This document shows, one piece after another, positions 1-64,000 of a DNA stretch of 64,000 nucleotides (position 1 is its first letter; every line of letters begins with the position of its first letter). Location: NCBI GenBank assembly GCA_016788165.1, contig JAEUTH010000008.1, forward strand, positions 62,001 to 126,000. Reading direction: 5' to 3'. Origin of the DNA: Bacteroidia bacterium (GTDB taxonomy: Bacteria > Bacteroidota > Bacteroidia > AKYH767-A > OLB10). Under the pieces are notes generated by a model. The model ran no database searches and had not been told where the DNA came from. It saw nothing but the letters and a program-made list of their open reading frames with translations. Position numbers and translations under genes: made by a program.

Positions 1-580
1 AAAAGATGTAGGCACTTTTGCAGTTACATTTAATCAATTTGGTTATAGCGCTTATAACGAACAAAAAGTAGGTATTGCATATGCACGCAGTTTTGGTAAA
101 ACGGTTTCGGCAGCTATGCAGTTAAATTATAATGGCACCAACATTAGCGATAATTACTATGGTAATAACCATGCTGTAACAGTCGAAGCGGGTATGCGTA
201 TCATACTGTTGCCTGAGTTAACTTTTGGCGTACATGTTTATAATCCTACGCGTGCTGCACTTAACAACTACAATGATGAACGCATTCCCACCACATTTAA
301 AGCAGGTTTAGGTTATCAGTTAAATGAGAAAGTTTTAATTGCTGCCGAAATTGAAAAAACATCTGAAACAAAGCCTGTTTTTAAAACAGGATTCGAATAC
401 CAATTTGTAAAAAAGATGTGGTTGCGGGCGGGATTTAGCACCAATCAAAATCAGGGATATTTTGGTTTGGGCATGCAACTTAAACAACTACAGATAAATT
501 TTGCGGCATCATTTCATCAAACATTAGGCTTCACACCACATGCCGATTTAGGTTACAACTTTGTGTCTGCAAATCCGTAA
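1..580 (+). CDS. Outer-membrane beta-barrel protein, C-terminal part (5' end outside the window)
   Basis: The frame is open from the first bases of the window (codons from position 2) to a TAA at 578-580, so the gene starts upstream and the ATG at 116 is internal. About 192 residues are visible. They alternate short polar and aromatic beta strands with glycine-rich turns, for example FNQFGYSAYNEQKVGIAYAR near the left edge and a closing HADLGYNFVSANP. This fits the last strands of a PorV/UPF0164-like outer-membrane barrel as found widely in Bacteroidota. The stop shares one base with the start of the next gene (TAATG), so the two are translationally coupled. I cannot assign a substrate or role. 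The barrel call is an inference from strand pattern, not from a specific motif. Confidence 0.6.
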   Translation, partial: KDVGTFAVTFNQFGYSAYNEQKVGIAYARSFGKTVSAAMQLNYNGTNISDNYYGNNHAVTVEAGMRIILLPELTFGVHVYNPTRAALNNYNDERIPTTFKAGLGYQLNEKVLIAAEIEKTSETKPVFKTGFEYQFVKKMWLRAGFSTNQNQGYFGLGMQLKQLQINFAASFHQTLGFTPHADLGYNFVSANP

Positions 581-2661
581 TGAAACATTACTACCTACAT
601 AGCTTATGCCTGTTAATTTGTTGCGCATGTATGTTAAATGTGCAAGCACAGGTTACACCTGTAAACAACGAGCAACATCTGGACGACCGCATTGAACTGA
701 ATGCCGAAAACAGTGTAGAGGGTATGGACTTTGACGAGTTGAAAATTATTTGGGACGAATTTGCCAAGCGGCCCATCAATCTAAACAAAACAACTAAAGA
801 ACAACTGCAGCAACTGGCTTTACTTACCGATTATCAGATAGACCAATTGTTACAACACCGCCAAAAAAATGGCGATTTAATTGCTTTGCAAGAATTGCAA
901 GCAGTTAATGGTTTTGATGCAGATGATATACAACGTATTTTGCCTTTTGTAACAGTTACTACAAATGTAAATGACTTGCACTTGTCGTTTAGCCAATATA
1001 TAACCCAGGGTAACCATCAATTATTACTGCGAACCGAAAGCGTGTTAAATGAACAGGCTGGCTATAATCCCAAAGACAGCAACGATGCCAGCTATGCCGG
1101 CAGCCCTTACCGGTTATATATGCGTTACCGGATTTTTATGCAACGAAAATATAGCTTTGGCATAGTTGCCGAAAAAGATCCAGGCGAATCACTATTAACC
1201 GATAACAATAAGTGGAAGGGATTTGATTATTACTCGGCACATTTATTTGTGCGCGATATAGGTATCGTTAAATCATTGGCCATTGGCGATTATCAGGTTG
1301 AATATGGGCAAGGCTTAACCTTGTGGAGTGGATTGGCTTTTGGTAAATCGGCCGACCCGGTAACCGTTATCCGTTTTGCTAATGGCTTGCGTCCTTATAC
1401 ATCCGTAAACGAAACCATTTTCAGACGCGGAATTGCTGTGTCTTTATTACCTGCAAAAAATTGGCGTGTTGATGCATACTACAGTAACCGCCTTAGCGAT
1501 GGTAACGTTGCAACAATTGATTCATTAAATCAGATTAGCGAGTTTACAAGTATTCAATCGTCAGGTTTACACCGCACCGATGCTGAGTTAGCCGATAAAG
1601 GCTCGGTTAGAATTCAATCTTATGGCGGGCATATTACCTATCGTAAAAATCAACTGGAAGTTGGTTTTACAGGTGCTGCAACACATTTAAATAAAAATTT
1701 ACAACGGACGTATCAGCTTTACAATCAGTTTCAGTTTAGTGGACAAAATTTTTTTAATACAGGTATTGATTACAAATTGTTGCTACGTAACTTTAATTTC
1801 TTTGGCGAAATATCACGCTCCCAGAATGGAGCCATGGCAACTATTAATGGCGTAATAATGAGTGTTGACCCAAAACTTACTTTTACATTATTATACCGGA
1901 ACTATGGTAAGAAGTATGAAGCTATTGAAAGTAATGCCATTGCCGAATCGGATAATGTAAACGAACGCGGTTTGTATGCAGGCTACTCATTTAAACCGGT
2001 TCGAAAAATTTCGCTTACCGGATACTTTGATTTGTTTAGCTATCCATGGTTACGTTTCGCTGTTAATGCACCATCGCATGGTTTTGAATATATAACGCAG
2101 CTAACTTATAAACCCAACAAGCAATTAGAAATGTATGCACGCTACAGGCAAACCAATAAACAAGGCAATGTTGCGCCCGCAGAAGACGCACCCAAGATTG
2201 ATTATTTAGTAAATAATCATCAGCAAAACCTGCGTTTTAATATTGCCTACAAAATTTCGAAAGTGTTAGCTATCCGAAGCCGTGTTGAATGGGTATATTT
2301 TAAAGATGGAAATCAACCTTTGGAAAATGGATTTTTAGCCTTTCAGGATTTTATATACAAGCCTTTAGGTAAGCCATTGTCTATTACAATAAGGTATGCT
2401 GTTTTCGGTACAAAGAGCTACAACTCCCGTTTGTATGCTTATGAAAACGATGTGTATGGCGCGTTTTCTATACCACCACTTTACGGACAGGGACAAAGAT
2501 TTTATGCATTGTTGCGCTATCACATTTCGCGTCAGGTTGATTTGTTCTTGCGTTATTCACAAACCGTTTATTATAACCAAACTACAATTGGAAGCGGGTT
2601 AGATAAAATAGAAGGCAATAGTAGAAATGATATTAAGTTGGTTTTGAAAATGGAATTGTAA
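580..2661 (+). CDS. Helix-hairpin-helix domain protein with outer-membrane barrel-like C-terminus
   Basis: This 693-residue protein starts with a signal peptide (MKHYYLHSLCLLICCACMLN, cleavage after about residue 24). A ComEA-like double helix-hairpin-helix segment lies at about residues 66-124 (PINLNKTTKEQLQQLALL, then a second hairpin LQELQAVNGFDADDIQRIL). The remaining 550 residues are rich in aromatic beta strands such as YRLYMRYRIFMQRKYSFGIV and end in a strand-like stretch, as expected for an outer-membrane barrel. Exported proteins with this HhH-plus-barrel layout are common and uncharacterised in Bacteroidota. Its start overlaps the stop of the upstream barrel gene by one base, so the two probably act together at the outer membrane. 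With a signal peptide the HhH part would sit in the periplasm; DNA binding is not demonstrated. Confidence 0.7.
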   Translation: MKHYYLHSLCLLICCACMLNVQAQVTPVNNEQHLDDRIELNAENSVEGMDFDELKIIWDEFAKRPINLNKTTKEQLQQLALLTDYQIDQLLQHRQKNGDLIALQELQAVNGFDADDIQRILPFVTVTTNVNDLHLSFSQYITQGNHQLLLRTESVLNEQAGYNPKDSNDASYAGSPYRLYMRYRIFMQRKYSFGIVAEKDPGESLLTDNNKWKGFDYYSAHLFVRDIGIVKSLAIGDYQVEYGQGLTLWSGLAFGKSADPVTVIRFANGLRPYTSVNETIFRRGIAVSLLPAKNWRVDAYYSNRLSDGNVATIDSLNQISEFTSIQSSGLHRTDAELADKGSVRIQSYGGHITYRKNQLEVGFTGAATHLNKNLQRTYQLYNQFQFSGQNFFNTGIDYKLLLRNFNFFGEISRSQNGAMATINGVIMSVDPKLTFTLLYRNYGKKYEAIESNAIAESDNVNERGLYAGYSFKPVRKISLTGYFDLFSYPWLRFAVNAPSHGFEYITQLTYKPNKQLEMYARYRQTNKQGNVAPAEDAPKIDYLVNNHQQNLRFNIAYKISKVLAIRSRVEWVYFKDGNQPLENGFLAFQDFIYKPLGKPLSITIRYAVFGTKSYNSRLYAYENDVYGAFSIPPLYGQGQRFYALLRYHISRQVDLFLRYSQTVYYNQTTIGSGLDKIEGNSRNDIKLVLKMEL

Positions 2662-2774
2662 GTCATTTATCTCGTAACATTATTGGTGATAATAGTTTGT
2701 AATAACAGATGCGTTTTTCAACTTTTGTAATGCTTATAACACATAGATTAGTTACAATTCACTGTAGTCAGTTA

Positions 2775-3185
2775 TTACATCTTTAATGTGTTAATATCAT
2801 CCAAGATGTAACAATGATTATGATGTACCATGCCAATTTTTGGATAATAATTTACAGCCTTTGGTGCTGCTAATAATATAAGTTTGGCTTGTGGTGCAGC
2901 TAACGTAGTTTGTTTTATTAATTCTTTTCCGATGCCTTGTTTTTGAAATTCTACATCTATTGCTAAATCCGACATGTAGGTACAAAAAGCAAAATCGGTT
3001 AACGACCTGGCAATGCCAATCAGTTTGTTGTTTAAACGTGCGGTTACTATCAGGTTTGCATGCGCTAACATTTGGGCAATTCTTTCAGGTTCGGTTATGG
3101 GTCTTCGTTCGGCCAAGGTTGAGTTTATAAGCAACTGCGTAAATGCTTCAACAGTTATGCTGTTTTCCCTTTGATATGTAATCAT
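2775..3185 (-). CDS. GNAT family N-acetyltransferase
   Basis: This 136-residue cytoplasmic protein has the acetyl-CoA-binding motif A of GNAT enzymes, VEFQKQGIGKELI at about residues 79-91 (Q-x-x-G-x-G). It is followed by the typical alpha/beta segment KLILLAAPKAVNYYPKIGM, in which the YYPKIGM part matches the end of the GNAT fold. The length is normal for a small single-domain GNAT. The acceptor cannot be read from the sequence. It is a lone gene between a convergent + strand gene and an AT-rich spacer. The family assignment is fairly sure, the substrate unknown. Confidence 0.8.
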   Translation of the reverse strand: MITYQRENSITVEAFTQLLINSTLAERRPITEPERIAQMLAHANLIVTARLNNKLIGIARSLTDFAFCTYMSDLAIDVEFQKQGIGKELIKQTTLAAPQAKLILLAAPKAVNYYPKIGMVHHNHCYILDDINTLKM

Positions 3186-3381
3186 ATTAAGTCAATTGAA
3201 TTTTTATAATATGTTAGACAGGTTACGTGTTTAACCAATAGTAAAATTTAACCGCAACTATATCATATTTAAAACAGGTTAACTTTTATAATTACCTAAT
3301 GCGCTATTTTGATTTATGCTTATAGTTTTTTTATAAGTAATATTATTTATTGCAGAATGTTATTTTTAAAATGGCTGTAAA

Positions 3382-3894
3382 TTAATCTTCGCGTTTTACT
3401 TTTATTTCGGCAAGGCCTTTAATATACCTTCGACCCGCTTTCAAATCTCCGGTCGAAATAAATATAATCCGTTGATCTATAAGCGCTAATTTTTTGTTTT
3501 CCATTTCTGTTACAATGTAAAACCGGTTGCCGGTTTCTGTGTTATAAATTTCATTCCACGAAAACACAACTTTATATCCATCAGATGCTTTAAATACGAA
3601 ATAAAATTCGTTTAAAAATTTTGGTTTCTCATAATTAAATAAAACAGGAGCAAGCAATGTTTTAATAGGGATGCCTTTCATTCCGTTAAGCGTGTCTTTA
3701 ATCTCGCCATTATGATTGTAAATTATCACATCGTTGATTGTTGACTTTGGAAATGTATCGAGATCAGCTAATGTAAAGTAAACATCGTGCTTAATTTCGC
3801 CTGAAATTTTAATGCCATCTGTTGGTGGTATATTTCGTTGTGCGATACTTAGAAATGGAATAAGTAGTGCAAAAAGCGTAATTATTTTTCTCAT
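3382..3894 (-). CDS. Small secreted protein with molybdopterin-oxidoreductase-like fold
   Basis: The 170-residue product begins with a signal peptide (MRKIITLFALLIPFLSIAQ). The rest, ISGEIKHDVYFTLADLDTFP and FVFKASDGYKVVFSWNEIYN, resembles the compact sulfite-oxidase-type molybdopterin-binding domain (Pfam Oxidored_molyb) seen in short periplasmic Bacteroidota proteins. No cysteine is present in the mature chain, so the usual Mo-ligating cysteine is missing. It may therefore bind another ligand or act as a structural protein rather than an oxidoreductase. It lies 117 bp downstream of the LCIB-like gene on the same strand and may be read through from it or be independent. The family call is by motif resemblance only. 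Confidence 0.55.
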   Translation of the reverse strand: MRKIITLFALLIPFLSIAQRNIPPTDGIKISGEIKHDVYFTLADLDTFPKSTINDVIIYNHNGEIKDTLNGMKGIPIKTLLAPVLFNYEKPKFLNEFYFVFKASDGYKVVFSWNEIYNTETGNRFYIVTEMENKKLALIDQRIIFISTGDLKAGRRYIKGLAEIKVKRED

Positions 3895-4011
3895 TTTATA
3901 TTCGGGTATTCTTATAATTAAATCAAAGAAAGTGAAGCATCATTTGTTTTTTGTGAAATTGCTGAATAGTAAAGCAATTAGACATAAAGCTTAACTATTG
4001 TTGTGTTTCAG

Positions 4012-4755
4012 TTATAACATTTGAGCTGTTTTGTTTATGCGTTGTTTCGTTGTTAAATCAATAATTTCGAAACGCCTTACTTCGTTAAACGAACCCATAT
4101 CGCTATCGCTGTTAATTAAAATGGCTCCAACCAGTATTACATATTTGCAATTGTAGGAGGTTAAGCTAACGAGTTCGTTTATGCGTTTGTCAATAGCTTC
4201 GTATATTACCTCTGTTGCTTCATAAAGTGGTGTTTTTGCATGCAGTATTCTGTTGCTTTCATTCAAAAGTATTTGCTCAATGGTATTCATTTGGTAATCT
4301 AGTTCCGTAACATTTCCGGGTATTATGATGTTGTTTATTAATTTGTTTAATGCACCTTTTGCGGCACCACAACAACCGCTGTTTTTACTCTGTCCGAAGC
4401 GATGAATTTCGCCTATAGTGCCATCTTTAGCAATGCCAATATGCGGGCCATAGTAAATAAATACAGCACCATCATCAGGTACATGGCTTGCGAAAGCGCC
4501 CATGCCGGTAAGGCCTGTAAACGGAAATCCATCTAAGCCGCCCATTTTAAATGGGCCTAAAAATTCCTGCGTACGTGCCGGGTATTGAATGCTGTTTACA
4601 TCATCACTGCAAATGCTATCAGCCAGCATTACTTGCTTGGGTTCTAAATCCAATTCATATTCAACATAATCAATTATACGGTTAACACTGTCAATAGTGG
4701 TAATCGCATTTGGATACCATTTGTGAATGATGCTTAGTTTATCTCTTTTTTTCAT
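4012..4755 (-). CDS. LCIB-family (theta-type) carbonic anhydrase-like protein
   Basis: Numbered from the ATG at 4755 (247 residues), the protein carries the signature of the low-CO2-inducible LCIB/LCIC family. These are CSDDVN at 49-54, LGPFKMGGLDGFPFTGLTG at 66-84, HVPDDG at 91-96, YGPHIGI at 102-108 and GQSKNSGCCGAA at 121-132. In this family a Cys-His-Cys set binds zinc in a beta-CA-like fold; here the candidates are C49, H91 and C128 or C129, with D51 as the nearby acidic residue. The predicted reaction is reversible CO2 hydration. An earlier in-frame ATG (4818) would run into the bestrophin gene, so I chose 4755, 10 bp after the bestrophin stop. It is the third gene of a tight unit with a K+ channel and a bestrophin. 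No signal peptide is seen, so it is cytoplasmic. Activity is inferred; some LCIB homologues test as inactive. Confidence 0.85.
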   Translation of the reverse strand: MKKRDKLSIIHKWYPNAITTIDSVNRIIDYVEYELDLEPKQVMLADSICSDDVNSIQYPARTQEFLGPFKMGGLDGFPFTGLTGMGAFASHVPDDGAVFIYYGPHIGIAKDGTIGEIHRFGQSKNSGCCGAAKGALNKLINNIIIPGNVTELDYQMNTIEQILLNESNRILHAKTPLYEATEVIYEAIDKRINELVSLTSYNCKYVILVGAILINSDSDMGSFNEVRRFEIIDLTTKQRINKTAQML

Positions 4756-4765
4756 AATATTAAAT

Positions 4766-5770
4766 TTATAGAACGATATTATTAACGGGTTGTATGGCAG
4801 GTGGCAATTCGGTTTCATCTAACATATCGCGCATATCAATTTCGATGGTACGGCTTATTTGTGTAATAGGAACATCTAACGAACTGCCTTCGAACGGGTT
4901 AACCGAACTTTCGCCAATTACATCAAGTGTTACAAATACCCACATTATCATCGTACAAAAAGGTACATTAAACCATAAGGAGTAGCCTTCTAAAAATGTA
5001 TCAAGGCCAAGCTTATTAAACTCAGGTAAAAGAGTAAATGGCACACTGATAACAAAAATAAAAAGTAAGTAGGTGGTTATTGATGCAAAGTTACGCGGAT
5101 AAGGAAAATTTTTTATTCGCTCAGCCCTGCCTTGTCCATCCGTAAATTTTATTAGGCATTCCTGCAATTGCTTCCATGCTACATCGTTTATTTTGTCTGC
5201 TTTATACATGTTTGCAATCGCTGCTGATTGCATGGCTACAAGTTGCGTAGCTTTATTTTTTTTTGTGATAACATAATTATAATCCTGTTCAGATAGAAGT
5301 TGTTTTAATATTTCATTCAGGTTTTCTGCTTTTTCAGGAATTCTATATTTCCTTAAATATTCCTTGTTATGCATCGAATCCATGTTTTCCCAGGTGCGGC
5401 TTTCACGTAATTGATGCCTGAGACAAGTAAGCCAGGCAAAATGCCGGTAAAAAATAATTTTTACATCCATATTGTTTTTGCTGCCAACAATATCTCTTAC
5501 TGTATATGCAAAGCTTCTGCTATCGTTTATTATGCTGCCGTAAATTTGACGTGCCTCCCAAATACGGCCATAACTTGCATTGTTTTTAAAGCCTACTACA
5601 AAGGCAACAGCCGTGCCCAATATTGCAACGGGTTGCCATGGAATAGTTATAAATTTCCATCCCAGACTGTACAATAATGTTGGAACAATTGCAATAAGAA
5701 AAAGTTTGAAAGTAATTCTTCTTGTCCAGTAAAAAAATTCGAAAGGAGTGTATCGTTTACCTGTATGCAT
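4766..5770 (-). CDS. Bestrophin-family anion channel
   Basis: The 334-residue protein matches prokaryotic bestrophins (YneE/RFP-TM family). It has an N-terminal FEFFYWTRRITFKLFLIAIV, the conserved GFKNNASYGRIWEAR after the second helix (about residues 59-73), and a late VIGESSVNPFEGSSLDVPI matching the family's PFG-x-D region. Membrane segments lie at about 18-38, 45-63, 229-250 and 266-288. Bestrophins form pentameric chloride or bicarbonate-permeable channels; bacterial ones have also been reported to conduct cations, so ion choice is open. The gene starts 5 bp after the K+ channel-like gene and ends 10 bp before the LCIB-like gene. That context favours a role in bicarbonate/CO2 handling (inference). 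The last residues, PPAIQPVNNIVL, are a poorly conserved tail. Confidence 0.88.
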   Translation of the reverse strand: MHTGKRYTPFEFFYWTRRITFKLFLIAIVPTLLYSLGWKFITIPWQPVAILGTAVAFVVGFKNNASYGRIWEARQIYGSIINDSRSFAYTVRDIVGSKNNMDVKIIFYRHFAWLTCLRHQLRESRTWENMDSMHNKEYLRKYRIPEKAENLNEILKQLLSEQDYNYVITKKNKATQLVAMQSAAIANMYKADKINDVAWKQLQECLIKFTDGQGRAERIKNFPYPRNFASITTYLLFIFVISVPFTLLPEFNKLGLDTFLEGYSLWFNVPFCTMIMWVFVTLDVIGESSVNPFEGSSLDVPITQISRTIEIDMRDMLDETELPPAIQPVNNIVL

Positions 5771-5775
5771 GTTCG

Positions 5776-6453
5776 TTATTTTGATTGTGTAGCGTTCGAA
5801 GTGAATTTGCTTACTAAAATTCCTACCAGTATAACGATATAAAATTGACCGGTTATGCCAAATAACGAAGTGAGTAATTTAGTATGATGTGTATTGGGTG
5901 TAATGTCGCCAAAGCCAATACTGGTAAGCGTTATAGAGCTAAAATATACCAAGTCCATATAAGTGCTGGCAGGGTTAGCTAAATTAATTCCATTAAACGA
6001 TTGCTCATTTTTGTAAACGAAATACTGCATAGTAAAGGTGCACGTTTCAATAAGTAAAAGGTATCCGCAGGCTGCAGCCGAAATAATATCTGTATTAATG
6101 TAACTGGGCTTTACCAAATAAATGAGTATTTCATAAAGTAGCCAAATAAAGTATATCACATACGTTATATTGAGTAATAAAAAGTAGTAGTGATTATTAT
6201 CGTTAAAGGCAAGGCCAATTGGCAATGCAATAATTACTAGAAAGAGTAAAAGCTGCAGTTGGTTTTTTAAACGACCTTTTTCAATAAAAATACCCACACT
6301 TGATACACCTACAATAAGCATATTTATTGGCCAAATTATTTTCGTATAAAAATTCAGGTCTTCTATGAAAATGCCAATATATAGGTGTTGCAAAATTGCT
6401 ATAAGCAATAATTCATATTTGATTTTGGATATTTGGTTGAGAATAGGTTGCAT
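5776..6453 (-). CDS. Six-helix potassium channel-like protein
   Basis: This 225-residue membrane protein has helices at about 13-30, 39-57, 67-83, 88-113, 122-146 and 194-216. A pore loop lies between the last two. The selectivity-filter segment SSITLTSIGFGDITP (residues 172-186) matches the K+ channel T-V/I-G-Y/F-G-D signature, with S178-I-G-F-G-D183. There is no arginine-rich voltage-sensor helix and no cytoplasmic RCK domain, so gating is unknown. It resembles Ion_trans_2 proteins. It is the first gene of the unit; the bestrophin gene begins 5 bp later. A K+ pathway beside an anion channel could balance charge during bicarbonate or chloride flux (inference). Confidence 0.8.
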   Translation of the reverse strand: MQPILNQISKIKYELLLIAILQHLYIGIFIEDLNFYTKIIWPINMLIVGVSSVGIFIEKGRLKNQLQLLLFLVIIALPIGLAFNDNNHYYFLLLNITYVIYFIWLLYEILIYLVKPSYINTDIISAAACGYLLLIETCTFTMQYFVYKNEQSFNGINLANPASTYMDLVYFSSITLTSIGFGDITPNTHHTKLLTSLFGITGQFYIVILVGILVSKFTSNATQSK

Positions 6454-6755
6454 GTCCCGAAAACTAATTTAATGCCGGCTATTGTACTTAGCCCGATGCG
6501 AAATAAATAGTTGCAATAGCTAAAACAAATAAATTTCGACTAACGGTTTTTACAATACGTCTTTGGGGCTATTTATTTTTAATCTAAGCAAATCATTTAT
6601 CTGCAAGGAATTTGCGTAAGAATGTACATTGTATAATGTGCATTAAACTTTGACAAAAAAAAGCCTAACAAATTTGTTTGTTTCAAACTTGTTAGGCACA
6701 ATGCAAAGTGTTAGGTGCTATAAAATATAGCTTTTAATACATAATATTGAAGTGT
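6454..6755. other. Intergenic spacer between two minus-strand operons
   Basis: This 302 bp AT-rich stretch has no supported gene. It holds the intrinsic terminator of the upstream NO-stress operon (6653-6697). The remainder, toward 6454, must contain the promoter of the K+ channel-bestrophin-LCIB unit. I see no convincing operator there. Confidence 0.6.
6653..6697 (-). terminator. Rho-independent terminator of the NO-stress operon
   Basis: A 14 bp inverted repeat (arms 6663-6676 and 6684-6697, core GCCTAACAA/TTGTTAGGC, one mismatch) has a 7-base loop. On the minus strand it is followed by a run of eight T (6655-6662 read in reverse). It lies about 60 bp beyond the stop of the hemerythrin gene, as expected for the end of that operon. 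Confidence 0.85.
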
Positions 6756-7220
6756 TTAATGTTTCTCTTTCCAAAATTCATCTGGCCAAGTTTCGCAAAA
6801 ATCATGTGTATGTTCTGACAGTACTCGCATTTGACTTTCATTCGCTACATTTTCTATTTCATTAAACAAAACCCGCTCTTCAAAACGGATATGTTGTTCA
6901 AGTAAATCGGCAATAGAAGCTAATAAATTTTCATCCCAATTCGAATCATTAAATTTTTGTTTCAATTGGTTATGTTCCAAAAGTGCTTGTGCAACAAGCG
7001 TATTGTTATTACCCAATATCGGAAACAGAAAAGCTTCTTCAGTTTCGAAATGCTGAAGCAAATGCGCACCCCAAAACCATTTTGCATAATCCGTTATACG
7101 GCTTAGCGCAACATGCTGCTTTATTCCCGTTCTGATTTTCCAACAAAACAGCAAGCCGGTATGATGTTCGCGACTGAGGGGCTGCATATTAGGATGCCGT
7201 TTTATGGGTTTGTTTTCCAT
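6756..7220 (-). CDS. Hemerythrin HHE-domain protein
   Basis: The 154-residue protein has the spaced His/Glu pattern of a four-helix hemerythrin-like di-iron domain. It has SREHHTGLLF near the start, HLLQHFETEEAFLFP in the second helix, LEHNQL in the third and QHIRFEERVLFNEIE in the fourth. It would be cytoplasmic. It is the last gene of the Rrf2-hemoglobin-RIC operon, starting 8 bp after ric. A role in NO or oxygen sensing, or in iron handling during nitrosative stress, is inferred from this context. It lacks the N-terminal ScdA domain of its neighbour, so it is a stand-alone HHE protein rather than a second RIC. Confidence 0.85.
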   Translation of the reverse strand: MENKPIKRHPNMQPLSREHHTGLLFCWKIRTGIKQHVALSRITDYAKWFWGAHLLQHFETEEAFLFPILGNNNTLVAQALLEHNQLKQKFNDSNWDENLLASIADLLEQHIRFEERVLFNEIENVANESQMRVLSEHTHDFCETWPDEFWKEKH

Positions 7221-7228
7221 AATTTCTG

Positions 7229-7960
7229 TTAGTTTTCTGAAGTCAGATTTTTTTCGAGCGTGATGGCCTGTGGAAATAATATGTTGTTTTCGAGATGTAT
7301 GTGTTGATGTAAATCTTCTTCAAATTCTTTAAGTAATGCATAGGTAACTTTGTATGTATTGCAGGCATCATTTGGTGGCTGATAGTCTTGTGTAAGTTCT
7401 GCAATTTTTCTAAAACGATCGCCTTCATTGGTATGTTCATTCATCATCATTTGAATGGGATTTTTTACCGTGCCAAATGGTGCTTGTATGGTGGTGCCTG
7501 TTTGTTTTGCATTTTCCATTTTTCGGATAAAGGGAAATAAAATCAGTTCTTCTTTTTTCATGTGCATAGCCAATTCGCCTGCCGACTCATTAAAAAGGGT
7601 TTCAACTTCGAACAGTTCAGGGTGTTTGTCGCCATGTACGCGTGCTACTTTGTGTAGAAAGGGATTAATCTCCTGAATTTTATTTTCAACATACCGGTGA
7701 TGTTTTTTTTCAATATAATCAGCCAATAAATCTAAAGGCCATTTCGTAAAGTCCTGGTTAGATGCATCAGTACTATTTGCTGTTACTTCTTCAAGTAGTT
7801 TAATTACCGTTTCTGTATTTTTTTGTTTCTGTACACAGGCATCTTCGATAGTGCGATTGCCGTTGCAACAAAAATCAATTCCGTTTTGTTTAAAAACGGA
7901 TGCAGTACGGTAGTCGTTTGCAACCAGATTGCCTATAATGGTGTCTTTGGTAATGTTCAT
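7229..7960 (-). CDS. ric: Iron-sulfur cluster repair di-iron protein (RIC/YtfE/ScdA)
   Basis: This 243-residue protein has the two-part RIC layout. The N-terminal ScdA_N domain contains FKQNGIDFCCNGNRTIEDAC with the diagnostic CC pair (C31-C32). The C-terminal hemerythrin-like domain contains HHRYVENK, HGDKHPELFE, HMKKEELILFPF, NEHTNEGD and HLENNILFPQA, supplying the di-iron ligands. RIC proteins help restore Fe-S clusters damaged by NO and peroxide. The gene follows the membrane protein gene by 33 bp and precedes the HHE gene by 8 bp. Regulation by the first gene of the operon, an Rrf2 protein, is likely. The assignment is firm at family level. Confidence 0.92.
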   Translation of the reverse strand: MNITKDTIIGNLVANDYRTASVFKQNGIDFCCNGNRTIEDACVQKQKNTETVIKLLEEVTANSTDASNQDFTKWPLDLLADYIEKKHHRYVENKIQEINPFLHKVARVHGDKHPELFEVETLFNESAGELAMHMKKEELILFPFIRKMENAKQTGTTIQAPFGTVKNPIQMMMNEHTNEGDRFRKIAELTQDYQPPNDACNTYKVTYALLKEFEEDLHQHIHLENNILFPQAITLEKNLTSEN

Positions 7961-7993
7961 GATTTTAAAGTTTTTATGTAAATAATATTTTAT

Positions 7994-8443
7994 TTAAGTG
8001 CTTAGTTGCTTGTTGTTTCGAAACTGTGATATGCCAAACAGACTTAAACCTGTAACTTTTATTACCTCTAAAACAACAAAGTAGTAGTGCAGGTTTGAAG
8101 CGGGTGGAGTTTGACCTTGCACATATTGTTCAGCTCTAGCATCTAATGCAGGTAAAAGCCAAATAGTTTGTAGTAATAAAATTGAAATAGTTATCAGGTA
8201 CCAACTATTGAATGTTACTTTATACTGTTTTGCATAAATTATATTTCCTAATACTGATAGCGCAAAAATCCATTCAACTTTATTTAATGCATTAAACACC
8301 AAGCGGCCGATACTAAGGCCAATAGGTAAAGTTACACCGGGTGCCGTAAATTTTAGCCAGGCTTCCATAAAACTAATAGAGCATACATAACCTATCCAAA
8401 CAAATGTAACTATAGCAGCTACGGGCATCCTTACTGTAATCAT
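7994..8443 (-). CDS. Four-helix integral membrane protein of the NO-stress operon
   Basis: I do not recognise a named family. The 149 residues contain about four hydrophobic helices (roughly 5-28, 47-68, 78-98 and 122-143), no signal peptide and no metal-binding cysteine pair. Polar features are an FMEAWLKF segment after helix 1 and an LPALDARAEQYVQGQ loop before helix 4. The start overlaps the truncated hemoglobin stop as ATGA, so the two are translationally coupled and probably work in the same process. A membrane partner for the hemoglobin or a haem/NO-related function is possible but only inferred from position. Confidence 0.7.
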   Translation of the reverse strand: MITVRMPVAAIVTFVWIGYVCSISFMEAWLKFTAPGVTLPIGLSIGRLVFNALNKVEWIFALSVLGNIIYAKQYKVTFNSWYLITISILLLQTIWLLPALDARAEQYVQGQTPPASNLHYYFVVLEVIKVTGLSLFGISQFRNNKQLST

Positions 8444-8844
8444 ATTAATGGTATTGAAGAATTGTTTCGGTAATATTCAATTTTTGACAGGAACATGGTT
8501 GCCATTCTATCGCCCTGCCATTTGGCACGGTTTGCTTTTTCTCCTTCAAATAGCATGTCAATAGTTTCGCTAAAAAGTTTAACCCATCTTTCGAAATGAG
8601 CGGCATTTACCGGAAGTTTTGCATGTGGCAAAAACGGACTACCAAAATAGGTATGCTCTTCAAGTAGTACTGTTTGCCAAAATCGGTACATTTTTTCCAA
8701 ATGTTGTGGCCATTTATCCTTTATTACATCATTAAATATGGTTGCAAGCACATCATCAGTTCTTACTTTATCGTAAAAGCTATTCACAAATATTTTTATG
8801 TCTTCCAGATTATTTATATCACTCTTTTGTGTTTTGATGTCCAT
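8440..8844 (-). CDS. Group III truncated hemoglobin
   Basis: The 134-residue protein matches group III truncated hemoglobins. FYDKVRTDDVLATIF has the B10 tyrosine (Y24), and W45, FGSPFLPHAKL and AAHFERWVKLF are present, with H83 as the proximal haem ligand. FEGEKANRAKWQGDRMATMF fits the G-H region. These small haem proteins bind O2 or NO; in NO-responsive operons they are thought to protect against nitrosative stress or aid respiration at low oxygen. The gene is second in the operon, 49 bp after the Rrf2 regulator, and shares an ATGA overlap with the membrane protein gene. Confidence 0.88.
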   Translation of the reverse strand: MDIKTQKSDINNLEDIKIFVNSFYDKVRTDDVLATIFNDVIKDKWPQHLEKMYRFWQTVLLEEHTYFGSPFLPHAKLPVNAAHFERWVKLFSETIDMLFEGEKANRAKWQGDRMATMFLSKIEYYRNNSSIPLI

Positions 8845-8893
8845 TTTAGATTGTGTTTTATTTTTGATAAGCTTATGTATTTATCTGAAAAAA

Positions 8894-9328
8894 TTAATGC
8901 TTTAAAAAGGTTAATCCCATTTCAAATCCTTGTGCCAACGATTTTATGGTAGTTGTTTCGAGCATGTTTTTTAAATCTTCGCGTATGGCTTTAAATTGAT
9001 AATGTACGGGACAAGGTTTTTTTTCATTGCACATACTTAAGCCCAGTCCGCAGCCGGTGTAAACCTTATTTCCATCAATTGCAGTTACTATGGCACTGAG
9101 CTTAATCTTATCCAGGTTTTTGGCTTCAATTGAAAAACCACCCGTAGGGCCTTTATCAGATTTAATAAGGCTGTTACGCACCAATTGTTGCAGTATTTTT
9201 GACGTGTATGCTTCGGGCGATTTAATGGCTTTGGCTACATCTTTTAAACTGGTTTTGCGGCCGTTTAGTGATTGCTCGGTTATAAAAATTGCGGAACGAA
9301 TTCCGTACTCACATGCTTTTGAAAACAT
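8894..9328 (-). CDS. Rrf2-family transcriptional regulator, NsrR/IscR-like
   Basis: The 144-residue protein begins MFSKACEYGIRSAIF, the winged-helix start typical of Rrf2 proteins. It contains SPEAYTSKILQQLVRNSLI as the recognition helix and GPTGGFSI as the wing. Three cysteines, C93, C100 and C106 (GCGLGLSMCNEKKPCPVH), lie where NsrR and IscR bind an Fe-S cluster. It heads an operon of hemoglobin, RIC and hemerythrin genes, which points to NO sensing (NsrR-like) rather than Fe-S biogenesis control. A palindrome about 47 bp upstream of the start is a good autoregulatory operator. The family is sure; the signal is inferred. Confidence 0.88.
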   Translation of the reverse strand: MFSKACEYGIRSAIFITEQSLNGRKTSLKDVAKAIKSPEAYTSKILQQLVRNSLIKSDKGPTGGFSIEAKNLDKIKLSAIVTAIDGNKVYTGCGLGLSMCNEKKPCPVHYQFKAIREDLKNMLETTTIKSLAQGFEMGLTFLKH

Positions 9329-9374
9329 CGCACCGTGTATTTAATGCGACAAAGATAGAAATAAATTTTAATAA

Positions 9375-9390
9375 TGGACAAAAAAGTCCA
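9375..9390. promoter_or_regulatory. Candidate Rrf2 operator
   Basis: TGGAC-AAAAAA-GTCCA is a perfect 5 bp inverted repeat with a 6-base A spacer, set in AT-rich flanks and 47 bp upstream of the rrf2 start codon. Symmetric sites of this size are usual for dimeric Rrf2 regulators. No second copy was noticed, so it may control only this operon. Confidence 0.55.
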
Positions 9391-9431
9391 CTATAATTTT
9401 ACATTTATATGGCTGCTAAAAAGTTAGGTGC

Positions 9432-10043
9432 TTATACAGTTTGTAATTGATGCTCAGGACAATCAACACGCAGGTCGTTAACTAACAATTGTTGATTGAG
9501 CAATTTACAAAAATGGGTTTGTTTTTTTGTGTTTTGATGATGGCTGCAGGTTAAGCACATCCGTTGCACCGTTATTACACCTGTTTGATTTAAGTGCTTA
9601 ATTATGTCTAATAAATTTAGCAACAAGCCGGTTTTATCGTTGGTGCTTAGTTTATCAATAGGATTGCGTATTTCAGTCGTAAACAAAGCCGTTCGGTTAG
9701 TTATGGTTTTACCTTTATTAGTAAGCTTAATAACATAACTCCGTATGTCGTTCTTTTCAACAACCTTCGAAATCAATTCCTTCTCTTCAAGTACTTTAAT
9801 TGCATCGCTTATGGTGGCCTTTGTCATATTAAACTCATTGGCCAGGTAACTCACTTTGCATTTTTCAGCATCATGATGTCGAATAAAAATTAATATCTGT
9901 ATTTGTATGGGACTAAGGCCTGATACTTTGCTTTCCTGCCAAAGCAATACCCTAAAAGCCTGTGCTATTCTTTCGAAAGCAGCTATTATTTTGCTTTCAA
10001 TATTTTGGTTTTGATAATCTAAATCAAAGTCTGATTTGTGCAT
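9432..10043 (-). CDS. MarR-family regulator with a four-cysteine C-terminal extension
   Basis: Residues 20-130 form a MarR winged helix: LSPIQIQILIFIRHH, then VSYLANEFNMTKATISDAIKV as helix-turn-helix, then a wing around EKNDIRSYVIKLT. After the dimerisation helix a tail of about 45 residues carries C163-x2-C166-x12-C179-x15-C195 (MCLTCSHH, THFCKLL, RVDCPEHQ). These cysteines could hold zinc or an Fe-S cluster and make the regulator redox or metal responsive. Its start shares one base with the stop of the DUF2024 gene (TAATG), so the pair is co-translated. Target genes are unknown; local autoregulation is likely. Confidence 0.85.
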   Translation of the reverse strand: MHKSDFDLDYQNQNIESKIIAAFERIAQAFRVLLWQESKVSGLSPIQIQILIFIRHHDAEKCKVSYLANEFNMTKATISDAIKVLEEKELISKVVEKNDIRSYVIKLTNKGKTITNRTALFTTEIRNPIDKLSTNDKTGLLLNLLDIIKHLNQTGVITVQRMCLTCSHHQNTKKQTHFCKLLNQQLLVNDLRVDCPEHQLQTV

Positions 10044-10381
10044 TACTTACAATTTTCCATCTCGTAAATATAATAACCTTTTTGTTTGATATCGGTTTCC
10101 CATGCTGGTTTTATGGTTTCGATATGACAAAACCTGCACTGCTTTGATGTAAGTGGTTGCCCTTCTTGTTTTTTTAATTTTAAATAGGCTTTACCATAAT
10201 TATAAATAACCAAGGTGTCTTTTATTTCTACAGGAGCAATAATATCAAAGTGCATTACTGAACCGTCTTTTTTGGTTACATAGGTATCCCAAACTGCTAC
10301 TTGCATTTTTTTATTGATTTTGATTTGCGCCTGTGTTGTTAGTATTAAAAACAAAGCACAAACTGTGTTTATTAATTTCAT
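10043..10381 (-). CDS. DUF2024 family protein with an N-terminal signal-like extension
   Basis: From residue 26 the protein is a recognisable DUF2024 member: MQVAVWDTYVTKKDGSVMHF, QEGQPLTSKQCRFCHIE and a closing YYIYEMENC. This family is normally cytoplasmic and starts at the equivalent of M26. Here the frame extends upstream to an ATG at 10381 through MKLINTVCALFLILTTQAQ, which looks like a signal peptide. I keep the longer start because the upstream segment is hydrophobic and well formed. The short start (about 10306) is the alternative. The family has no established function; the CRFCH cysteines could bind metal. The gene is coupled to the MarR gene. Confidence 0.75.
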   Translation of the reverse strand: MKLINTVCALFLILTTQAQIKINKKMQVAVWDTYVTKKDGSVMHFDIIAPVEIKDTLVIYNYGKAYLKLKKQEGQPLTSKQCRFCHIETIKPAWETDIKQKGYYIYEMENCK

Positions 10382-10408
10382 TGTTTAAAAATTGTGTGAA
10401 GTAATAAT

Positions 10409-10450
10409 TGCAAGCTCACAGTGTGGATTAAGCTACACTGTGAGCTTGCA
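10409..10450 (-). terminator. Perfect 16 bp hairpin between thioredoxin-like and DUF2024 genes
   Basis: TGCAAGCTCACAGTGT (10409-10424) pairs perfectly with 10435-10450 around a 10-base loop. It starts 4 bp after the stop of the thioredoxin-like gene on the minus strand and lies 28 bp before the DUF2024 start. The trailing T run is weak, so it could be a leaky terminator, an mRNA-stabilising stem or an attenuator separating expression of the two genes. Confidence 0.7.
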
Positions 10451-10453
10451 GTT

Positions 10454-10687
10454 TTAACCCTTTACATCGGCCATGGATGCACCAAAGTTTATGTGCAATA
10501 CATTGCCATTAGGTGTAACCAATGCAGGAACCGACTTAACGCCTGCTTTTTCGGCTTCGGCAATGCGGGTTTTGTCGGTACCAAAATGTACCACTTCTAC
10601 TTGTTCCGTTCCCAATAAGTTAATAATGTCATGCTCTGCGCTTACACATACAGGACAGCCTGCATGGTAGAAAACTGATTTTGCCAT
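10454..10687 (-). CDS. Small thioredoxin-like protein (CPVC motif)
   Basis: This 77-residue protein is a minimal thioredoxin fold. It has FYHAGCPVCVSAEHDII with the redox CxxC pair (C11, C14) at the start of helix 1 and a cis-proline segment VKSVPALVT at about 50-58. It is cytoplasmic, glutaredoxin sized, and probably reduces or senses disulfides. It lies upstream of the DUF2024 and MarR genes on the same strand, separated from them by a strong hairpin. The partner protein is unknown. Confidence 0.82.
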   Translation of the reverse strand: MAKSVFYHAGCPVCVSAEHDIINLLGTEQVEVVHFGTDKTRIAEAEKAGVKSVPALVTPNGNVLHINFGASMADVKG

Positions 10688-11059
10688 TTTTGTTTTGTTT
10701 AAAGTTATGCGGCATTATTGCCGGCACAATAATAGTAAGGAATCCTAACAAAACAAAATCTGTATCCATTTTTCAATAAATATTATAGTCATAATAGAAT
10801 TGTTTGTTTGATTGAGCGTATATCAAAAGCTTATCATACTACTAGCTCGAAATTGTTATGTATTAATAATGTTTGTTAATTTACCTGATTCCATAATGCA
10901 AAAATCACCTATGCTTTAATAGTTTGCAGCATAAGTAAATTGCATTCGGTTTCGAATATCTTTACTTAAAGTTTCATTTAATTTTTCTATTGCTGCAATT
11001 TTTGTAAAGCAAGTGATTAGTTGCGTAACGCGTGTTACATTTAAAATTGACGTTTAGAT
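10688..11059. other. Non-coding spacer
   Basis: These 372 AT-rich bases contain no open frame with recognisable codon pattern on either strand. The right half follows the VOC gene stop and the left half must hold the promoter of the thioredoxin-like gene. A short GC palindrome (around GCCGGC near 10719) is the only structure noticed. Confidence 0.5.
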
Positions 11060-11536
11060 TTATTTCAGTTCAGATAAAATTATTTTTTTCTGCGTAAATG
11101 TATTAATCAAAGCTTTTCGACTCACATCAATATCATTGCTGTGAATGAGTTCAAAGTATTCAACCGGTACCACTTGCCACCATAAGCCATATTTATCCTT
11201 GCACCAACCGCATGGCCCTTCTATACCTCCGTTAATAGTTAATGCTTGCCAATAATAATCTACTTCGGCTTGGTCTTTACAATTTATAACCAATGAAATG
11301 GCTTCGTTAAATTTAAATAGTGGGCCAGCAGCTAATATGCTAAACTCCATGCCTGCTATTTGCATAACAGCAGTTTCGAAACTGGAGGCATTGTCATGTC
11401 CATCTTGTGCCGGCATATTGTCAAATAAGCGATAGTCAATTAGTTTCCCATCTTTGAATATGGACAAGTAGTAATCAACTACAGCTTTCGCATCTTTTTC
11501 AACCCATAGGCATGGCGTTATTTTTTGTGTGATCAT
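11060..11536 (-). CDS. PhnB-like VOC family protein
   Basis: The 158-residue protein matches the PhnB/3-demethylubiquinone methyltransferase-like branch of the VOC superfamily. It has ITPCLWVEKDAKAVVDYYLS at the start, FSILAAGPLFKFNEAISLVI in the middle, and GPCGWCKDKYGLWWQVVP near the end, where the family has its conserved GxCGWxxDxxGxxWQ stretch. Members bind small ligands or metal and often have unknown substrates. The gene overlaps the upstream AHSA1 gene by ATGA and so is coupled to it. The cluster ArsR-AHSA1-VOC is a common arrangement in which the regulator controls the other two. Confidence 0.87.
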   Translation of the reverse strand: MITQKITPCLWVEKDAKAVVDYYLSIFKDGKLIDYRLFDNMPAQDGHDNASSFETAVMQIAGMEFSILAAGPLFKFNEAISLVINCKDQAEVDYYWQALTINGGIEGPCGWCKDKYGLWWQVVPVEYFELIHSNDIDVSRKALINTFTQKKIILSELK

Positions 11537-12042
11537 CGGGTTTCGTTTTTAAGTGAAAGTAATAATTCATCCAGCTTTTCAAGTGTAGCTTTCATCCCTT
11601 CTTGCATGCCCATGTTTATTATGGTTTCGAGGTCTTGTAATGAATTGTAGTAAACTATGGTTTCAACTATTGTTAGTGCATTAAAGTCTTTAAAAGTTAC
11701 TTCCCATTTGGCTTGTGGTAATTCAGTATTAATCTCGCCTGCTTCATTACTAAAGGCATCTTCGGTTTGGTAGGTGTCAATGGGCTTTATATTATTATAA
11801 GTAGTATATCCCCAATAGTGGTTGCCGTCAGGGTCAATCATAGCATAATGCCAATGGCCACCGTTACTAAAGTCCATAGATTTTGTTTTGGTTGTAAAGG
11901 GTTTTGGAGCAAACCATTGGTCTAAATATTCTTGTTTAGTATAACAATCCCAAACCATTTGACGAGGCGCATCAAATTCTCTTTTTATAACTAATGTGTT
12001 GTTTGCTTTATCAGCAACGAAATCAAATAATGGCTTATTCAT
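11533..12042 (-). CDS. AHSA1/SRPBCC domain protein
   Basis: The 169-residue product is a START-like SRPBCC protein of the AHSA1 (CalC-like) type. It starts with LVIKREFDAPRQMVWDCYTK and WFAPKPFTTKTKSMDFSNGG, then has a central YTTYNNIKPIDTY strand, and closes with a long helix MGMQEGMKATLEKLDELLLS that covers the ligand cavity. The ligand is unknown. It is full length and intact, unlike the adjacent copy at 12055-12265. Its stop overlaps the start of the VOC gene, and the ArsR-type regulator two positions upstream probably controls it. Confidence 0.87.
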   Translation of the reverse strand: MNKPLFDFVADKANNTLVIKREFDAPRQMVWDCYTKQEYLDQWFAPKPFTTKTKSMDFSNGGHWHYAMIDPDGNHYWGYTTYNNIKPIDTYQTEDAFSNEAGEINTELPQAKWEVTFKDFNALTIVETIVYYNSLQDLETIINMGMQEGMKATLEKLDELLLSLKNETR

Positions 12043-12054
12043 GATATTTATTTT

Positions 12055-12265
12055 TTAAAATTTTGAAAATAAGTTTTGCAATTGTAAAAGTGTAGTGGTA
12101 AAGCCTTGCTCCATACCATATTTTAATGATTCATTCATCCGTTCAAGCGATTCGTTATAAATAGTGATAGTTACTTTGGTTAATATGAATGGGATTGGTG
12201 TAACACACCCAAACATTTTGAGCAACTGCGTTTATGGTTGCGGTTATAAAAATTTGTGGACTCAT
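12055..12265 (-). pseudogene. AHSA1/SRPBCC gene remnant with an internal deletion
   Basis: The minus strand from the ATG at 12265 reads [20 protein letters not shown] and on to CYTNPIHIN, a good AHSA1 N-terminus, and then stops. Overlapping in a different frame, the sequence continues VTITIYNESLERMNESLKYG and MEQGFTTTLLQLQNLFSKF up to a TAA at 12055. That is a good AHSA1 C-terminal strand and helix. The middle of the domain, roughly 80-100 residues, is missing and the junction shifts the frame. The ATG overlaps the ArsR stop as ATGA, the normal coupling for this gene pair, so this was the original partner of the regulator. An assembly error is the alternative explanation. Confidence 0.75.
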
Positions 12266-12582
12266 TTTTTCTGTTTTTTAATTTTGATTAATAATTGGTC
12301 GAGCTGATTGAAACGGCTTTCCCAAATTTTTCGGTATTGCTCTAACCACTTATCTATTTCTTTCATCTTTTCTATTTCAAGCGAATAATAAATTTCGCGA
12401 CCCTGAAATTCTTGTTTTACCAACTCACATTCGGTAAGTATGCGCAGGTGTTTCGATACTGCCTGTCGGGTAGTATTAAAATTTTCGGCTATTGCATTTG
12501 GTGTCATTGCCTGCATGGCAATTAATGCAATTATGGCGCGTCTGGTTGGATCGGCAATTGCCTGAAATATGTCTCTCCGCAT
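12262..12582 (-). CDS. ArsR-family winged-helix regulator
   Basis: The 106-residue protein is an ArsR-type repressor of the subfamily linked to SRPBCC genes. It begins [20 protein letters not shown] and has [20 protein letters not shown] as the DNA-binding helix-turn-helix. The wing region [15 protein letters not shown] is followed by a C-terminal helix rich in W and R. No metal-binding cysteine motif is seen, so it may respond to another cue. It is the first gene of the ArsR-AHSA1-VOC cluster, and its stop overlaps the start of the broken AHSA1 copy. Confidence 0.9.
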
Positions 12583-12717
12583 AAAAAAATATTACTGATG
12601 AAACTAATTGGTTGCAAATATAAATGCAACTATTTGGTTTCGCAAGTGTTTTGAAAAATATTTTTTTTTGACTAAATTTAAATGGCTACCAAAGCAAGAT
12701 GCTAACTTATGCGTTAT

Positions 12718-13149
12718 TCAGGCATTTAATCTGTCATCATATTTTATGGTCTCACCAAACTCTGAAAATCTTTTTAAAATTCTCAGATACATTGCCCAGC
12801 AATAGTTTGATGTTTTATAATGTGCATTGTTTTCTTTCCAGCCTGTATGATAAAAATCTACTTGTGTAAATTGATTGTTGGCATTAAGCAAAAAACCAAC
12901 TTTACTATCTAACCAATCGGCATCGGCTTTTATAATGGTGAGTTCAAATGCACAATTAATTTCATGTTTTGTAACCATGCCTTGCCATTGATATTGGTTG
13001 CCAAAGTGTAGTTGATAAATTTCGCCAGTAAATGGTTTGCCTTCACAATTTTTTGTCCACCAATTATTTAAACCTACCGGAGTTGAAATGTTTTTATATA
13101 CGGTTTCAATACCGGCATTTATTGGAAATAGGTGAAAGATATCGGCCAT
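12718..13149 (-). CDS. SRPBCC-domain protein
   Basis: This 143-residue single-domain protein has a START-like pattern: FPINAGIETVYKNISTPVGLNNWW at the N-terminus, strands around LHFGNQYQWQGMV and FELTIIKADADW, and a C-terminal helix YCWAMYLRILKRFSEFGE. The N-terminal VYKNIST..GLNNWWT corresponds to the V-x-x-x-L-T-xx-GL-x-xWW signature of the family. It stands alone, 135 bp upstream of the ArsR gene, and may belong to the same stress or ligand-binding group. The ligand is not known. Confidence 0.75.
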   Translation of the reverse strand: MADIFHLFPINAGIETVYKNISTPVGLNNWWTKNCEGKPFTGEIYQLHFGNQYQWQGMVTKHEINCAFELTIIKADADWLDSKVGFLLNANNQFTQVDFYHTGWKENNAHYKTSNYCWAMYLRILKRFSEFGETIKYDDRLNA

Positions 13150-13468
13150 TGCTTTAGTAAAGTTTGGTAATACTAAGTTAAAAAATATCAGCCAAAATTA
13201 ATTTGAGCGGTTAGCAATAATAAATTGCACTACAATACTTTTATTAGTTATGCTAATTAAACTATAGTTTATTTTAAAAGATGGAAGCAGCATTGATACA
13301 TGCGGCCTTTGAATTAACCAAAACTAATTTAAAAATGTATTTGAAGCAGATTTAATAAAGGTGGATACTAGATGTAAGCTTCAAATGTTTTTTGGCTGTA
13401 TATAAAACGGCAAAATGGAAACAAGCTATTACGTTTACAATGCATTATATTTTAATATCCTTTAGAAA
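13150..13468. other. Non-coding spacer before the SRPBCC gene and after the cbb3 cluster
   Basis: These 319 AT-rich bases have no supported gene. A 24-codon plus-strand frame at 13281-13355 (MEAALIHAAFELTKTNLKMY..) is the only coding-like stretch. It is too short to call and has no visible ribosome binding site. Confidence 0.5.
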
Positions 13469-14182
13469 TTACTTTCTTGTTTCAGATGTGTTAATACTTG
13501 CATGTTTATCGGTACTACAACAACTTTTCGAATTTGTTATATCGCCACGGTAAATTAAAAGCAGTGCAAGTGCAATGGCAATTATTGGCGATGCTTTACG
13601 TATGTATTTTTGAAAGCCATTACCTATATAATGACCGGCAATTGAAACTGCAAACATAGCCGGAAAGGTTCCGAAACCGAACAATCCCATGTACAACATA
13701 CCACCTAAATAGCTACCGGTTGCAAGTGCACCTGCAAGCGATAGATAAACAAGTCCACATGGTAATAAACCATTTAACAAGCCTATTGCAAAGAGCGAAA
13801 GTGAAGAGCCATTACCGAATAATTTTTTAAAGTATTGCTTTAATCCCGCGGTTAACTTTACAATACCGGAACTTAAAAAGGGTATGTGCTTTCCGCCTGA
13901 AGTAAAAAAAACAGATATTAAAATTACTACACCGGTAAGAATGCTTAGCTCGCGTTGAAAGCCTTTTATTGAAATTGAAAAACCGATAAATCCTAAAATC
14001 AACCCAAGCAAAATATAAGTTACAATGCGGCCAAGGTTATAAAATACGCGGCCTGGAATCATGGCCGTTTTCGAATCCTTTTTGCCCGGTAATACCAAAG
14101 CAATAGGGCCACACATGGCAACACAGTGGAAACTACCTAAAAAGCCAATAGTAAGTGCTGATATATATAAGGCAATGTCCAT
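13469..14182 (-). CDS. TauE/SafE-like membrane protein of the cbb3 cluster
   Basis: The 237-residue polytopic protein has six to seven helices. The N-terminal ALTIGFLGSFHCVAMCGPIA and a later LLNGLLPCGLVYLSLAGALA both contain a Cys-Gly/Pro-Cys-type motif (CVAMCGP and LLPCG). These features mark the subgroup of the sulfite-exporter TauE/SafE family (CcoH-like or DsbD-related) encoded with cbb3 oxidases, where copper delivery or maturation has been proposed. A tail with SKSCCSTDKHASINTSETRK could bind metal. It is the last gene of the operon, 2 bp after the FixH-like gene. Confidence 0.85.
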   Translation of the reverse strand: MDIALYISALTIGFLGSFHCVAMCGPIALVLPGKKDSKTAMIPGRVFYNLGRIVTYILLGLILGFIGFSISIKGFQRELSILTGVVILISVFFTSGGKHIPFLSSGIVKLTAGLKQYFKKLFGNGSSLSLFAIGLLNGLLPCGLVYLSLAGALATGSYLGGMLYMGLFGFGTFPAMFAVSIAGHYIGNGFQKYIRKASPIIAIALALLLIYRGDITNSKSCCSTDKHASINTSETRK

Positions 14183-14184
14183 CT

Positions 14185-14622
14185 TTATTCGATAAAAATT
14201 CTTTTTTCTTTATAGCATGTCTTGCCAGCAGCAATCCATGTTGCATTAATGTTCCAATAACCGTGTGCAAGTTGTTTTAACGGAATTGATACAGTGCCGG
14301 TAGAATCAATAGAAAAATTTAAATTAAAATCAGCGGTTGCATTATCGGGTTTGTAAAAAGCAAGGGTGCCATTTAAATTCGTTAAGTTTGAGTCCGTTGT
14401 TAATACGATTGAATGATTTTCGGGCAAATAGTTAATCAATAGTTTTTCAAGTTGCCCATTTTTTTGTGCAGAAATTATTTCCTGATAGCCTACTGCTTTT
14501 TCATAATAATGTTCGTCAACCAAATCATAAGTTTGTTGCGATGCTTTTACAGCAAACCATATCATACTTGCGGCAAACACAATATAGGCGAGCGCAACGC
14601 CATGACCCCAGTTAAATTTCAT
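14185..14622 (-). CDS. FixH-like cbb3 assembly protein
   Basis: The 145-residue protein has one N-terminal membrane helix (WGHGVALAYIVFAASMIWFA) and a periplasmic beta-rich domain. The motif DLVDEHYYEKAVGYQEII at about 33-50 is typical of FixH, as is the end HGYWNINATWIAAGKTCYKE. FixH proteins support maturation of cbb3-type cytochrome oxidase. It sits between ccoG (6 bp upstream) and the TauE/SafE-like gene (2 bp downstream). The family fit and its place in the operon agree. Confidence 0.87.
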   Translation of the reverse strand: MKFNWGHGVALAYIVFAASMIWFAVKASQQTYDLVDEHYYEKAVGYQEIISAQKNGQLEKLLINYLPENHSIVLTTDSNLTNLNGTLAFYKPDNATADFNLNFSIDSTGTVSIPLKQLAHGYWNINATWIAAGKTCYKEKRIFIE

Positions 14623-14628
14623 ATTACA

Positions 14629-16026
14629 TTAATTATTAGGTCCGAGAAAATTGGTTTCTGTTTTATCAATTCTTTTTCCATTGCTATACACTTCAAATTT
14701 TACTTTGGTTTTAGTCTTTATTATTTCCGATTTTGGAATAATTAAAAAGAAAACACTTTGTGATATAGACTGTTGCTTCAGTTTTGTAATACCATTACCA
14801 ACCCATTTTATTTCGCCCTTGGGTTCAACAACTTTAAGTTCGATAGGCATATCGTCAAAAGTTTTATTTACCATTTCAATGTTGTAAAGATTACTAACAT
14901 GCAGGCTGTCGGTTTTTTGGTATAGTAAGCCGGGTGTACGCAGCACGGTGGTTTCAATATCGGTTCGTATTAATAAAAACACACTCAAAGCAGCAAGCAG
15001 TACAAAAAGTACGGCACTATAACCAATAATGCGTGGGGTTATTTTAAACTTAATGCCTTGTTTAATGGAATTTTCGCTGGTATAACGAATTAAGCCATGT
15101 GGCTTTTTTATTTTATCCATTATATCATCGCAGGCATCAATACAGGCCGTACAATTAATACATTCTAACTGTGTGCCATTTCGTATATCAATGCCGGTAG
15201 GGCATACCTGTACACATTGGTGGCAATCAATGCAATCGCCCAATTTATTTTCAACGCTCTTAGTTAGTTTGCCACGCGGTTCGCCACGTTTATAATCGTA
15301 ACCAACTACAACTGAATTGGGGTCGAGCAGCACACCTTGCAAACGACCATAAGGACAAACCACAATGCACACCTGTTCGCGGAAACGTGCATAAACGCCA
15401 TAAAAAATGCCGGTAAAAACCAGTATGGAAATAAAGCCGGCTTTATGTTGTGATAAATCATCGGTTACAATTTTTAACCAATCATCTACTCCGATTATAT
15501 ATTGAAGAAAGGTGTTGCTAATAACAAATGATATGAAAAAGAAAATGAGGTGTTTGCTAATTTTTCGTGTTGCTTTATAGGTGTCCCACGGTCTTTTATC
15601 AAGAGCTTTTTGCTGCATCATATCACCTTCAATCCAATATTCGATTTTACGAAACACCATTTCCATAAACACTGTTTGCGGGCATGCCCAGCCGCACCAA
15701 AGCCTGCCAAACAATGCAGTAAACAGAGCGATAAAAACAACAAAGGTGAGCATGGCCAAAACAAACAGAAAAAAGTCCTGCGGAAAAAATGCAATGCCCA
15801 GCAATACAAATTTGCGTTCGATAACATTGAACAGCATAAATGGATGCCCGTTAATTTGAATCCAAGGCAATGCAAAGAAAATAATGAGGAAACCATAGCT
15901 AACCCAAGTGCGTGCATTGTAAAGCTTACCCTTTGGTTTTTTAGGATACAGCCAGGCACGTTTTCCTTCGGCAGTTATGGTCGAAATACTGTCGCGAAAC
16001 GATTCGTCATTATTTATTGCATCCAA
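14629..16026 (-). CDS. ccoG: Cytochrome c oxidase accessory protein CcoG (FixG/RdxA)
   Basis: This 465-residue membrane protein carries the CcoG layout. It has several N-terminal helices with FGRLWCGWACPQTVFMEMVF and CIVVCPYGRLQGVLLDP. Next comes a ferredoxin-like domain with two cluster motifs, CIDCHQCVQVCPTGID and CINCTACIDACDDIM. An extracytoplasmic Ig-like C-terminal domain (about 375-465) ends the protein. CcoG is a Cu(II) reductase for copper delivery in cbb3 oxidase assembly. It follows ccoP by 13 bp and precedes the FixH-like gene. Confidence 0.95.
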   Translation of the reverse strand: MDAINNDESFRDSISTITAEGKRAWLYPKKPKGKLYNARTWVSYGFLIIFFALPWIQINGHPFMLFNVIERKFVLLGIAFFPQDFFLFVLAMLTFVVFIALFTALFGRLWCGWACPQTVFMEMVFRKIEYWIEGDMMQQKALDKRPWDTYKATRKISKHLIFFFISFVISNTFLQYIIGVDDWLKIVTDDLSQHKAGFISILVFTGIFYGVYARFREQVCIVVCPYGRLQGVLLDPNSVVVGYDYKRGEPRGKLTKSVENKLGDCIDCHQCVQVCPTGIDIRNGTQLECINCTACIDACDDIMDKIKKPHGLIRYTSENSIKQGIKFKITPRIIGYSAVLFVLLAALSVFLLIRTDIETTVLRTPGLLYQKTDSLHVSNLYNIEMVNKTFDDMPIELKVVEPKGEIKWVGNGITKLKQQSISQSVFFLIIPKSEIIKTKTKVKFEVYSNGKRIDKTETNFLGPNN

Positions 16027-16039
16027 AATGTTCAGGTTT

Positions 16040-17197
16040 TTATTTTGATAATGAATCTGCTGTTGCTGTAGTTGTTGAGTCGGCTGTGGTTGCTGCTACT
16101 TCTGTCCATTTTTCGCCTTGTGGTTCCTTAGGCCCGGCAGGCTTAGTTCCTTGCATGGTCATTAAATAACTGGCAACATATTGAATTTGTTTTGGCGATA
16201 ACTGCGATTGCCAGCTAATCATGCCTTTGTCGGGCACACCGTACGTAATAGTGTGAAAAATGTTTTTTATGCCACCACCATGCAGCCAAAATTCGTCCGT
16301 AAGGTTGGGGCCTACTTGTCCGCCACCATCAGCCCGATGGCATGCTGCGCAAAGTTTATCATAGCTATCCTTTCCTTTTGCAAGCACATCAGTTTCTTTC
16401 AAAGCAACTACATTATCTTCGGTAATGTTTTCGGCACTTGATTTCATACGTTCTGCTTTCGCCAATTGTGCAGCATGCAACTCATCATTGTATTCGGCCA
16501 ACTGCAGTTTACCTGTGCCCGTAACATGATACACGAACATATATAGAAATGAAAATACGATGGTAAGATAAAAGCCATATTTCCACCAGGGTGGTAAATT
16601 GTTGTCAAGTTCTTTTATTCCGTCATAATCATGGTCGAGCACAATATCTTTTTCTTTTGATACGGGCACACTATCAACCATGCGTAAATATATTTTCCGA
16701 AAAAATCCGGGTGCTTTTTCTTCGGCTACAGCCACAGTGGCATTTGCATCAACAGGGCCACTTATCATATTAATATAGGTCATGTTTGCTCTGTACAAAA
16801 CATAAACAGCTATTATTAAAATGAAGAATGCAAAACCGATAACGTAAGTTTCAGGATTAAACAGCAACCTTTGCATTGAAGATGGTACAATAGGTGCAAC
16901 ACTTTCAGTTTGCGCAAATGCAGCACTGCTTAATAATAAAAGTGCTATAAGGCTTAAAGTTTTTTTCGATTTATCGGAAAGCGATTTGGTAAGTACTCTT
17001 GCCGAGTAGCTTAGCCCAAGTACTACAACTACTAAAACAAACAAACCTAAGAAAAGTAAAATTGTATCTAGTTCAAAAGGCACTGATGTTGTTGCTTTAG
17101 TTGCTACCTCTTGTGTTTGAGCCCAAGCAATTGTATTGGCTAAAAGGATTGATGCTGCTATGCTTAATGATTTTATAGTTGATGAATTTATTTTCAT
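16040..17197 (-). CDS. ccoP: cbb3 oxidase subunit III (CcoP), mono-haem type
   Basis: The 385-residue protein has a CcoP N-terminal domain (ELDNNLPPWWKYGFYLTIVF) and one cytochrome c domain with CAACH at about residue 284. The family often has two haems, but only one CxxCH is present here. The first 100 residues are unusual: a signal-like start ending WAQ (residues 1-27), a hydrophobic helix, and then a second signal-like segment (KKTLSLIALLLLSSAAFAQ). The C-terminal tail is rich in Thr and Ala. It transfers electrons to CcoNO in the inner membrane and lies 11 bp after the ccoQ-like gene. Confidence 0.92.
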   Translation of the reverse strand: MKINSSTIKSLSIAASILLANTIAWAQTQEVATKATTSVPFELDTILLFLGLFVLVVVVLGLSYSARVLTKSLSDKSKKTLSLIALLLLSSAAFAQTESVAPIVPSSMQRLLFNPETYVIGFAFFILIIAVYVLYRANMTYINMISGPVDANATVAVAEEKAPGFFRKIYLRMVDSVPVSKEKDIVLDHDYDGIKELDNNLPPWWKYGFYLTIVFSFLYMFVYHVTGTGKLQLAEYNDELHAAQLAKAERMKSSAENITEDNVVALKETDVLAKGKDSYDKLCAACHRADGGGQVGPNLTDEFWLHGGGIKNIFHTITYGVPDKGMISWQSQLSPKQIQYVASYLMTMQGTKPAGPKEPQGEKWTEVAATTADSTTTATADSLSK

Positions 17198-17208
17198 AGT
17201 TTTTCGGT

Positions 17209-17379
17209 TTATTGATTTTGATTGTCGTTAAGTGGAATTTTGCTGACTGCATCAAAATCTTCTTTCTTTGATTTTAAAATCCATATTCCCATTATACTGA
17301 AGAAAAGAAAAAACACAACAACAGAGATAACAGGATAGATACTGATGTTGTTTATACCTGATAAGACTTCTTTATGCAT
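17209..17379 (-). CDS. CcoQ-like small membrane protein
   Basis: Starting at the ATG at 17379, 10 bp after ccoNO, this 56-residue protein has a single hydrophobic helix (ISVVVFFLFFSIMGIWILKS) and a charged tail with KKEDFDAVSKIPL. Its size and its place between ccoNO and ccoP match CcoQ (FixQ), which stabilises the cbb3 complex. A longer frame extends upstream into ccoNO, but that start would overlap by 60 bases and adds no helix. The call rests mainly on position and topology. Confidence 0.72.
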   Translation of the reverse strand: MHKEVLSGINNISIYPVISVVVFFLFFSIMGIWILKSKKEDFDAVSKIPLNDNQNQ

Positions 17380-17389
17380 AATTGTTTGT

Positions 17390-19516
17390 TTAATTTTTAG
17401 CAATTGTTTTTTCGCCTTTAATATCAGTACCCAGGCGTTGCAGGTAGGCAATCATGGCTATGATTTCTTTATTACTCATTACTTTAATTCCATCTTTCGA
17501 CAAATTATTAGTTATGGTGTTTGCCTGTTTCATTAAATCCTTGCCGGCAACTCCGTCATAATTTTGAGGATAGGGAACACCAAGTTTTTGCATGGCTCTT
17601 ATTTTAGCGCCAAGTAAATTGGTATCCAAATCATCTTCGATAAGATGTGCATACGGTGGCATCATACTACCGGGCGACATGATGCGGGGGTCTTCCATGT
17701 GGTTGTAATGCCAGGAATCGGGATAACGGCCACCTTCGCGTTGCAAATCAGGGCCGGTTCGTTTACTGCCCCATAAAAAAGGATGGTCGTAAACAAATTC
17801 ACCTGGTTTCGAATATTCGCCATACCGTTCGGTTTCGAAACGGAACGGACGTACCATTTGCGAATGACAGGTGTTGCAACCTTCGCGCACGTAAATGTCG
17901 CGCCCCAGCAATTCTAATGGTGTGTAAGGTTTTACACTTGCTATGGTAGGCACATTTGATTTTACCATAAATGTTGGTATGATTTCAATGGCACCGCCAA
18001 TAAGTATTACTATTAAACTCCAAACCAGCATTTGTAAGGGTTTGCGCTCAATCCAACGATGCCAGTGACTACCTGGATGTTCGACATAATTTTTTTCAAG
18101 AGCAGCAGCTTCTGCAGCTTCATTGGCTATGAGTTTACCGGCATAGGCAGTTTTAACCAGGTTATAAACCATAGTTATTGCTCCAATCAGATAAAGCGAT
18201 CCACCTAAAGCACGTAACTTATACATGGGTAATATTTGTACAACAGTTTCTAAAAAGTTGGGGTAACGCAATACACCATCGGGTGTAAACTCTTTCCACA
18301 TAAAATGTTGTGTAAACCCTGCAAAGTATAGTGGTATCGCATAAAACATTATGCCCATGGTGCCTATCCAGAAATGAAAACCGGCAAGTTTTTTCGACCA
18401 CAATTGTGTGCCGTAAATTTTAGGTATAAGCCAATACAAGGTTCCGAAAATCAGAAAACCATTCCAGCCCATACCACCAATATGCACATGGCCTACAATC
18501 CAATCGGTATAATGTGCAATAGCATTTACTGATTTTAATGAAAGCAGCGGACCTTCGAATGTTGACATCCCATAAGCGGTAATTGCAACAACAAAAAATT
18601 TAAGCTCTACGTTATCGCGCACTCTATCCCAAGCACCACGCAGGGTAAGCAATCCGTTTATCATACCACCCCACGATGGAGCAATCAACATCACAGAGAA
18701 AACTACACCCAGCGATTGTGCCCAATCGGGTAATGCAGTGTATAATAAGTGATGTGGCCCTGCCCAGATGTATAAAAATATTAATGCCCAAAAATGTATG
18801 ATGGATAAGCGGTAAGAATAAACCGGACGGTTTGCGGCTTTAGGAACAAAGTAATACATCAACCCTAAAAAAGGTGTTGTAAGAAAAAATGCAACAGCAT
18901 TATGGCCATACCACCATTGCACCAATGCATCTTGAACACCTGCATATACTGAGTAGCTTTTAAACATGCTTACAGGAAGCGCCATTGAGTTAACAATGTG
19001 TAATACGGCTACTGTAACAACTGTTGCTATATAAAACCATATTGCAACGTATAGGTGCCGCTCGCGTCTTTTTAAAATGGTGCCAAATAAATTGATACCA
19101 AACACAACCCAAACCAATGTGATTGCAATATCTATTGGCCACTCTAACTCTGCATATTCTTTACTGCTGTTAAAACCCAGTGGTAATGTTATGGCAGCAC
19201 TAACTATGATGAGTTGCCAACCCCATAAATGTATTTTACTAAGCACATCGCTATACATGCGCGCTTTTAACAAACGTTGTAGCGAATAGTAAATGCCCAT
19301 AAACATGGCATTGCCCACAAAGGCAAAAACTACTGCATTGGTATGCAAGGGCCTAACTCTGCCAAATGTGGCATGCGAGTCGAAGTTAAATGCCGGAAAA
19401 GGCAGTTGTAAGGCTGCAAGTAAGCCTACCAGCATGGCAACAATGCCCCATACCATAGTTGCTATGGCAAAGTTGCGGACTATCTTATTGTCGTATTCAA
19501 ATTTTTCCAATGTCAT
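17390..19516 (-). CDS. ccoN: Fused cbb3 cytochrome oxidase subunits I and II (CcoN-CcoO)
   Basis: This 708-residue fusion has CcoN at about 1-480 and CcoO at 500-708. CcoN shows LPFPAFNFDSHATFGRVRPLH with haem ligand histidines, WWYGHNAVAFFLTTPFLGLM with copper ligands, and TDWIVGHVHIGGMGWNG. CcoO follows a linker helix and has one haem c site, EGCNTCHSQMVRPF, then ERYGEYSKPGEFVYDHPF and SKRTGPDL. The enzyme reduces O2 with high affinity at low oxygen and pumps protons. The fused arrangement is typical of Bacteroidota. It lies 20 bp after ccoS and 10 bp before the ccoQ-like gene. Confidence 0.96.
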   Translation of the reverse strand: MTLEKFEYDNKIVRNFAIATMVWGIVAMLVGLLAALQLPFPAFNFDSHATFGRVRPLHTNAVVFAFVGNAMFMGIYYSLQRLLKARMYSDVLSKIHLWGWQLIIVSAAITLPLGFNSSKEYAELEWPIDIAITLVWVVFGINLFGTILKRRERHLYVAIWFYIATVVTVAVLHIVNSMALPVSMFKSYSVYAGVQDALVQWWYGHNAVAFFLTTPFLGLMYYFVPKAANRPVYSYRLSIIHFWALIFLYIWAGPHHLLYTALPDWAQSLGVVFSVMLIAPSWGGMINGLLTLRGAWDRVRDNVELKFFVVAITAYGMSTFEGPLLSLKSVNAIAHYTDWIVGHVHIGGMGWNGFLIFGTLYWLIPKIYGTQLWSKKLAGFHFWIGTMGIMFYAIPLYFAGFTQHFMWKEFTPDGVLRYPNFLETVVQILPMYKLRALGGSLYLIGAITMVYNLVKTAYAGKLIANEAAEAAALEKNYVEHPGSHWHRWIERKPLQMLVWSLIVILIGGAIEIIPTFMVKSNVPTIASVKPYTPLELLGRDIYVREGCNTCHSQMVRPFRFETERYGEYSKPGEFVYDHPFLWGSKRTGPDLQREGGRYPDSWHYNHMEDPRIMSPGSMMPPYAHLIEDDLDTNLLGAKIRAMQKLGVPYPQNYDGVAGKDLMKQANTITNNLSKDGIKVMSNKEIIAMIAYLQRLGTDIKGEKTIAKN

Positions 19517-19536
19517 ACAGTGAAACAGTTCGAGGT

Positions 19537-19734
19537 TTAATTATTATTGTTTGAGTGAATATTTTTTTCGTTTGCAGATGTTGATTCATCCTTAAATTCA
19601 TTGTCAAATAAAATGCGTACCGATGGTGTATAATCGTCATCGTACTGACCGGTTTTTACAGCCCATAAAAATGAAATAAGAAAACCGATTGCTACAAGTA
19701 AGCTAACCGCTATTAAAATAATGATAACGCTCAT
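19537..19734 (-). CDS. ccoS: cbb3 oxidase assembly protein CcoS
   Basis: The 65-residue protein has one N-terminal membrane helix (SVIIILIAVSLLVAIGFLIS) followed by FLWAVKTGQYDDDYTPSVRI, the signature of CcoS. Its tail is acidic and asparagine rich. CcoS is needed for cofactor insertion into cbb3 oxidase. It lies between ccoI (92 bp away) and ccoNO (20 bp). A Crp/Fnr-type palindrome 59-76 bp upstream suggests that transcription can start here, making ccoS-ccoNO a unit separate from ccoI. Confidence 0.93.
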   Translation of the reverse strand: MSVIIILIAVSLLVAIGFLISFLWAVKTGQYDDDYTPSVRILFDNEFKDESTSANEKNIHSNNNN

Positions 19735-19792
19735 AAGGGTGGCAAAGCTATTTTGTAAAAGAATTGTGTTTTATGAGAACTATTACTGTGGA

Positions 19793-19810
19793 ATATGACT
19801 TATGTCATAT
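19793..19810. promoter_or_regulatory. Crp/Fnr-type palindrome upstream of ccoS-ccoNO
   Basis: ATATGAC-TTAT-GTCATAT is a perfect 7 bp inverted repeat with a 4-base spacer, 59-76 bp upstream of the ccoS start. It has the same 14 bp core layout (ATGAY-N4-RTCAT) as sites near ccoI, upstream of the nos genes and near the solo cyclic-nucleotide-binding gene. Confidence 0.65.
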
Positions 19811-19826
19811 TTTATAATCAAGAAAC

Positions 19827-22223
19827 CTATTTAAAACCTAATAACCTACTTTTTACAGTGCTTGCCACTAAAGTAAATAAGACTAAACTTATTGTACTTA
19901 TGGGCATTAAGATAGCTGCAATTAATGGCGATAAAGTGCCGGTTACGGCAAATGACAACCCGATAAAATTATATAACAACGATATGATGAAACTCCAAAT
20001 AATGATGTGTGATGCACGCTGCGAATACGCTATGAGCTTATGAAGGTTTATAAGCTGCGATGCATCAATTATTACATCACTTGCCGGAGTAAAGTTGTTT
20101 GTATTATCGGTTATTGAAATACCTACATTACTTTGTCGCAAAGCTCCGGCATCGTTAAGGCCATCGCCTACCATCAGTACTTTTTTATTTTGTTGTTGTA
20201 ACGATTTTATAGAGTTCAACTTTTGCTCTGGTGTGCAATTAAAGTGTAATTCAACTTTATTTGAAAAAATGGTTGCTAAGTTGTGTTGCTCCGCATTGCC
20301 ATCGCCTGTTAAAACCGACAAATGAAATTTTTCATGTACTAAATTTTCGGCAAGGTGTTTTAAGCCTGATCTGTATGTGTTTATAAAAACAAAATAGCCC
20401 TTGCACACATGGTTAATAGCAATATAAACCTTTGTAAGATTATCATTGGCAAGTTTATTTCCGGTTACAAATATTTCGCTGCCGGCTTTAATGTTTATCT
20501 GGTTTACATAGCCGCTTATACCTTGGCCGGGTACCTCAGTGTAATCTGTAAGATGCTGTGGGTCATTCAGTTTAAAATGTTGCGATAATAATTTACTTAA
20601 CGGATGCGATGAATGGCGCACCAATGCATAAATCAATTGTACTTCATGGTCCGTAAGTTTAGCACCAACAAATGAAATTTCTGCTGTATTATTTTCGGTA
20701 AGCGTTCCGGTTTTGTCAAAAACTATGGTATTTATATCGGCCAGGTTTTCTAAGGTTTGATAATTGCGCACAAATATTTTTTGTTTACCCAGTATGCGCA
20801 TTATATTTCCATAAGTGAATGGCGCTGACAATGCCAATGCGCATGGGCAAGCTATTACAAGTACGGCCGTAAAAGCATTAATGGCTTTTTTTATATCAAC
20901 TTGCCACCAATAGGCTGCTGCAACGGTTGCAATAAGCAATGTTACCAATACAAAGTAACGACTGATAGCATTTACCAGTTTTTCAAATTTACTTTCAAAA
21001 GATTTAGTTACATCATTATTCCAAAGCTGTGTGAGATGGCTTTGCGAAATCTCTTTTACTACCAACAACTCAATTATCGAACCTGTTTGACGCCCACCGG
21101 CATAAATTATCTGGCCTGCATCTACACGCACCGGTAACGATTCGCCTGTTACAAAACTATAGTCAATAAAAGCCTGGCCTTTTATTAAAGTGGCATCAAC
21201 CGGAATGAGTTCATTATTTCGTACCCGTATTTTATCATTTACTTTTAAATCGCTAACGGGTACCGGTTTCTCGATACCATTTTTATATGTGTTAACTGCA
21301 ATGGGGAAATATGATTTATAGTCGCGTTCGAAAGCCAGTGCATCAAAAGTAAAATCTTGAAACCAGCGCCCTATCAGCATAAAAAATATTAAGCCCGAAC
21401 CACTGTCGAAAAAACCGGGCCCGGTGTGTGCTATTATTTCATAACTGCTGCGTATAAATATAGCGGCAATTCCAATGGCAATAGGCACATCAATAGAGGT
21501 AGATTTTTGTTTTAGTGCCTGATATGATTTAATAAAAAACTCAGACGCGCTGTAGAAAAAAACAGGCAGGGCCAAGAGAAAAGTAAGGTAGCTGAAAAAG
21601 TTTTTTAAGCCTGGGTCGGCCAAGTTTCCGGACGAGAAATACTCAGGAAAGCTAAGCATCATTATATTGCCAAAACAAAATCCGGCTACACCTATCCTTA
21701 TAATTCTGTTGCGGTTTGTTTTTTGTTTTTCCTTTTTGCTAATCGAATCGAGATGGAGTGAAGGCTCGTAGCCAACCCGGGCAAGCGACTCAACAATTTT
21801 TCTTAATGATGTTTTTGATTCATCAAAAATTATAAATACTTCTTTCCGTATAAAATTAACCTTAGATTGAATAACACCTGCATCAACGCGCTTAAAATTT
21901 TCGAGTAACCAAATGCAACTGCTGCAATGGATATCGGGTATTTGAAAAGTAACATGAACCTGATTATTATTTTTATAGCTTATCAGCTTTTGTACTATCG
22001 AAATTTCGTCTAAGTAGCTGTAACGGTTGGATATGATATTACTTGTTTTTACACCTGGTTGCTCATTTAAATTGTAGTAAGTACATAAATTGTTTTCTTC
22101 CAGTATTTCGTAAACCAATTTACAGCCCGTACAGCAAAAAAGTTTATCGCCCAATGAAACCGAATCTCCGGAACAGGCATCGCCACAGTGAAAACATAAA
22201 TTTTTTTTAAGTGTATGCTGCAT
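19827..22223 (-). CDS. ccoI: Copper-transporting P-type ATPase for cbb3 oxidase (CcoI/FixI)
   Basis: The 798-residue P1B-type ATPase has an N-terminal cysteine-rich segment (CFHCGDACSG, FCCTGCKLVYEIL) and a heavy-metal domain with IHCSSCIW. Eight helices and the catalytic motifs VTGESLPV, CPCALAL (metal site), FDKTGTLTEN (phosphorylated Asp) and GDGLNDA follow. CcoI delivers copper for the CcoN active site. The extra cysteine-rich start and the cbb3 context separate it from detoxification CopA. It is first in the cluster, with its own palindrome 70-86 bp upstream. Confidence 0.93.
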   Translation of the reverse strand: MQHTLKKNLCFHCGDACSGDSVSLGDKLFCCTGCKLVYEILEENNLCTYYNLNEQPGVKTSNIISNRYSYLDEISIVQKLISYKNNNQVHVTFQIPDIHCSSCIWLLENFKRVDAGVIQSKVNFIRKEVFIIFDESKTSLRKIVESLARVGYEPSLHLDSISKKEKQKTNRNRIIRIGVAGFCFGNIMMLSFPEYFSSGNLADPGLKNFFSYLTFLLALPVFFYSASEFFIKSYQALKQKSTSIDVPIAIGIAAIFIRSSYEIIAHTGPGFFDSGSGLIFFMLIGRWFQDFTFDALAFERDYKSYFPIAVNTYKNGIEKPVPVSDLKVNDKIRVRNNELIPVDATLIKGQAFIDYSFVTGESLPVRVDAGQIIYAGGRQTGSIIELLVVKEISQSHLTQLWNNDVTKSFESKFEKLVNAISRYFVLVTLLIATVAAAYWWQVDIKKAINAFTAVLVIACPCALALSAPFTYGNIMRILGKQKIFVRNYQTLENLADINTIVFDKTGTLTENNTAEISFVGAKLTDHEVQLIYALVRHSSHPLSKLLSQHFKLNDPQHLTDYTEVPGQGISGYVNQINIKAGSEIFVTGNKLANDNLTKVYIAINHVCKGYFVFINTYRSGLKHLAENLVHEKFHLSVLTGDGNAEQHNLATIFSNKVELHFNCTPEQKLNSIKSLQQQNKKVLMVGDGLNDAGALRQSNVGISITDNTNNFTPASDVIIDASQLINLHKLIAYSQRASHIIIWSFIISLLYNFIGLSFAVTGTLSPLIAAILMPISTISLVLFTLVASTVKSRLLGFK

Positions 22224-22291
22224 TTCTTAATTGTAAGGTTACAAAAGTAAGCCGATGAATTTGCCGCCACGCTGATAATAATTGTGAAGCT

Positions 22292-22309
22292 ATATGATAA
22301 AAATCATAT
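22292..22309. promoter_or_regulatory. Crp/Fnr-type palindrome upstream of ccoI
   Basis: ATATGAT-AAAA-ATCATAT is a perfect 7 bp inverted repeat with a 4-base spacer, centred about 77 bp upstream of the ccoI start. It is the closest match in the window to a TTGAT-N4-ATCAA Fnr site, with A/T at the outer position. Confidence 0.68.
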
Positions 22310-22606
22310 TTTAAACAGTTAGGTTGAAAATTTAAGTCAATTATTGTTGCTGCCTGATTGATTTAAAGGATTAAAATGCGCATGAGTGATGTAATTGGTT
22401 AGGTAACGTCCTTAATACTGCGTATTAATTTGAAAAATTTATTTATGGATGCATTAGAAAGTTAATGGTTTTTTTGCATTTGCGTTAAAGGGATATCAGT
22501 TATTGTGTGCTAATATTTTAAAACAATACTTGTTATAGCAAAATCGACATTGATGTGTTGTAATACTTAAAACAGTTGCTATATATAAAAAACTGCAACG
22601 CAATTG

Positions 22607-22655
22607 AAAAAACAAAACGCACTACTTAACTATTTTAAGTAGTGCGTTTTGTTTT
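22607..22655 (-). terminator. Rho-independent terminator of the RND efflux operon
   Basis: A perfect 21 bp inverted repeat (22609-22629 and 22635-22655, containing ACGCACTACTTAA) has a 5-base loop. The minus-strand transcript ends in GTTTTTT. It begins 32 bp beyond the stop of the RND transporter gene. Confidence 0.9.
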
Positions 22656-22687
22656 GATTGTAAGTAAACAATCAGTTGTTTTAATTT

Positions 22688-25600
22688 TTAAATAGCATGT
22701 TGCAAAGCATGTTCAGTAACATTAGTTGTTTCACTATTATCAGCATGCATTTGTGCGCGTATGGCCTTTTTCTTATTTATATCGCCCCAACCGAAACGTG
22801 CCGACATGCTATCCATAATTTTATAAATAACAGGCACTACAATTAAGGTTAAAAACATTGACGAAATTAAACCACCAATAATAACCCAAGCCAAGCCTTG
22901 TTTAATAGCTGCCACACCACCCGATGCCAAAGCAATAGGAAGCATACCAATAACCATGGCAATAGTAGTCATTAAGATAGGGCGCAAACGTGCTTTGTTT
23001 GCATGCATTAATGCATCATGGGTACTTTTACCCTGTTCTTTCATTTGATTGGCAAAGTCAACCAACATAATTGCGTTTTTAGCAACCAAACCAATAAGCA
23101 TAATTACACCCAGTATGCTAAATATATTTAAAGTGTTGTTGGTAAGTGCCAATGCCAACAGTGCGCCTATTAACGAAAGTGGTATAGAGAACAATACCAC
23201 AAACGGGCGTACATAATCATCATACAAAGCCACCATAATTAAATACATAATGATTATTGATAGCAGTAAAGCCAATCCTAAAGTACCAAATGCATTGCCC
23301 TGGTTTTCGGCATCGCCACCAAAAAGGTAATTAACACCGGCAGGTTTATCTAACTTTTTCAAACGCTCGGTAAACTCAGTAGTTACGGTACCCGAAGGGC
23401 GGCCAATTACTTGTGCCTGTACGTTTACAGACGAAAGTTTATCTCTGCGTTCGAGTATGGTAGGGCCCGATGTTTCGGTAATGGTTGCAAACTCGGCCAA
23501 ACGTATGTTTTGTCCTTTATTGTTTACAAATATGATGTTGCGTACATCATCGGCATTTTTACGGTTAAAGTTATCGTAGCGCAGGTTGATATCATATTCA
23601 TAATCGCCTTCGCGGAATTTTAACTTGCTGTCCTGATTGGTTCCACTAAATGCAGTTTGCATAGTACCACCAACCACCTCCATACCTACACCCAGCGAAG
23701 CCATTTTATCGCGATCAAGCGATACATGCAACTCAGGGTTACCATCTTCGGCCGAAAGTTTTGGATCTGATACACCGTCAATTTTTTGTAATTCGATTAA
23801 TGCTTTTTTTGCAAAAGCCATAGCACTGTCTTGCACGGTTCCGGTTACTACTAAATCAATAGAAGCACGCTCGGCAGTGCCCATTATACTTACAGCCGAT
23901 GTGGTTACTTTAGCGCCTGTTAATTGCGATGCCAATACCTTTTTAACTTTGGCTGCATACATATTCGATGGTTCGGTACGCAATTTTTCATCAACCATTG
24001 TTACGGTAATTTCTGATTTATAAGGTGTTGCTGATGAGCCAAAACCTCCATCGCTGCTTTTACCAACAGTAGTTGTAATAGCTTTTACCAGATCTTGTTT
24101 GGCCAGATAATTTTCGGCACGCATAGTCATTTGGTTGGTAGCTTCAACGGCTGCATCCTTAGGCATTTCAATAGTTACAATAAATTGTCCACGGTCGCCT
24201 TTGGGTATAAACTCACCGCCAATGTATCCTTTGGTTAACAACATAAACGATGCAGCAAGTAATACAATGGTGCCTGTAAGCACATAACGTTTATGAGCTA
24301 ACGACCATTGCAATAAGTTGCCAATCCATGCCGTAAATTTATCGAGTTGACGCTCGAACCAAAGTATAAATTTTTGAAATGCATTTTTGCCGGTTAAGTG
24401 TTCTAATTTTCCAAAACGTGATGATAACCATGGCACCACTGTAAACGACACCAGCAAACTTAACAACGTTGAAATAACTACGGTTATACAAAATTGACGC
24501 AATATCATTGATACCAAACTGTTGGTTAATGATATAGGCAAAAACACAACTACAATTACCAGGGTGATGGATGTAACAGTAAGGCCAATTTCTTTTACAC
24601 CATCAAATGCTGCGCGCACTTTATTTTTACCCATCTCCATGTGGCGGTAAATATTTTCTAAAACCACAATGGCATCGTCAACCAAAATACCTACCACTAA
24701 CGATAGTGCCAGTAACGACATCAGGTTTAGCGAATAGCCCATTACATACATACCGGCAAAGGTTATTATAAGCGATAGCGGAATCGAAACCATTACTATT
24801 AACGAGTTGCGCACACTGTGTAAAAACAATAACATAACTACAGCAACCAGTATGATGGCAATAAATAAATCGAAAACCACATCGTTAGCCGATTCAAGTG
24901 TAAACTCTGACGAATCGGAGGCTACAAATAGTTTCAAGTTATTGGCAGCATATTCTTTTTCTATAGCCTCTATTTGTTTATGCACTTCTTCGCTAACGGA
25001 TACTGCGTTGGCATCAGATTGTTTGATAATAGAAACCACAATTGTTTCTTTCTGATCTTGCCTTGCCAGTTTTTCTGCATCCTTTTGTCCGTCACGTACA
25101 TCGGCTACATCTTTTAAACGCACTTGTGAGCCATCATCGCTGGTTTTAATAACCAGGTTGCGCAGCATATCCACATCAGCATATTTACCCGATAAACGAA
25201 TAGCAATCTGATTATCGGTTGTTTGAATCTTACCGGTAGGATAGTCAACATTGGCATTGGTTATAATCTGGCGCAATTGCAGCAATGAAATTTTTTGTGC
25301 ATTAAGCTTGCCGGCATCTACATTGATTTGAAATTCGCGCTCGGTGCCGCCAATCAGTTGTACTTGTGCTACACCTGATAACCGTGATAAACGTGGCGCC
25401 AAACGTTGATCCATTAAATCGTAAAACTGACGTTGGTCTAAGTTTGATGTTGCCGATAAAGTGATGATAGGCAAATCATCAATCGAAACTTTACTTAGCG
25501 TTGGTGTTTTTGCATCAGAAGGCAGGTCAGATAGCATCGCATTTATTTTACGTTGTGCATCTTCTAAACTTCTGTTGGCATCGGCACCCACATTCATCTC

Positions 25601-25879
25601 TACAGTTACTATCGAAACACCTTCCATCGAGCGCGAGGTAAGTTTCTTAATATTTTCCATAGAGGATACTGCATCTTCAATTTTTTTGGTTACCGTGTTT
25701 TGTACTTCGTCAGGGCCTGCACCGGGGTATATGGTGCTGATGGTAACCATAGACGTGCTGAACTTTGGCAGCAACTCATAGTTAAGCGATTTGTAACTTA
25801 TAAAGCCAAGTATGGCCAGGATAGTAAACACCACTACTACCATGGTAGGCCTGTTTATAGATATTTCGGTAATTTTCAT
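22688..25879 (-). CDS. RND efflux transporter, HAE1/AcrB type
   Basis: This 1063-residue protein has the RND inner-membrane pump layout. It has an N-terminal helix (MKITEISINRPTMVVVVFTI), a large periplasmic porter region, and central helices with LVVGILVDDAIVVLENIYRH, which contains the paired Asp of the proton relay in TM4. A second periplasmic region and a C-terminal helix bundle with VIMLIGLVAKNAIMLVDFAN follow. The export substrate is unknown. With the adaptor and TolC genes upstream it forms a tripartite envelope pump. It is the last gene, 37 bp after the adaptor, and is followed by a strong terminator. Confidence 0.95.
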   Translation of the reverse strand: MKITEISINRPTMVVVVFTILAILGFISYKSLNYELLPKFSTSMVTISTIYPGAGPDEVQNTVTKKIEDAVSSMENIKKLTSRSMEGVSIVTVEMNVGADANRSLEDAQRKINAMLSDLPSDAKTPTLSKVSIDDLPIITLSATSNLDQRQFYDLMDQRLAPRLSRLSGVAQVQLIGGTEREFQINVDAGKLNAQKISLLQLRQIITNANVDYPTGKIQTTDNQIAIRLSGKYADVDMLRNLVIKTSDDGSQVRLKDVADVRDGQKDAEKLARQDQKETIVVSIIKQSDANAVSVSEEVHKQIEAIEKEYAANNLKLFVASDSSEFTLESANDVVFDLFIAIILVAVVMLLFLHSVRNSLIVMVSIPLSLIITFAGMYVMGYSLNLMSLLALSLVVGILVDDAIVVLENIYRHMEMGKNKVRAAFDGVKEIGLTVTSITLVIVVVFLPISLTNSLVSMILRQFCITVVISTLLSLLVSFTVVPWLSSRFGKLEHLTGKNAFQKFILWFERQLDKFTAWIGNLLQWSLAHKRYVLTGTIVLLAASFMLLTKGYIGGEFIPKGDRGQFIVTIEMPKDAAVEATNQMTMRAENYLAKQDLVKAITTTVGKSSDGGFGSSATPYKSEITVTMVDEKLRTEPSNMYAAKVKKVLASQLTGAKVTTSAVSIMGTAERASIDLVVTGTVQDSAMAFAKKALIELQKIDGVSDPKLSAEDGNPELHVSLDRDKMASLGVGMEVVGGTMQTAFSGTNQDSKLKFREGDYEYDINLRYDNFNRKNADDVRNIIFVNNKGQNIRLAEFATITETSGPTILERRDKLSSVNVQAQVIGRPSGTVTTEFTERLKKLDKPAGVNYLFGGDAENQGNAFGTLGLALLLSIIIMYLIMVALYDDYVRPFVVLFSIPLSLIGALLALALTNNTLNIFSILGVIMLIGLVAKNAIMLVDFANQMKEQGKSTHDALMHANKARLRPILMTTIAMVIGMLPIALASGGVAAIKQGLAWVIIGGLISSMFLTLIVVPVIYKIMDSMSARFGWGDINKKKAIRAQMHADNSETTNVTEHALQHAI

Positions 25880-25916
25880 TTTCTTGATTTTTTTTGGTAA
25901 GCATTTATACTATTAC

Positions 25917-26978
25917 TTATTTAACAACAGCAATTGCTTTGCCATCTACCAAATTAATTTGTCCGGTTATAATTACCTGATCGCCATCTTTTAGTCCTTC
26001 GCGTATCTCAACCTGGTTACCATAAACCCTGCCGGCAACAACCTTTTGAAGTTTGGCTTTACCGTTATCATTAATAAATACAAGATTGCTGTTTATACCA
26101 CCCTGAAATGCCGAGCGTGGTATGGTTAATGACGCTGTTTTTGTTTCAGGTGTAAAATGTGCTGTGCCATACATACCGGCTTTTAAGGCTTTGCCGGCAA
26201 TGTTTTTAATTTCAATTTCAACAGGATAGTTTAACGATGCATCGCTTTTTGCGGCAATAAATGTTATAACGCCTTGGTAAGTTGCTTCGGGATATACCGA
26301 TGCTGTTACTTCTACTTTATCGCCATTGCGTAATTGAATAATCTGATACTCGTTTACGTTTACGCTCAGTTTTAATTTTGAGTCATCAACAATTTCAACA
26401 ATTTTATTGCCGGCAGCAAGGTATGTACCTACTTCAACGTAGCGCACATTAACGATTCCATTAACAGGTGCCTTAATAATGGAGTTCATCAGGTTTTTAT
26501 TTACCTGCACTGCTTTTGCTTGCGCACTTTCTAATTCAAGGCGGGCATCGTCAACTTGTTTTTGTGTAACGCCTCCGGTTTTATAAGCTTGCTCGTAACG
26601 TGCCAGGTTTAATTTTAACTGTTCCAACCTTGCTTTAGCTTCGGTTTGATTGGCGTTTAATATTTCGTTTTCTATTTTGGCAATGGCCTGCCCCGCTTTT
26701 ACAACGCTGCCTTCTCTAACATATAATTGGCTTACACGACCTGCTAACTCAGCAGTTAACTCAATTTGATTTACGGCCTGAAAGTTTCCGTTTTCGTTAA
26801 ACGACTGATCAATGTCAGTAGTTTTAATTGTTTGAATTTGCACCGGTACGGCACCCGCAGAACTTTCGCGAACGATTTCGATTTTGGCCTCATTCGAATT
26901 TTTATTTGCATTCAGTTTCCAGGCGATAAGTCCCAGTGAAACAATTATTAAGCTGCTGTATGTGATTATCTTTTTCAT
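25917..26978 (-). CDS. RND efflux periplasmic adaptor subunit
   Basis: The 353-residue membrane-fusion protein starts with a signal or anchor helix (MKKIITYSSLIIVSLGLIAW) and has a lipoyl/biotinyl-like half (LTAELAGRVSQLYVREGSVV). A helical hairpin around EQLKLNLARYEQAYKTGGVT and the second lipoyl half IIKAPVNGIVNVRYVEVGTY are followed by beta-barrel domains. It links the inner-membrane pump to the TolC-like protein. It lies between those two genes and has no lipobox. Confidence 0.93.
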   Translation of the reverse strand: MKKIITYSSLIIVSLGLIAWKLNANKNSNEAKIEIVRESSAGAVPVQIQTIKTTDIDQSFNENGNFQAVNQIELTAELAGRVSQLYVREGSVVKAGQAIAKIENEILNANQTEAKARLEQLKLNLARYEQAYKTGGVTQKQVDDARLELESAQAKAVQVNKNLMNSIIKAPVNGIVNVRYVEVGTYLAAGNKIVEIVDDSKLKLSVNVNEYQIIQLRNGDKVEVTASVYPEATYQGVITFIAAKSDASLNYPVEIEIKNIAGKALKAGMYGTAHFTPETKTASLTIPRSAFQGGINSNLVFINDNGKAKLQKVVAGRVYGNQVEIREGLKDGDQVIITGQINLVDGKAIAVVK

Positions 26979-27011
26979 TTTATTGATTATTTATTTTTAT
27001 GTTGAAGGTGT

Positions 27012-28373
27012 TTAGTTTGCTAAATTAAGTAGGGTGCCGTTAGCGCGCATTTGTTCCAACTCGGCTATTTTGTAGTTTAAAAGACTTTTGGTGTAAATGT
27101 TTTGTGCTTCTAAGTAAGCCGTTTGCGAGTCGAGCAAATCAGTAAGAGAACTTAAGCCTAAGTTATAATTATTGCGGTTAGCTTGATAAACCGATTCTGA
27201 CAGTTTTACGTTTTCTTTTTGCGCTTGTGCAACATGACGGGTGTTGCTCATTTGAATGCGTGCATTTTCATTGCTTGCTTCAAGGTTTATGGCCGATGCT
27301 TTGCGTTGTGTTTCCAACTGACTAATTTTAATGTTGCTTTGTGCAACTTTTGCATTGCGTGCAAACCCACTGAAAATAGGAACCTGCAAACGTACACCCA
27401 CGCTGCCCATACCATAGCTTATTGCCGGATTAGAACCTGTAAACACATCTGACAAATTATCGCTTACGATATTGTAATTGTAATTGGCGTATGCATTTAG
27501 CTTAGGGTAATTGGCTGCACGTAGTGTATTACGTTCAAGCATGTTTAGTTTAATCTGTGTATCCAATAACTTTAACTCTGTGCTTGCTTCGGGGCTATAC
27601 AAATTGGGTTGTGCTATGGCAGGTATAACAATATTCGAAACATCCAAAGTATCTAATACCAATTGTGTAGCATAAGGTAAACCCAGTGTTACTTTAAGCT
27701 GATTGGTTTTTAATGCAACATCGTTTTGAGCTTGCGTTAAGCGCGATTGTGCATTTATAAGGTTTACCTTTATCCTATCTACATCCACCTTACGTAAAAG
27801 GCCATTTTCATATTTGCCTTCAGACGCCTGTACCAGTTGCTGCATTATTTCAATGGTATGTTGTTGCAACTTTGCCTCCTCCATACTGGTTAATATTTGA
27901 TAGTATTGTTGAGCTATAGTGCTAACCACTTGCTCTTTGGTTTGTTGTGTGTTAACACGTGCATAATCGCGGCCTGCTTTGGCAGCCTTCAACCCTTCAA
28001 GTGCAGCTACATCAATAAGCGCTTGTGTGGCTTCTACGCCAACTACAGAGCTATAAGCGGTACCGGCTTCTATTTTATTGGGGCCCTCACTGGTACCGCC
28101 ACCCAAACCGGCCGGTAAAACCAATACCTGGCGTTTGTAATTATTGTTTACGCTACCGTTGCCATTTATTTGTGGCAATGTAAGGCCGCGTGTTTCTGTA
28201 ATTTGTTTTTCAACCAATGCCTCTTCTAATTTGCTTACTTGTATATCATAGCTTTGATCTAATCCGATTTTAAGCAAATCTTTTAATGTTAATGACTTGG
28301 TTTGTGCCCAAACATTATTTGTTAGTAGCAAGGTTGTAATTACCAGTATGCTGTTTTTAAAATTTAGTTTCAT
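27012..28373 (-). CDS. TolC-family outer-membrane efflux protein
   Basis: Counted from the ATG at 28373 (453 residues), the protein has a signal peptide (MKLNFKNSILVITTLLLTNN, cleaved near VWAQ) and two outer-membrane efflux protein repeats. These contain long helices such as AAKAGRDYARVNTQQTKEQV and QLETQRKASAINLEASNENA. A longer start at 28406 adds no signal-like residues. It forms the exit duct of the tripartite pump. It is the first gene of the RND operon and is divergent from a LytS/LytTR regulatory pair that may control it. Confidence 0.92.
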   Translation of the reverse strand: MKLNFKNSILVITTLLLTNNVWAQTKSLTLKDLLKIGLDQSYDIQVSKLEEALVEKQITETRGLTLPQINGNGSVNNNYKRQVLVLPAGLGGGTSEGPNKIEAGTAYSSVVGVEATQALIDVAALEGLKAAKAGRDYARVNTQQTKEQVVSTIAQQYYQILTSMEEAKLQQHTIEIMQQLVQASEGKYENGLLRKVDVDRIKVNLINAQSRLTQAQNDVALKTNQLKVTLGLPYATQLVLDTLDVSNIVIPAIAQPNLYSPEASTELKLLDTQIKLNMLERNTLRAANYPKLNAYANYNYNIVSDNLSDVFTGSNPAISYGMGSVGVRLQVPIFSGFARNAKVAQSNIKISQLETQRKASAINLEASNENARIQMSNTRHVAQAQKENVKLSESVYQANRNNYNLGLSSLTDLLDSQTAYLEAQNIYTKSLLNYKIAELEQMRANGTLLNLAN

Positions 28374-28724
28374 TACTATTTGAATTTTTATTTGGTTGCC
28401 TAACAAGGGTTATACTATAGCTTCTTGAAAGTGAGACCAAAATTGCAGGTTTTAGCAGTGTGCATAGTTTGCTTTATAACCTAAACAGTAAAATTCATTA
28501 CTGAAACGGAGTATTAGCCTACCGAACTTTTTAAGGTGGTTTAGCTTATTAAATCCAATAAATGGTTGCCAAAAAGGTTTCGGATGTTTAAAATGCTGCT
28601 TCGGTTTGCAATTTGGCTTGTTGGGTTTATTAGATTGAAGTTGTTAATCCACAATCTGTTTATTTTGCTTCGTAAATATTAAAACCAATTTTATTTTGAA
28701 TATTCATTTTACAAGAGTTTAGAT
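28374..28724. promoter_or_regulatory. Divergent promoter region of the RND operon and LytS/LytTR genes
   Basis: This 351 bp non-coding region separates the TolC-like gene from the kinase gene, so it must carry both promoters. It is AT rich. I see no repeated element clear enough to name as the LytTR binding site. Confidence 0.5.
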
Positions 28725-29816
28725 ATGACAACCCGAAAAGAGCAATGGGCAAAATTTATTAATAAGCATTACAAGTATTTTTTAATACCAATAATATTTT
28801 TTGCACATAAATTATTGTTTTTCCTAACCGACCCTTATGCCGAACCATTACGCAATCTCGCATTAGCCGAAATTTTTATTCAAAACTTGGGCTTGCTGTT
28901 TTTTTCAACCATACTGGTTCATGGCAGTATCAGAATAACAAACAGATTAAACAAGCGGTTGCCTTGGGCAGCGGCACCTGCATTGCGTGTAGTAGTACAA
29001 ATATTTGCACAACTATTATTATCAACGGTATGGATATTTATATATCAGTTTATAATTGTTAAGCTATTGTTTGATGTAAATATGATTACACTGATTACCT
29101 CCGACAATCTTACACCGGAAATTCGATTTGTTATTTGGCGCTTCTTTTTTGCATCTGCTTTAATTTCTTTATTGGCAAGTCTGATAATATCAGGACGCAA
29201 TTTCCGTATCGAATCCGCAGAAATAAAAATACAAACTGCACACCTCAAGCAAGTGGCTGCACAAGCCGAGTTGCAGGCGTTAAAACTACAGCTCGACCCA
29301 CATTTTGTGTTTAATAATTTTAGTACGTTATCGGCCTTAATTGAAGAAGATAAAGCCCTGGCGCAAACCTTTGTCGAAAGCCTTTCGCGTGTGTATCGTT
29401 ACATGGTTCAAAACATACATAGCGATACCATTACATTGCAAAAAGAAGTGAAGTTTATCGAATCATATAATTATTTAATAAGCATCAGGCATGGCGATAA
29501 TGTGCGCATTGCGATTAACATTGCCGATGAGTTTCTTCAGAAAAGAATACCACCTATTACATTACAACTGCTTATAGAAAATGCCATTAAGCATAACATG
29601 GCTACCAAAGCAAAACCACTTACTATAAACATATATGTAGCAGATAACAAGTTGATAGTAAGTAACAACTTGCAATTGATAGCTATTCCGCATCAGGCTT
29701 CATCGCATATCGGACTTGAAAATATAAAGTCACGTTATCGGATTGTTTCGGGCGTTGAGCCTGTAATTATTGTAACTGCAGATAACTTTGGGGTTAAACT
29801 TCCCTTATTAGACTAA
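28725..29816 (+). CDS. LytS-type sensor histidine kinase
   Basis: The 363-residue protein has four N-terminal helices (about 15-150) and then a linker coiled coil. The His_kinase domain has LQLDPHFVFNNFSTLSALIE (phospho-acceptor His in DPHF), and the ATP-binding part has LLIENAIKHN and SSHIGLENIKSRYRI. There is no separate extracellular sensor domain, so the helices probably detect the signal. It is 9 bp upstream of a LytTR response regulator and divergent from an RND operon, which suggests control of efflux (inference). Confidence 0.9.
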   Translation: MTTRKEQWAKFINKHYKYFLIPIIFFAHKLLFFLTDPYAEPLRNLALAEIFIQNLGLLFFSTILVHGSIRITNRLNKRLPWAAAPALRVVVQIFAQLLLSTVWIFIYQFIIVKLLFDVNMITLITSDNLTPEIRFVIWRFFFASALISLLASLIISGRNFRIESAEIKIQTAHLKQVAAQAELQALKLQLDPHFVFNNFSTLSALIEEDKALAQTFVESLSRVYRYMVQNIHSDTITLQKEVKFIESYNYLISIRHGDNVRIAINIADEFLQKRIPPITLQLLIENAIKHNMATKAKPLTINIYVADNKLIVSNNLQLIAIPHQASSHIGLENIKSRYRIVSGVEPVIIVTADNFGVKLPLLD

Positions 29817-29825
29817 ATTATAATA

Positions 29826-30587
29826 ATGATGAAATTTTTAATTGTTGAAGATGAAAAACCCAATGCCAACCGCTTAAAAAAGATGGTTGAGCAGTTGGAT
29901 AATACCTATCAGGTTGTAGATATGGTTGATTCGGTTTCAGGTGCTGTTGAATGGTTTAACCAAAACACCCACCCCGAAATTGTTTTGATGGACATCAGGT
30001 TGGCTGATGGATTAAGTTTTGATATTTTTAGTCGTGTAAAGGTTGGCAGTGCCGTAATATTTACAACTGCTTATGATGAATATGCATTGCAGGCTTTTAA
30101 AGTAAATGGTGTTGATTATTTATTAAAGCCCATAGAAGCCGAAGAACTTGAAACTGCAATAGCCAAAGTAAAACAAACTCATATCAGTGCAACTGCCAAT
30201 CCCTATCTGGACGAATTAATGAGTTATATCAAACAGAAAGATGTAACATACCGTAGCCGCTTTTTGTTTCCTTATAAGGATGGATATAAAACTATTAATG
30301 TATCAGAAATTGACCTTATTTATTCGGAGGATAAAAACACACACTTGATATTACAAAACGGAACTATGCAAATGGCCGGTCAAACTTTAGAGGAGTTAGA
30401 AGAACAGTTAGACCCTGCAGTATTCTTTCGTGCCAACAGGCAATACATTATTAATATAAACAGCATCGAGAGCATACACAATCACTTTAATGGCAAACTA
30501 AAAGTTGTAGTGCGAAAGCAGACGCAGCATGAAATATTGGTAAGCAAAGAAAAAGCACCTTTGTTTAAACAATGGCTTGACAGGTAA
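29826..30587 (+). CDS. LytTR-family response regulator
   Basis: The 253-residue protein has a receiver domain with MKFLIVEDEKPNANRLKKMV at the start, the phosphorylated Asp in IVLMDIRLADGLSFDIF and a closing VDYLLKPI. A LytTR DNA-binding domain follows (about 145-250), including IYSEDKNTHLI, FFRANRQYIININSI and VSKEKAPLFKQWL. It pairs with the upstream LytS-like kinase, 9 bp apart. Targets are unknown; the divergent RND operon is the nearest candidate. Confidence 0.93.
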   Translation: MMKFLIVEDEKPNANRLKKMVEQLDNTYQVVDMVDSVSGAVEWFNQNTHPEIVLMDIRLADGLSFDIFSRVKVGSAVIFTTAYDEYALQAFKVNGVDYLLKPIEAEELETAIAKVKQTHISATANPYLDELMSYIKQKDVTYRSRFLFPYKDGYKTINVSEIDLIYSEDKNTHLILQNGTMQMAGQTLEELEEQLDPAVFFRANRQYIININSIESIHNHFNGKLKVVVRKQTQHEILVSKEKAPLFKQWLDR

Positions 30588-30679
30588 CCCAAAGCATGAA
30601 TTAGTTTATGTGATAGCTTAGTTGTGTAAGTAAAATGCAAACAGATTTATAAAAAAGAAGCCTTTAAGTTTTCGGAATG

Positions 30680-31903
30680 TTATTCGTAAATTGTTTTTAG
30701 TCTGAAAACTTTTGTTTCATGCGATTGTATTATGCCATTATAAATTTTACCGTGCCCTACGTTTTTATGCAACCATAAATCCTTAATTTGATATTTATGT
30801 TTTAGCCCCAGTGATGCAAACGATAAGTTGCAATTTTTTTGAGCTTCACTTTTATTGAGTATAGCTACAGCATAATCGCCATTATGCAATGGTTTTACAA
30901 ATACATTCCAAACGGAGTCATTAATAATTCTAACGGCTTGTTTACCTAATGTATCCTGATTAATGGCAATAATATCGGCATTGAGAAGTATTTTTTTAGT
31001 GGCTTCATTCATGTTTCGCAAATCGTTGCTGGCATATAACGGTGCGGCCATTAACGCCCAAATACTAAATTGACTTTGATATTCTGTATCACTGCAACCG
31101 GTACCGCCACCATCGGCCGATGGGCCTTTTTTTCCGTATAAACCGGCAATCAACATGTCGGCATCATTCCAATGGCCGGGGCCTGCATATTTATGTAACC
31201 CGGCATTGGCATCCAGAATATCCATTATGCCTAAGCCCCAGGTTTCAGTTGGTTTCATTTGCCATTTGTCTCTTATATCTAATGTTGTTCGCCATAAATG
31301 ACCACCGGCTTGTGCAGCCCAAAGCCAGGGTTGGCGCTCGCCCCACTCGCATATACCAAACAGTATTTGACGGTTGGTTTTTTTCAAGGCATCCGACATT
31401 GTCAGGTATCTGCTTTTGGCCGTATTTGAATCAATGGGTGCATGGCAATAGTCGTACTTTAAATAATCAACCTGCCATGTTGCAAATGTTTTAGCATCCT
31501 GTTCTTCAAAATGTAAACTGGCAGTATAGCCCGCACAAGTTAGTAATGCAGCATCGCTGTAAATACCCAGTTTTAAACCCTTGCTGTGTACGTAGTCGGC
31601 CAATGCTTTAATGCCCGATGGAAATTTTTTAGCATCGGCAATCAGGTTGTTTTTATTATCGCGCCCACCTTGCCAGCCATCATCAATAAAAATATACGTG
31701 TAGCCTGCATCGCGCATGCCGCTGGCTACCATAGCATCAGCCATTTCTTTAATAGATTGTTCGGTAATATTATCACCAAAAAAATTCCACGACATCCAAC
31801 CCATTAGAGGTGTAGCTGCAGGTATGGTATTGGTTTGCGAGTTTTGCCCTATAGCGTATTTAAAAACTGATATACAAAGTAGTATGCATGCAAGGTGTTT
31901 CAT
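30680..31903 (-). CDS. Secreted GH27 alpha-galactosidase
   Basis: The 407-residue protein has a signal peptide (MKHLACILLCISVFKYAIGQ) and a GH27 catalytic barrel. It has TPLMGWMSWNFFGDNITE, YIFIDDGWQGGRDN, and KYDYCH with the nucleophile D151. LWRTTLDI carries the likely acid/base D209, and GHWNDADML lies further on. A C-terminal beta domain follows (about 310-407). It should release alpha-linked galactose from oligosaccharides in the periplasm or outside. No T9SS sorting domain is present. It is a lone gene with no SusC/SusD neighbours in the window. Confidence 0.92.
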   Translation of the reverse strand: MKHLACILLCISVFKYAIGQNSQTNTIPAATPLMGWMSWNFFGDNITEQSIKEMADAMVASGMRDAGYTYIFIDDGWQGGRDNKNNLIADAKKFPSGIKALADYVHSKGLKLGIYSDAALLTCAGYTASLHFEEQDAKTFATWQVDYLKYDYCHAPIDSNTAKSRYLTMSDALKKTNRQILFGICEWGERQPWLWAAQAGGHLWRTTLDIRDKWQMKPTETWGLGIMDILDANAGLHKYAGPGHWNDADMLIAGLYGKKGPSADGGGTGCSDTEYQSQFSIWALMAAPLYASNDLRNMNEATKKILLNADIIAINQDTLGKQAVRIINDSVWNVFVKPLHNGDYAVAILNKSEAQKNCNLSFASLGLKHKYQIKDLWLHKNVGHGKIYNGIIQSHETKVFRLKTIYE

Positions 31904-31977
31904 GTTGTAAATAAATCAGATGTGAAAATGAGCAGCAGGCAGTATGTATTGCGTTAAAAGCATTTGCAGTATTGTAT

Positions 31978-32322
31978 TTAAGCTTTTCTTACAAATTCAG
32001 ATTTTAATGCCATTGATCCAAAGCCTTCAATTTTGCAATCAATATTATGATCCGATTCAAAGTTAAGGCGAATGTTTTTAACCTTAGTGCCTGCCTTTAC
32101 AGGTTTGGGCGCACCTTTAACCGGCAAATCTTTTACCACAATTACCGAGTCGCCATTTTGCAATTCATTGCCATTGGCATCAAGTATTTTTTCGGTTTCT
32201 GTATTGTTTGTTGCTTCTGTATGCATGCTCCATTCATAAAAGCATTGCGAACAAACTAACATGTCATTATCAACGTATGTGTATTCCGACATGCATGCCG
32301 GACATTTAAGTATATCGCTCAT
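31978..32322 (-). CDS. yjdM: YjdM/PhnA-type zinc-ribbon protein
   Basis: This 114-residue cytoplasmic protein has an N-terminal zinc ribbon, C7-x2-C10 and C24-x2-C27 ([20 protein letters not shown]), and a beta-barrel C-terminal part. That part contains [20 protein letters not shown] and [14 protein letters not shown], as in YjdM/PhnA. Despite the old alkylphosphonate name, a role in phosphonate use is not established for this family. It lies 47 bp downstream of the DNA alkylation repair gene. Confidence 0.9.
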
Positions 32323-32369
32323 GTTATTAAAATTAAAAATTAATTGTTGCGCAAAATTAATGGTTACAA

Positions 32370-33470
32370 TTAAATGAGCACAAATTGAGTTTTCACTTTT
32401 TCTGTTCCGTTAATAATAATGCCCAGATAATGTTTGCCTGTATAATATTGACGTGTAGTTATAAGCTTAAAGTTGTGTGCTTTATTAATTACGCGTGCCT
32501 CTCCAGCGTTTAAAATGCCTTCGGTTATTTTAAATATTTTTTTATAGTGCGTTCCGTTTTTTAGCATAAAGTAAATTGCGTATTCAACTCTGATATTTTG
32601 TTTGGTTGTATGCCGGTTTACAATACTAAATGCAAATGGTAACTTAGTACCTGTTTGTATTTTTTCATATTGCAAATTAAACTGACTTACATTGATTTTG
32701 GCGGAGTTTTGTAAGGCATATAATTTTAAAATTTCGATGTTGCCTTGCTTTAATAAAGTACGACAGCCGTGTTTTATAATGCAATCGGTTAGTTCATTTT
32801 TGCCTTTCCATTTTTTAGCCAATGCCAATACAACTTGCGGATTATCTTTCGAAATATCATTTAAGTTGTTGGCAACACTACGCCTCACATAATCCGATGA
32901 ATCGGCTTTAAGGTTTTCTAAAATGGGCAATATCGGTTCCGGATTTTTTTTAAATGCCGGCAATGCCATAGCCCATGGTAAGCTTGGCCGCATACCTTCG
33001 CTGGCCAAACGTCTTACATGTTGGTTTTTGTGTTTACTCCAACCTAACATTTGATTTATGGCTTCTTGCGGATATTTAATTATAAAAGGCCTGATAGCGT
33101 ATTCGCAACTAACAAATTGGGTAATATTTTCAATGGCTTTAATGGATGCTTTATAATTTGCAATGCCGTACTGCTCAATATAATCGGGTAAAAACATATA
33201 GCCAAAAAGGTTTTGGCTGCTATTGTTTTTTTGCAAGTCAGCAGCAATTTTACAAAGTAGTATTGCAGCCTCATTAAAATTGTCCGGCATAAATTTATGC
33301 AGTACTTTGGTGGTGTGTCTTATCCTTTCTTTCAGTTCCATTTGCTGCCAGCTTTCATCAAATATGGCTTTAATAAATTTTTTTAAATCCAGTGCAGGTA
33401 TGTGAGGTTGTGCAGTTTCAATAAATGATTGATAAAATGCAGTTGTATAAATATCTTTTAATGCAGTCAT
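32370..33470 (-). CDS. DNA alkylation repair protein, HEAT-repeat type
   Basis: The 366-residue protein is an all-helical HEAT-like repeat solenoid resembling AlkD-type or AlkC-type alkylpurine DNA glycosylases. Conserved stretches are [40 protein letters not shown] and [20 protein letters not shown] beta-rich C-terminal part (about 265-366) follows the helices and could add DNA binding, as in AlkC. It probably excises alkylated purines. It has no signal peptide, so it is cytoplasmic. Confidence 0.82.
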
Positions 33471-33657
33471 ATTCTAATACATTTTTTTAGTGCAGTTGTG
33501 TTGTTGATGTGATTAAACAGCATCAATAAATAATAATAGATTGGATTTAATGGATATGTTACAAATTAATTAAAGTATGAAAGTTGGTTTATAAAATTCG
33601 AATCTATTAATACAACTTATATACATTTATCAAATAAACCCCATGATATATTTTGTT

Positions 33658-36600
33658 ATGAAAAAACTAAATATTTTTTTATGCATGTTGTTAACTTCAG
33701 CATGTAGTAATTTTATTCAGGCGCAAACAGAGATGCGTTTGCTCAGGTTTCCGGCTGTAAGTAGTACGCATATTGCTTTTACTTATGCAGGCGATTTGTA
33801 TCAGGTTTCCATTAGTGGCGGTGTGGCGCAAAAGCTTACCACCGATGTTGGATATGAGTGTTTTGCTCGTTATGCACCCGATGGTAAAACCATAGCATTT
33901 ACGGGTCAGTATGATGGCAATTCCGAAGTTTATACCATACCTGCAACGGGTGGTACACCACAACGATTAACCTATACAGCAACATTAAATCGAGATGATG
34001 TAAGCGACCGCATGGGGCCCAACAACATTGTAATTACCTGGCGCGATGCCGAAAGCATTGTATATCGTTCACGTTGCAAAACGTTTAACGATTTTAAAGG
34101 AAAACTTTTTGTTGCTAACAACAAAGGTGGCCTTAGTAATGAATTGCCTTTTCCGGCCGGAGGATTTTGTTCTTACGCACCCGATAAATCAAAATTGGCC
34201 TTAAACCGAATATTCCGCGAGTTTCGCACCTGGAAATATTACGAAGGGGGTATGGCTGATGATGTTTGGATTTATGATTTTGCTACACAAAAAACAGAAA
34301 ACATTACCAACAATAAAGCGCAGGATATTTTTCCGATGTGGCATGATGATAAAATATATTTTGCCAGCGATCGCGACCGGGTAATGAACTTGTTTTGCTA
34401 CAATACAGCTACAAAACAAACCACAAAGATTACACAGTTTACTGATTATGATGTAAAGTTTCCATCGCTTGGCCCCGGTTATATTGCTTTTGAAAATGCA
34501 GGTTATATTTATTTGTTTGATTTAAAAACACAACAGATAAATAAGGTAAACATCAGCATAGCCGATGATTTTGCAGGCGGCCGTAATGAGTGGATTGATG
34601 CCGCTAAATACATAACCGACTTTTCAGTAGCTCCTGATGGTAACAGGGTTTTGTTAAGTGGGCGTGGCGAAGTTTGGAGTTTACCTGCAAAAACAGGCAT
34701 TACCCGTAATATAACACAAAACTTTATGGCACATGAAAGAAATGCGGTTTGGAGCCCTAATGGTAAACTAATTGCGTATATAAGTGATGTTAACGGTGAA
34801 GACGAAGTGTATATTCAACAAGCAAATGAAACAGGTACTGCAAAACAACTGACTAAAAATGGTGATACGTATAAGTATGCTATCGATTGGTCGCCAGATA
34901 GCAAATACATTGCCTGGTCGGATAATAAACTTCGCCTGTTTTATGTAAATGTAGAAACGGGCAACATCACCTTAGCCGACCAGGGAAAAACCTGGGAACA
35001 TAATAGTTGGAACTGGTCGCCCGACAGCCGTTGGCTGGCTTTTAGCAGGAGTGATGATGATAGGGTTATAAAAATATTTTTACACAACTTGGCTACTAAA
35101 GAAAATACTTTGGTTACCGATGCTTGGTACGAATCGCACAGTCCATCGTTTAGTGATGATGGAAAGTTTTTGCTTTTTGTTTCTGATCGTGATTTTAATC
35201 CTACTTATAGCAATACTGAATGGAACCATGCATATTCAAACATGTCGAAAGTGTATATGATGGCATTAACAAAAAAAACACCCTCGCCATTTAGTCCTAA
35301 GAATGATGAAGTACGTGAGGTAACTGAAAGCAAACCTGAAGATGAAAAATCAAATACCAATAAACCATCTGACAAAACAGATAAACCGAAGGAAGGAATT
35401 AATAATCCTGTAGATATAGATTTCGATGGCATACAAGGCCGCATTGTTTCGTTGCCTATAAGTGCGGCAAATTACTGGCATGCCAATATGGTGGGCAACA
35501 TGGTATATTATATGCACTCGAAAACCGGTGCTGATGATGTTACACTTAAAGTATATGATTTAAAAGAAAGGAAGGAAACAGAAGTAGGGCAGGTAAGCAG
35601 TTATGGTTTAACAGCCGACAATAAAAAGATGTTGATTAATAAGGATAGCAAATACTATATTATAGAATTACCCAAAAGTAAAGCTGAGCTAAAAGATGCT
35701 GTTGACCTGAGTGCTATGCGCATTTTTGTTAATCGTAAACAAGAATGGAATCAGATTTATAATGAATCGTGGCGGCAAATGCGCGACTTTTTTTGGGACC
35801 CAACCATGCACGGTGTTGATTGGGCTGCCATGCGTACCAAATACCAACCTTTGTTGCCTTATGTAAATCATAGGAACGACTTAACGTATGTGATTGGCGA
35901 AATGATTGGTGAATTAAATTGTGGCCATGCTTATGTGGGCGGTGGCGACAAGCCCGAAGCCGAAAAAGTAAAACTTGGTTTGTTGGGCGCACAACTAAAA
36001 CGCGATGCCAATGGTTTTTATAAAATTGATAAAATACTTAAAGGCGCTAACTGGAATAAACAGCAACGCTCGCCACTTACCGAAATGGGTGTTGATGCTA
36101 AAGAAGGCGATTATATAATTGCTGTAAACGGAACGCCCACCAATCAGATGAATGATATTTATGCATCGTTAATGAATACAGCAGGTAAGCAGGTAGAATT
36201 AAGCCTTAACAGTAAGCCTGAAAAAGCAGGTGCGCGCAAAGTTATTGTTGTACCAATTGACAACGAAGCAGCACTTTATTATTACAACTGGGTGCAACAC
36301 AATATTGATTACGTTAACCAGGCAACGCAAGGCAAGGTTGGATACCTGCACATACCCAATATGGGTGTTGAGGGACTTAATGAATTTGTAAAACATTTTT
36401 ATCCGCAGCAAACCAAAAGTGCTTTGATTATTGACGACCGCGGTAATGGTGGTGGCAATGTATCGCCCATGATTATTGAACGTTTAAACCGTGAGTTGGC
36501 TATGGTAAATATATCGCGTAATGTGGCCGTATCGCCAAATCCGGGCGATATGGTAGTAGGCCCCAAGGTGGTGCTTATTGACCAATACAGCGCAAGCGAT

Positions 36601-36942
36601 GGTGATATATTTCCCTATCGTTTTAAGAAATACAAAATGGGTAAAGTTATCGGAAAAAGAAGTTGGGGTGGGGTAGTAGGTATAAGGGGGTCGTTACCGT
36701 TTGTAGATGGCGGTAGTTTGAGTAAACCTGAGTTTTCGCGTTATGATACAGAAGGCAAAGAGTGGATAATGGAAGGATATGGTGTGGACCCTGACATTGA
36801 AATAGACAATGACCCCGCTTTGGAGTATAATGGTAAAGACCAGCAATTAGATAAAGCAATTGAGGTGATACTTCAGGAACTAAAAAGCAATCCGGCTACG
36901 TTACCAAAACAGCCGCCTTATCCTAAGAAAAACAAACAGTAA
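33658..36942 (+). CDS. Tricorn-type S41 protease
   Basis: This 1094-residue protein starts at 33658 with a signal peptide (MKKLNIFLCMLLTSACSNFI; an earlier ATG at 33643 adds five residues and breaks the typical start). It has two beta-propeller regions of PD40-type repeats (YAPDGKTIAFTGQYDGNSEV, SPNGKLIAYISDVNGEDEVY), then a Lys/Glu/Pro-rich linker near 560. A C1 helical domain, a PDZ domain near 770-850 and the S41 core follow. The core has DDRGNGGGNVSPMIIERL and the serine motif DQYSASDGDIFPY. It degrades peptides in the periplasm or outside. It is a monocistronic gene. Confidence 0.92.
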   Translation: MKKLNIFLCMLLTSACSNFIQAQTEMRLLRFPAVSSTHIAFTYAGDLYQVSISGGVAQKLTTDVGYECFARYAPDGKTIAFTGQYDGNSEVYTIPATGGTPQRLTYTATLNRDDVSDRMGPNNIVITWRDAESIVYRSRCKTFNDFKGKLFVANNKGGLSNELPFPAGGFCSYAPDKSKLALNRIFREFRTWKYYEGGMADDVWIYDFATQKTENITNNKAQDIFPMWHDDKIYFASDRDRVMNLFCYNTATKQTTKITQFTDYDVKFPSLGPGYIAFENAGYIYLFDLKTQQINKVNISIADDFAGGRNEWIDAAKYITDFSVAPDGNRVLLSGRGEVWSLPAKTGITRNITQNFMAHERNAVWSPNGKLIAYISDVNGEDEVYIQQANETGTAKQLTKNGDTYKYAIDWSPDSKYIAWSDNKLRLFYVNVETGNITLADQGKTWEHNSWNWSPDSRWLAFSRSDDDRVIKIFLHNLATKENTLVTDAWYESHSPSFSDDGKFLLFVSDRDFNPTYSNTEWNHAYSNMSKVYMMALTKKTPSPFSPKNDEVREVTESKPEDEKSNTNKPSDKTDKPKEGINNPVDIDFDGIQGRIVSLPISAANYWHANMVGNMVYYMHSKTGADDVTLKVYDLKERKETEVGQVSSYGLTADNKKMLINKDSKYYIIELPKSKAELKDAVDLSAMRIFVNRKQEWNQIYNESWRQMRDFFWDPTMHGVDWAAMRTKYQPLLPYVNHRNDLTYVIGEMIGELNCGHAYVGGGDKPEAEKVKLGLLGAQLKRDANGFYKIDKILKGANWNKQQRSPLTEMGVDAKEGDYIIAVNGTPTNQMNDIYASLMNTAGKQVELSLNSKPEKAGARKVIVVPIDNEAALYYYNWVQHNIDYVNQATQGKVGYLHIPNMGVEGLNEFVKHFYPQQTKSALIIDDRGNGGGNVSPMIIERLNRELAMVNISRNVAVSPNPGDMVVGPKVVLIDQYSASDGDIFPYRFKKYKMGKVIGKRSWGGVVGIRGSLPFVDGGSLSKPEFSRYDTEGKEWIMEGYGVDPDIEIDNDPALEYNGKDQQLDKAIEVILQELKSNPATLPKQPPYPKKNKQ

Positions 36943-37039
36943 CAGTTACTATAAATGTATAATGTTAGTCGTTACTAACACGTGCTACGCAATGCTTGAG
37001 GGTATGTTGGGTAAATATGAATTAAATTTAACAGCAGCT

Positions 37040-38038
37040 TTATTTTTTAAGCAATTCAATTTCATAAGCCAGATTTTTTAAATCTTGTTTCATCAGTGTA
37101 ACATAAGCCTGGGTTTGATCTAACATGTCGGCCCGGTTTTGTAATTGGTCGGCATTATAGGTGCCGCCTTTGCCAAAGTATAACTCAAATAATGCATGGT
37201 CAGCACTTTCTATATTTTCAGAAACCTGACCAAATAGCTGCCATTTTTCTACCAACAGTTTGGCTAACGATTTTTCACCTTTTTGGGTGTTTTCATAGTT
37301 GAGATAATACCAAATAGCTGGAGGAAAATAATTTGACACGGTTGCATGGGTCCTTATGTCGGTTAGCGCATTGTCTTTATGAATAAATTCAATTTGCTTT
37401 TTATTAACCAACATCAATGCGCCTAACGATGCTTCGGCTAAGCTAACCCCAATTATAAAGCCGCTCACAAAATTTGCGTTCGAACTGTTGTTCGAAATTA
37501 TTTCGGCTGATATGGCACCAGCTGCACCAAGAATAATAGAACTGATTATGAGTTTGTTTTCGGTTTTAGCTTCTTTTTCTTTTAAATACGCAGCAAATTG
37601 ATTGGCACGTTCTTCTTCACAATCAAGCTCGCCTGCAATGGCCGATACTTCGAGCGATGCCAGGTTTATTCTGTGATTAATATGCAGCAGTTGTTCTATT
37701 AAGTTAAGGCGCTTATTTATGTTTAGATGTGTGTTGCTATCAATACATTGGCGTGTGTATGTTGTTAGTAAAGCGGTAATGCCAATGGCATTTGCCATAT
37801 TTAGCGACTGTGCCGAAAACCTGCTTGTTAATAGAGTGTCGGGTTGTAAGGTGTAAAAAGGCTTTGGCAAATCGGCAGCGGTGTAAGCAATTAGTTGTTG
37901 CTTGTTGCAATAACTTTTATCGTGCAATAATGCCTGATGCGATTTTTTATATCCCGTACATGCGGTAAACAAAACGCTGCAAAATATTATAGCTATAGTA
38001 ATGTTACGCTTTAGATGTTTTATATTATACAAGCACAT
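37040..38038 (-). CDS. Uncharacterised lipoprotein
   Basis: I recognise no family. The 332-residue product has a lipoprotein signal (ITIAIIFCSVLFTACTGYKK, lipobox LFTAC with C27). A mostly helical body follows, including two hydrophobic stretches at about 162-207 (IISSIILGAAGAISAE, FVSGFIIGVSLAEASLGALM) that could form a membrane hairpin. The C-terminus is a coiled-coil-like helix (MLDQTQAYVTLMKQDLKNLA). It lies on its own between convergent tricorn protease and divergent-looking GNAT spacing. No function is proposed. Confidence 0.7.
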   Translation of the reverse strand: MCLYNIKHLKRNITIAIIFCSVLFTACTGYKKSHQALLHDKSYCNKQQLIAYTAADLPKPFYTLQPDTLLTSRFSAQSLNMANAIGITALLTTYTRQCIDSNTHLNINKRLNLIEQLLHINHRINLASLEVSAIAGELDCEEERANQFAAYLKEKEAKTENKLIISSIILGAAGAISAEIISNNSSNANFVSGFIIGVSLAEASLGALMLVNKKQIEFIHKDNALTDIRTHATVSNYFPPAIWYYLNYENTQKGEKSLAKLLVEKWQLFGQVSENIESADHALFELYFGKGGTYNADQLQNRADMLDQTQAYVTLMKQDLKNLAYEIELLKK

Positions 38039-38120
38039 TTAATGATTTAATAATATCTGTTTAAACACAATTATTTTAAGCTGGATGTAATAGCAATTAC
38101 GCAACAAAAAATTTATTAAG

Positions 38121-38645
38121 CTAAATTGATTTAGGCAATGTCCATTTCCACAACAGGCCGTCATCAGGGTCGGTTATATCGGCTGTTTTTATAAACCTAC
38201 ATTTTTGCAGCACTTTGGTCGATGGGTTATCATTGCCTAAAGTATGTGCAATTATGGTTTTTACAATTTGATTTTCAAATGCATGTTTAACTAATGCCTG
38301 CACTAATTCAGTAGCCAAACCTTTATTGCGATAGGTGGATGTTATTTCATATCCAATTTCAACAACGCCATCAATAGTGGGCTTGCCTTTATAGCCACCA
38401 CTACCAATAAGTAAATTGTCGGCTTTATGAATGGGTAAATAGGTCCACCAATTATTTTCATCTGCATTTTTTAATAATTTATTGTAAGCGTATTCAATGG
38501 GCATTACTCCAAATTCAGTCCAGTTGGGATGTACTTTCGACCCGATAATTTTCGAAAGCGCACCATTACCATCAATAGCTGCTTTTAAAATAGCAGCATT
38601 GCAGGCTATTAGCTTCAAATGATTTGTTTCAATAAATTTAAACAT
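38121..38645 (-). CDS. RimJ/RimL-type GNAT N-acetyltransferase
   Basis: The 174-residue protein has the RimL-like GNAT pattern. It opens with an N-terminal FIETNHLKLIAC strand, and VVEIGYEITSTYRNKGLATEL contains the acetyl-CoA motif R-N-K-G-x-A at about 110-116. HTLGNDNPSTKVLQKCRFI matches the family's N-x-x-S-x-x-x-x-x-K-x-G/R-F region. The acceptor, a protein N-terminus or a small molecule, is unknown. It stands alone with 338 bp of non-coding DNA upstream. Confidence 0.85.
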   Translation of the reverse strand: MFKFIETNHLKLIACNAAILKAAIDGNGALSKIIGSKVHPNWTEFGVMPIEYAYNKLLKNADENNWWTYLPIHKADNLLIGSGGYKGKPTIDGVVEIGYEITSTYRNKGLATELVQALVKHAFENQIVKTIIAHTLGNDNPSTKVLQKCRFIKTADITDPDDGLLWKWTLPKSI

Positions 38646-38983
38646 GCCGGTTATATTATTTAATTTGTTTGAATATTTAAAATAGTAAACAGGTTATTTT
38701 TTATTACACAGCGAGTTGGTAAATGATATGAGGTTTGCCAACTTGTTATTGGAAAGGTAATAACAATAAAATACTCAGCGTGGGTTAAATTATGAAGCTA
38801 TAGTGCATTTAATTGCCTGGAATTTTGCAATGAATTTGGCTTTTTTGACTCTAATAATTTTTTCAGCAAATTATTTACTAATTACAAAAACACAGGCTAA
38901 CATTTGTATGCTAGTAATCAAACATTTTATTACACAACACTACCGGTAAACAATAGAAATTAAAATAAACCGAAATAGGTTAT
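38646..38983. other. Non-coding spacer upstream of the GNAT gene and downstream of nosY
   Basis: The 338 AT-rich bases have no supported gene. They follow the end of the nos operon, but I see no strong hairpin with a T run that would mark its terminator. Confidence 0.5.
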
Positions 38984-39751
38984 TTATAAATCATTTTTAC
39001 GAAACAAGCGCAATGCAATAAGCAGTGGTACAATCAACCAAATTAACATGGTAGTAAAAGCATAGATGATGCCGGTTGAGTTGCCAAAAAACTGATTAAA
39101 AATTGCCCCTGTATAACCCATCATTGCTGCAATATCTAATTTTAAAAGTATGAGTATGCGCGCTAAGTCAACAGGATTTAATGAACAAAAAATTACCACA
39201 GCGCTTTCTAAAGGGTAATCGCTAAACTGAAACATAATTAAAAGTACAAGGCCATCATACAATAATGCGAAGTACAGCCACATCATAATTGCAATGCCAA
39301 TACCTTTAGCTTTATCGCGGGTAATAACAGCGCCTAAAACAGCCAACGAAACAAAAATGGCTGTTAAAAGCATGCCCACTAACAACATGATAATTGCTGT
39401 TGGCGAGCCTTCAAGTAACAGCAATGGAATGCCTGCGCCAATCACAAAAGCAATTATCATCGAAAGGCTGATGCCTGTATAAATGCTTAATAATAAATTT
39501 TTACGCTGTATTGGCTGCGACAATAACAGTTCGATAAACTCAACGGCATTGTACATGTAAATGGTACTAAAAATTAAACTTACCAAGGGTACAATTATCA
39601 ATACAACATTTAGCATACTCAATAATCCTTTTGACGAACTATCTTCAATGTTAAAAATGCTGAATGATATGGCAAGCAAAAAAATGGTATAGGCCAATAC
39701 AATTTTGTTTCGCAATATATCAACCATTACGTATTTTATAATTTTAAACAT
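38984..39751 (-). CDS. nosY: ABC transporter permease NosY
   Basis: The 255-residue protein has six hydrophobic helices and the ABC-2 type permease pattern. It has MFKIIKYVMVDILRNKIVLA at the start, MYNAVEFIELLLSQPIQRKN after the second helix, and FCSLNPVDLARILILLKLDI, which is well conserved in NosY. With NosF and NosD it forms the membrane complex that supports copper-site maturation in N2O reductase. It is the last gene of the nos cluster, 46 bp after nosF. Confidence 0.92.
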   Translation of the reverse strand: MFKIIKYVMVDILRNKIVLAYTIFLLAISFSIFNIEDSSSKGLLSMLNVVLIIVPLVSLIFSTIYMYNAVEFIELLLSQPIQRKNLLLSIYTGISLSMIIAFVIGAGIPLLLLEGSPTAIIMLLVGMLLTAIFVSLAVLGAVITRDKAKGIGIAIMMWLYFALLYDGLVLLIMFQFSDYPLESAVVIFCSLNPVDLARILILLKLDIAAMMGYTGAIFNQFFGNSTGIIYAFTTMLIWLIVPLLIALRLFRKNDL

Positions 39752-39797
39752 ATCGTATCCTTACTTATCCAAGTTTTTAAGTTTCGTATTTTTAGTT

Positions 39798-40526
39798 TTA
39801 GTTGATGGTTTTTTGCATTAAGTTTGATTTCATAATATAAGCAATGGCACGCGATAGTTTTTCTTCGCCTGTTTCGTTTCTGAGTAATGTTATGTTTTTA
39901 TGAAACAATAAATGTCCTTCGTTGAAATAAACAATTTCCGAAACCAAGTCGTCCAAATCGCTTAAAATATGTGATGTAATTAATATGAGTTTGCCTTGCT
40001 GCTTTTCCTTCCTTATTTTTTCTTTTAAAATTTCAGTAGCTACGGGGTCGAGTCCTGCAGTTGGTTCGTCTAAAATCAGTACCTGCGGATTAAATAAAAA
40101 TGCAAGCGATGCACTAACTTTTTGCCTGGTGCCACCTGAAAGTGTTCGCATTCTTTTATGAAACATTTTTTCTAATTCAAATGCTTCAATTAATTCTTTA
40201 TCGGTTGTTTGATTTTCATTTTTGCGCAAGTCAATTATCATTTCAAAAATTTGCCCCATAGTCATGTTTTCGGGGTAACGCCCAATTTGCGGCATATAAC
40301 CAATAGCACTACGGTATTGGCATTGGCGCATAATGTTTTTGTTGTTAAACATGATGGTGCCATTATCGGGCAAAACCAAACCCAGTAAGCATTTAATAAA
40401 CGTAGTTTTGCCCGATCCATTGGGGCCTATTAATGCAATGGCTTCACCTTTATTGCAGGTAAGCGATATGTTACGTAACACCTTTAGTTTACCAAAGGAT
40501 TTGTTTATGCTTTGGGCAACAATCAT
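39798..40526 (-). CDS. nosF: ABC transporter ATP-binding protein NosF
   Basis: The 242-residue ATPase has Walker A (GPNGSGKTTFIKCLLG), the ABC signature LSGGTRQKVSAS, Walker B (QVLILDEPTAGLDPVA) and the H-loop ILITSHILSDLDDLV. Position and similarity to ABC subunits of N2O reductase clusters identify it as NosF, the partner of NosY and NosD. Its start overlaps the stop of the VOC gene by ATGA, so the VOC protein is co-translated with it. Confidence 0.92.
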   Translation of the reverse strand: MIVAQSINKSFGKLKVLRNISLTCNKGEAIALIGPNGSGKTTFIKCLLGLVLPDNGTIMFNNKNIMRQCQYRSAIGYMPQIGRYPENMTMGQIFEMIIDLRKNENQTTDKELIEAFELEKMFHKRMRTLSGGTRQKVSASLAFLFNPQVLILDEPTAGLDPVATEILKEKIRKEKQQGKLILITSHILSDLDDLVSEIVYFNEGHLLFHKNITLLRNETGEEKLSRAIAYIMKSNLMQKTIN

Positions 40527-40936
40527 AATAGCGATATTAATTTTTGGGCAAATGCGATAATGTGACCATCAGGGTCGGCAAAGTAACAAGTTTTATCACC
40601 CCAGTTTCTATCCATAAACTCACTAATTAATTTAGCGCCACAATTAGTTGCGTTTTTATATGCAGATGTAACATCGTCAACATAAATATAAAGTTCGCAT
40701 CGTGGTATGCCATTTCCGGTGTTGGGATGTGGCGTTTTATCTAAAAGAATTTTTGCTATACTTTCATTAGGCATTAAGCCGAGTGTTACATCTGGAGCCA
40801 AGGTAAACTCAGTCATGCCGGGCACGTTTAATATTGGTTGTGTGCCTAATATTGCCTGATAAAATAAAGTGCTTTTTTGCTGATTGGTAACATACAATAT
40901 AGTTAGTACTTTTTTAATGGACAGCGGTTCATTCAT
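40523..40936 (-). CDS. VOC family (glyoxalase/bleomycin resistance-like) protein inside the nos cluster
   Basis: The 137-residue protein is a VOC fold with paired beta-alpha-beta-beta-beta modules. It has LTILYVTNQQKSTLFYQAIL at the start, a middle ELYIYVDDVTSAYKNATNC, and NWGDKTCYFADPDGHIIAFA at the end, which is the usual closing motif with a metal-ligand Glu replaced by Ala-Phe context. Substrate and metal are unknown. It sits between nosD (5 bp) and nosF (ATGA overlap), which is unusual and implies co-expression with the copper-maturation complex. Confidence 0.85.
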   Translation of the reverse strand: MNEPLSIKKVLTILYVTNQQKSTLFYQAILGTQPILNVPGMTEFTLAPDVTLGLMPNESIAKILLDKTPHPNTGNGIPRCELYIYVDDVTSAYKNATNCGAKLISEFMDRNWGDKTCYFADPDGHIIAFAQKLISLL

Positions 40937-40941
40937 ACGGA

Positions 40942-42183
40942 TTAGTTAAGTGCAATGGGTTTCATTGCCGGTTTATCATCCTTAAAATTTTCAGGCGTAA
41001 TACTGGGTACAATTTTTTCGGTTTTATCCAGCAACGACACCATAAAACTTCTTAAAAACATTACTGCAACCGGATTGGTTTCAATAATCATAGCATATAA
41101 ACTTACCGGCCTGTAAGGTATATCGCCAATGCCATCTTTATTTAAATCATACCCTTCGTATTTATCCCAGTAATTTTTTGAAAGTGTATTAAGCACCAGC
41201 GATCCGTTAGTTGCCACATCAAAAGTATTGCCTGTAAAATTGTTGTTTTCAATATTGTTTTCATTGCAGCTTGCCTGCACTTTCATGGCATATCCGTTAC
41301 TGTAAAATTTATTATGTTTAAAATGTATGCGGTTGGTGCCTTCCATAAAAACACCTACTGTATTGTTGCTGAATGTATTTGCATAAACTTCGCCATCTGA
41401 TATTTCTTTTAATAAAATTCCGTATGCCGACCCGCCTCTGTTCAATGTAAATTTATTATAGTGCATGGCAATATGATGCGAAAACATAACGGCTACACCG
41501 GCCCCATTATCATGAAATGTGTTTGAAATATATTTATCGTTGTTCGAAAACATAAAATGCAAACCGTAACGGATATTTTTTTCGCTGTAGTTATTTAATA
41601 CTTCCGATTCGGTTACAAATTCGAAGTAAATACCATCGCGATGACCAATCGTATTATTATTTGCGATTAGGGCTTTTGAGCATTTCCATAAATGAATGCC
41701 ATTTCCGGTTGATTGCTCTTCGGCAGGTGTACCTGTAATATGATTGTTTTTTATTACGAAACGATTGCTATTTGAAACGTGTATGGCAAAATGTGCATTT
41801 ATAATGCGGTTTTGTTCGATAATAAAATCGTGGGCATCAATAATTTTAATCGAAGCAAAATCATTCATAGATGAGTAGCCTGAGTTTTGAAATGTAATGC
41901 CTTTTATACGAAAGTAACTGCCGCTTATGGTCAAAATCTCATGTTTATTTTCACCATCTAATATGGTTTGTTTTTGACCAAGCAGTGTTAAGGGTTTGGC
42001 AACTATCAGATTTCCTTCCTTATAAATTCCGTTTTCAATTTGAAGGGTATCAAAAGGTTGTGCCAGTTCAATCGCTTTTTTTATGGTTTGTGTTTTATGC
42101 GATTTTCCTACGTTTATAATGGAAGCATCAGCACATTTTAATAGCAGTACAAAGCAGCATAAAGCTAATAACGATTTCATCAT
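40942..42183 (-). CDS. nosD: Nitrous oxide reductase maturation protein NosD
   Basis: The 413-residue protein has a signal peptide (MMKSLLALCCFVLLLKCADA) and then a right-handed beta-helix of CASH/PbH1 repeats such as RFVIKNNHITGT, EVLNNYSEKNIRYGLHFMFS and GVFMEGTNRIHFKHNKFYSN. The end includes NYWDKYEGYDLNKDGIGDIP, a NosD hallmark. NosD works in the periplasm with NosF and NosY to build the CuZ site. It starts directly after the nosL stop. Confidence 0.94.
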   Translation of the reverse strand: MMKSLLALCCFVLLLKCADASIINVGKSHKTQTIKKAIELAQPFDTLQIENGIYKEGNLIVAKPLTLLGQKQTILDGENKHEILTISGSYFRIKGITFQNSGYSSMNDFASIKIIDAHDFIIEQNRIINAHFAIHVSNSNRFVIKNNHITGTPAEEQSTGNGIHLWKCSKALIANNNTIGHRDGIYFEFVTESEVLNNYSEKNIRYGLHFMFSNNDKYISNTFHDNGAGVAVMFSHHIAMHYNKFTLNRGGSAYGILLKEISDGEVYANTFSNNTVGVFMEGTNRIHFKHNKFYSNGYAMKVQASCNENNIENNNFTGNTFDVATNGSLVLNTLSKNYWDKYEGYDLNKDGIGDIPYRPVSLYAMIIETNPVAVMFLRSFMVSLLDKTEKIVPSITPENFKDDKPAMKPIALN

Positions 42184-42615
42184 TTATTTAAAAAGCTGCT
42201 GCACCTCATTCCACTTTATTAATTTTCCCGGAAATTCGAGATTTACTTTTTCGGCTTCGGTTTGGTTGGCAAATGCTGCTACTTGCCCGTTCATGGGTGT
42301 GTGCAATGTTTCGCTGTTGAGGTAAATAGCATTTTCAACTTCGATAAGTTGCTGTGTGTTATAATCAGATATTAATAAGGTTTTAATTTTTTCGGTTGCT
42401 TTTAGCTCTCCGGTAATGTAATTCATTAAACATAGCATGTCATCAAATTTATACACCTTTCCTTTTTCTGTTATTAATTCGGCTCCGTATTTCAAATCGG
42501 TAATACTCATAGCGCACGATGCACACTCATCTTTACCTGCCACCAATGGCACCGGTTTGGTACTACACGCAGCCATAAATATTAATGCTGTAATTGATAA
42601 AAACGTTCTCATCAT
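42184..42615 (-). CDS. nosL: Copper lipoprotein NosL
   Basis: Starting at 42615, one base after the stop of the upstream membrane protein gene, the 143-residue product has a lipoprotein signal (MMRTFLSITALIFMAACSTK, lipobox MAAC). The NosL copper motif GKDECASCAMSI (C-x2-C-x-M) and KVYKFDDMLCLMNYI follow. NosL binds Cu(I) and supplies copper to N2O reductase. A longer frame to 42654 would overlap the upstream gene and is not needed. The end of the gene abuts nosD. Confidence 0.92.
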   Translation of the reverse strand: MMRTFLSITALIFMAACSTKPVPLVAGKDECASCAMSITDLKYGAELITEKGKVYKFDDMLCLMNYITGELKATEKIKTLLISDYNTQQLIEVENAIYLNSETLHTPMNGQVAAFANQTEAEKVNLEFPGKLIKWNEVQQLFK

Positions 42616-42616
42616 T

Positions 42617-43189
42617 TTATTTGCTTTTTCTGTATTCATAAACCCAAATTGCAAATGCTATTACTACAGCTCCAATAACTATATAGCCACCCACATCGGG
42701 CATTGAGTAAGCATCAAAATTGAGTAGTTTTTTATGGCCCAATAACGGTGGCTGATATCCCATATCGGGTACTTTAATAGGTGCCGTAGGGTCAAGATTA
42801 TGGCCGTAGTCATAACCCCATTGGTAGAAATCGTACATGGCAATTACACCACCTAATGCCGATGTAAGAAGATAACCAAGCAGTAATTTGGAGCTGCCTG
42901 TAATTGAAACGGCTAAACCAAATGCGATAAAGCCGGCAACCAGATAAACTAAAAAAGTAAGCTCAGGAAACATCTCCACACTAATTTTTTTCATGCCTAT
43001 ATAATGGTTAAGACCATTAATAACATCTACATCACCTGTAAGTTTATTAAGCCAAATTTTCATCACCAATCCTTCGGGATATTGAGGTGCAAACAAATCA
43101 ATACGCCATACCGGAAAAAAGTAAGCCGCAATTATAGCTAACGATGCAAATGCCATTAGTATGCGCGATGTGGTGCTTATTTTTTTCAT
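42617..43189 (-). CDS. Nos-cluster membrane protein of unknown function
   Basis: The 190-residue protein has four hydrophobic helices (about 8-28, 73-96, 101-121 and 163-185). A soluble loop between helices 1 and 2 contains WRIDLFAPQYPEGLVMKIWL and the segment LTGDVDVINGLNHYIGM. Another loop has FYQWGYDYGHNLDPTAPIKV, whose His and acidic residues could be functional. I know no characterised family. Small membrane proteins of this type recur in nos operons of Bacteroidota, so a role in copper supply or electron transfer to NosZ is plausible. It is coupled to nosL with one base between. Confidence 0.7.
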   Translation of the reverse strand: MKKISTTSRILMAFASLAIIAAYFFPVWRIDLFAPQYPEGLVMKIWLNKLTGDVDVINGLNHYIGMKKISVEMFPELTFLVYLVAGFIAFGLAVSITGSSKLLLGYLLTSALGGVIAMYDFYQWGYDYGHNLDPTAPIKVPDMGYQPPLLGHKKLLNFDAYSMPDVGGYIVIGAVVIAFAIWVYEYRKSK

Positions 43190-43245
43190 AAGAAGTTTAA
43201 TTAATAGATTTTAATAAAAGGGGTAATAAGTATTTTTAATTCGTA

Positions 43246-43812
43246 TTAATTGGCTGGTGGCAATAGCACAGCATCAATAACATAAATAATTCCGTTGGCT
43301 GCCGGTATGGTTGCAACAACATTGGCAACGTTATTAACCATCATCTTTCCGTCTTTAATATTAATAGTTATGTTTTTAAGATTTGCCTGGTTTATTGTTT
43401 GGCCATCTGTCAGCATATCTTGTTTATAGCCACCCACGGCAACATGGTACTCGAGTATATCAGTAAGCTTATCTTTATTTTCCGGTTTCATCAAATCGTC
43501 AACGGTACCTGCAGGTAATTTATTAAAGGCATCGTTTGTTGGGGCAAATACAGTAAACGGGCCTGCATTGGATAAATCATTTACATACTCAGCTTGTTTT
43601 AAAGCGGCTACCAATGTTGTGTGATCTTTAGATCCCACAGCAATTTTTACAATGTCTTTTTCTGAATCGTTATCAAGCACGGCTTCCTGGCCGCCTGCAG
43701 TTGTTTCTTCAGTAGGTGTTGTTTCGGTTGAAGCAGTTTGATTGTTGCTGTTATTGCATGCAACCAAACCACAAAGGAGTAATGATGTAAGGGTTAAATT
43801 AATTTTTTTCAT
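43246..43812 (-). CDS. Fasciclin-domain lipoprotein of the nos cluster
   Basis: The 188-residue product has a lipoprotein signal (INLTLTSLLLCGLVACNNSN, lipobox LVAC), a Thr/Glu-rich linker (about 20-50) and a FAS1 domain. The domain has TLVAALKQAEYVNDLSNAGP, FTVFAPTNDAFNKLP (the FAS1 H1 motif) and GIIYVIDAVLLPP at the end. FAS1 domains mediate adhesion or interaction. Its place directly after nosZ, separated by a hairpin, suggests a partner or scaffold for the envelope copper proteins, which is inferred only from position. Confidence 0.88.
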   Translation of the reverse strand: MKKINLTLTSLLLCGLVACNNSNNQTASTETTPTEETTAGGQEAVLDNDSEKDIVKIAVGSKDHTTLVAALKQAEYVNDLSNAGPFTVFAPTNDAFNKLPAGTVDDLMKPENKDKLTDILEYHVAVGGYKQDMLTDGQTINQANLKNITINIKDGKMMVNNVANVVATIPAANGIIYVIDAVLLPPAN

Positions 43813-43829
43813 AAGGTTTGTTTTTTAAA

Positions 43830-43876
43830 GCAATGGAGAAAATTATTTGCACTGAACATTTAATTTTCTCCATTGC
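43830..43876 (-). terminator. Hairpin between nosZ and the fasciclin gene
   Basis: GCAATGGAGAAAATTA (43830-43845) pairs perfectly with 43861-43876 around a 15-base loop, 14 bp beyond the nosZ stop. On the minus strand it is followed by TTTAAAAAAC, a weak T run, so it fits a partial terminator or processing stem that lets nosZ be expressed above downstream genes. Confidence 0.7.
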
Positions 43877-43890
43877 AATTTTTGATAGAA

Positions 43891-45873
43891 TTATTTAGCG
43901 GATTCGGGGGCTTTGTTGGTACTAAAGGTTAGCGGCACATTGGCGCTTGCCGGGCTTACTCTGATATAGCCTTGCATTTCCTGGTGCAGTGCCGAACAGA
44001 AATCGGTACAGTACATAGGGAACACTCCGGTACGATCGGGTTTCCAGGCAAGGGTTTGCGTTTCGCCAGGCATTATCAGCAGTTCGGCATTGTTAGCGCC
44101 TTTAACTGCAAAGCCATGTGGTACGTCCCAATCCTGTTCGAGATTTGTTACGTGGAAGTAAACAACATCACCTAATTTTACACCTTCAATATTATCGGGC
44201 ACAAAGTGTGAGCGTATGCTGGTCATATATACATGCACTTCGTTTCCTTTGCGCTCTACTTTAGCTTCTTTCTCTCCTTTAGCTGCATAAGGATTTTCAT
44301 TCTCTTCAATCTTGTAAATTTTTGTCGAATTTTTAGAGATTAAATCAGCAGGAATGGCTTCGGCATAATGAGGTTCGCCAATGGTGGGGAAATCGAGTAT
44401 GAGTTTCATTTTATCGCCACTGATATCAAATAATTGTGCGCTTTGTGTCAGTTCAGGTCCGGTAGGTAAATAGCGGTCTTTGGTAATTTTGTTGTAAGCA
44501 ATCATGTATTTACCCCAAGGTTTTTTAGTTGGTCCACCGGGTACACATAAGTGGCCTACTGAATAGTATGTAGGAACCCTGTCGAGCACTTGTAAATCGC
44601 TTATTCTCCATTTTACAACTTCCGATGATACGAAGAATGATGTGTATGCATTCCCGTTTGCATCAAACTCAGTATGTAATGGCCCTAAGCCCGGTTTTTT
44701 AACCTCGCCATGTAATACGGCATCATACTTTAGTACAGGCAAGCCTTCGTAATCGCCATCAAATGTTTTGTCGGCAATTGCTTTCTGAAACTTCGTAAAG
44801 GAGAACACCGGTATTACCGCTGCTAACTTTCCACTGCCAACAATATATTCACCGGTTGGGTCGGTATCGCAACCATGAGGCGATTTAGGACATGGCATTA
44901 AGTAAACCATATCAGGGCAATCTTTTGGATCGAGTACGGTTACAGTTCTTTCGATGGTTGAAGTTGCCGAATGTGTTTTTTCGTTATACACATTGTGTGC
45001 ATAGGCCACAGTTTGTTTTTGACCTTTGCCTTGTGCCAAATACTCTTCGGCTTTTTTCCAGTTAACGGCCATTATAAAATCTTTGTCTTTTTGCGATGAG
45101 TTAACTTCTAATAAAGTGTTGGCACGCTCAGAGTTGTAGCAGCTAAAAAACATCCATCCATGTGATTTACCTTTGCCGGCTCGCGCCAAATCAAAATTAA
45201 CACCAGGCAATAACACCTGAAATGCAATGCTCATGGCACCATTGTTTTTATCAACACTTATAAAACTTACAGTGCCTTTAAAATTTTGCTTGTAGGTGCT
45301 GATTGGCACATCGGTATTGCTGCCCATAGGAACACTAAAGCGTGTGCCTGCAATAACATACTCAGAGTTTTCGGTAATAAATGGCGATGAGTGATTACCG
45401 GCACTGTTAGGTATTTCGATAATTTCAGCGGTGCGAAACGTTTTTAAATCAACACGTGCTATGCGGGGTGTATTGTTGCCGTTTGCAAAAGCCCAACGGC
45501 CATCATGTATGCCATCAGTTTCAGATAATGCAATGTGATGCAAATCATCCCAAGGCACAAAACCATGTGATGTGTTTAACATCGGTTTGCTTTCTTCGCT
45601 GTAGCCATAACCTTTTTCGGGATCAACAGAGAATACCGGTATTACGCGAAACAACCTGCCCGAAGGTAAGCCATACACGCTCATTTGTCCGCTGAAACCA
45701 CCGGAAACGAAGTTGTAAAATTCGTCATACTTACCGGGTGCTACATAAGCTTTTTCGGCACCATCGCCAGACGTTGCTGACGATACATTTTTTGGTTTGC
45801 AACCATTAGCTATAACAGCAAGTAATCCCATTGCTGTGAGTATAGTCAGGTAGTTATTAAGTTTTGTACTCAT
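43891..45873 (-). CDS. nosZ: Nitrous oxide reductase NosZ, clade II, lipoprotein type
   Basis: The 660-residue enzyme reduces N2O to N2 in the periplasm. It has a Sec-type lipoprotein start (lipobox IANGC, C25), not a twin-arginine signal, which marks clade II. A seven-bladed propeller with DDLHHIALSETDGIHDGRWA, FISVDKNNGAM and CPKSPHGCDTDPTGEYIV supplies histidines for CuZ. The C-terminal cupredoxin has WDVPHGFAV and the CuA site MYCTDFCSALHQEM (C622, C626, H630, M633). It lies 32 bp after a lipoprotein cytochrome c. Confidence 0.97.
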   Translation of the reverse strand: MSTKLNNYLTILTAMGLLAVIANGCKPKNVSSATSGDGAEKAYVAPGKYDEFYNFVSGGFSGQMSVYGLPSGRLFRVIPVFSVDPEKGYGYSEESKPMLNTSHGFVPWDDLHHIALSETDGIHDGRWAFANGNNTPRIARVDLKTFRTAEIIEIPNSAGNHSSPFITENSEYVIAGTRFSVPMGSNTDVPISTYKQNFKGTVSFISVDKNNGAMSIAFQVLLPGVNFDLARAGKGKSHGWMFFSCYNSERANTLLEVNSSQKDKDFIMAVNWKKAEEYLAQGKGQKQTVAYAHNVYNEKTHSATSTIERTVTVLDPKDCPDMVYLMPCPKSPHGCDTDPTGEYIVGSGKLAAVIPVFSFTKFQKAIADKTFDGDYEGLPVLKYDAVLHGEVKKPGLGPLHTEFDANGNAYTSFFVSSEVVKWRISDLQVLDRVPTYYSVGHLCVPGGPTKKPWGKYMIAYNKITKDRYLPTGPELTQSAQLFDISGDKMKLILDFPTIGEPHYAEAIPADLISKNSTKIYKIEENENPYAAKGEKEAKVERKGNEVHVYMTSIRSHFVPDNIEGVKLGDVVYFHVTNLEQDWDVPHGFAVKGANNAELLIMPGETQTLAWKPDRTGVFPMYCTDFCSALHQEMQGYIRVSPASANVPLTFSTNKAPESAK

Positions 45874-45905
45874 AATTATTTTTGATTTAAGCTTGTTGTT
45901 TTAAA

Positions 45906-46385
45906 TTATTTAATGCCGTCATTTTTACGCATGAATTCATATACAGTTCGTGCATCTTCATCACTAAGGTTTTGATTGGGCATGCGTACCATACAAATTT
46001 CAAGCATGGCTTGTGCCTCGGCATCTTTTTCCAACATTTCATCTGTATTGGTCGAGAAATTCATAATCCATTCGGCAGTACGTCTTTTTGTTACATCTTT
46101 CCAACCGGGGCCTACTAATTTTTCATCGGTGAGTTTATGGCACGATGCACATTTAACATCATAAACCTTGGTGCCTGCATCGGCCATTGCTGCATCTAAT
46201 GTTTCGCCTACTTCAACATTGGTAAACTTGCCTATGCCGCGTGCATCAGCAGCTTGTTTTTCTTCAGGTGTTTCGGTAGCTGTTGCCGTTTCAGCTGCTG
46301 CTGTGTCAGATGTTTTATTTTCTGATGACCCTGAACATGCATAAATAAGTGTAGCAATACCGGTAATTAAAATTAGTTTTTTCAT
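45906..46385 (-). CDS. Lipoprotein cytochrome c, likely electron donor to NosZ
   Basis: The 159-residue protein has a lipoprotein signal (MKKLILITGIATLIYACS, lipobox IYAC, C17), a linker rich in Thr, Ala and Glu (20-48), and one haem c site CASCH (C79, C82, H83). A likely methionine ligand is in MVRMPNQNLS. It is a class I cytochrome anchored in an envelope membrane. Its place 32 bp upstream of nosZ makes it the obvious electron donor to N2O reductase, as in other clade II clusters. It is the first gene of the operon. Confidence 0.9.
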   Translation of the reverse strand: MKKLILITGIATLIYACSGSSENKTSDTAAAETATATETPEEKQAADARGIGKFTNVEVGETLDAAMADAGTKVYDVKCASCHKLTDEKLVGPGWKDVTKRRTAEWIMNFSTNTDEMLEKDAEAQAMLEICMVRMPNQNLSDEDARTVYEFMRKNDGIK

Positions 46386-46631
46386 TAGTTAATTGTTTTG
46401 AGTTTAAGTTGAATTATATTTAAAAAAATTGTGGCGTTGTTGAAATAGATAAGTGTTCTAAATTGAGCTTCTATTCTACATATCATTTGGTATGGCTTCA
46501 AGCTGCAGTATTTTATCCTTTTTATACATTTCAAAATACCCGAAATAGTTGTTTGTGGTTAAGTTTTAATTTAATGGTACAAAGTTATTTTGAGTAATTA
46601 TTTGATTGAATGATGCGGCTTATACTTACTT

Positions 46632-46645
46632 ATGATTTATATCAT
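46632..46645. promoter_or_regulatory. Crp/Fnr-type palindrome upstream of the nos operon
   Basis: ATGAT-TTAT-ATCAT is a perfect 5 bp inverted repeat with a 4-base spacer, 5 bp beyond the stop of the solo cyclic-nucleotide-binding gene. It is 247 bp upstream of the cytochrome c start codon, so a long 5' leader would be needed if it drives the nos genes. Confidence 0.55.
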
Positions 46646-46649
46646 GTTT

Positions 46650-47060
46650 TTAGCATTTGCTGCTTAATATAAGTTCTGTTGTTGAGGATATAAATCGTAT
46701 TAAGCGATGCATTTCTGTTAGTGGTACAAAGCAAATATCAGAAGTTTCCATGGCTTTGGCCGAATTGGTAAATTTTCCGTTAGCTATTGAATTAAAGCCG
46801 AATATCTCGCCAGCTTTTGCTCTGTGTATATTTAAACCCTTTGACGATTCATCCGGTTTGAAAATTTTTATATCACCGGAATAAATGCAGAAAACACCGG
46901 TGGCCGGTTCGCCAATACGATAGATAAATTCGTTTTTACTGTACGTAAAAAATTCTTTCAGCATGAGGTTGTCGCCTATCAACCGTAATGGATTTGCAGG
47001 TGTAAAGAATTGTGAGTTTTTGTACTGGGTACAAAATGTTTCAAAAGATTTTTTTTTCAT
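46650..47060 (-). CDS. Solo cyclic-nucleotide-binding-domain protein, no DNA-binding domain
   Basis: The 136-residue protein has the beta-roll of a Crp/Fnr effector domain: NEFIYRIGEPATGVFCIYSG, DIKIFKPDESSKGLNIHRAK and AGEIFGFNSIANGKFTNSAK. It ends with TEMHRLIRFISSTTELILSS inside the helix that would join to the DNA-binding domain. No helix-turn-helix follows, and I see no remnant in the other frames after the stop. It could therefore be a trimmed regulator that binds signal and forms dimers with the full Crp/Fnr protein upstream, or a decayed gene. A palindrome lies 98 bp upstream of its start. Confidence 0.75.
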   Translation of the reverse strand: MKKKSFETFCTQYKNSQFFTPANPLRLIGDNLMLKEFFTYSKNEFIYRIGEPATGVFCIYSGDIKIFKPDESSKGLNIHRAKAGEIFGFNSIANGKFTNSAKAMETSDICFVPLTEMHRLIRFISSTTELILSSKC

Positions 47061-47142
47061 CGCTTGTTTGCAAAGACTTAGTTTATCCTATGCAAAGGAC
47101 GCAGTCATGGTTTGGAAGTAAATGAATTACATCAATTAGAAA

Positions 47143-47158
47143 TATGATTTAAATCATA
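47143..47158. promoter_or_regulatory. Crp/Fnr-type palindrome upstream of the solo effector-domain gene
   Basis: TATGAT-TTAA-ATCATA is a perfect 6 bp inverted repeat with a 4-base spacer, 83-98 bp upstream of the start of the short gene and 20 bp beyond the stop of the Crp/Fnr regulator. It shares the core of the sites at 19793, 22292 and 46632. Confidence 0.62.
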
Positions 47159-47178
47159 CTTTAATTGCCGCCCACCAG

Positions 47179-47889
47179 TTAGTCGTTTATGTTGGCAGTT
47201 TTTATTAATGAAGGTAAATTAAGAAAAGTAATCTTTTTGCCTTTAAGGTCAATCATTTTATCCTGCTTAAATTCAGAGAGCAAACGTATGGTTGTTTCGG
47301 TTGCAGTACCTACAATGTTGGCAATTTCCTCGCGCGATAATACTACATCCAGTGTGGCATCGTCCGGCTCTAATCCATACGTTTCTTTTAAAAAAAGTAA
47401 GGCTTCGGCAAGTCTTTCGCGTACAGGTTTTTGAGCCAAATCTGTAATTTTATGTTCGGCTTTTCTTAAATCGTGTGATAGCAGCTTTAGAATTTCTTTC
47501 GATAAGTTGGCGTTCTTGTCAATTAAACCAAAAAATGTTTGTTTCGGAATAAAACAAATAGATGTTGTATCTAATGCCGTTGCCGAGCATGAATATTTTT
47601 CGCCACTAAGTAAGGCGCGATAACCTAAAATATCGCCCTCTTTTGCTAAACGTACAATTTGTTCTTTGCCGGCTTCGCCTGCTTGCGAAACTTTTACTTT
47701 ACCGTTGTTTATGCAAAACAAACCATGCGGAATGGCATCTTCATAAAAAATGATTTGGCCCTTTTGATAGGTATTACAACCTTTATTATTGTTGATTGTA
47801 TCCAAATCCTCTTTGCCCAAATCGCAAAATACTGACTTGAATCGAACTTGACATTGATGACATTCGGGATGTGGGTTGTTCTTATTCAT
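47179..47889 (-). CDS. Crp/Fnr-family transcriptional regulator
   Basis: The 236-residue protein has an N-terminal cysteine cluster, C10-x2-C13-x8-C22 (PECHQCQVRFKSVFCDL). An effector beta-roll follows (KGQIIFYEDAIPHGLFCING), then a dimer helix and a winged helix-turn-helix with SREEIANIVGTATETTIRLL. The recognition segment ET-x2-R resembles Fnr, whose sites are TTGAT-N4-ATCAA. The cysteines suggest a redox or Fe-S sensor, although spacing differs from E. coli Fnr. It neighbours the nos cluster and fits the ATGAT-N4-ATCAT palindromes near nos and cbb3 genes. The link is inferred. Confidence 0.9.
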   Translation of the reverse strand: MNKNNPHPECHQCQVRFKSVFCDLGKEDLDTINNNKGCNTYQKGQIIFYEDAIPHGLFCINNGKVKVSQAGEAGKEQIVRLAKEGDILGYRALLSGEKYSCSATALDTTSICFIPKQTFFGLIDKNANLSKEILKLLSHDLRKAEHKITDLAQKPVRERLAEALLFLKETYGLEPDDATLDVVLSREEIANIVGTATETTIRLLSEFKQDKMIDLKGKKITFLNLPSLIKTANIND

Positions 47890-48006
47890 TTGTATGTAAT
47901 GCAGATGTGCGAATGTAGTACTTTGATACTAACATTGTTGCAATAAGTTATAGTCTTATTTTTAACAATTTGCAACGTTTCATTGTATGCTTTTTGGCGC
48001 TGTAGT

Positions 48007-48333
48007 TCAGCTTGAAACTATTTTTAAACCCACAATGGATAGTATCAATGTAGTTATAAAAAGCAGCCTCAAAGCGGTAACCGGTTCGTTGAAAATTAAT
48101 ATGCCCAAAATAACAGTGCCTATGGCACCAATGCCCGTCCAAACTGCATAAGCTGTACCTATAGGTAATGTTTGTGTGGCTTTTATTAGTAAAAGCATAC
48201 TTATAACCAATGCCAATAAAAAACCGGCATACCATAAATACATTAATTGGCCTGAAGTTGTTTTTGCTTTGCCCAAACAAAATGCAAACAAGGCTTCAAA
48301 TAAGCCTGCTATAATTAATAAAATCCAGTTCAT
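48007..48333 (-). CDS. SMR-family exporter, SugE/Gdx-like
   Basis: Numbered from the ATG at 48333 (108 residues, four helices), the sequence begins MNWILLIIAGLFEALFAFCL with the conserved membrane Glu E13 and has IGTAYAVWTGIGAIGTVILG, the segment that separates the SugE/Gdx branch from EmrE. Gdx proteins export guanidinium; other members are less specific. No guanidine riboswitch leader is visible in the 30 bp before it. It follows a GNAT gene closely. Confidence 0.85.
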   Translation of the reverse strand: MNWILLIIAGLFEALFAFCLGKAKTTSGQLMYLWYAGFLLALVISMLLLIKATQTLPIGTAYAVWTGIGAIGTVILGILIFNEPVTALRLLFITTLILSIVGLKIVSS

Positions 48334-48363
48334 GTATAAATGTTTATGTAGATACAATACAGT

Positions 48364-48894
48364 TTAAACAGCATCAAATTCGGGTGGGTAAAAAACGGTG
48401 CCGTTTATTTGTGCCAATCCATTTGTAACAAGTTCTATTGCCATAAAGTTTTTTGAAGGTACATCAAATGGAGCTTTAATATGCCAGATATTGGCAGGTT
48501 TAAATCCAAATTTAGGGTAGTAATGTTCATGCCCTAAAACAATTACCGACTTATGGCCTAAGGCAGCCGCAACCGATAAGCCTTTGTTAATTAGTTGTCC
48601 GCCTATACCTTGGTTTTGATATGCAGGCAATACAGCCATTGGTGCCAAACTTAAGCTTTGATACTTATTGCCTTGATGGTCTGTTATCCACACTTTGGTA
48701 AATAAAATATGACCTACAATTGCATCCTTATATAATGCCACTATGGAAAGCTCGGGAATAAACACATTTGAATTTCGTCTTAATGCATCAACCAGCATAG
48801 CTTCATTGGCCTGACCAAAAGCAATTTTATTTAATTCGAATACAGCATTAAAATTGTCAGGTGTTTCCGTAATTAAAATTAAAGGGCTATGCAT
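48364..48894 (-). CDS. YhbS-like GNAT N-acetyltransferase
   Basis: The 176-residue protein matches the YhbS branch of GNATs: SLAPMAVLPAYQNQGIGGQL contains the acetyl-CoA loop Q-N-Q-G-I-G, and SVIVLGHEHYYPKFGFKPAN is the family's VLGH-x-x-YYP-x-FGF-x-PA signature. The acceptor is unknown. It is 30 bp upstream of the SMR exporter gene and probably shares its transcript. Confidence 0.88.
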   Translation of the reverse strand: MHSPLILITETPDNFNAVFELNKIAFGQANEAMLVDALRRNSNVFIPELSIVALYKDAIVGHILFTKVWITDHQGNKYQSLSLAPMAVLPAYQNQGIGGQLINKGLSVAAALGHKSVIVLGHEHYYPKFGFKPANIWHIKAPFDVPSKNFMAIELVTNGLAQINGTVFYPPEFDAV

Positions 48895-48994
48895 TTTTTA
48901 CGATGTTTTTAAATTAACATCAGGCAAAGCTATCCAATATTTAAATTCGTTTACGTTATGGGCGTATTTGGTGTTACAATAGTGCCGTTATGTA

Positions 48995-49633
48995 TTAAAA
49001 CAATTTGTTGTTAATAGCTTTTGCTACGGCTTCGGTACCTGAGTTTACCTGTAGTTTTTCGTAAATGTGGCTGATATGTGAATTTACGGTTGGGTAGGAA
49101 ATGTTGCATTTGTCGGCAATCATTTTATAACTAAGGCCCTGTACTAAGTAATGCAGTATTTCTTGCTCACGTGTGGTGAGATCAAAATTTGTTTTTTCTT
49201 TTCGCTGTTGTTTATTACTAAAAAGTTGTAGCACCTGTCTTGCAATGGTAGGTGTCATAGGTGCGCCACCTTCATGCACTTCAACTATGGCGTCAAGCAA
49301 TTTTGCGGGTGGGGCTTTCTTTAATATATATCCATCGGCACCAGCAACAATGGCGTCAAATATTTTTTCGTCATCTTCAAAAATGGTTTGCATTAAAACT
49401 TTAATTTTCGGGTAATGTTTGCGGATAAGTTTCAAGCCTTCAATGCCATTTACATCGGGCATATCTATATCCATTAAAATAACATCAGGCAAATTGCCTT
49501 TTAAGTTTAATACAATGTTGCTGCAATTGGCAAAGGCATGTATGCATTGTAAACCATCGGTGCTGTTTATTAATAACTGCAGCAATTCTCTGCGGGGCTT
49601 GTTGTCGTCAAACACAGCTACTTTAATTTCCAT
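48995..49633 (-). CDS. NarL/LuxR-type response regulator
   Basis: The 212-residue protein has a receiver domain (EIKVAVFDDNKPRRELLQLL, phospho-acceptor in DVILMDIDMPDVNG, lysine in ADGYILKKAPPAKL) and a LuxR-type helix-turn-helix (LTTREQEILHYLVQGLSYKM, ISYPTVNSHISHIYEKL). It lies 95 bp downstream of a giant propeller-type sensor kinase with a HisKA_3 domain, the usual partner type for NarL regulators, so the two should form a phosphorelay. Targets are unknown. Confidence 0.93.
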   Translation of the reverse strand: MEIKVAVFDDNKPRRELLQLLINSTDGLQCIHAFANCSNIVLNLKGNLPDVILMDIDMPDVNGIEGLKLIRKHYPKIKVLMQTIFEDDEKIFDAIVAGADGYILKKAPPAKLLDAIVEVHEGGAPMTPTIARQVLQLFSNKQQRKEKTNFDLTTREQEILHYLVQGLSYKMIADKCNISYPTVNSHISHIYEKLQVNSGTEAVAKAINNKLF

Positions 49634-49728
49634 GGTTCAAATTTGCAGAAGATAATTATTATTAAAAATCATTAAATGCAATGAGATAAAACTTTGCCGG
49701 CTTTAAATAAACGAGCATTAAGTTGTTT

Positions 49729-52700
49729 TTATAATACAAATTCAATTCTAAGTTCAACGCCCAGCATAGGCGCAGTTGTTATATTTAATTTGCCTTTAAG
49801 TTCGGTTACTCTTTTTTTTATGTTGACAAGGCCATTACCTCCGGTTTTAAATTTTTGTTGCATAGTTGACGTTGAATTATTTATGGCTGTTGTATTTGAT
49901 TTCTGTTTTTGATTAAGGTCAGGGTGATTTATCGGTATTTCTGTATGTTCCATATCAAAACCCAAACCATCATCCTTAATACACATTATTAATTTATTGC
50001 CCTGCATTGTTATAGCAATCCAAACATTTTTGCATTGAGCATATTTGGCAGCGTTGTTAATGGCTTCTTTAAAAATCAGGTATAAATTTTTACGTTGCAA
50101 CAGGTCTAGTTTCGTATTTACGTTTATGTTTTTTGTGTTGAAATGAACCATACAATTTTTAGGTTCCATCATTTCGATTGCAAATGCGCGCATACGATTG
50201 ATGATATTGTCAAAACGATCGTTTTTTGTGTTGATGCTCCAAACAATATCACTCATGGCCTCCATCATATTATCCGTGTTGATGCTTATTTGTTGGAGTA
50301 GTTTTTTTACATCGCTATCGTGTCCATTCATTTTGTTTTGAATAATCGTACTTGAAATAGAAATGCTGCTTAGCGTGCTGCCTATTTCATCATGTAAATC
50401 GCTGGCAATTCGGTTGCGTATATGCATCAGGTTAATTTGCTGATTAAGCCTGTAGCGATATAAACCAATAACACTGACTGCTAAAAGAGTTGTTAAGGTT
50501 ATTTTAAACAGCCATGTTTGATACCAGGCCGGTTTTATAATTATTTGTATTGCAGTTTCGTTTTGTGGGCTGTTGTTGTTTTGTGCATGTATAACTTTAA
50601 ATGTGTAAGTACCCGGGGCAAGGTTTGTATAAGTTGCTTCATTCTTCAGTCCTGATTCAATCCATTGTTTATCATAGCCATCGAGCATGTATTTGTATAG
50701 TCGTTTGCTGGCCGAACTATAATTTAAAGCAGCAAACGTTATGGTAAACATATTTTTATCCGGTGGTAATGTGATGCTTTTGGCATAGGATACAGGCATT
50801 TGAATGATGCTGCTGTCTGTTTGAAAAGTAACGGGTTTATTATATACCAACAGTTTGGTTAATACAATGGGTGCGTTGGGTTCTTGTTCTAAAATTTTTA
50901 AAGGACTAAAATGTACACCACCCATTACGCCTTCAAAATACAAATCACCATTTGGCAGTTTAAAATATTCATGCCGGTTAAATTCGTCACCGGGCAAACC
51001 GTCATCACTGTTAAAGCAAATAAATGGATTTGATTCTATGTGTGTGTTGCTAAATTTGTTGTTAGCATTATTGGGTGTGCGTGATGCAGGCAAACAACAT
51101 AAACCTTTGTTGGTACTCATCCATAAATTACCGGCATTATCGCTTAACAAACCATAAATTACATTATTGGGCAGGCCATCTGTTTCGGTATAATTTATAA
51201 ATTGTTGTGTTGTAATATCAAACCTGCTTAAACCGCCACCATCAGACCCAATCCATAAAAAGCGGTCGGGCTCTTTTGTATCGGGCAGTAGTGTAAGCAG
51301 GTAATCGTATGAAAGCGATTTTTTGTTGTTTTCTGTATGACGCCAATTACGCCATATTTCGTTTTGAATTTTTGCCTTTGGGTTAAATCGGTATAAACCC
51401 TGATTGGTGGCAAACCAAAACACATTGTTTTTATCCTGATGGTAAGATGCAATAAAGTAACCAAAAAACTTTTGGCGCAAAGCGGGTATGGTGAATGATG
51501 TATCAGGCTTAAATTTTTTGTAGTTCCATTTGGTTAAAATAATCAAACCATTTTCATCAAAACCGTTAAGCCACAAATTGTTTTCACTGTCAATAATCAA
51601 TTTTATTTGATTGTGCTGCTCAAATTGTTGTAACAGTTGTGTTTGCAGTAAACCTGTTTGCGTATTGTAATAACAGAGGTATCGGGGTTGTTCAAAATCA
51701 TTATATATGAACCAGCAGTTACCAAGTTTGTCGGATACAAAGTCTTGCAGACTCCGCAATTTATTCCATTGGTTTTTTTCTAATAGCGGTGTGTATGTTT
51801 TTGTATAGAGGTTGTAATAACAAATGTTGTTGTTTTTTACTTTTATTTTTTGTCCGGTATTGTTATGCATCAAACTTCCAAATGCAGCTTCGATATGTGG
51901 TGTAAATAAGCTCTTCTTAAAATCAATTATTATAACACCAAGGCCGGCATTGCCAATCCAAAAAATTCCGTTTTTGCTTAAGTACCCAATGCCACTTTGT
52001 AAATTATCAACTGGCTTTATGCTTTGGTTGGTTGTGTTAAAGTACAGCCAGCCATAACCGATACTTGCAATAAAATAGTTATTGTTTAAATCTCTGAATA
52101 ATTTAACCCCTGTTTGTTTATCGGGTATGGTATATGGCCATCGCTGAATTATTGAATCTTTCAGAAAATCATAAACAATCAAACCGCTATATCCGGACAG
52201 AAGAAATTGATTTTCGTTTTCGTAATTACTTATGTCGTAAATTACCTCATTGTTTAAACCATTTTCAGATAGTATGTGTTTTTTATTCAGTTTATATTTT
52301 CCGTTAGGTTGCAACTCGAAATTTAAAATTGTTGAATCATGCCATGCGAAAAGTTTGTTTTGATACAAATAAGTTTTCAGTTGCAAAAGAGGCGTGATTC
52401 CCGACTGCTTAAGATACAATCTGGAGTCCCAGCAAATTTTGTCTTTGCTTAATTTAATGAATTGATAATTCTTAGGCTTCACATGGCTTATAGCGTAAAT
52501 TACTTTTACAGTATTAAAAACAAGCAATTTGCCCTGATGAATCTGAATTTCTACAGGCGATTTTAATTCATTCGAAAAGTTTTGTTCAGGTAAGGCTACC
52601 GGATAAAATTTTTCGGTTTTTCTATCAAAAAGTAATAAACCTTTCGTATTGGTTCCAACCCAAAAATTACCATTATCATCCTCGGCAATGCCTGTTATAT

Positions 52701-52971
52701 AATTATCGGGTAACGAATTTGGATTGTCTTTTTCATGCCGGTAAACAGTAAAACCATAGCCATCGTATTTGTTTAGGCCATCCTTGGTACCAAACCACAT
52801 AAATCCATCTTTATCCTGCAAAATAGCAGAAACCAACCCTTGCGATAAACCAGCTTTAACGGTTAGGGTGCTGGTGTTAAAAGTTAAGCTATCGCTGTTG
52901 CCGGCATCTACATCCTGTATAAAAAACAGCAGGCAATACATACTTAAAAAAGCATAACACAGTATGTGCAT
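49729..52971 (-). CDS. Propeller-type sensor histidine kinase (Reg_prop, Y_Y_Y, HisKA_3)
   Basis: From the ATG at 52971 (1080 residues) the protein has a signal peptide (MHILCYAFLSMYCLLFFIQD) and a two-part extracytoplasmic propeller of Reg_prop repeats (ILQDKDGFMWFGTKDGLNKY, LLSDNAGNLWMSTNKGLCCL). A Y_Y_Y domain near 770-830 (KYMLDGYDKQWIES, NLAPGTYTFKVIHA) and one membrane helix (WLFKITLTTLLAVSVIGLYR) follow. The kinase has RIASDLHDEIGSTLSSISIS as phospho-acceptor motif and a HATPase with LIFKEAINNAAKYAQC. An upstream ATG at 53085 lacks a signal. The signal is unknown; PKD and sugar genes are not next to it. Confidence 0.92.
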   Translation of the reverse strand: MHILCYAFLSMYCLLFFIQDVDAGNSDSLTFNTSTLTVKAGLSQGLVSAILQDKDGFMWFGTKDGLNKYDGYGFTVYRHEKDNPNSLPDNYITGIAEDDNGNFWVGTNTKGLLLFDRKTEKFYPVALPEQNFSNELKSPVEIQIHQGKLLVFNTVKVIYAISHVKPKNYQFIKLSKDKICWDSRLYLKQSGITPLLQLKTYLYQNKLFAWHDSTILNFELQPNGKYKLNKKHILSENGLNNEVIYDISNYENENQFLLSGYSGLIVYDFLKDSIIQRWPYTIPDKQTGVKLFRDLNNNYFIASIGYGWLYFNTTNQSIKPVDNLQSGIGYLSKNGIFWIGNAGLGVIIIDFKKSLFTPHIEAAFGSLMHNNTGQKIKVKNNNICYYNLYTKTYTPLLEKNQWNKLRSLQDFVSDKLGNCWFIYNDFEQPRYLCYYNTQTGLLQTQLLQQFEQHNQIKLIIDSENNLWLNGFDENGLIILTKWNYKKFKPDTSFTIPALRQKFFGYFIASYHQDKNNVFWFATNQGLYRFNPKAKIQNEIWRNWRHTENNKKSLSYDYLLTLLPDTKEPDRFLWIGSDGGGLSRFDITTQQFINYTETDGLPNNVIYGLLSDNAGNLWMSTNKGLCCLPASRTPNNANNKFSNTHIESNPFICFNSDDGLPGDEFNRHEYFKLPNGDLYFEGVMGGVHFSPLKILEQEPNAPIVLTKLLVYNKPVTFQTDSSIIQMPVSYAKSITLPPDKNMFTITFAALNYSSASKRLYKYMLDGYDKQWIESGLKNEATYTNLAPGTYTFKVIHAQNNNSPQNETAIQIIIKPAWYQTWLFKITLTTLLAVSVIGLYRYRLNQQINLMHIRNRIASDLHDEIGSTLSSISISSTIIQNKMNGHDSDVKKLLQQISINTDNMMEAMSDIVWSINTKNDRFDNIINRMRAFAIEMMEPKNCMVHFNTKNINVNTKLDLLQRKNLYLIFKEAINNAAKYAQCKNVWIAITMQGNKLIMCIKDDGLGFDMEHTEIPINHPDLNQKQKSNTTAINNSTSTMQQKFKTGGNGLVNIKKRVTELKGKLNITTAPMLGVELRIEFVL

Positions 52972-53289
52972 GGTTGCATAAGGTTTAGGGTAAAACAAAC
53001 ATACAATAATATTAAGATGCGATAGCAGTTGCTTGTTATAAGTAACGTACCGGCTTATCGTATCGGCATTAAAATCAGGAGGCATTTTTTATATATCAAA
53101 AGTTGCTGCCCATTATTTGTTTTCTATAGTTAACTAATAAGCTTCTCATTCAGAAAGCTATCATTGATATTAGTGAGACGAATCGTTTGTAACTACACAT
53201 ATCAATAGAATCAACTATTTACGAAGGTAAATGGCTGTTGCACTTTTGTCATTGTAAATTATTTATTAAACCATTAAACCAATTCAACA

Positions 53290-56200
53290 ATGAAACAAAA
53301 ACTATTAGCAACAACAGTGTTTGGTGCATGTATGTTTTTAAGCATGCAACAAGCAAAGGCGCAATGGTCGCTAACGGGTAATGCTGCTACCGACACAGCC
53401 ACTAACTTTATTGGAACCACAGACAATAAGGGGTTGAAAATTAAAACCAACAATGTAGAGCGCATGTGGTTTGGCAACAACGGTCGTATAGGTATTGGTA
53501 CCAATACACCGGTAAACACACTGGATATTTTAAATAACACAGCTGTTACTATGGGCATACGGTCATTGGTTGGTGGCGCAACCATGAGTATGGATAGAGG
53601 AAGTGCAACTGCCAATGCTGCATTTGCTTACAAAAGTTTGGGCACGGTACTTTGGAATAGCGGTATGTTGGGCAACGATAATTTTACCATACGTAATATT
53701 GTTGGTGGTGCCAATTGCCTTGTAATTACACCTGCAAACAATGTAGCTATCGGTACCGGTGTGCCCAATTCGAAACTAAGTGTATTTGGTAATGCAAACA
53801 TATCGGCCGAACTGGGTATTGGTACAGCACCTGTTACCAATAACAGCCTTACAATTCAATCGGGCGATGCGGCTTATGGCACAATGACGCTGATGAAACG
53901 TACAGGCTCAGGTACAGGCGAACTCTCCTGGGATGGAGGTACTGATGGTGGAGTGATAATAAATCATTTCGGAAACTCATCTGGGTTTACTGCATTTGTT
54001 GGCAACGGAAATAATTTGCTACAATTAAATAACAGTGGAAATGTTGGAGTAGGTACCGGAACTCCTGCAACTAAACTTGATGTTAATGGAAATGTAAATG
54101 CAACAGGTGGCCTATGGGTAAATCAACTTAAAACAATTACTAATGATGGATTCGGACGTACAGAATTTTTTGGTCCAGATGGAATTGAACAAATTGAGTT
54201 CAATGGATCTAATACCCACATTCAAAATAAGAATGTTTATGTTGAAGAAAGCTTAGGCTTAGGCCGTGATCCGGGTACAGAAACTATTGACGCAAAACTT
54301 CACGTACAAGGTAATGTTTTAATTGCTGATGGTACCGAAGGTGCAGGCAAAGTATTAACATCCGACTCTGCAGGTTTAGCATCATGGCAAGCCATATCTT
54401 TTCCGGCCGAAACCGATCCAAAGGTAGGTGCATTAGCCAATAATAAAGTACCAAAATGGAATGGTACTACGCTGCAGGATGGAGCTATAACCGATAACGG
54501 TACAAACGTAACGGTTGATGTAGCCGACTTTGATTATACAACAATTAAGACTTATGCTGGTGGTTTGAAAGTAGTAAATAAATACACTAATAATGAAACA
54601 GCGATTTTAAAAGCAAATAGTGGTGGCCCTTTTTATCAGGCACAATTAGAATTAAGCACGCTGGTTGGCTATGCACATCTGCAATCGCCACAAGCCAATG
54701 CAGGTGATACTTCGATGCTTACCACATCAGGCGATATGTGGTTTAGAAACGGCTCGGGTACTGTAAATATGGCCATTAAAAAAACAGGCGAAGTTGGTGT
54801 GGGTACAACTACACCTGCTGCTCAATTAGATGTGGTTGGTAATGTAAAAATTGCTGATGGTACCGAAGGTGCCGGTAAGGTTTTAACTTCTGACTCAACA
54901 GGTTTAGCATCGTGGCAAGCCATTTCTTTTCCGGCCGAAGTTGACCCCAAAGTTACAACAGCAGTTTCAAATCAAGTAGCTAAATGGAATGGTACCGCTT
55001 TAGTGGATGGTATTATTACTGATAATGGAACCAATGTCGGTATCGGAACTACTACACCTACTACACAATTTGGTGGTCAGATTGGACTTGAAATAAAAGG
55101 CAATGTGCCGCAAGTAACCTTTAGCGATGATCAAGGTGCTTACCAGGATGATTTCAGAATTACCAACGGTGGCAGCTATGCCGAATTTTCGAATGCTACC
55201 AGCGGACAAACGTTAATGACATTTGGCTTGGGTCAGTTTACAGGCTTAGTAGGTGTAGGCACCAATGCTCCCACCGAAAAACTTACGGTTGTAACTACTG
55301 GTCCCGCAAGCGGTTTGGGTATATACTCAAACAATGCTTCACGTACCGGTTTAGAAATGGGTCGCAACAATGCATCCGATCTTTCAATAGGTATTGCTGA
55401 TGCTCCGGGTAGTTATGTTACAGGTAGTGTTGCAGGCGATGCTATATTTCGTAATAACAGCAACACCAATAAACTTTTATTTGCAGCAGGTGGCGGTGGC
55501 GCTCCTGTAACAATGGCTGTTACATCAAAATACGTAGGTATTGGTACCACAACACCAGCATCTAAATTGCACATAGTAGATACAACTTCAAATGTTGTGG
55601 GGGCTTTGGTTGGTTTGCATTCGCCCAATATGCCTACAGGCGGTTTAGCCGGATTTTATTTTGGAAAGAATACAACATTTACCGGAAACCAAGCCGAAAT
55701 ACGATACGAGTATTATGGCGATTTGGATAACAGAAATGGTTATGCATTTGGGTTAAATAACATTCAACCTTTTGTAAGGTTTACACGCAACCAGCGCGTT
55801 AGCATAGGTGGCAATTCTACACCCGGTGGTCAGTTCGAATTAAGTTTAGATCAAGGCCGTAAACCATCAACCAGTACCTGGACTATTACTTCGGACGAGC
55901 GTCTTAAAAATATTGATGGTTCTTACACAAAAGGCTTAGATGCTATTATGCAATTAAATCCAATTAAGTATCACTATAAAAATGTAGGCGAACGTAAATT
56001 TGATGCACAGGTGTTAAATACGCAAGCAATTGGATTTAGTGCACAAGAGGTAAAAAAGATATTTCCTGAAAGTGTAGGTACTGACGAAGATGGTTACTTA
56101 AACCTAAACATGCATGCCATTTTAGTTGCCCAGGTTAATGCCATTAAGGAGCAGCAATCAGAAATAGAATCACAAAAGAAACTGATTGACTCTAAGGATT

Positions 56201-56571
56201 CGAAAATTAATGACATGCAAAACCAAATCAATGCCATGCAGGAATGTCTTGAGTCGCTTTGTAAGGCAGCACAACAAAACACCGAAGCAAAAGTAGCCAC
56301 ACCGGTAATGCATAATGTTTTATTTCAAAACCAACCCAATCCATTTAATCAGGTTACAACTATACGTTACCAATTAGTAAAAGCTGAAAACGGAAGTCAA
56401 ATTATCATACGTGATTTAAATGGTAATTTGGTTAAAACGCTTGATTTAGGAAACCTTGCAAAAGGTGAAGTAACCGTAAACGCTAATGAATTAGCTGCCG
56501 GCACTTACACTTATACCTTGGTAGCTAATGGCCAAAGTTTAGACACCAAATTAATGGTAGTTACAAAATAA
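53290..56571 (+). CDS. Secreted S74-chaperone protein with T9SS sorting domain
   Basis: The 1093-residue protein has a signal peptide (KLLATTVFGACMFLSMQQAK). A long beta-rich body of tail-fibre-like repeats follows (each near VGIGTTTPASKLHIV or GVGTGTPATKLDVNGNV), including a 72-residue module present twice (54295-54510 and 54823-55038). A phage-type S74 intramolecular chaperone starts near SDERLK (S868, K873 dyad). A coiled coil (about 955-995) and a type IX sorting domain close the protein (FQNQPNPFNQVTTIRYQL). It is probably an adhesin-like fibre on the cell surface. A strong terminator follows. Confidence 0.88.
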   Translation: MKQKLLATTVFGACMFLSMQQAKAQWSLTGNAATDTATNFIGTTDNKGLKIKTNNVERMWFGNNGRIGIGTNTPVNTLDILNNTAVTMGIRSLVGGATMSMDRGSATANAAFAYKSLGTVLWNSGMLGNDNFTIRNIVGGANCLVITPANNVAIGTGVPNSKLSVFGNANISAELGIGTAPVTNNSLTIQSGDAAYGTMTLMKRTGSGTGELSWDGGTDGGVIINHFGNSSGFTAFVGNGNNLLQLNNSGNVGVGTGTPATKLDVNGNVNATGGLWVNQLKTITNDGFGRTEFFGPDGIEQIEFNGSNTHIQNKNVYVEESLGLGRDPGTETIDAKLHVQGNVLIADGTEGAGKVLTSDSAGLASWQAISFPAETDPKVGALANNKVPKWNGTTLQDGAITDNGTNVTVDVADFDYTTIKTYAGGLKVVNKYTNNETAILKANSGGPFYQAQLELSTLVGYAHLQSPQANAGDTSMLTTSGDMWFRNGSGTVNMAIKKTGEVGVGTTTPAAQLDVVGNVKIADGTEGAGKVLTSDSTGLASWQAISFPAEVDPKVTTAVSNQVAKWNGTALVDGIITDNGTNVGIGTTTPTTQFGGQIGLEIKGNVPQVTFSDDQGAYQDDFRITNGGSYAEFSNATSGQTLMTFGLGQFTGLVGVGTNAPTEKLTVVTTGPASGLGIYSNNASRTGLEMGRNNASDLSIGIADAPGSYVTGSVAGDAIFRNNSNTNKLLFAAGGGGAPVTMAVTSKYVGIGTTTPASKLHIVDTTSNVVGALVGLHSPNMPTGGLAGFYFGKNTTFTGNQAEIRYEYYGDLDNRNGYAFGLNNIQPFVRFTRNQRVSIGGNSTPGGQFELSLDQGRKPSTSTWTITSDERLKNIDGSYTKGLDAIMQLNPIKYHYKNVGERKFDAQVLNTQAIGFSAQEVKKIFPESVGTDEDGYLNLNMHAILVAQVNAIKEQQSEIESQKKLIDSKDSKINDMQNQINAMQECLESLCKAAQQNTEAKVATPVMHNVLFQNQPNPFNQVTTIRYQLVKAENGSQIIIRDLNGNLVKTLDLGNLAKGEVTVNANELAAGTYTYTLVANGQSLDTKLMVVTK

Positions 56572-56601
56572 TTAGTTATTAAACTTTTCGAAATTCTAGC
56601 A

Positions 56602-56633
56602 GGCTGTCAATTGTAAAATTGACAGCCTTTTTT
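56602..56633 (+). terminator. Rho-independent terminator after the S74 protein gene
   Basis: GGCTGTCAATT (56602-56612) pairs perfectly with 56617-56627 around the loop GTAA and is followed by six T. It starts about 30 bp beyond the stop codon. Confidence 0.93.
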
Positions 56634-56717
56634 ATGCCTTAAAAAGCAGTTGAGTTTTAAATTAATTAATGATACTACGGCATTTGTATCCAATTTTTAC
56701 GGCCAACATTTTAAAGT

Positions 56718-57068
56718 TTACGAAAGCTTTCGAAAAGCATTTGGCCTAATGTTTTTCTTTTTAAGGAATATACGGTTAAAATAGGTTAGTGTTTCATAAC
56801 CGCTCTCATTGGCTATTTGGGCAATGGTTTTGTCGGTTTCAATTAATAACTCACATGCATGTGCTATGCGTATATCGTTTACATAATCTGAAAATGTTTT
56901 GCCGCTTATCCGTTTAAAATATTTGCAAAAAGCGCTATCGGTTAAATGAATTAATGCCGCTGCTTTTTGCAATGAAACTTGTTGCTTGTATGTGCTTTGA
57001 ACATATTGAAAAACTTTATTTATACGAAACTGATTGCTTTGTTTGATTTGATACGTTTTCGCTTTTAT
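56718..57068 (-). pseudogene. AraC-family regulator fragment, only the DNA-binding end
   Basis: The frame is open from 57068 down to a stop at 56718 and has no ATG; the only start-like codon before the HTH is a TTG at 56972. The residues are a clear AraC C-terminal domain: INKVFQYVQSTYKQQVSLQK, HLTDSAFCKYFKRISGKTFS, and DKTIAQIANESGYETLTYFN. The N-terminal sensor or cupin part that such proteins carry is missing and is replaced by the end of a broken antiporter gene. It is most likely a remnant of a deletion. Confidence 0.7.
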
Positions 57069-57669
57069 TTACCGGCTCGTTTGAATTGGTAATAAAATAT
57101 TCGCGATGCCTTACAGTTTGTGCTGCAATAAAAGCAATATAGATTACCAAACATGCAAAGAATTCAAACATCAATTGCGCTTCTGTGTAATAGGGGCCTG
57201 AGATATCTTTGGTAAACGTAGGTAATATCATAGTAAAAGCCACAATAGATACTAATGATACCAATGCAATTTTTACCGAATGTGGTGAGAATGTTTGTGT
57301 ATGAAATTTACGACCACCAATATATAAGCAAAGACCAACTATACCATTAAGTATTAGCATTACTGCTGCATAAACCGCATCGCGTGCAAATGAGGCATAA
57401 GCGGCACCACCACTTGTCATAAGAGAAATAATAATAGCTACTTATATTATCGTTACAGAAACAGCTAGTATAATAGTACCGTATGGTTCGCCTACTCTGT
57501 GGGCAATTAATTCAGAATGATGTACAGCCGACATTACACTTAGCAGCAGTAAAATACCTGCCACCATTTGTAAAATAAAATTGTTATCTAAAAGACCTGA
57601 TGCGTATAAGATACAAACTAATATAGGTATTGATGTAGTCCAAGGATAAAGTTTCCTGATTTTATTCAT
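57016..57669 (-). pseudogene. Broken ChaA-type Ca2+/Na+:H+ antiporter gene
   Basis: The minus strand from an ATG at 57669 encodes the N-terminal half of a ChaA-type antiporter: SAVHHSELIAHRVGEPYGTI and then ILAVSVTII. A TAA at 57442-57444 follows in the same frame, and beyond it the family sequence resumes without a frameshift: VAIIISLMTSGGAAYASFAR, then GIVGLCLYIGGRKFHTQ. The stop falls where the family has a conserved Glu (VTII-E-V), so one change GAA to TAA explains it. The rest of the antiporter after the hydrophilic linker (HREYFITNSNEPVNKSEN) is absent and AraC sequence follows. Both defects mark a dead gene. Confidence 0.8.
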
Positions 57670-57864
57670 TAAATGTGATTGCTGTATTTTATTAAATCAC
57701 AAAGTTATTTATAATCTCTGTTGCATCAGATTAAGTTAATCCGATTTGGTACAAATATTTTTATTTAAACCAAGTAACATATGCAATATGTTTTTGGCTC
57801 ATATATGCCTGCTGAAAAATTAATAAATGAATGTTCGACATAATTGCGCTTTAAAAAATAGCAA

Positions 57865-60800
57865 TTATAAAATCACTATTTTAGAAAAATATGTTTTGCT
57901 ATTCGTCCTGATTTCAATAGAATAAACCCCACTTGGTATGTTTTCAATATTTATTTCTTCTGAGGTTGTAGGCGAACAAGTTTTATACAATATCGTTTTT
58001 CCGGCATAGTCGCGCAAAACAAATCGAATATCGGTTTCAACAAAATGCTTTTCAAGGTATATTTTATTTTGTGCCGGATTAGGATAGATATTTAAATAGC
58101 CATTGTTATTTATAGGAATATAGAGACAAGCATCTACAAAAAATGCAACCGAATCAGTGTTCGAACACTGATTTGTTGAATCGATATAGGTGTAATATAC
58201 AGTATGTAATCCAACACCTGCAGAGTCGGGATAAAATAAATTGCCACTAACGCCATTGCCTGTAAAAATTCCGTTAATCGGATTACCCGTTAGTGAAACC
58301 GGTGCTGACTGCAAACAAATCGTATCGGCAGTGGTATTTATAGTTACTGCAGGCAAAGAGCTAACTGAGATTATAACAGAATCAGTATTTACACAATTGT
58401 TTGTATCTGTTACAGTTACTACATAGGTTGATGCTGTACTAACCAAAATTGTTGCTGCAGTGTTACCATTATTCCACAAGTATTGAATACCTGTATTGCC
58501 CGCATTAAGTGTTATAGCTGTATTTTCGCATATAGAAGTGTCATTTAATAAATTGATTATGGGCAAATTATAAGTAGAAATTGAGTCTGTTATTGTATTG
58601 GTTCCAAAGGCATTTGTAACATGAAGAACTACAGGAAAAATTCCTTGTGCATTGTAATTAACTACAGGCGATTGTAAACTGGATGATGCCGGATTACCTC
58701 CGGTAAATGTCCATTGCCATGCGGTTGGAAAGTGATGTGATGTATCTGTAAATTGAACCATATCAAAACTGCATTGCGAATTCGCTGTCATATAATATCC
58801 GGCAGCCGGAGCATTACAATCGGGGTATATATTTTTTTTATCATAACCCACCATACCTAAAATGTCGGTAACGGTTAAAGAAATTGTATAGTAAACTGTA
58901 TCGGCTAAGCAACCTAAAGGCAAAATATTTACGCTGGATATTTTATTTGTGTCAGTTGCAATTATGGAGTCATTACCGTTGATATGAATTGTTGTTTGCC
59001 ATGAATAAAATAATTGTGAAGGTGCATGTTGTGCATCTGTTACTTGTGCATCGAGTATTAAATTTGTTGGGGTTATAACTGAATATAATCCACTGTCGTT
59101 AACTGTGGTAATTAAAACCTGAGGAGGTGTATTGTTTAGTACAATTAGAAGTGTATCAGTATCTGTATGGCTGCTGTCGTCAGTTACGGTCAATGTTGCT
59201 GTGAAGGTAGTTAACAAACCAGCTACTTGCGAAGCATATAAATGTTGCGGGTTAACTAATGTAGATGTGTTGCCGTCACCAAAACTCCAAAGGTAAGTTA
59301 AAGGTGCATTGTCAGGATCGGTCGAAAAACTGCCGTTAAAGTTTACCAAAAGCGTATCGCCACCAAAAGTGGTATCAGCAATGGCTTTTGCAATTGGTGG
59401 CCCATCGGGCATGCAGGCATAACAAATTTTTCTGATTTCATCGGGGTATTTTACATAAACCAAACTACCATCATGTGGATTTTGTTCGATATGCACTATT
59501 ACATAATCTCCTAAACTGTTTGCAAAGTTGTCAACTAAAATGGGCGCGTCATTGGTATCAGTAGCAATACATTTTATAAAGCCCTTGTTAAACTCGGCCA
59601 TATAATATTTGTTTTTATAAATTGATGGAAAACTATTGCCGGTATAAAATGTACCACCAATGATGCAGCCACCTGAAAATACTTGCCCTTGGCAAGGTGC
59701 TAATGAATCATTTATCTGATACGCTACTGCATCAACACCATTAAAAGCGGCAACCAATGTACTATCAAATTTATGGCGATAAGTTAAACCGGGCCGGCTA
59801 TGCTGTGAAGTAAAAATGGTGGCCGGTACGTTTGACGAAGTATCACATGGATTTTTAAAAGTTTTAGTCGAATCTAATGTTGCTTGCATTAGTAAATCCT
59901 GGAAATAAAAAAAGGGCTGCATACATGAACCGTTTACATACAATGGATTTGGGGCAAAGAAATTAGGCGTTAATAAGTTTTTATACCCGAAATTAGTTTC
60001 CATCCCTTCGTAAATAGGCCAGCCAAAGTTTTGACCGGGCTTGGTAGCAATATGCAAGTCTTCCCATTCGGCCCAGCCTACATCGCCAATATAAATTACA
60101 CCGGGTTTGCCATCAGCAGCACTACTGCTTCCGCTACCGGGGCGTATGGCAATACGAAATGGATTTCGTAAACCCATACTCCACACTTTCGATTGAGCTG
60201 AACTGGGGTTGGTTGTATCATAAAATGGGTTAGAAGGAACACCGTTGCCGTTAGAAGGATCAATGCGTAGTATTTTTCCGTTTATACTATTTATCATCTG
60301 AGAACGAAAAGCGCCTACATTATAGGGCTGGGTAATAATACTATCAGCCAAAGCTTGTGCAGCATATGTTGTTGTGCCGCCACCGTTGTCTAAACCTCCA
60401 TATGCTGCACCATCACCGGTAGGAACAAGTAAGGTGCCATCGTCAGCAAAAACAATTCCGCACGAACTGTGTGACATGTGTGTTACCGGAATTCCATTTT
60501 TTTTATCCGACCCCAATATTATTTTTCTACTGCCGGGTACAATACTGTTAAAGTTGTTGTTTGCATCGGCTGTGTAACGCGTTAACCGTGCAATGGTTGC
60601 ATTATAATACGCATTCGAGTCTTTGTGATATTGAGGTGTGCCATAATGCAAAAGATGGTGGCGGTCAACCGTATAATATACATAAAAGTAGCCATTGTTT
60701 GCAAAGTCAGGATCAAGTGCAAAGCCATTCATCCCATGATCAACCCAACTTCCTACTTCGCTGGTTATTGATAATAACGGGTTGGTATTCATTATGCCGT

Positions 60801-61023
60801 TTGAATCTATTATCCAAACTTTGCCCGTTTTTTCCCAGGCATACATGCGGTGATTTTGATCAAACACAACACCCTCAACTTTTAACATGCCTGACACTAC
60901 AGGGAGATCATAAAAATGTGGTGGTAATTGTGCGTAGGCTTTAAATAAAAAGGTTAGGCAAAGTACAGTAAGGTTAATAAATCGGTTGTGGTTACTTTTG
61001 CGTTTAATAAGTTTAGAGCTCAT
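57865..61023 (-). CDS. Secreted sugar dehydrogenase-like propeller protein with PKD repeats and T9SS sorting domain
   Basis: From the ATG at 61023 (1052 residues) the protein has a signal peptide (FINLTVLCLTFLFKAYAQ). A glucose/sorbosone dehydrogenase-type propeller follows (about 35-500; GMNGFALDPDFANNGYFYVY, WSMGLRNPFRIAIRPG, IGDVGWAEWEDLHI). Then come PKD domains (LTYLWSFGDGNTSTLVNPQH and WQWTFTGGNPASSSLQSPVV), a bacterial Ig-like stretch, and a C-terminal type IX sorting domain (LNIYPNPAQNKIYLE). Oxidation of sugars with a quinone cofactor is possible, but activity is not shown for such fusions. It is exported and cell-surface bound. Confidence 0.88.
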   Translation of the reverse strand: MSSKLIKRKSNHNRFINLTVLCLTFLFKAYAQLPPHFYDLPVVSGMLKVEGVVFDQNHRMYAWEKTGKVWIIDSNGIMNTNPLLSITSEVGSWVDHGMNGFALDPDFANNGYFYVYYTVDRHHLLHYGTPQYHKDSNAYYNATIARLTRYTADANNNFNSIVPGSRKIILGSDKKNGIPVTHMSHSSCGIVFADDGTLLVPTGDGAAYGGLDNGGGTTTYAAQALADSIITQPYNVGAFRSQMINSINGKILRIDPSNGNGVPSNPFYDTTNPSSAQSKVWSMGLRNPFRIAIRPGSGSSSAADGKPGVIYIGDVGWAEWEDLHIATKPGQNFGWPIYEGMETNFGYKNLLTPNFFAPNPLYVNGSCMQPFFYFQDLLMQATLDSTKTFKNPCDTSSNVPATIFTSQHSRPGLTYRHKFDSTLVAAFNGVDAVAYQINDSLAPCQGQVFSGGCIIGGTFYTGNSFPSIYKNKYYMAEFNKGFIKCIATDTNDAPILVDNFANSLGDYVIVHIEQNPHDGSLVYVKYPDEIRKICYACMPDGPPIAKAIADTTFGGDTLLVNFNGSFSTDPDNAPLTYLWSFGDGNTSTLVNPQHLYASQVAGLLTTFTATLTVTDDSSHTDTDTLLIVLNNTPPQVLITTVNDSGLYSVITPTNLILDAQVTDAQHAPSQLFYSWQTTIHINGNDSIIATDTNKISSVNILPLGCLADTVYYTISLTVTDILGMVGYDKKNIYPDCNAPAAGYYMTANSQCSFDMVQFTDTSHHFPTAWQWTFTGGNPASSSLQSPVVNYNAQGIFPVVLHVTNAFGTNTITDSISTYNLPIINLLNDTSICENTAITLNAGNTGIQYLWNNGNTAATILVSTASTYVVTVTDTNNCVNTDSVIISVSSLPAVTINTTADTICLQSAPVSLTGNPINGIFTGNGVSGNLFYPDSAGVGLHTVYYTYIDSTNQCSNTDSVAFFVDACLYIPINNNGYLNIYPNPAQNKIYLEKHFVETDIRFVLRDYAGKTILYKTCSPTTSEEINIENIPSGVYSIEIRTNSKTYFSKIVIL

Positions 61024-61459
61024 GTGGCTGCGAATTAAATGGTTTGGTATTATCAAATCAGGTAAACAGACTTTTAATTTTGCTTATCTGATTTTTTGTG
61101 CAATGACAAAATTCAATATCATAACTTTTATGATTTTACTCATGTTGATATGTCGAAACTGAGTTGTTACACCATATGTATCTTTAATTTGTTTTTCTTT
61201 TGTAGAGAAGAACTTGTTTAAACACTGATGTGCAAATTTTAGCCATAAACATGTATTGTTGCGTGTTATTAAACCCATTAAATAGTTGATACATATTGTG
61301 CTGTTTTTAAGCAACCAAGGCAATAAAGAACTAAGAAGTAAAATGAAAAAGTATAACGCTTACAAGTTAGCGCCATTTTAATACAGGAAGACTTTAATTC
61401 TGATGCTATTTATCTTCAATTTTTTTTACCAGTTACAATTAAATGAAGACCAAAATATG
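61024..61459. other. Non-coding spacer between two secreted-protein genes
   Basis: The 436 bases are AT rich. A minus-strand frame of 79 codons (61084-61323) exists but has no signal, no domain and unlikely composition (MPWLLKNSTICINYL..), so I do not call it. The region must hold the promoter of the sugar dehydrogenase-like gene. Confidence 0.5.
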
Positions 61460-62719
61460 CTATCGTCTGATAATACTAAACTTTTGTGGTGCGTTGTTAC
61501 CCATTTTTAAAATGTAAATTCCCTCAGTTAGGTGCTCAATATCTATTTTGATATTTAAATCAATAGCCATACCCATAAGCAATGTTTTACCATTTAAATC
61601 GGTAATACAGTATGGTTGATCAAGCAGATGCTTGTTTAATTTTAACCACATGAATTTATCAGCTGGGTTAGGGTAACAGTTTATTAATTGTTGTTGATTA
61701 ATATTGGGTATAGCTGCAACTGAACTTACGTTTACCGTATGCGTTATTGAATGTGATGTGCTGCAATGCATTGCAGTTAACGTTGCCTGATAACTACCTG
61801 TGTTTATGTAAGTATGTACAGGTGATGCAATAGAAGCGGTGCTACCATCGCCAAAAGTCCACTGATAAGTAGTTGCGTTTACGGAGTTGTTGTTAAAGGT
61901 AACAGTATTGTTATTTATATTAAAATTAAAATCAGCCAAGGGGTCATATTCACCAATATGCCAATTTTGAAGACTGTCATATACAATTGCTTTTGCGGCT
62001 GCTTTAATATTATCAGCATCGGTTGCAGGCAACGAATAGTTATCAGTTATTAGTGCCGGATTTTTGCGAAATATGGCTGCATAAAAACAACAAGCAGCAG
62101 CATAAGAACCTGCAAGCGATGGATGACTCTCGTCAGCCTGATACAATTCGATAAGCGGAAAATTTTGCCTGATATATTTCCAAACAGCACCCACAGGTGA
62201 CACAACGGCTTGATTGCTGTCGGCCATCATGCGGTAACGCAAATTAAGCATGCTATCCATACCGTTATAAGTACATACAATTGGAAATACTGCACAATTA
62301 GCAGCATCGCCATTTTTACGGCCCCAAGTCATATAAAACATGGTTTCGGCACAGGGGTTATATTGATTTATTAAACTATCTAATAAACGTGCGTATGGAA
62401 AAACTTGCAGCTGTACCTGATTGTTACCAAATGAGGGCAGTTGACTTTGCTCTTGCAGTATTACATTGTCCCAATTGCCCAACATTATTTTACTAAGCGA
62501 AGTACTATTGGTTGAATGGCCTTGCAATGTATATCCGCCCGGTGTATTGCTATCAAAAATCAAAGTATCTCCGGTTGATAAGGCAATATCGGCAATCATT
62601 TTTGGCAAATTATTTACAGCAGTATAGCTGTTGCCCAAAAAAAGTACTTGCTTTTTTTGAGCATATAAGTGTATTGATGTTAGAAGTATGATTACGGATA
62701 TAAGGTTTGATTTTGACAT
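61460..62719 (-). CDS. Secreted SGNH hydrolase with PKD and T9SS sorting domains
   Basis: The 419-residue protein has a signal peptide (SNLISVIILLTSIHLYAQ) and an SGNH/GDSL-like domain. VLFLGNSYTAVNNLP carries the nucleophile S31, NVILQEQSQLPSF follows, and DESHPSLAGSYAAA carries the Asp-His pair. A PKD domain (about 260-330, QWTFGDGSTASIASPVHTYI) and a type IX sorting domain (INCYPNPADKFMWLKL) complete it. It should cleave ester bonds on a carbohydrate or lipid outside the cell; the substrate is unknown. The catalytic part resembles DUF4886-type proteins. Confidence 0.85.
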   Translation of the reverse strand: MSKSNLISVIILLTSIHLYAQKKQVLFLGNSYTAVNNLPKMIADIALSTGDTLIFDSNTPGGYTLQGHSTNSTSLSKIMLGNWDNVILQEQSQLPSFGNNQVQLQVFPYARLLDSLINQYNPCAETMFYMTWGRKNGDAANCAVFPIVCTYNGMDSMLNLRYRMMADSNQAVVSPVGAVWKYIRQNFPLIELYQADESHPSLAGSYAAACCFYAAIFRKNPALITDNYSLPATDADNIKAAAKAIVYDSLQNWHIGEYDPLADFNFNINNNTVTFNNNSVNATTYQWTFGDGSTASIASPVHTYINTGSYQATLTAMHCSTSHSITHTVNVSSVAAIPNINQQQLINCYPNPADKFMWLKLNKHLLDQPYCITDLNGKTLLMGMAIDLNIKIDIEHLTEGIYILKMGNNAPQKFSIIRR

Positions 62720-62942
62720 TTTATTTTTCGAAATGGTTTATAACAAGCATGAGCTGTTGTTGCTTGTAATTGTAAATTATGTTTAAAATAATTTATGCTT
62801 TTATTGGGCTGCAAGTTTAAATCAATAATACACGTTGAAGTATTATAATTTAGTCAATTTTTATGGAAGTAATTTTATAAACGGCTTCGGCTGCTAAATT
62901 TGCCGCTACATTGGGAATGTAATTATCAACAACAATAATAAA

Positions 62943-64000
62943 ATGAAAAAAGTATTACTACTGTTAACTACTTTATTTGCATATCACTTTAGCCTTGGTT
63001 GTGATACAACTGCAATTTCGAAAACACTATGGAGTGTTGCCTTTGTAGATAGTGAGGAATTGACCGGTGAGGGACCAAACAATGGCCATGCAGTACATTG
63101 TATTGATAACGACTCGGCAACTTTTTGGCATACACAATGGCAGGGGGCGGCACCACCATACCCGCATGAAATTCAAATAAACCTGGGTGCAGTGTATCCT
63201 GTAAACGGGTTTAGTTTTTTAACCCGTGCCAATAGTACCAATGGCAGGGTAAAAAGCTTTACATTTTATTTAAGTACCGATGGTATTAATTGGGGTAGTG
63301 CACAAGCAGCCGGTGATTTGGTTTATCCCAACCCAACAAGCAATGCACAGCAAGCAGCAGCCGTTTATTTTGGCGCTGTTAGTGCACAATACATTCGATT
63401 AGTTGCTAATACAAGTTACGCTGGTGTATATGCCATGTGTGCTGAGTTAAATGTGTATCAGGACTCGAGTTGTGGCGCCACCGGTCAAACCAATCAAGTT
63501 ATTACTATCAACCCTATTGCAACACAAACAACCGTATCGGCACCTGTTGTTTTATCAGGTGTTTCTACTTCAGGATTGCCACTTTCGTATAGCGTTGTTT
63601 CGGGGCCGGCAAGCATACAAGGCGACACCTTAACTGTAACAGGTGTTGCCGGTGTTGTTGTTGTTGAAGCTTATCACAATGGCAATACAACCTATTATCC
63701 GGCCGCAGCACAAAATACTTTTACAGTATTAGATTTAACCACTTACTATCCTGATTTAAATTGCAAACTAACCGATTCACTCGATTTGCAAATGCCGCAA
63801 CTCTATCCCTATTTATTACATGCTACGGCTAATATTGTTCATCCTCAGTTCTTGTCAGTGTCATCCGTTACTTACTCTATAAATGGTGTTAACCTAACTG
63901 CTTTAGAAAACAGTGGCGATTACCAAGCCTGGTGGACACCACCGGCTTATGGTAACTACACCATATACGTAACAGCAACTGCCAGCAATGGCAAAACCGA
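62943..64000 (+). CDS. Secreted discoidin (F5/8 type C) domain protein, cut by the window end
   Basis: The frame opens at the ATG at 62943 and stays open to the last base, so the 3' end is outside. The product starts MKKVLLLLTTLFAYHFSLGC, a signal peptide or lipoprotein signal (SLGC). A coagulation-factor F5/8-like carbohydrate-binding domain lies at about 45-165: CIDNDSATFWHTQW, PHEIQINLGAVYPVNGFSFL, and AQYIRLVANTSYAGVYAMC. A beta-rich region follows (VVLSGVSTSGLPLSYSVVSG). The visible 352 residues suggest a large surface protein. A C-terminal sorting domain would be expected beyond the window. Confidence 0.85.
   Translation, partial: MKKVLLLLTTLFAYHFSLGCDTTAISKTLWSVAFVDSEELTGEGPNNGHAVHCIDNDSATFWHTQWQGAAPPYPHEIQINLGAVYPVNGFSFLTRANSTNGRVKSFTFYLSTDGINWGSAQAAGDLVYPNPTSNAQQAAAVYFGAVSAQYIRLVANTSYAGVYAMCAELNVYQDSSCGATGQTNQVITINPIATQTTVSAPVVLSGVSTSGLPLSYSVVSGPASIQGDTLTVTGVAGVVVVEAYHNGNTTYYPAAAQNTFTVLDLTTYYPDLNCKLTDSLDLQMPQLYPYLLHATANIVHPQFLSVSSVTYSINGVNLTALENSGDYQAWWTPPAYGNYTIYVTATASNGKT

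Follow-up and report, generated by a model that had tools for sequence, protein, structure and literature searches.

A three-gene unit of a K+-channel-like protein, a bestrophin and an LCIB-type carbonic anhydrase in a Bacteroidia genome: a probable bicarbonate-flux module with exchangeable parts

The window, a stretch of 64,000 nucleotides from a Bacteroidia bacterium, carries three closely spaced genes on the minus strand, preceded by a leader region and a hairpin:

6663-6697 (-): terminator-like hairpin, 14-bp stem followed by T8, closing the upstream hemerythrin gene and marking the 5' border of the unit
6454-6662 (-): leader/promoter region of the unit, between the hairpin and the first start codon
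5776-6453 (-): K+-channel-like gene, 225 aa, Pfam Ion_trans_2 (E 1.4e-12)
4766-5770 (-): bestrophin gene, 334 aa, Pfam Bestrophin_2 (PF25539, E 7.2e-42)
4012-4755 (-): LCIB-type beta-carbonic anhydrase (CA) gene, 247 aa, Pfam LCIB_C_CA (PF18599, E 1.1e-77)

An earlier note had placed these three genes here head to tail, 5 and 10 bp apart, and the open reading frames together with the Pfam matches bear this out. The mechanically called LCIB frame starts at 4818, within the bestrophin gene, but the N termini of the homologues (MKKREKL...) point to the ATG at 4755 as the start; with this start codon the gaps are indeed 5 and 10 bp. Since the hairpin at 6697-6663(-) terminates the hemerythrin gene, the K+ channel gene is the first of the unit, followed by the bestrophin and then the LCIB gene. 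The spacing and the flanking hairpin suggest that the three genes are co-transcribed as an operon. A sigma-70 promoter for the unit was considered and rejected, since sigma-70-like matches in 6454-6662 were no commoner than in shuffles. Adjoining the unit upstream (6756-9328) is a likely nitrosative-stress / Fe-S repair cluster, in which a hemerythrin and a ScdA/Ric-like hemerythrin were confirmed by Pfam, and a globin-like protein and an Rrf2-like regulator were judged by sequence appearance only.

The LCIB protein matches the PF18599 profile with 260.7 bits (cut-off 25), and the motifs quoted in the earlier note are all found (CSDDVN at residues 49-54, HVPDDG at 91-96 and GQSKNSGCCG at 121-130). 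The predicted zinc ligands are C49, H91 and C128/C129, accompanied by D51 and R119. Together with S50, these residues align with C46, S47, D48, H88, R116 and C125/126 of the diatom protein PtLCIB4 (numbers from our own counting on the alignment), and in eight bacterial LCIB homologues all of them are invariant except S50, which is Ser or Cys. A loss of the zinc ligands relative to active LCIB homologues, which the earlier note had wanted checked, is thus not seen. PtLCIB3 and PtLCIB4 are reported to be active, and Chlamydomonas LCIB is without CA activity in vitro (PMC9614477, PMC5876011); in its active-site residues the window protein goes with the active PtLCIB4, unlike the Chlamydomonas comparison system, and it is a candidate active CA. 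LCIB is single-copy in the source genome, and a search of a plasmid collection for LCIB gave no match. A separate canonical beta-CA (Pro_CA) is encoded elsewhere in the source genome, and Pro_CA also occurs in the other LCIB-containing genomes of the same class in the phylum sample, so that the idea of LCIB as a stand-in for a missing CA was discarded. As a criterion for a CO2-concentrating mechanism, we searched for the RuBisCO large subunit and found none in the whole source genome, consistent with the earlier remark that no phototrophy genes were in view.

The bestrophin resembles KpBest in sequence (E 5.6e-21) and shares the fold of KpBest and other prokaryotic bestrophins: its AlphaFold2 model (pLDDT 89) matches KpBest in Foldseek with an E of about 2e-12 and a TM-score of about 0.7 when normalised to the query and 0.87 when normalised to the target length. 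According to the alignment, its neck consists of Thr53/Phe57/Phe61, with Phe57 at the position of Ile66 in KpBest and Phe80 in hBest1. KpBest is a Na+ channel that is shifted towards Cl- by I66F, and hBest1, which passes HCO3-, shows reduced Cl- permeability with F80I (PMC8496536). All aligned LCIB-linked bestrophins have Phe in the neck, and Ile is found in a separate KpBest-like clade. Thus, Phe57 appears to be of the anion type and may favour anions in the LCIB-linked bestrophins, and the window protein is a candidate for HCO3- permeation. Since Phe is also present in bestrophins without an LCIB neighbour outside the KpBest-like clade, it is no mark of LCIB linkage.

The K+-channel-like protein has six predicted transmembrane helices and a pore helix, without a cytosolic regulatory domain. 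Its filter TSIGFGD, conserved in the homologues, lies between the pore helix and the last transmembrane helix, and the fourth transmembrane helix (about residues 88-114) lacks the regularly spaced Arg/Lys of a voltage-gated (Kv) channel. The best Foldseek matches of the AlphaFold2 model (pLDDT 82, pTM 0.83) are all K+ channels, with a probability of about 1 but a weak E of only about 0.01; the protein is probably K+ selective. The 13 homologues share 33-70% identity with it. This channel family is seldom met: it was found in 10 of 395 genomes, seven times as a close match, and a bestrophin adjoins four of the seven close matches. Frequent neighbours of the K+ channel gene are an SDR oxidoreductase and a small DoxX-like membrane protein (L039, L072, L146, L220), joined in some of these loci by an NTF2-like protein, all named from sequence appearance; the SDR/DoxX-like flanks also occur where the bestrophin is absent (L220).

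The linkage is conserved in other genomes, where the earlier note had proposed to look for it. The window's type of LCIB was found in two more of 60 relatives, with a bestrophin directly upstream in both. Among 87 LCIB loci (80 from a genome scan that yields the loci most similar to the query, and seven further loci), a bestrophin adjoins LCIB on the same strand in 49, with gaps mostly below 25 bp, and a K+ channel is also present in 13 of the 49. Most rows of the query alignment come from bestrophin-linked loci, and at least one locus is common to the set of relatives and the scanned set (L035 is identical to L097, both without bestrophin). Judging from gene number, chance adjacency would be expected in a few per thousand, well below what is observed. 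The orders with LCIB loci include Cytophagales, Flavobacteriales, Sphingobacteriales, Chitinophagales and Saprospirales, and both gene orders occur, with LCIB preceding the bestrophin in L085, L090, L130, L138 and L141. Same-clade LCIB genes without a bestrophin nearby make up 36 of the 87 loci; in the near-misses L122 and L123, a bestrophin and an exchanger lie about 4-5 kb from LCIB. In Foetidibacter (L077), an internally deleted bestrophin with both ends kept lies between the K+ channel and LCIB. Bestrophins broken by a frameshift, stop or internal deletion beside an intact CA gene were seen at L149:4956-5974, L162:6001-7020 and L077:5622-5950.

Several further readings were rejected. The linkage does not hold for LCIB proteins in general, since the remaining LCIB clades of the phylum sample, among them the families f46 and f69, are without a nearby bestrophin. 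An apparent bestrophin-LCIB fusion in G049, a 582-aa open frame, is an overlapping-frame artefact of two separate, overlapping genes. The same genome shows a probable urea-transporter gene, by sequence appearance, convergent on its bestrophin-LCIB pair (L034/L003). A MAG that carries the name Chthonomonas, and would fall outside Bacteroidota if correctly named, has a unit of bestrophin, LCIB and TMEM175 beside genes that look like clpP/clpX by sequence (L144/L228); linkage as a feature of that phylum was dismissed, as neither of two further LCIB genes from it has a bestrophin nearby.

The linkage to LCIB changes at least 12 times on the bestrophin tree and 17 times on the LCIB tree, and several separate bestrophin lineages are linked. 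The window LCIB groups with L070-L080 (a starred set of 15; 86% to L070). The window bestrophin falls into a different starred group, whose members are for the most part linked to Na+/H+ exchangers, with 63% to L122 versus 47% to L070. These quick trees suggest that the window unit is recombined, the bestrophin having been swapped inside a surviving unit.

Exchange of parts, including a beta-CA in place of LCIB, does not figure in the earlier note. In LCIB-bestrophin units, the place of the cation transporter is taken by a Na+/H+ exchanger in L033, L130, L138 and L141 and by a TMEM175 K+ channel, unrelated to the window's channel, in L144. Away from LCIB, a canonical beta-CA (Pro_CA) lies beside related bestrophins in L154 (4 bp) and L162 (14 bp), and in L204 the genes of a beta-CA, a bestrophin and TMEM175 overlap by 4 bp each, the bestrophin belonging to the KpBest-like clade with neck Ile. 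Non-LCIB bestrophins adjoin a Na+/H+ exchanger in L156-L159 and L180, TMEM175 in L152, L198 and L209-L211, and a K+ channel of the window's family in L205. TMEM175 and the exchanger thus fill the position that the P-loop K+ channel, to which they are unrelated in fold or mechanism, has in the unit of the window. In an unbiased clustering of the immediate neighbours of bestrophins not adjoining LCIB, TMEM175 (6 loci) and the Na+/H+ exchanger (5) were the top identified families; two further clusters of five loci each, without a family name, recur. One protein family without a name recurs beside KpBest-like bestrophins in L198, L203, L205, L206 and L208, with gaps of 2-26 bp. In one bestrophin-LCIB subgroup, an uncharacterised, probably membrane protein of ~165 aa overlaps the bestrophin start (L143:1070-1567, L132:555-1052, L121:4515-5012, L117:513-1097; the L132 member has no Pfam match) and may be another slot-filler.

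We consider it most probable, at about 0.6, that the operon is a bicarbonate-flux module made of a CA, a HCO3--conducting bestrophin and a charge- or pH-balancing cation path. The cytoplasmic LCIB-type CA would interconvert CO2 and HCO3-, the pentameric bestrophin would carry HCO3- across the inner membrane, and the K+ channel would provide a parallel cation current, making the net flux (K+ plus HCO3-) near-electroneutral. With an inside-negative potential, this flux would most likely be outward: metabolic CO2 would be hydrated and HCO3- would exit with K+ while H+ is retained, so that the cytoplasm would be acid-loaded and salt released. In the versions with a Na+/H+ exchanger, H+ would be adjusted directly. 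Such a module would fit pH and ion/volume homeostasis, for instance where the surroundings are alkaline or rich in CO2. By our calculation, passive HCO3- at -120 mV would reach an inside/outside ratio of about 0.01, and, given CO2 equilibration across the membrane, HCO3- would enter only if the outside pH exceeded the inside pH by about 2 units; export is thus the likely direction. Since H+ would be retained, K+ would balance the charge and the exchanger would adjust H+, acid-base and ion homeostasis is favoured, with pH control as the favoured role. Against the module count the 36 same-clade loci that lack a nearby bestrophin, the LCIB clades elsewhere in the phylum sample, which are never linked to a bestrophin, and the presence of the K+ channel in only a minority of units. 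The inactivity of Chlamydomonas LCIB in vitro and the neck Ile of the KpBest-like clade, seen even beside the beta-CA of L204, speak against it as well. HCO3- is perhaps not the sole ion, because some related bestrophins have a Na+/H+ exchanger or TMEM175 as neighbour but no CA.

The earlier note had already read the locus as a bicarbonate module with charge balance, and this part is supported by the adjacency, the zinc ligands and the refilled cation slot; its suggestion of anaplerotic CO2 supply is not supported. Uptake of bicarbonate for anaplerotic carboxylation, in the manner of the heterotroph DIC system MpsAB and with the K+ channel balancing the charge, would require just such a CA and HCO3- path, and MpsAB shows that heterotrophs need such a system at ambient CO2 (PMC6689103). 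However, bestrophins are passive, and an anion channel of this kind would mostly export, the inward route depending on the pH difference calculated above. The canonical beta-CA in the source genome and in the other LCIB-containing genomes of the class in the phylum sample should already supply the carboxylases with HCO3-, which makes uptake less likely, and we regard it as improbable. We give no more credit to a release of turgor or volume by a parallel K+/anion leak (KCl or KHCO3), in which the CA would merely buffer the pH change. It would resemble the regulatory volume decrease of animal cells, and two unrelated K+ channel families do pair with bestrophins, also without a CA (L152, L198, L205, L209-L211); but a CA beside the bestrophin is commoner than a K+ channel (49 versus 13, a biased comparison since the set was found through LCIB), and the versions with a Na+/H+ exchanger are ill-suited to a simple osmolyte valve.

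It is less likely still that the bestrophin is a Na+ channel like KpBest (PMC8496536) in a unit that sets the Na+/K+/H+ balance with the CA as proton buffer. Although every partner transporter has K+, Na+ or H+ as its substrate, the LCIB-linked bestrophins carry the anion-type neck Phe, and the KpBest-like Ile occurs only in a separate clade. That the genes are accidental neighbours, or hitch-hikers on a mobile cassette without functional coupling, we hold to be very improbable. LCIB proteins 85-87% identical between orders do suggest horizontal transfer, but the adjacency was re-formed in several bestrophin lineages and in both gene orders, and the CA and cation parts were replaced by non-homologous equivalents.

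The bicarbonate-flux module has its closest parallel in the CO2-concentrating mechanism of Chlamydomonas, where LCIB/LCIC is reported to interact with BST1/BST3 and the BSTs are proposed to move HCO3- from stroma to lumen (PMC6708349). The algal LCIB/LCIC and BST1-3 belong to the same two protein families as the window proteins, and the topology agrees with the proposed export: the CA lies where an energised membrane is negative and the bestrophin leads HCO3- away, topologically outward. In the alga, the proteins work in a RuBisCO/pyrenoid context; in the window, they are encoded in a probable operon that also includes a K+ channel, and the genome is without RuBisCO. In MpsAB/DAB, too, a single operon couples a CA-like protein to a membrane protein, and heterotrophs are among the carriers (PMC6689103; for DAB2, PMC13144422), but they belong to other protein families and mediate energy-coupled uptake instead of a passive channel flux. 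KpBest differs from the LCIB-linked bestrophins as a Na+ channel with neck Ile rather than Phe. Our literature search found no description of a CA partner of KpBest or of a physiological role of bacterial bestrophins; nor did titles and abstracts of open-licence papers describe bestrophin-LCIB-type units, which may be mentioned elsewhere. The parts are known, and their bacterial combination and the interchangeable slots appear to be new.

A broader claim, to which we lean somewhat less than evenly, is that bacteria possess a modular bicarbonate-export unit, consisting of a bestrophin, an exchangeable CA and an exchangeable K+ channel or Na+/H+ exchanger, which would give a large group of prokaryotic bestrophins a physiological role. 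Whether LCIB is an active CA that works with bestrophins is debated. With a compact unit of three genes in Bacteroidota that can be cultured (Flavobacterium, Pedobacter, Chryseobacterium, Emticicia), this question and that of the role of bacterial bestrophins become testable without chloroplasts. For engineering, it would offer a ready-made, perhaps constitutively active pair of CA and bicarbonate channel. If the broader claim is true, algae would, with their pairing of LCIB and bestrophin, make one particular use of a coupling that bacteria have outside photosynthesis as well.
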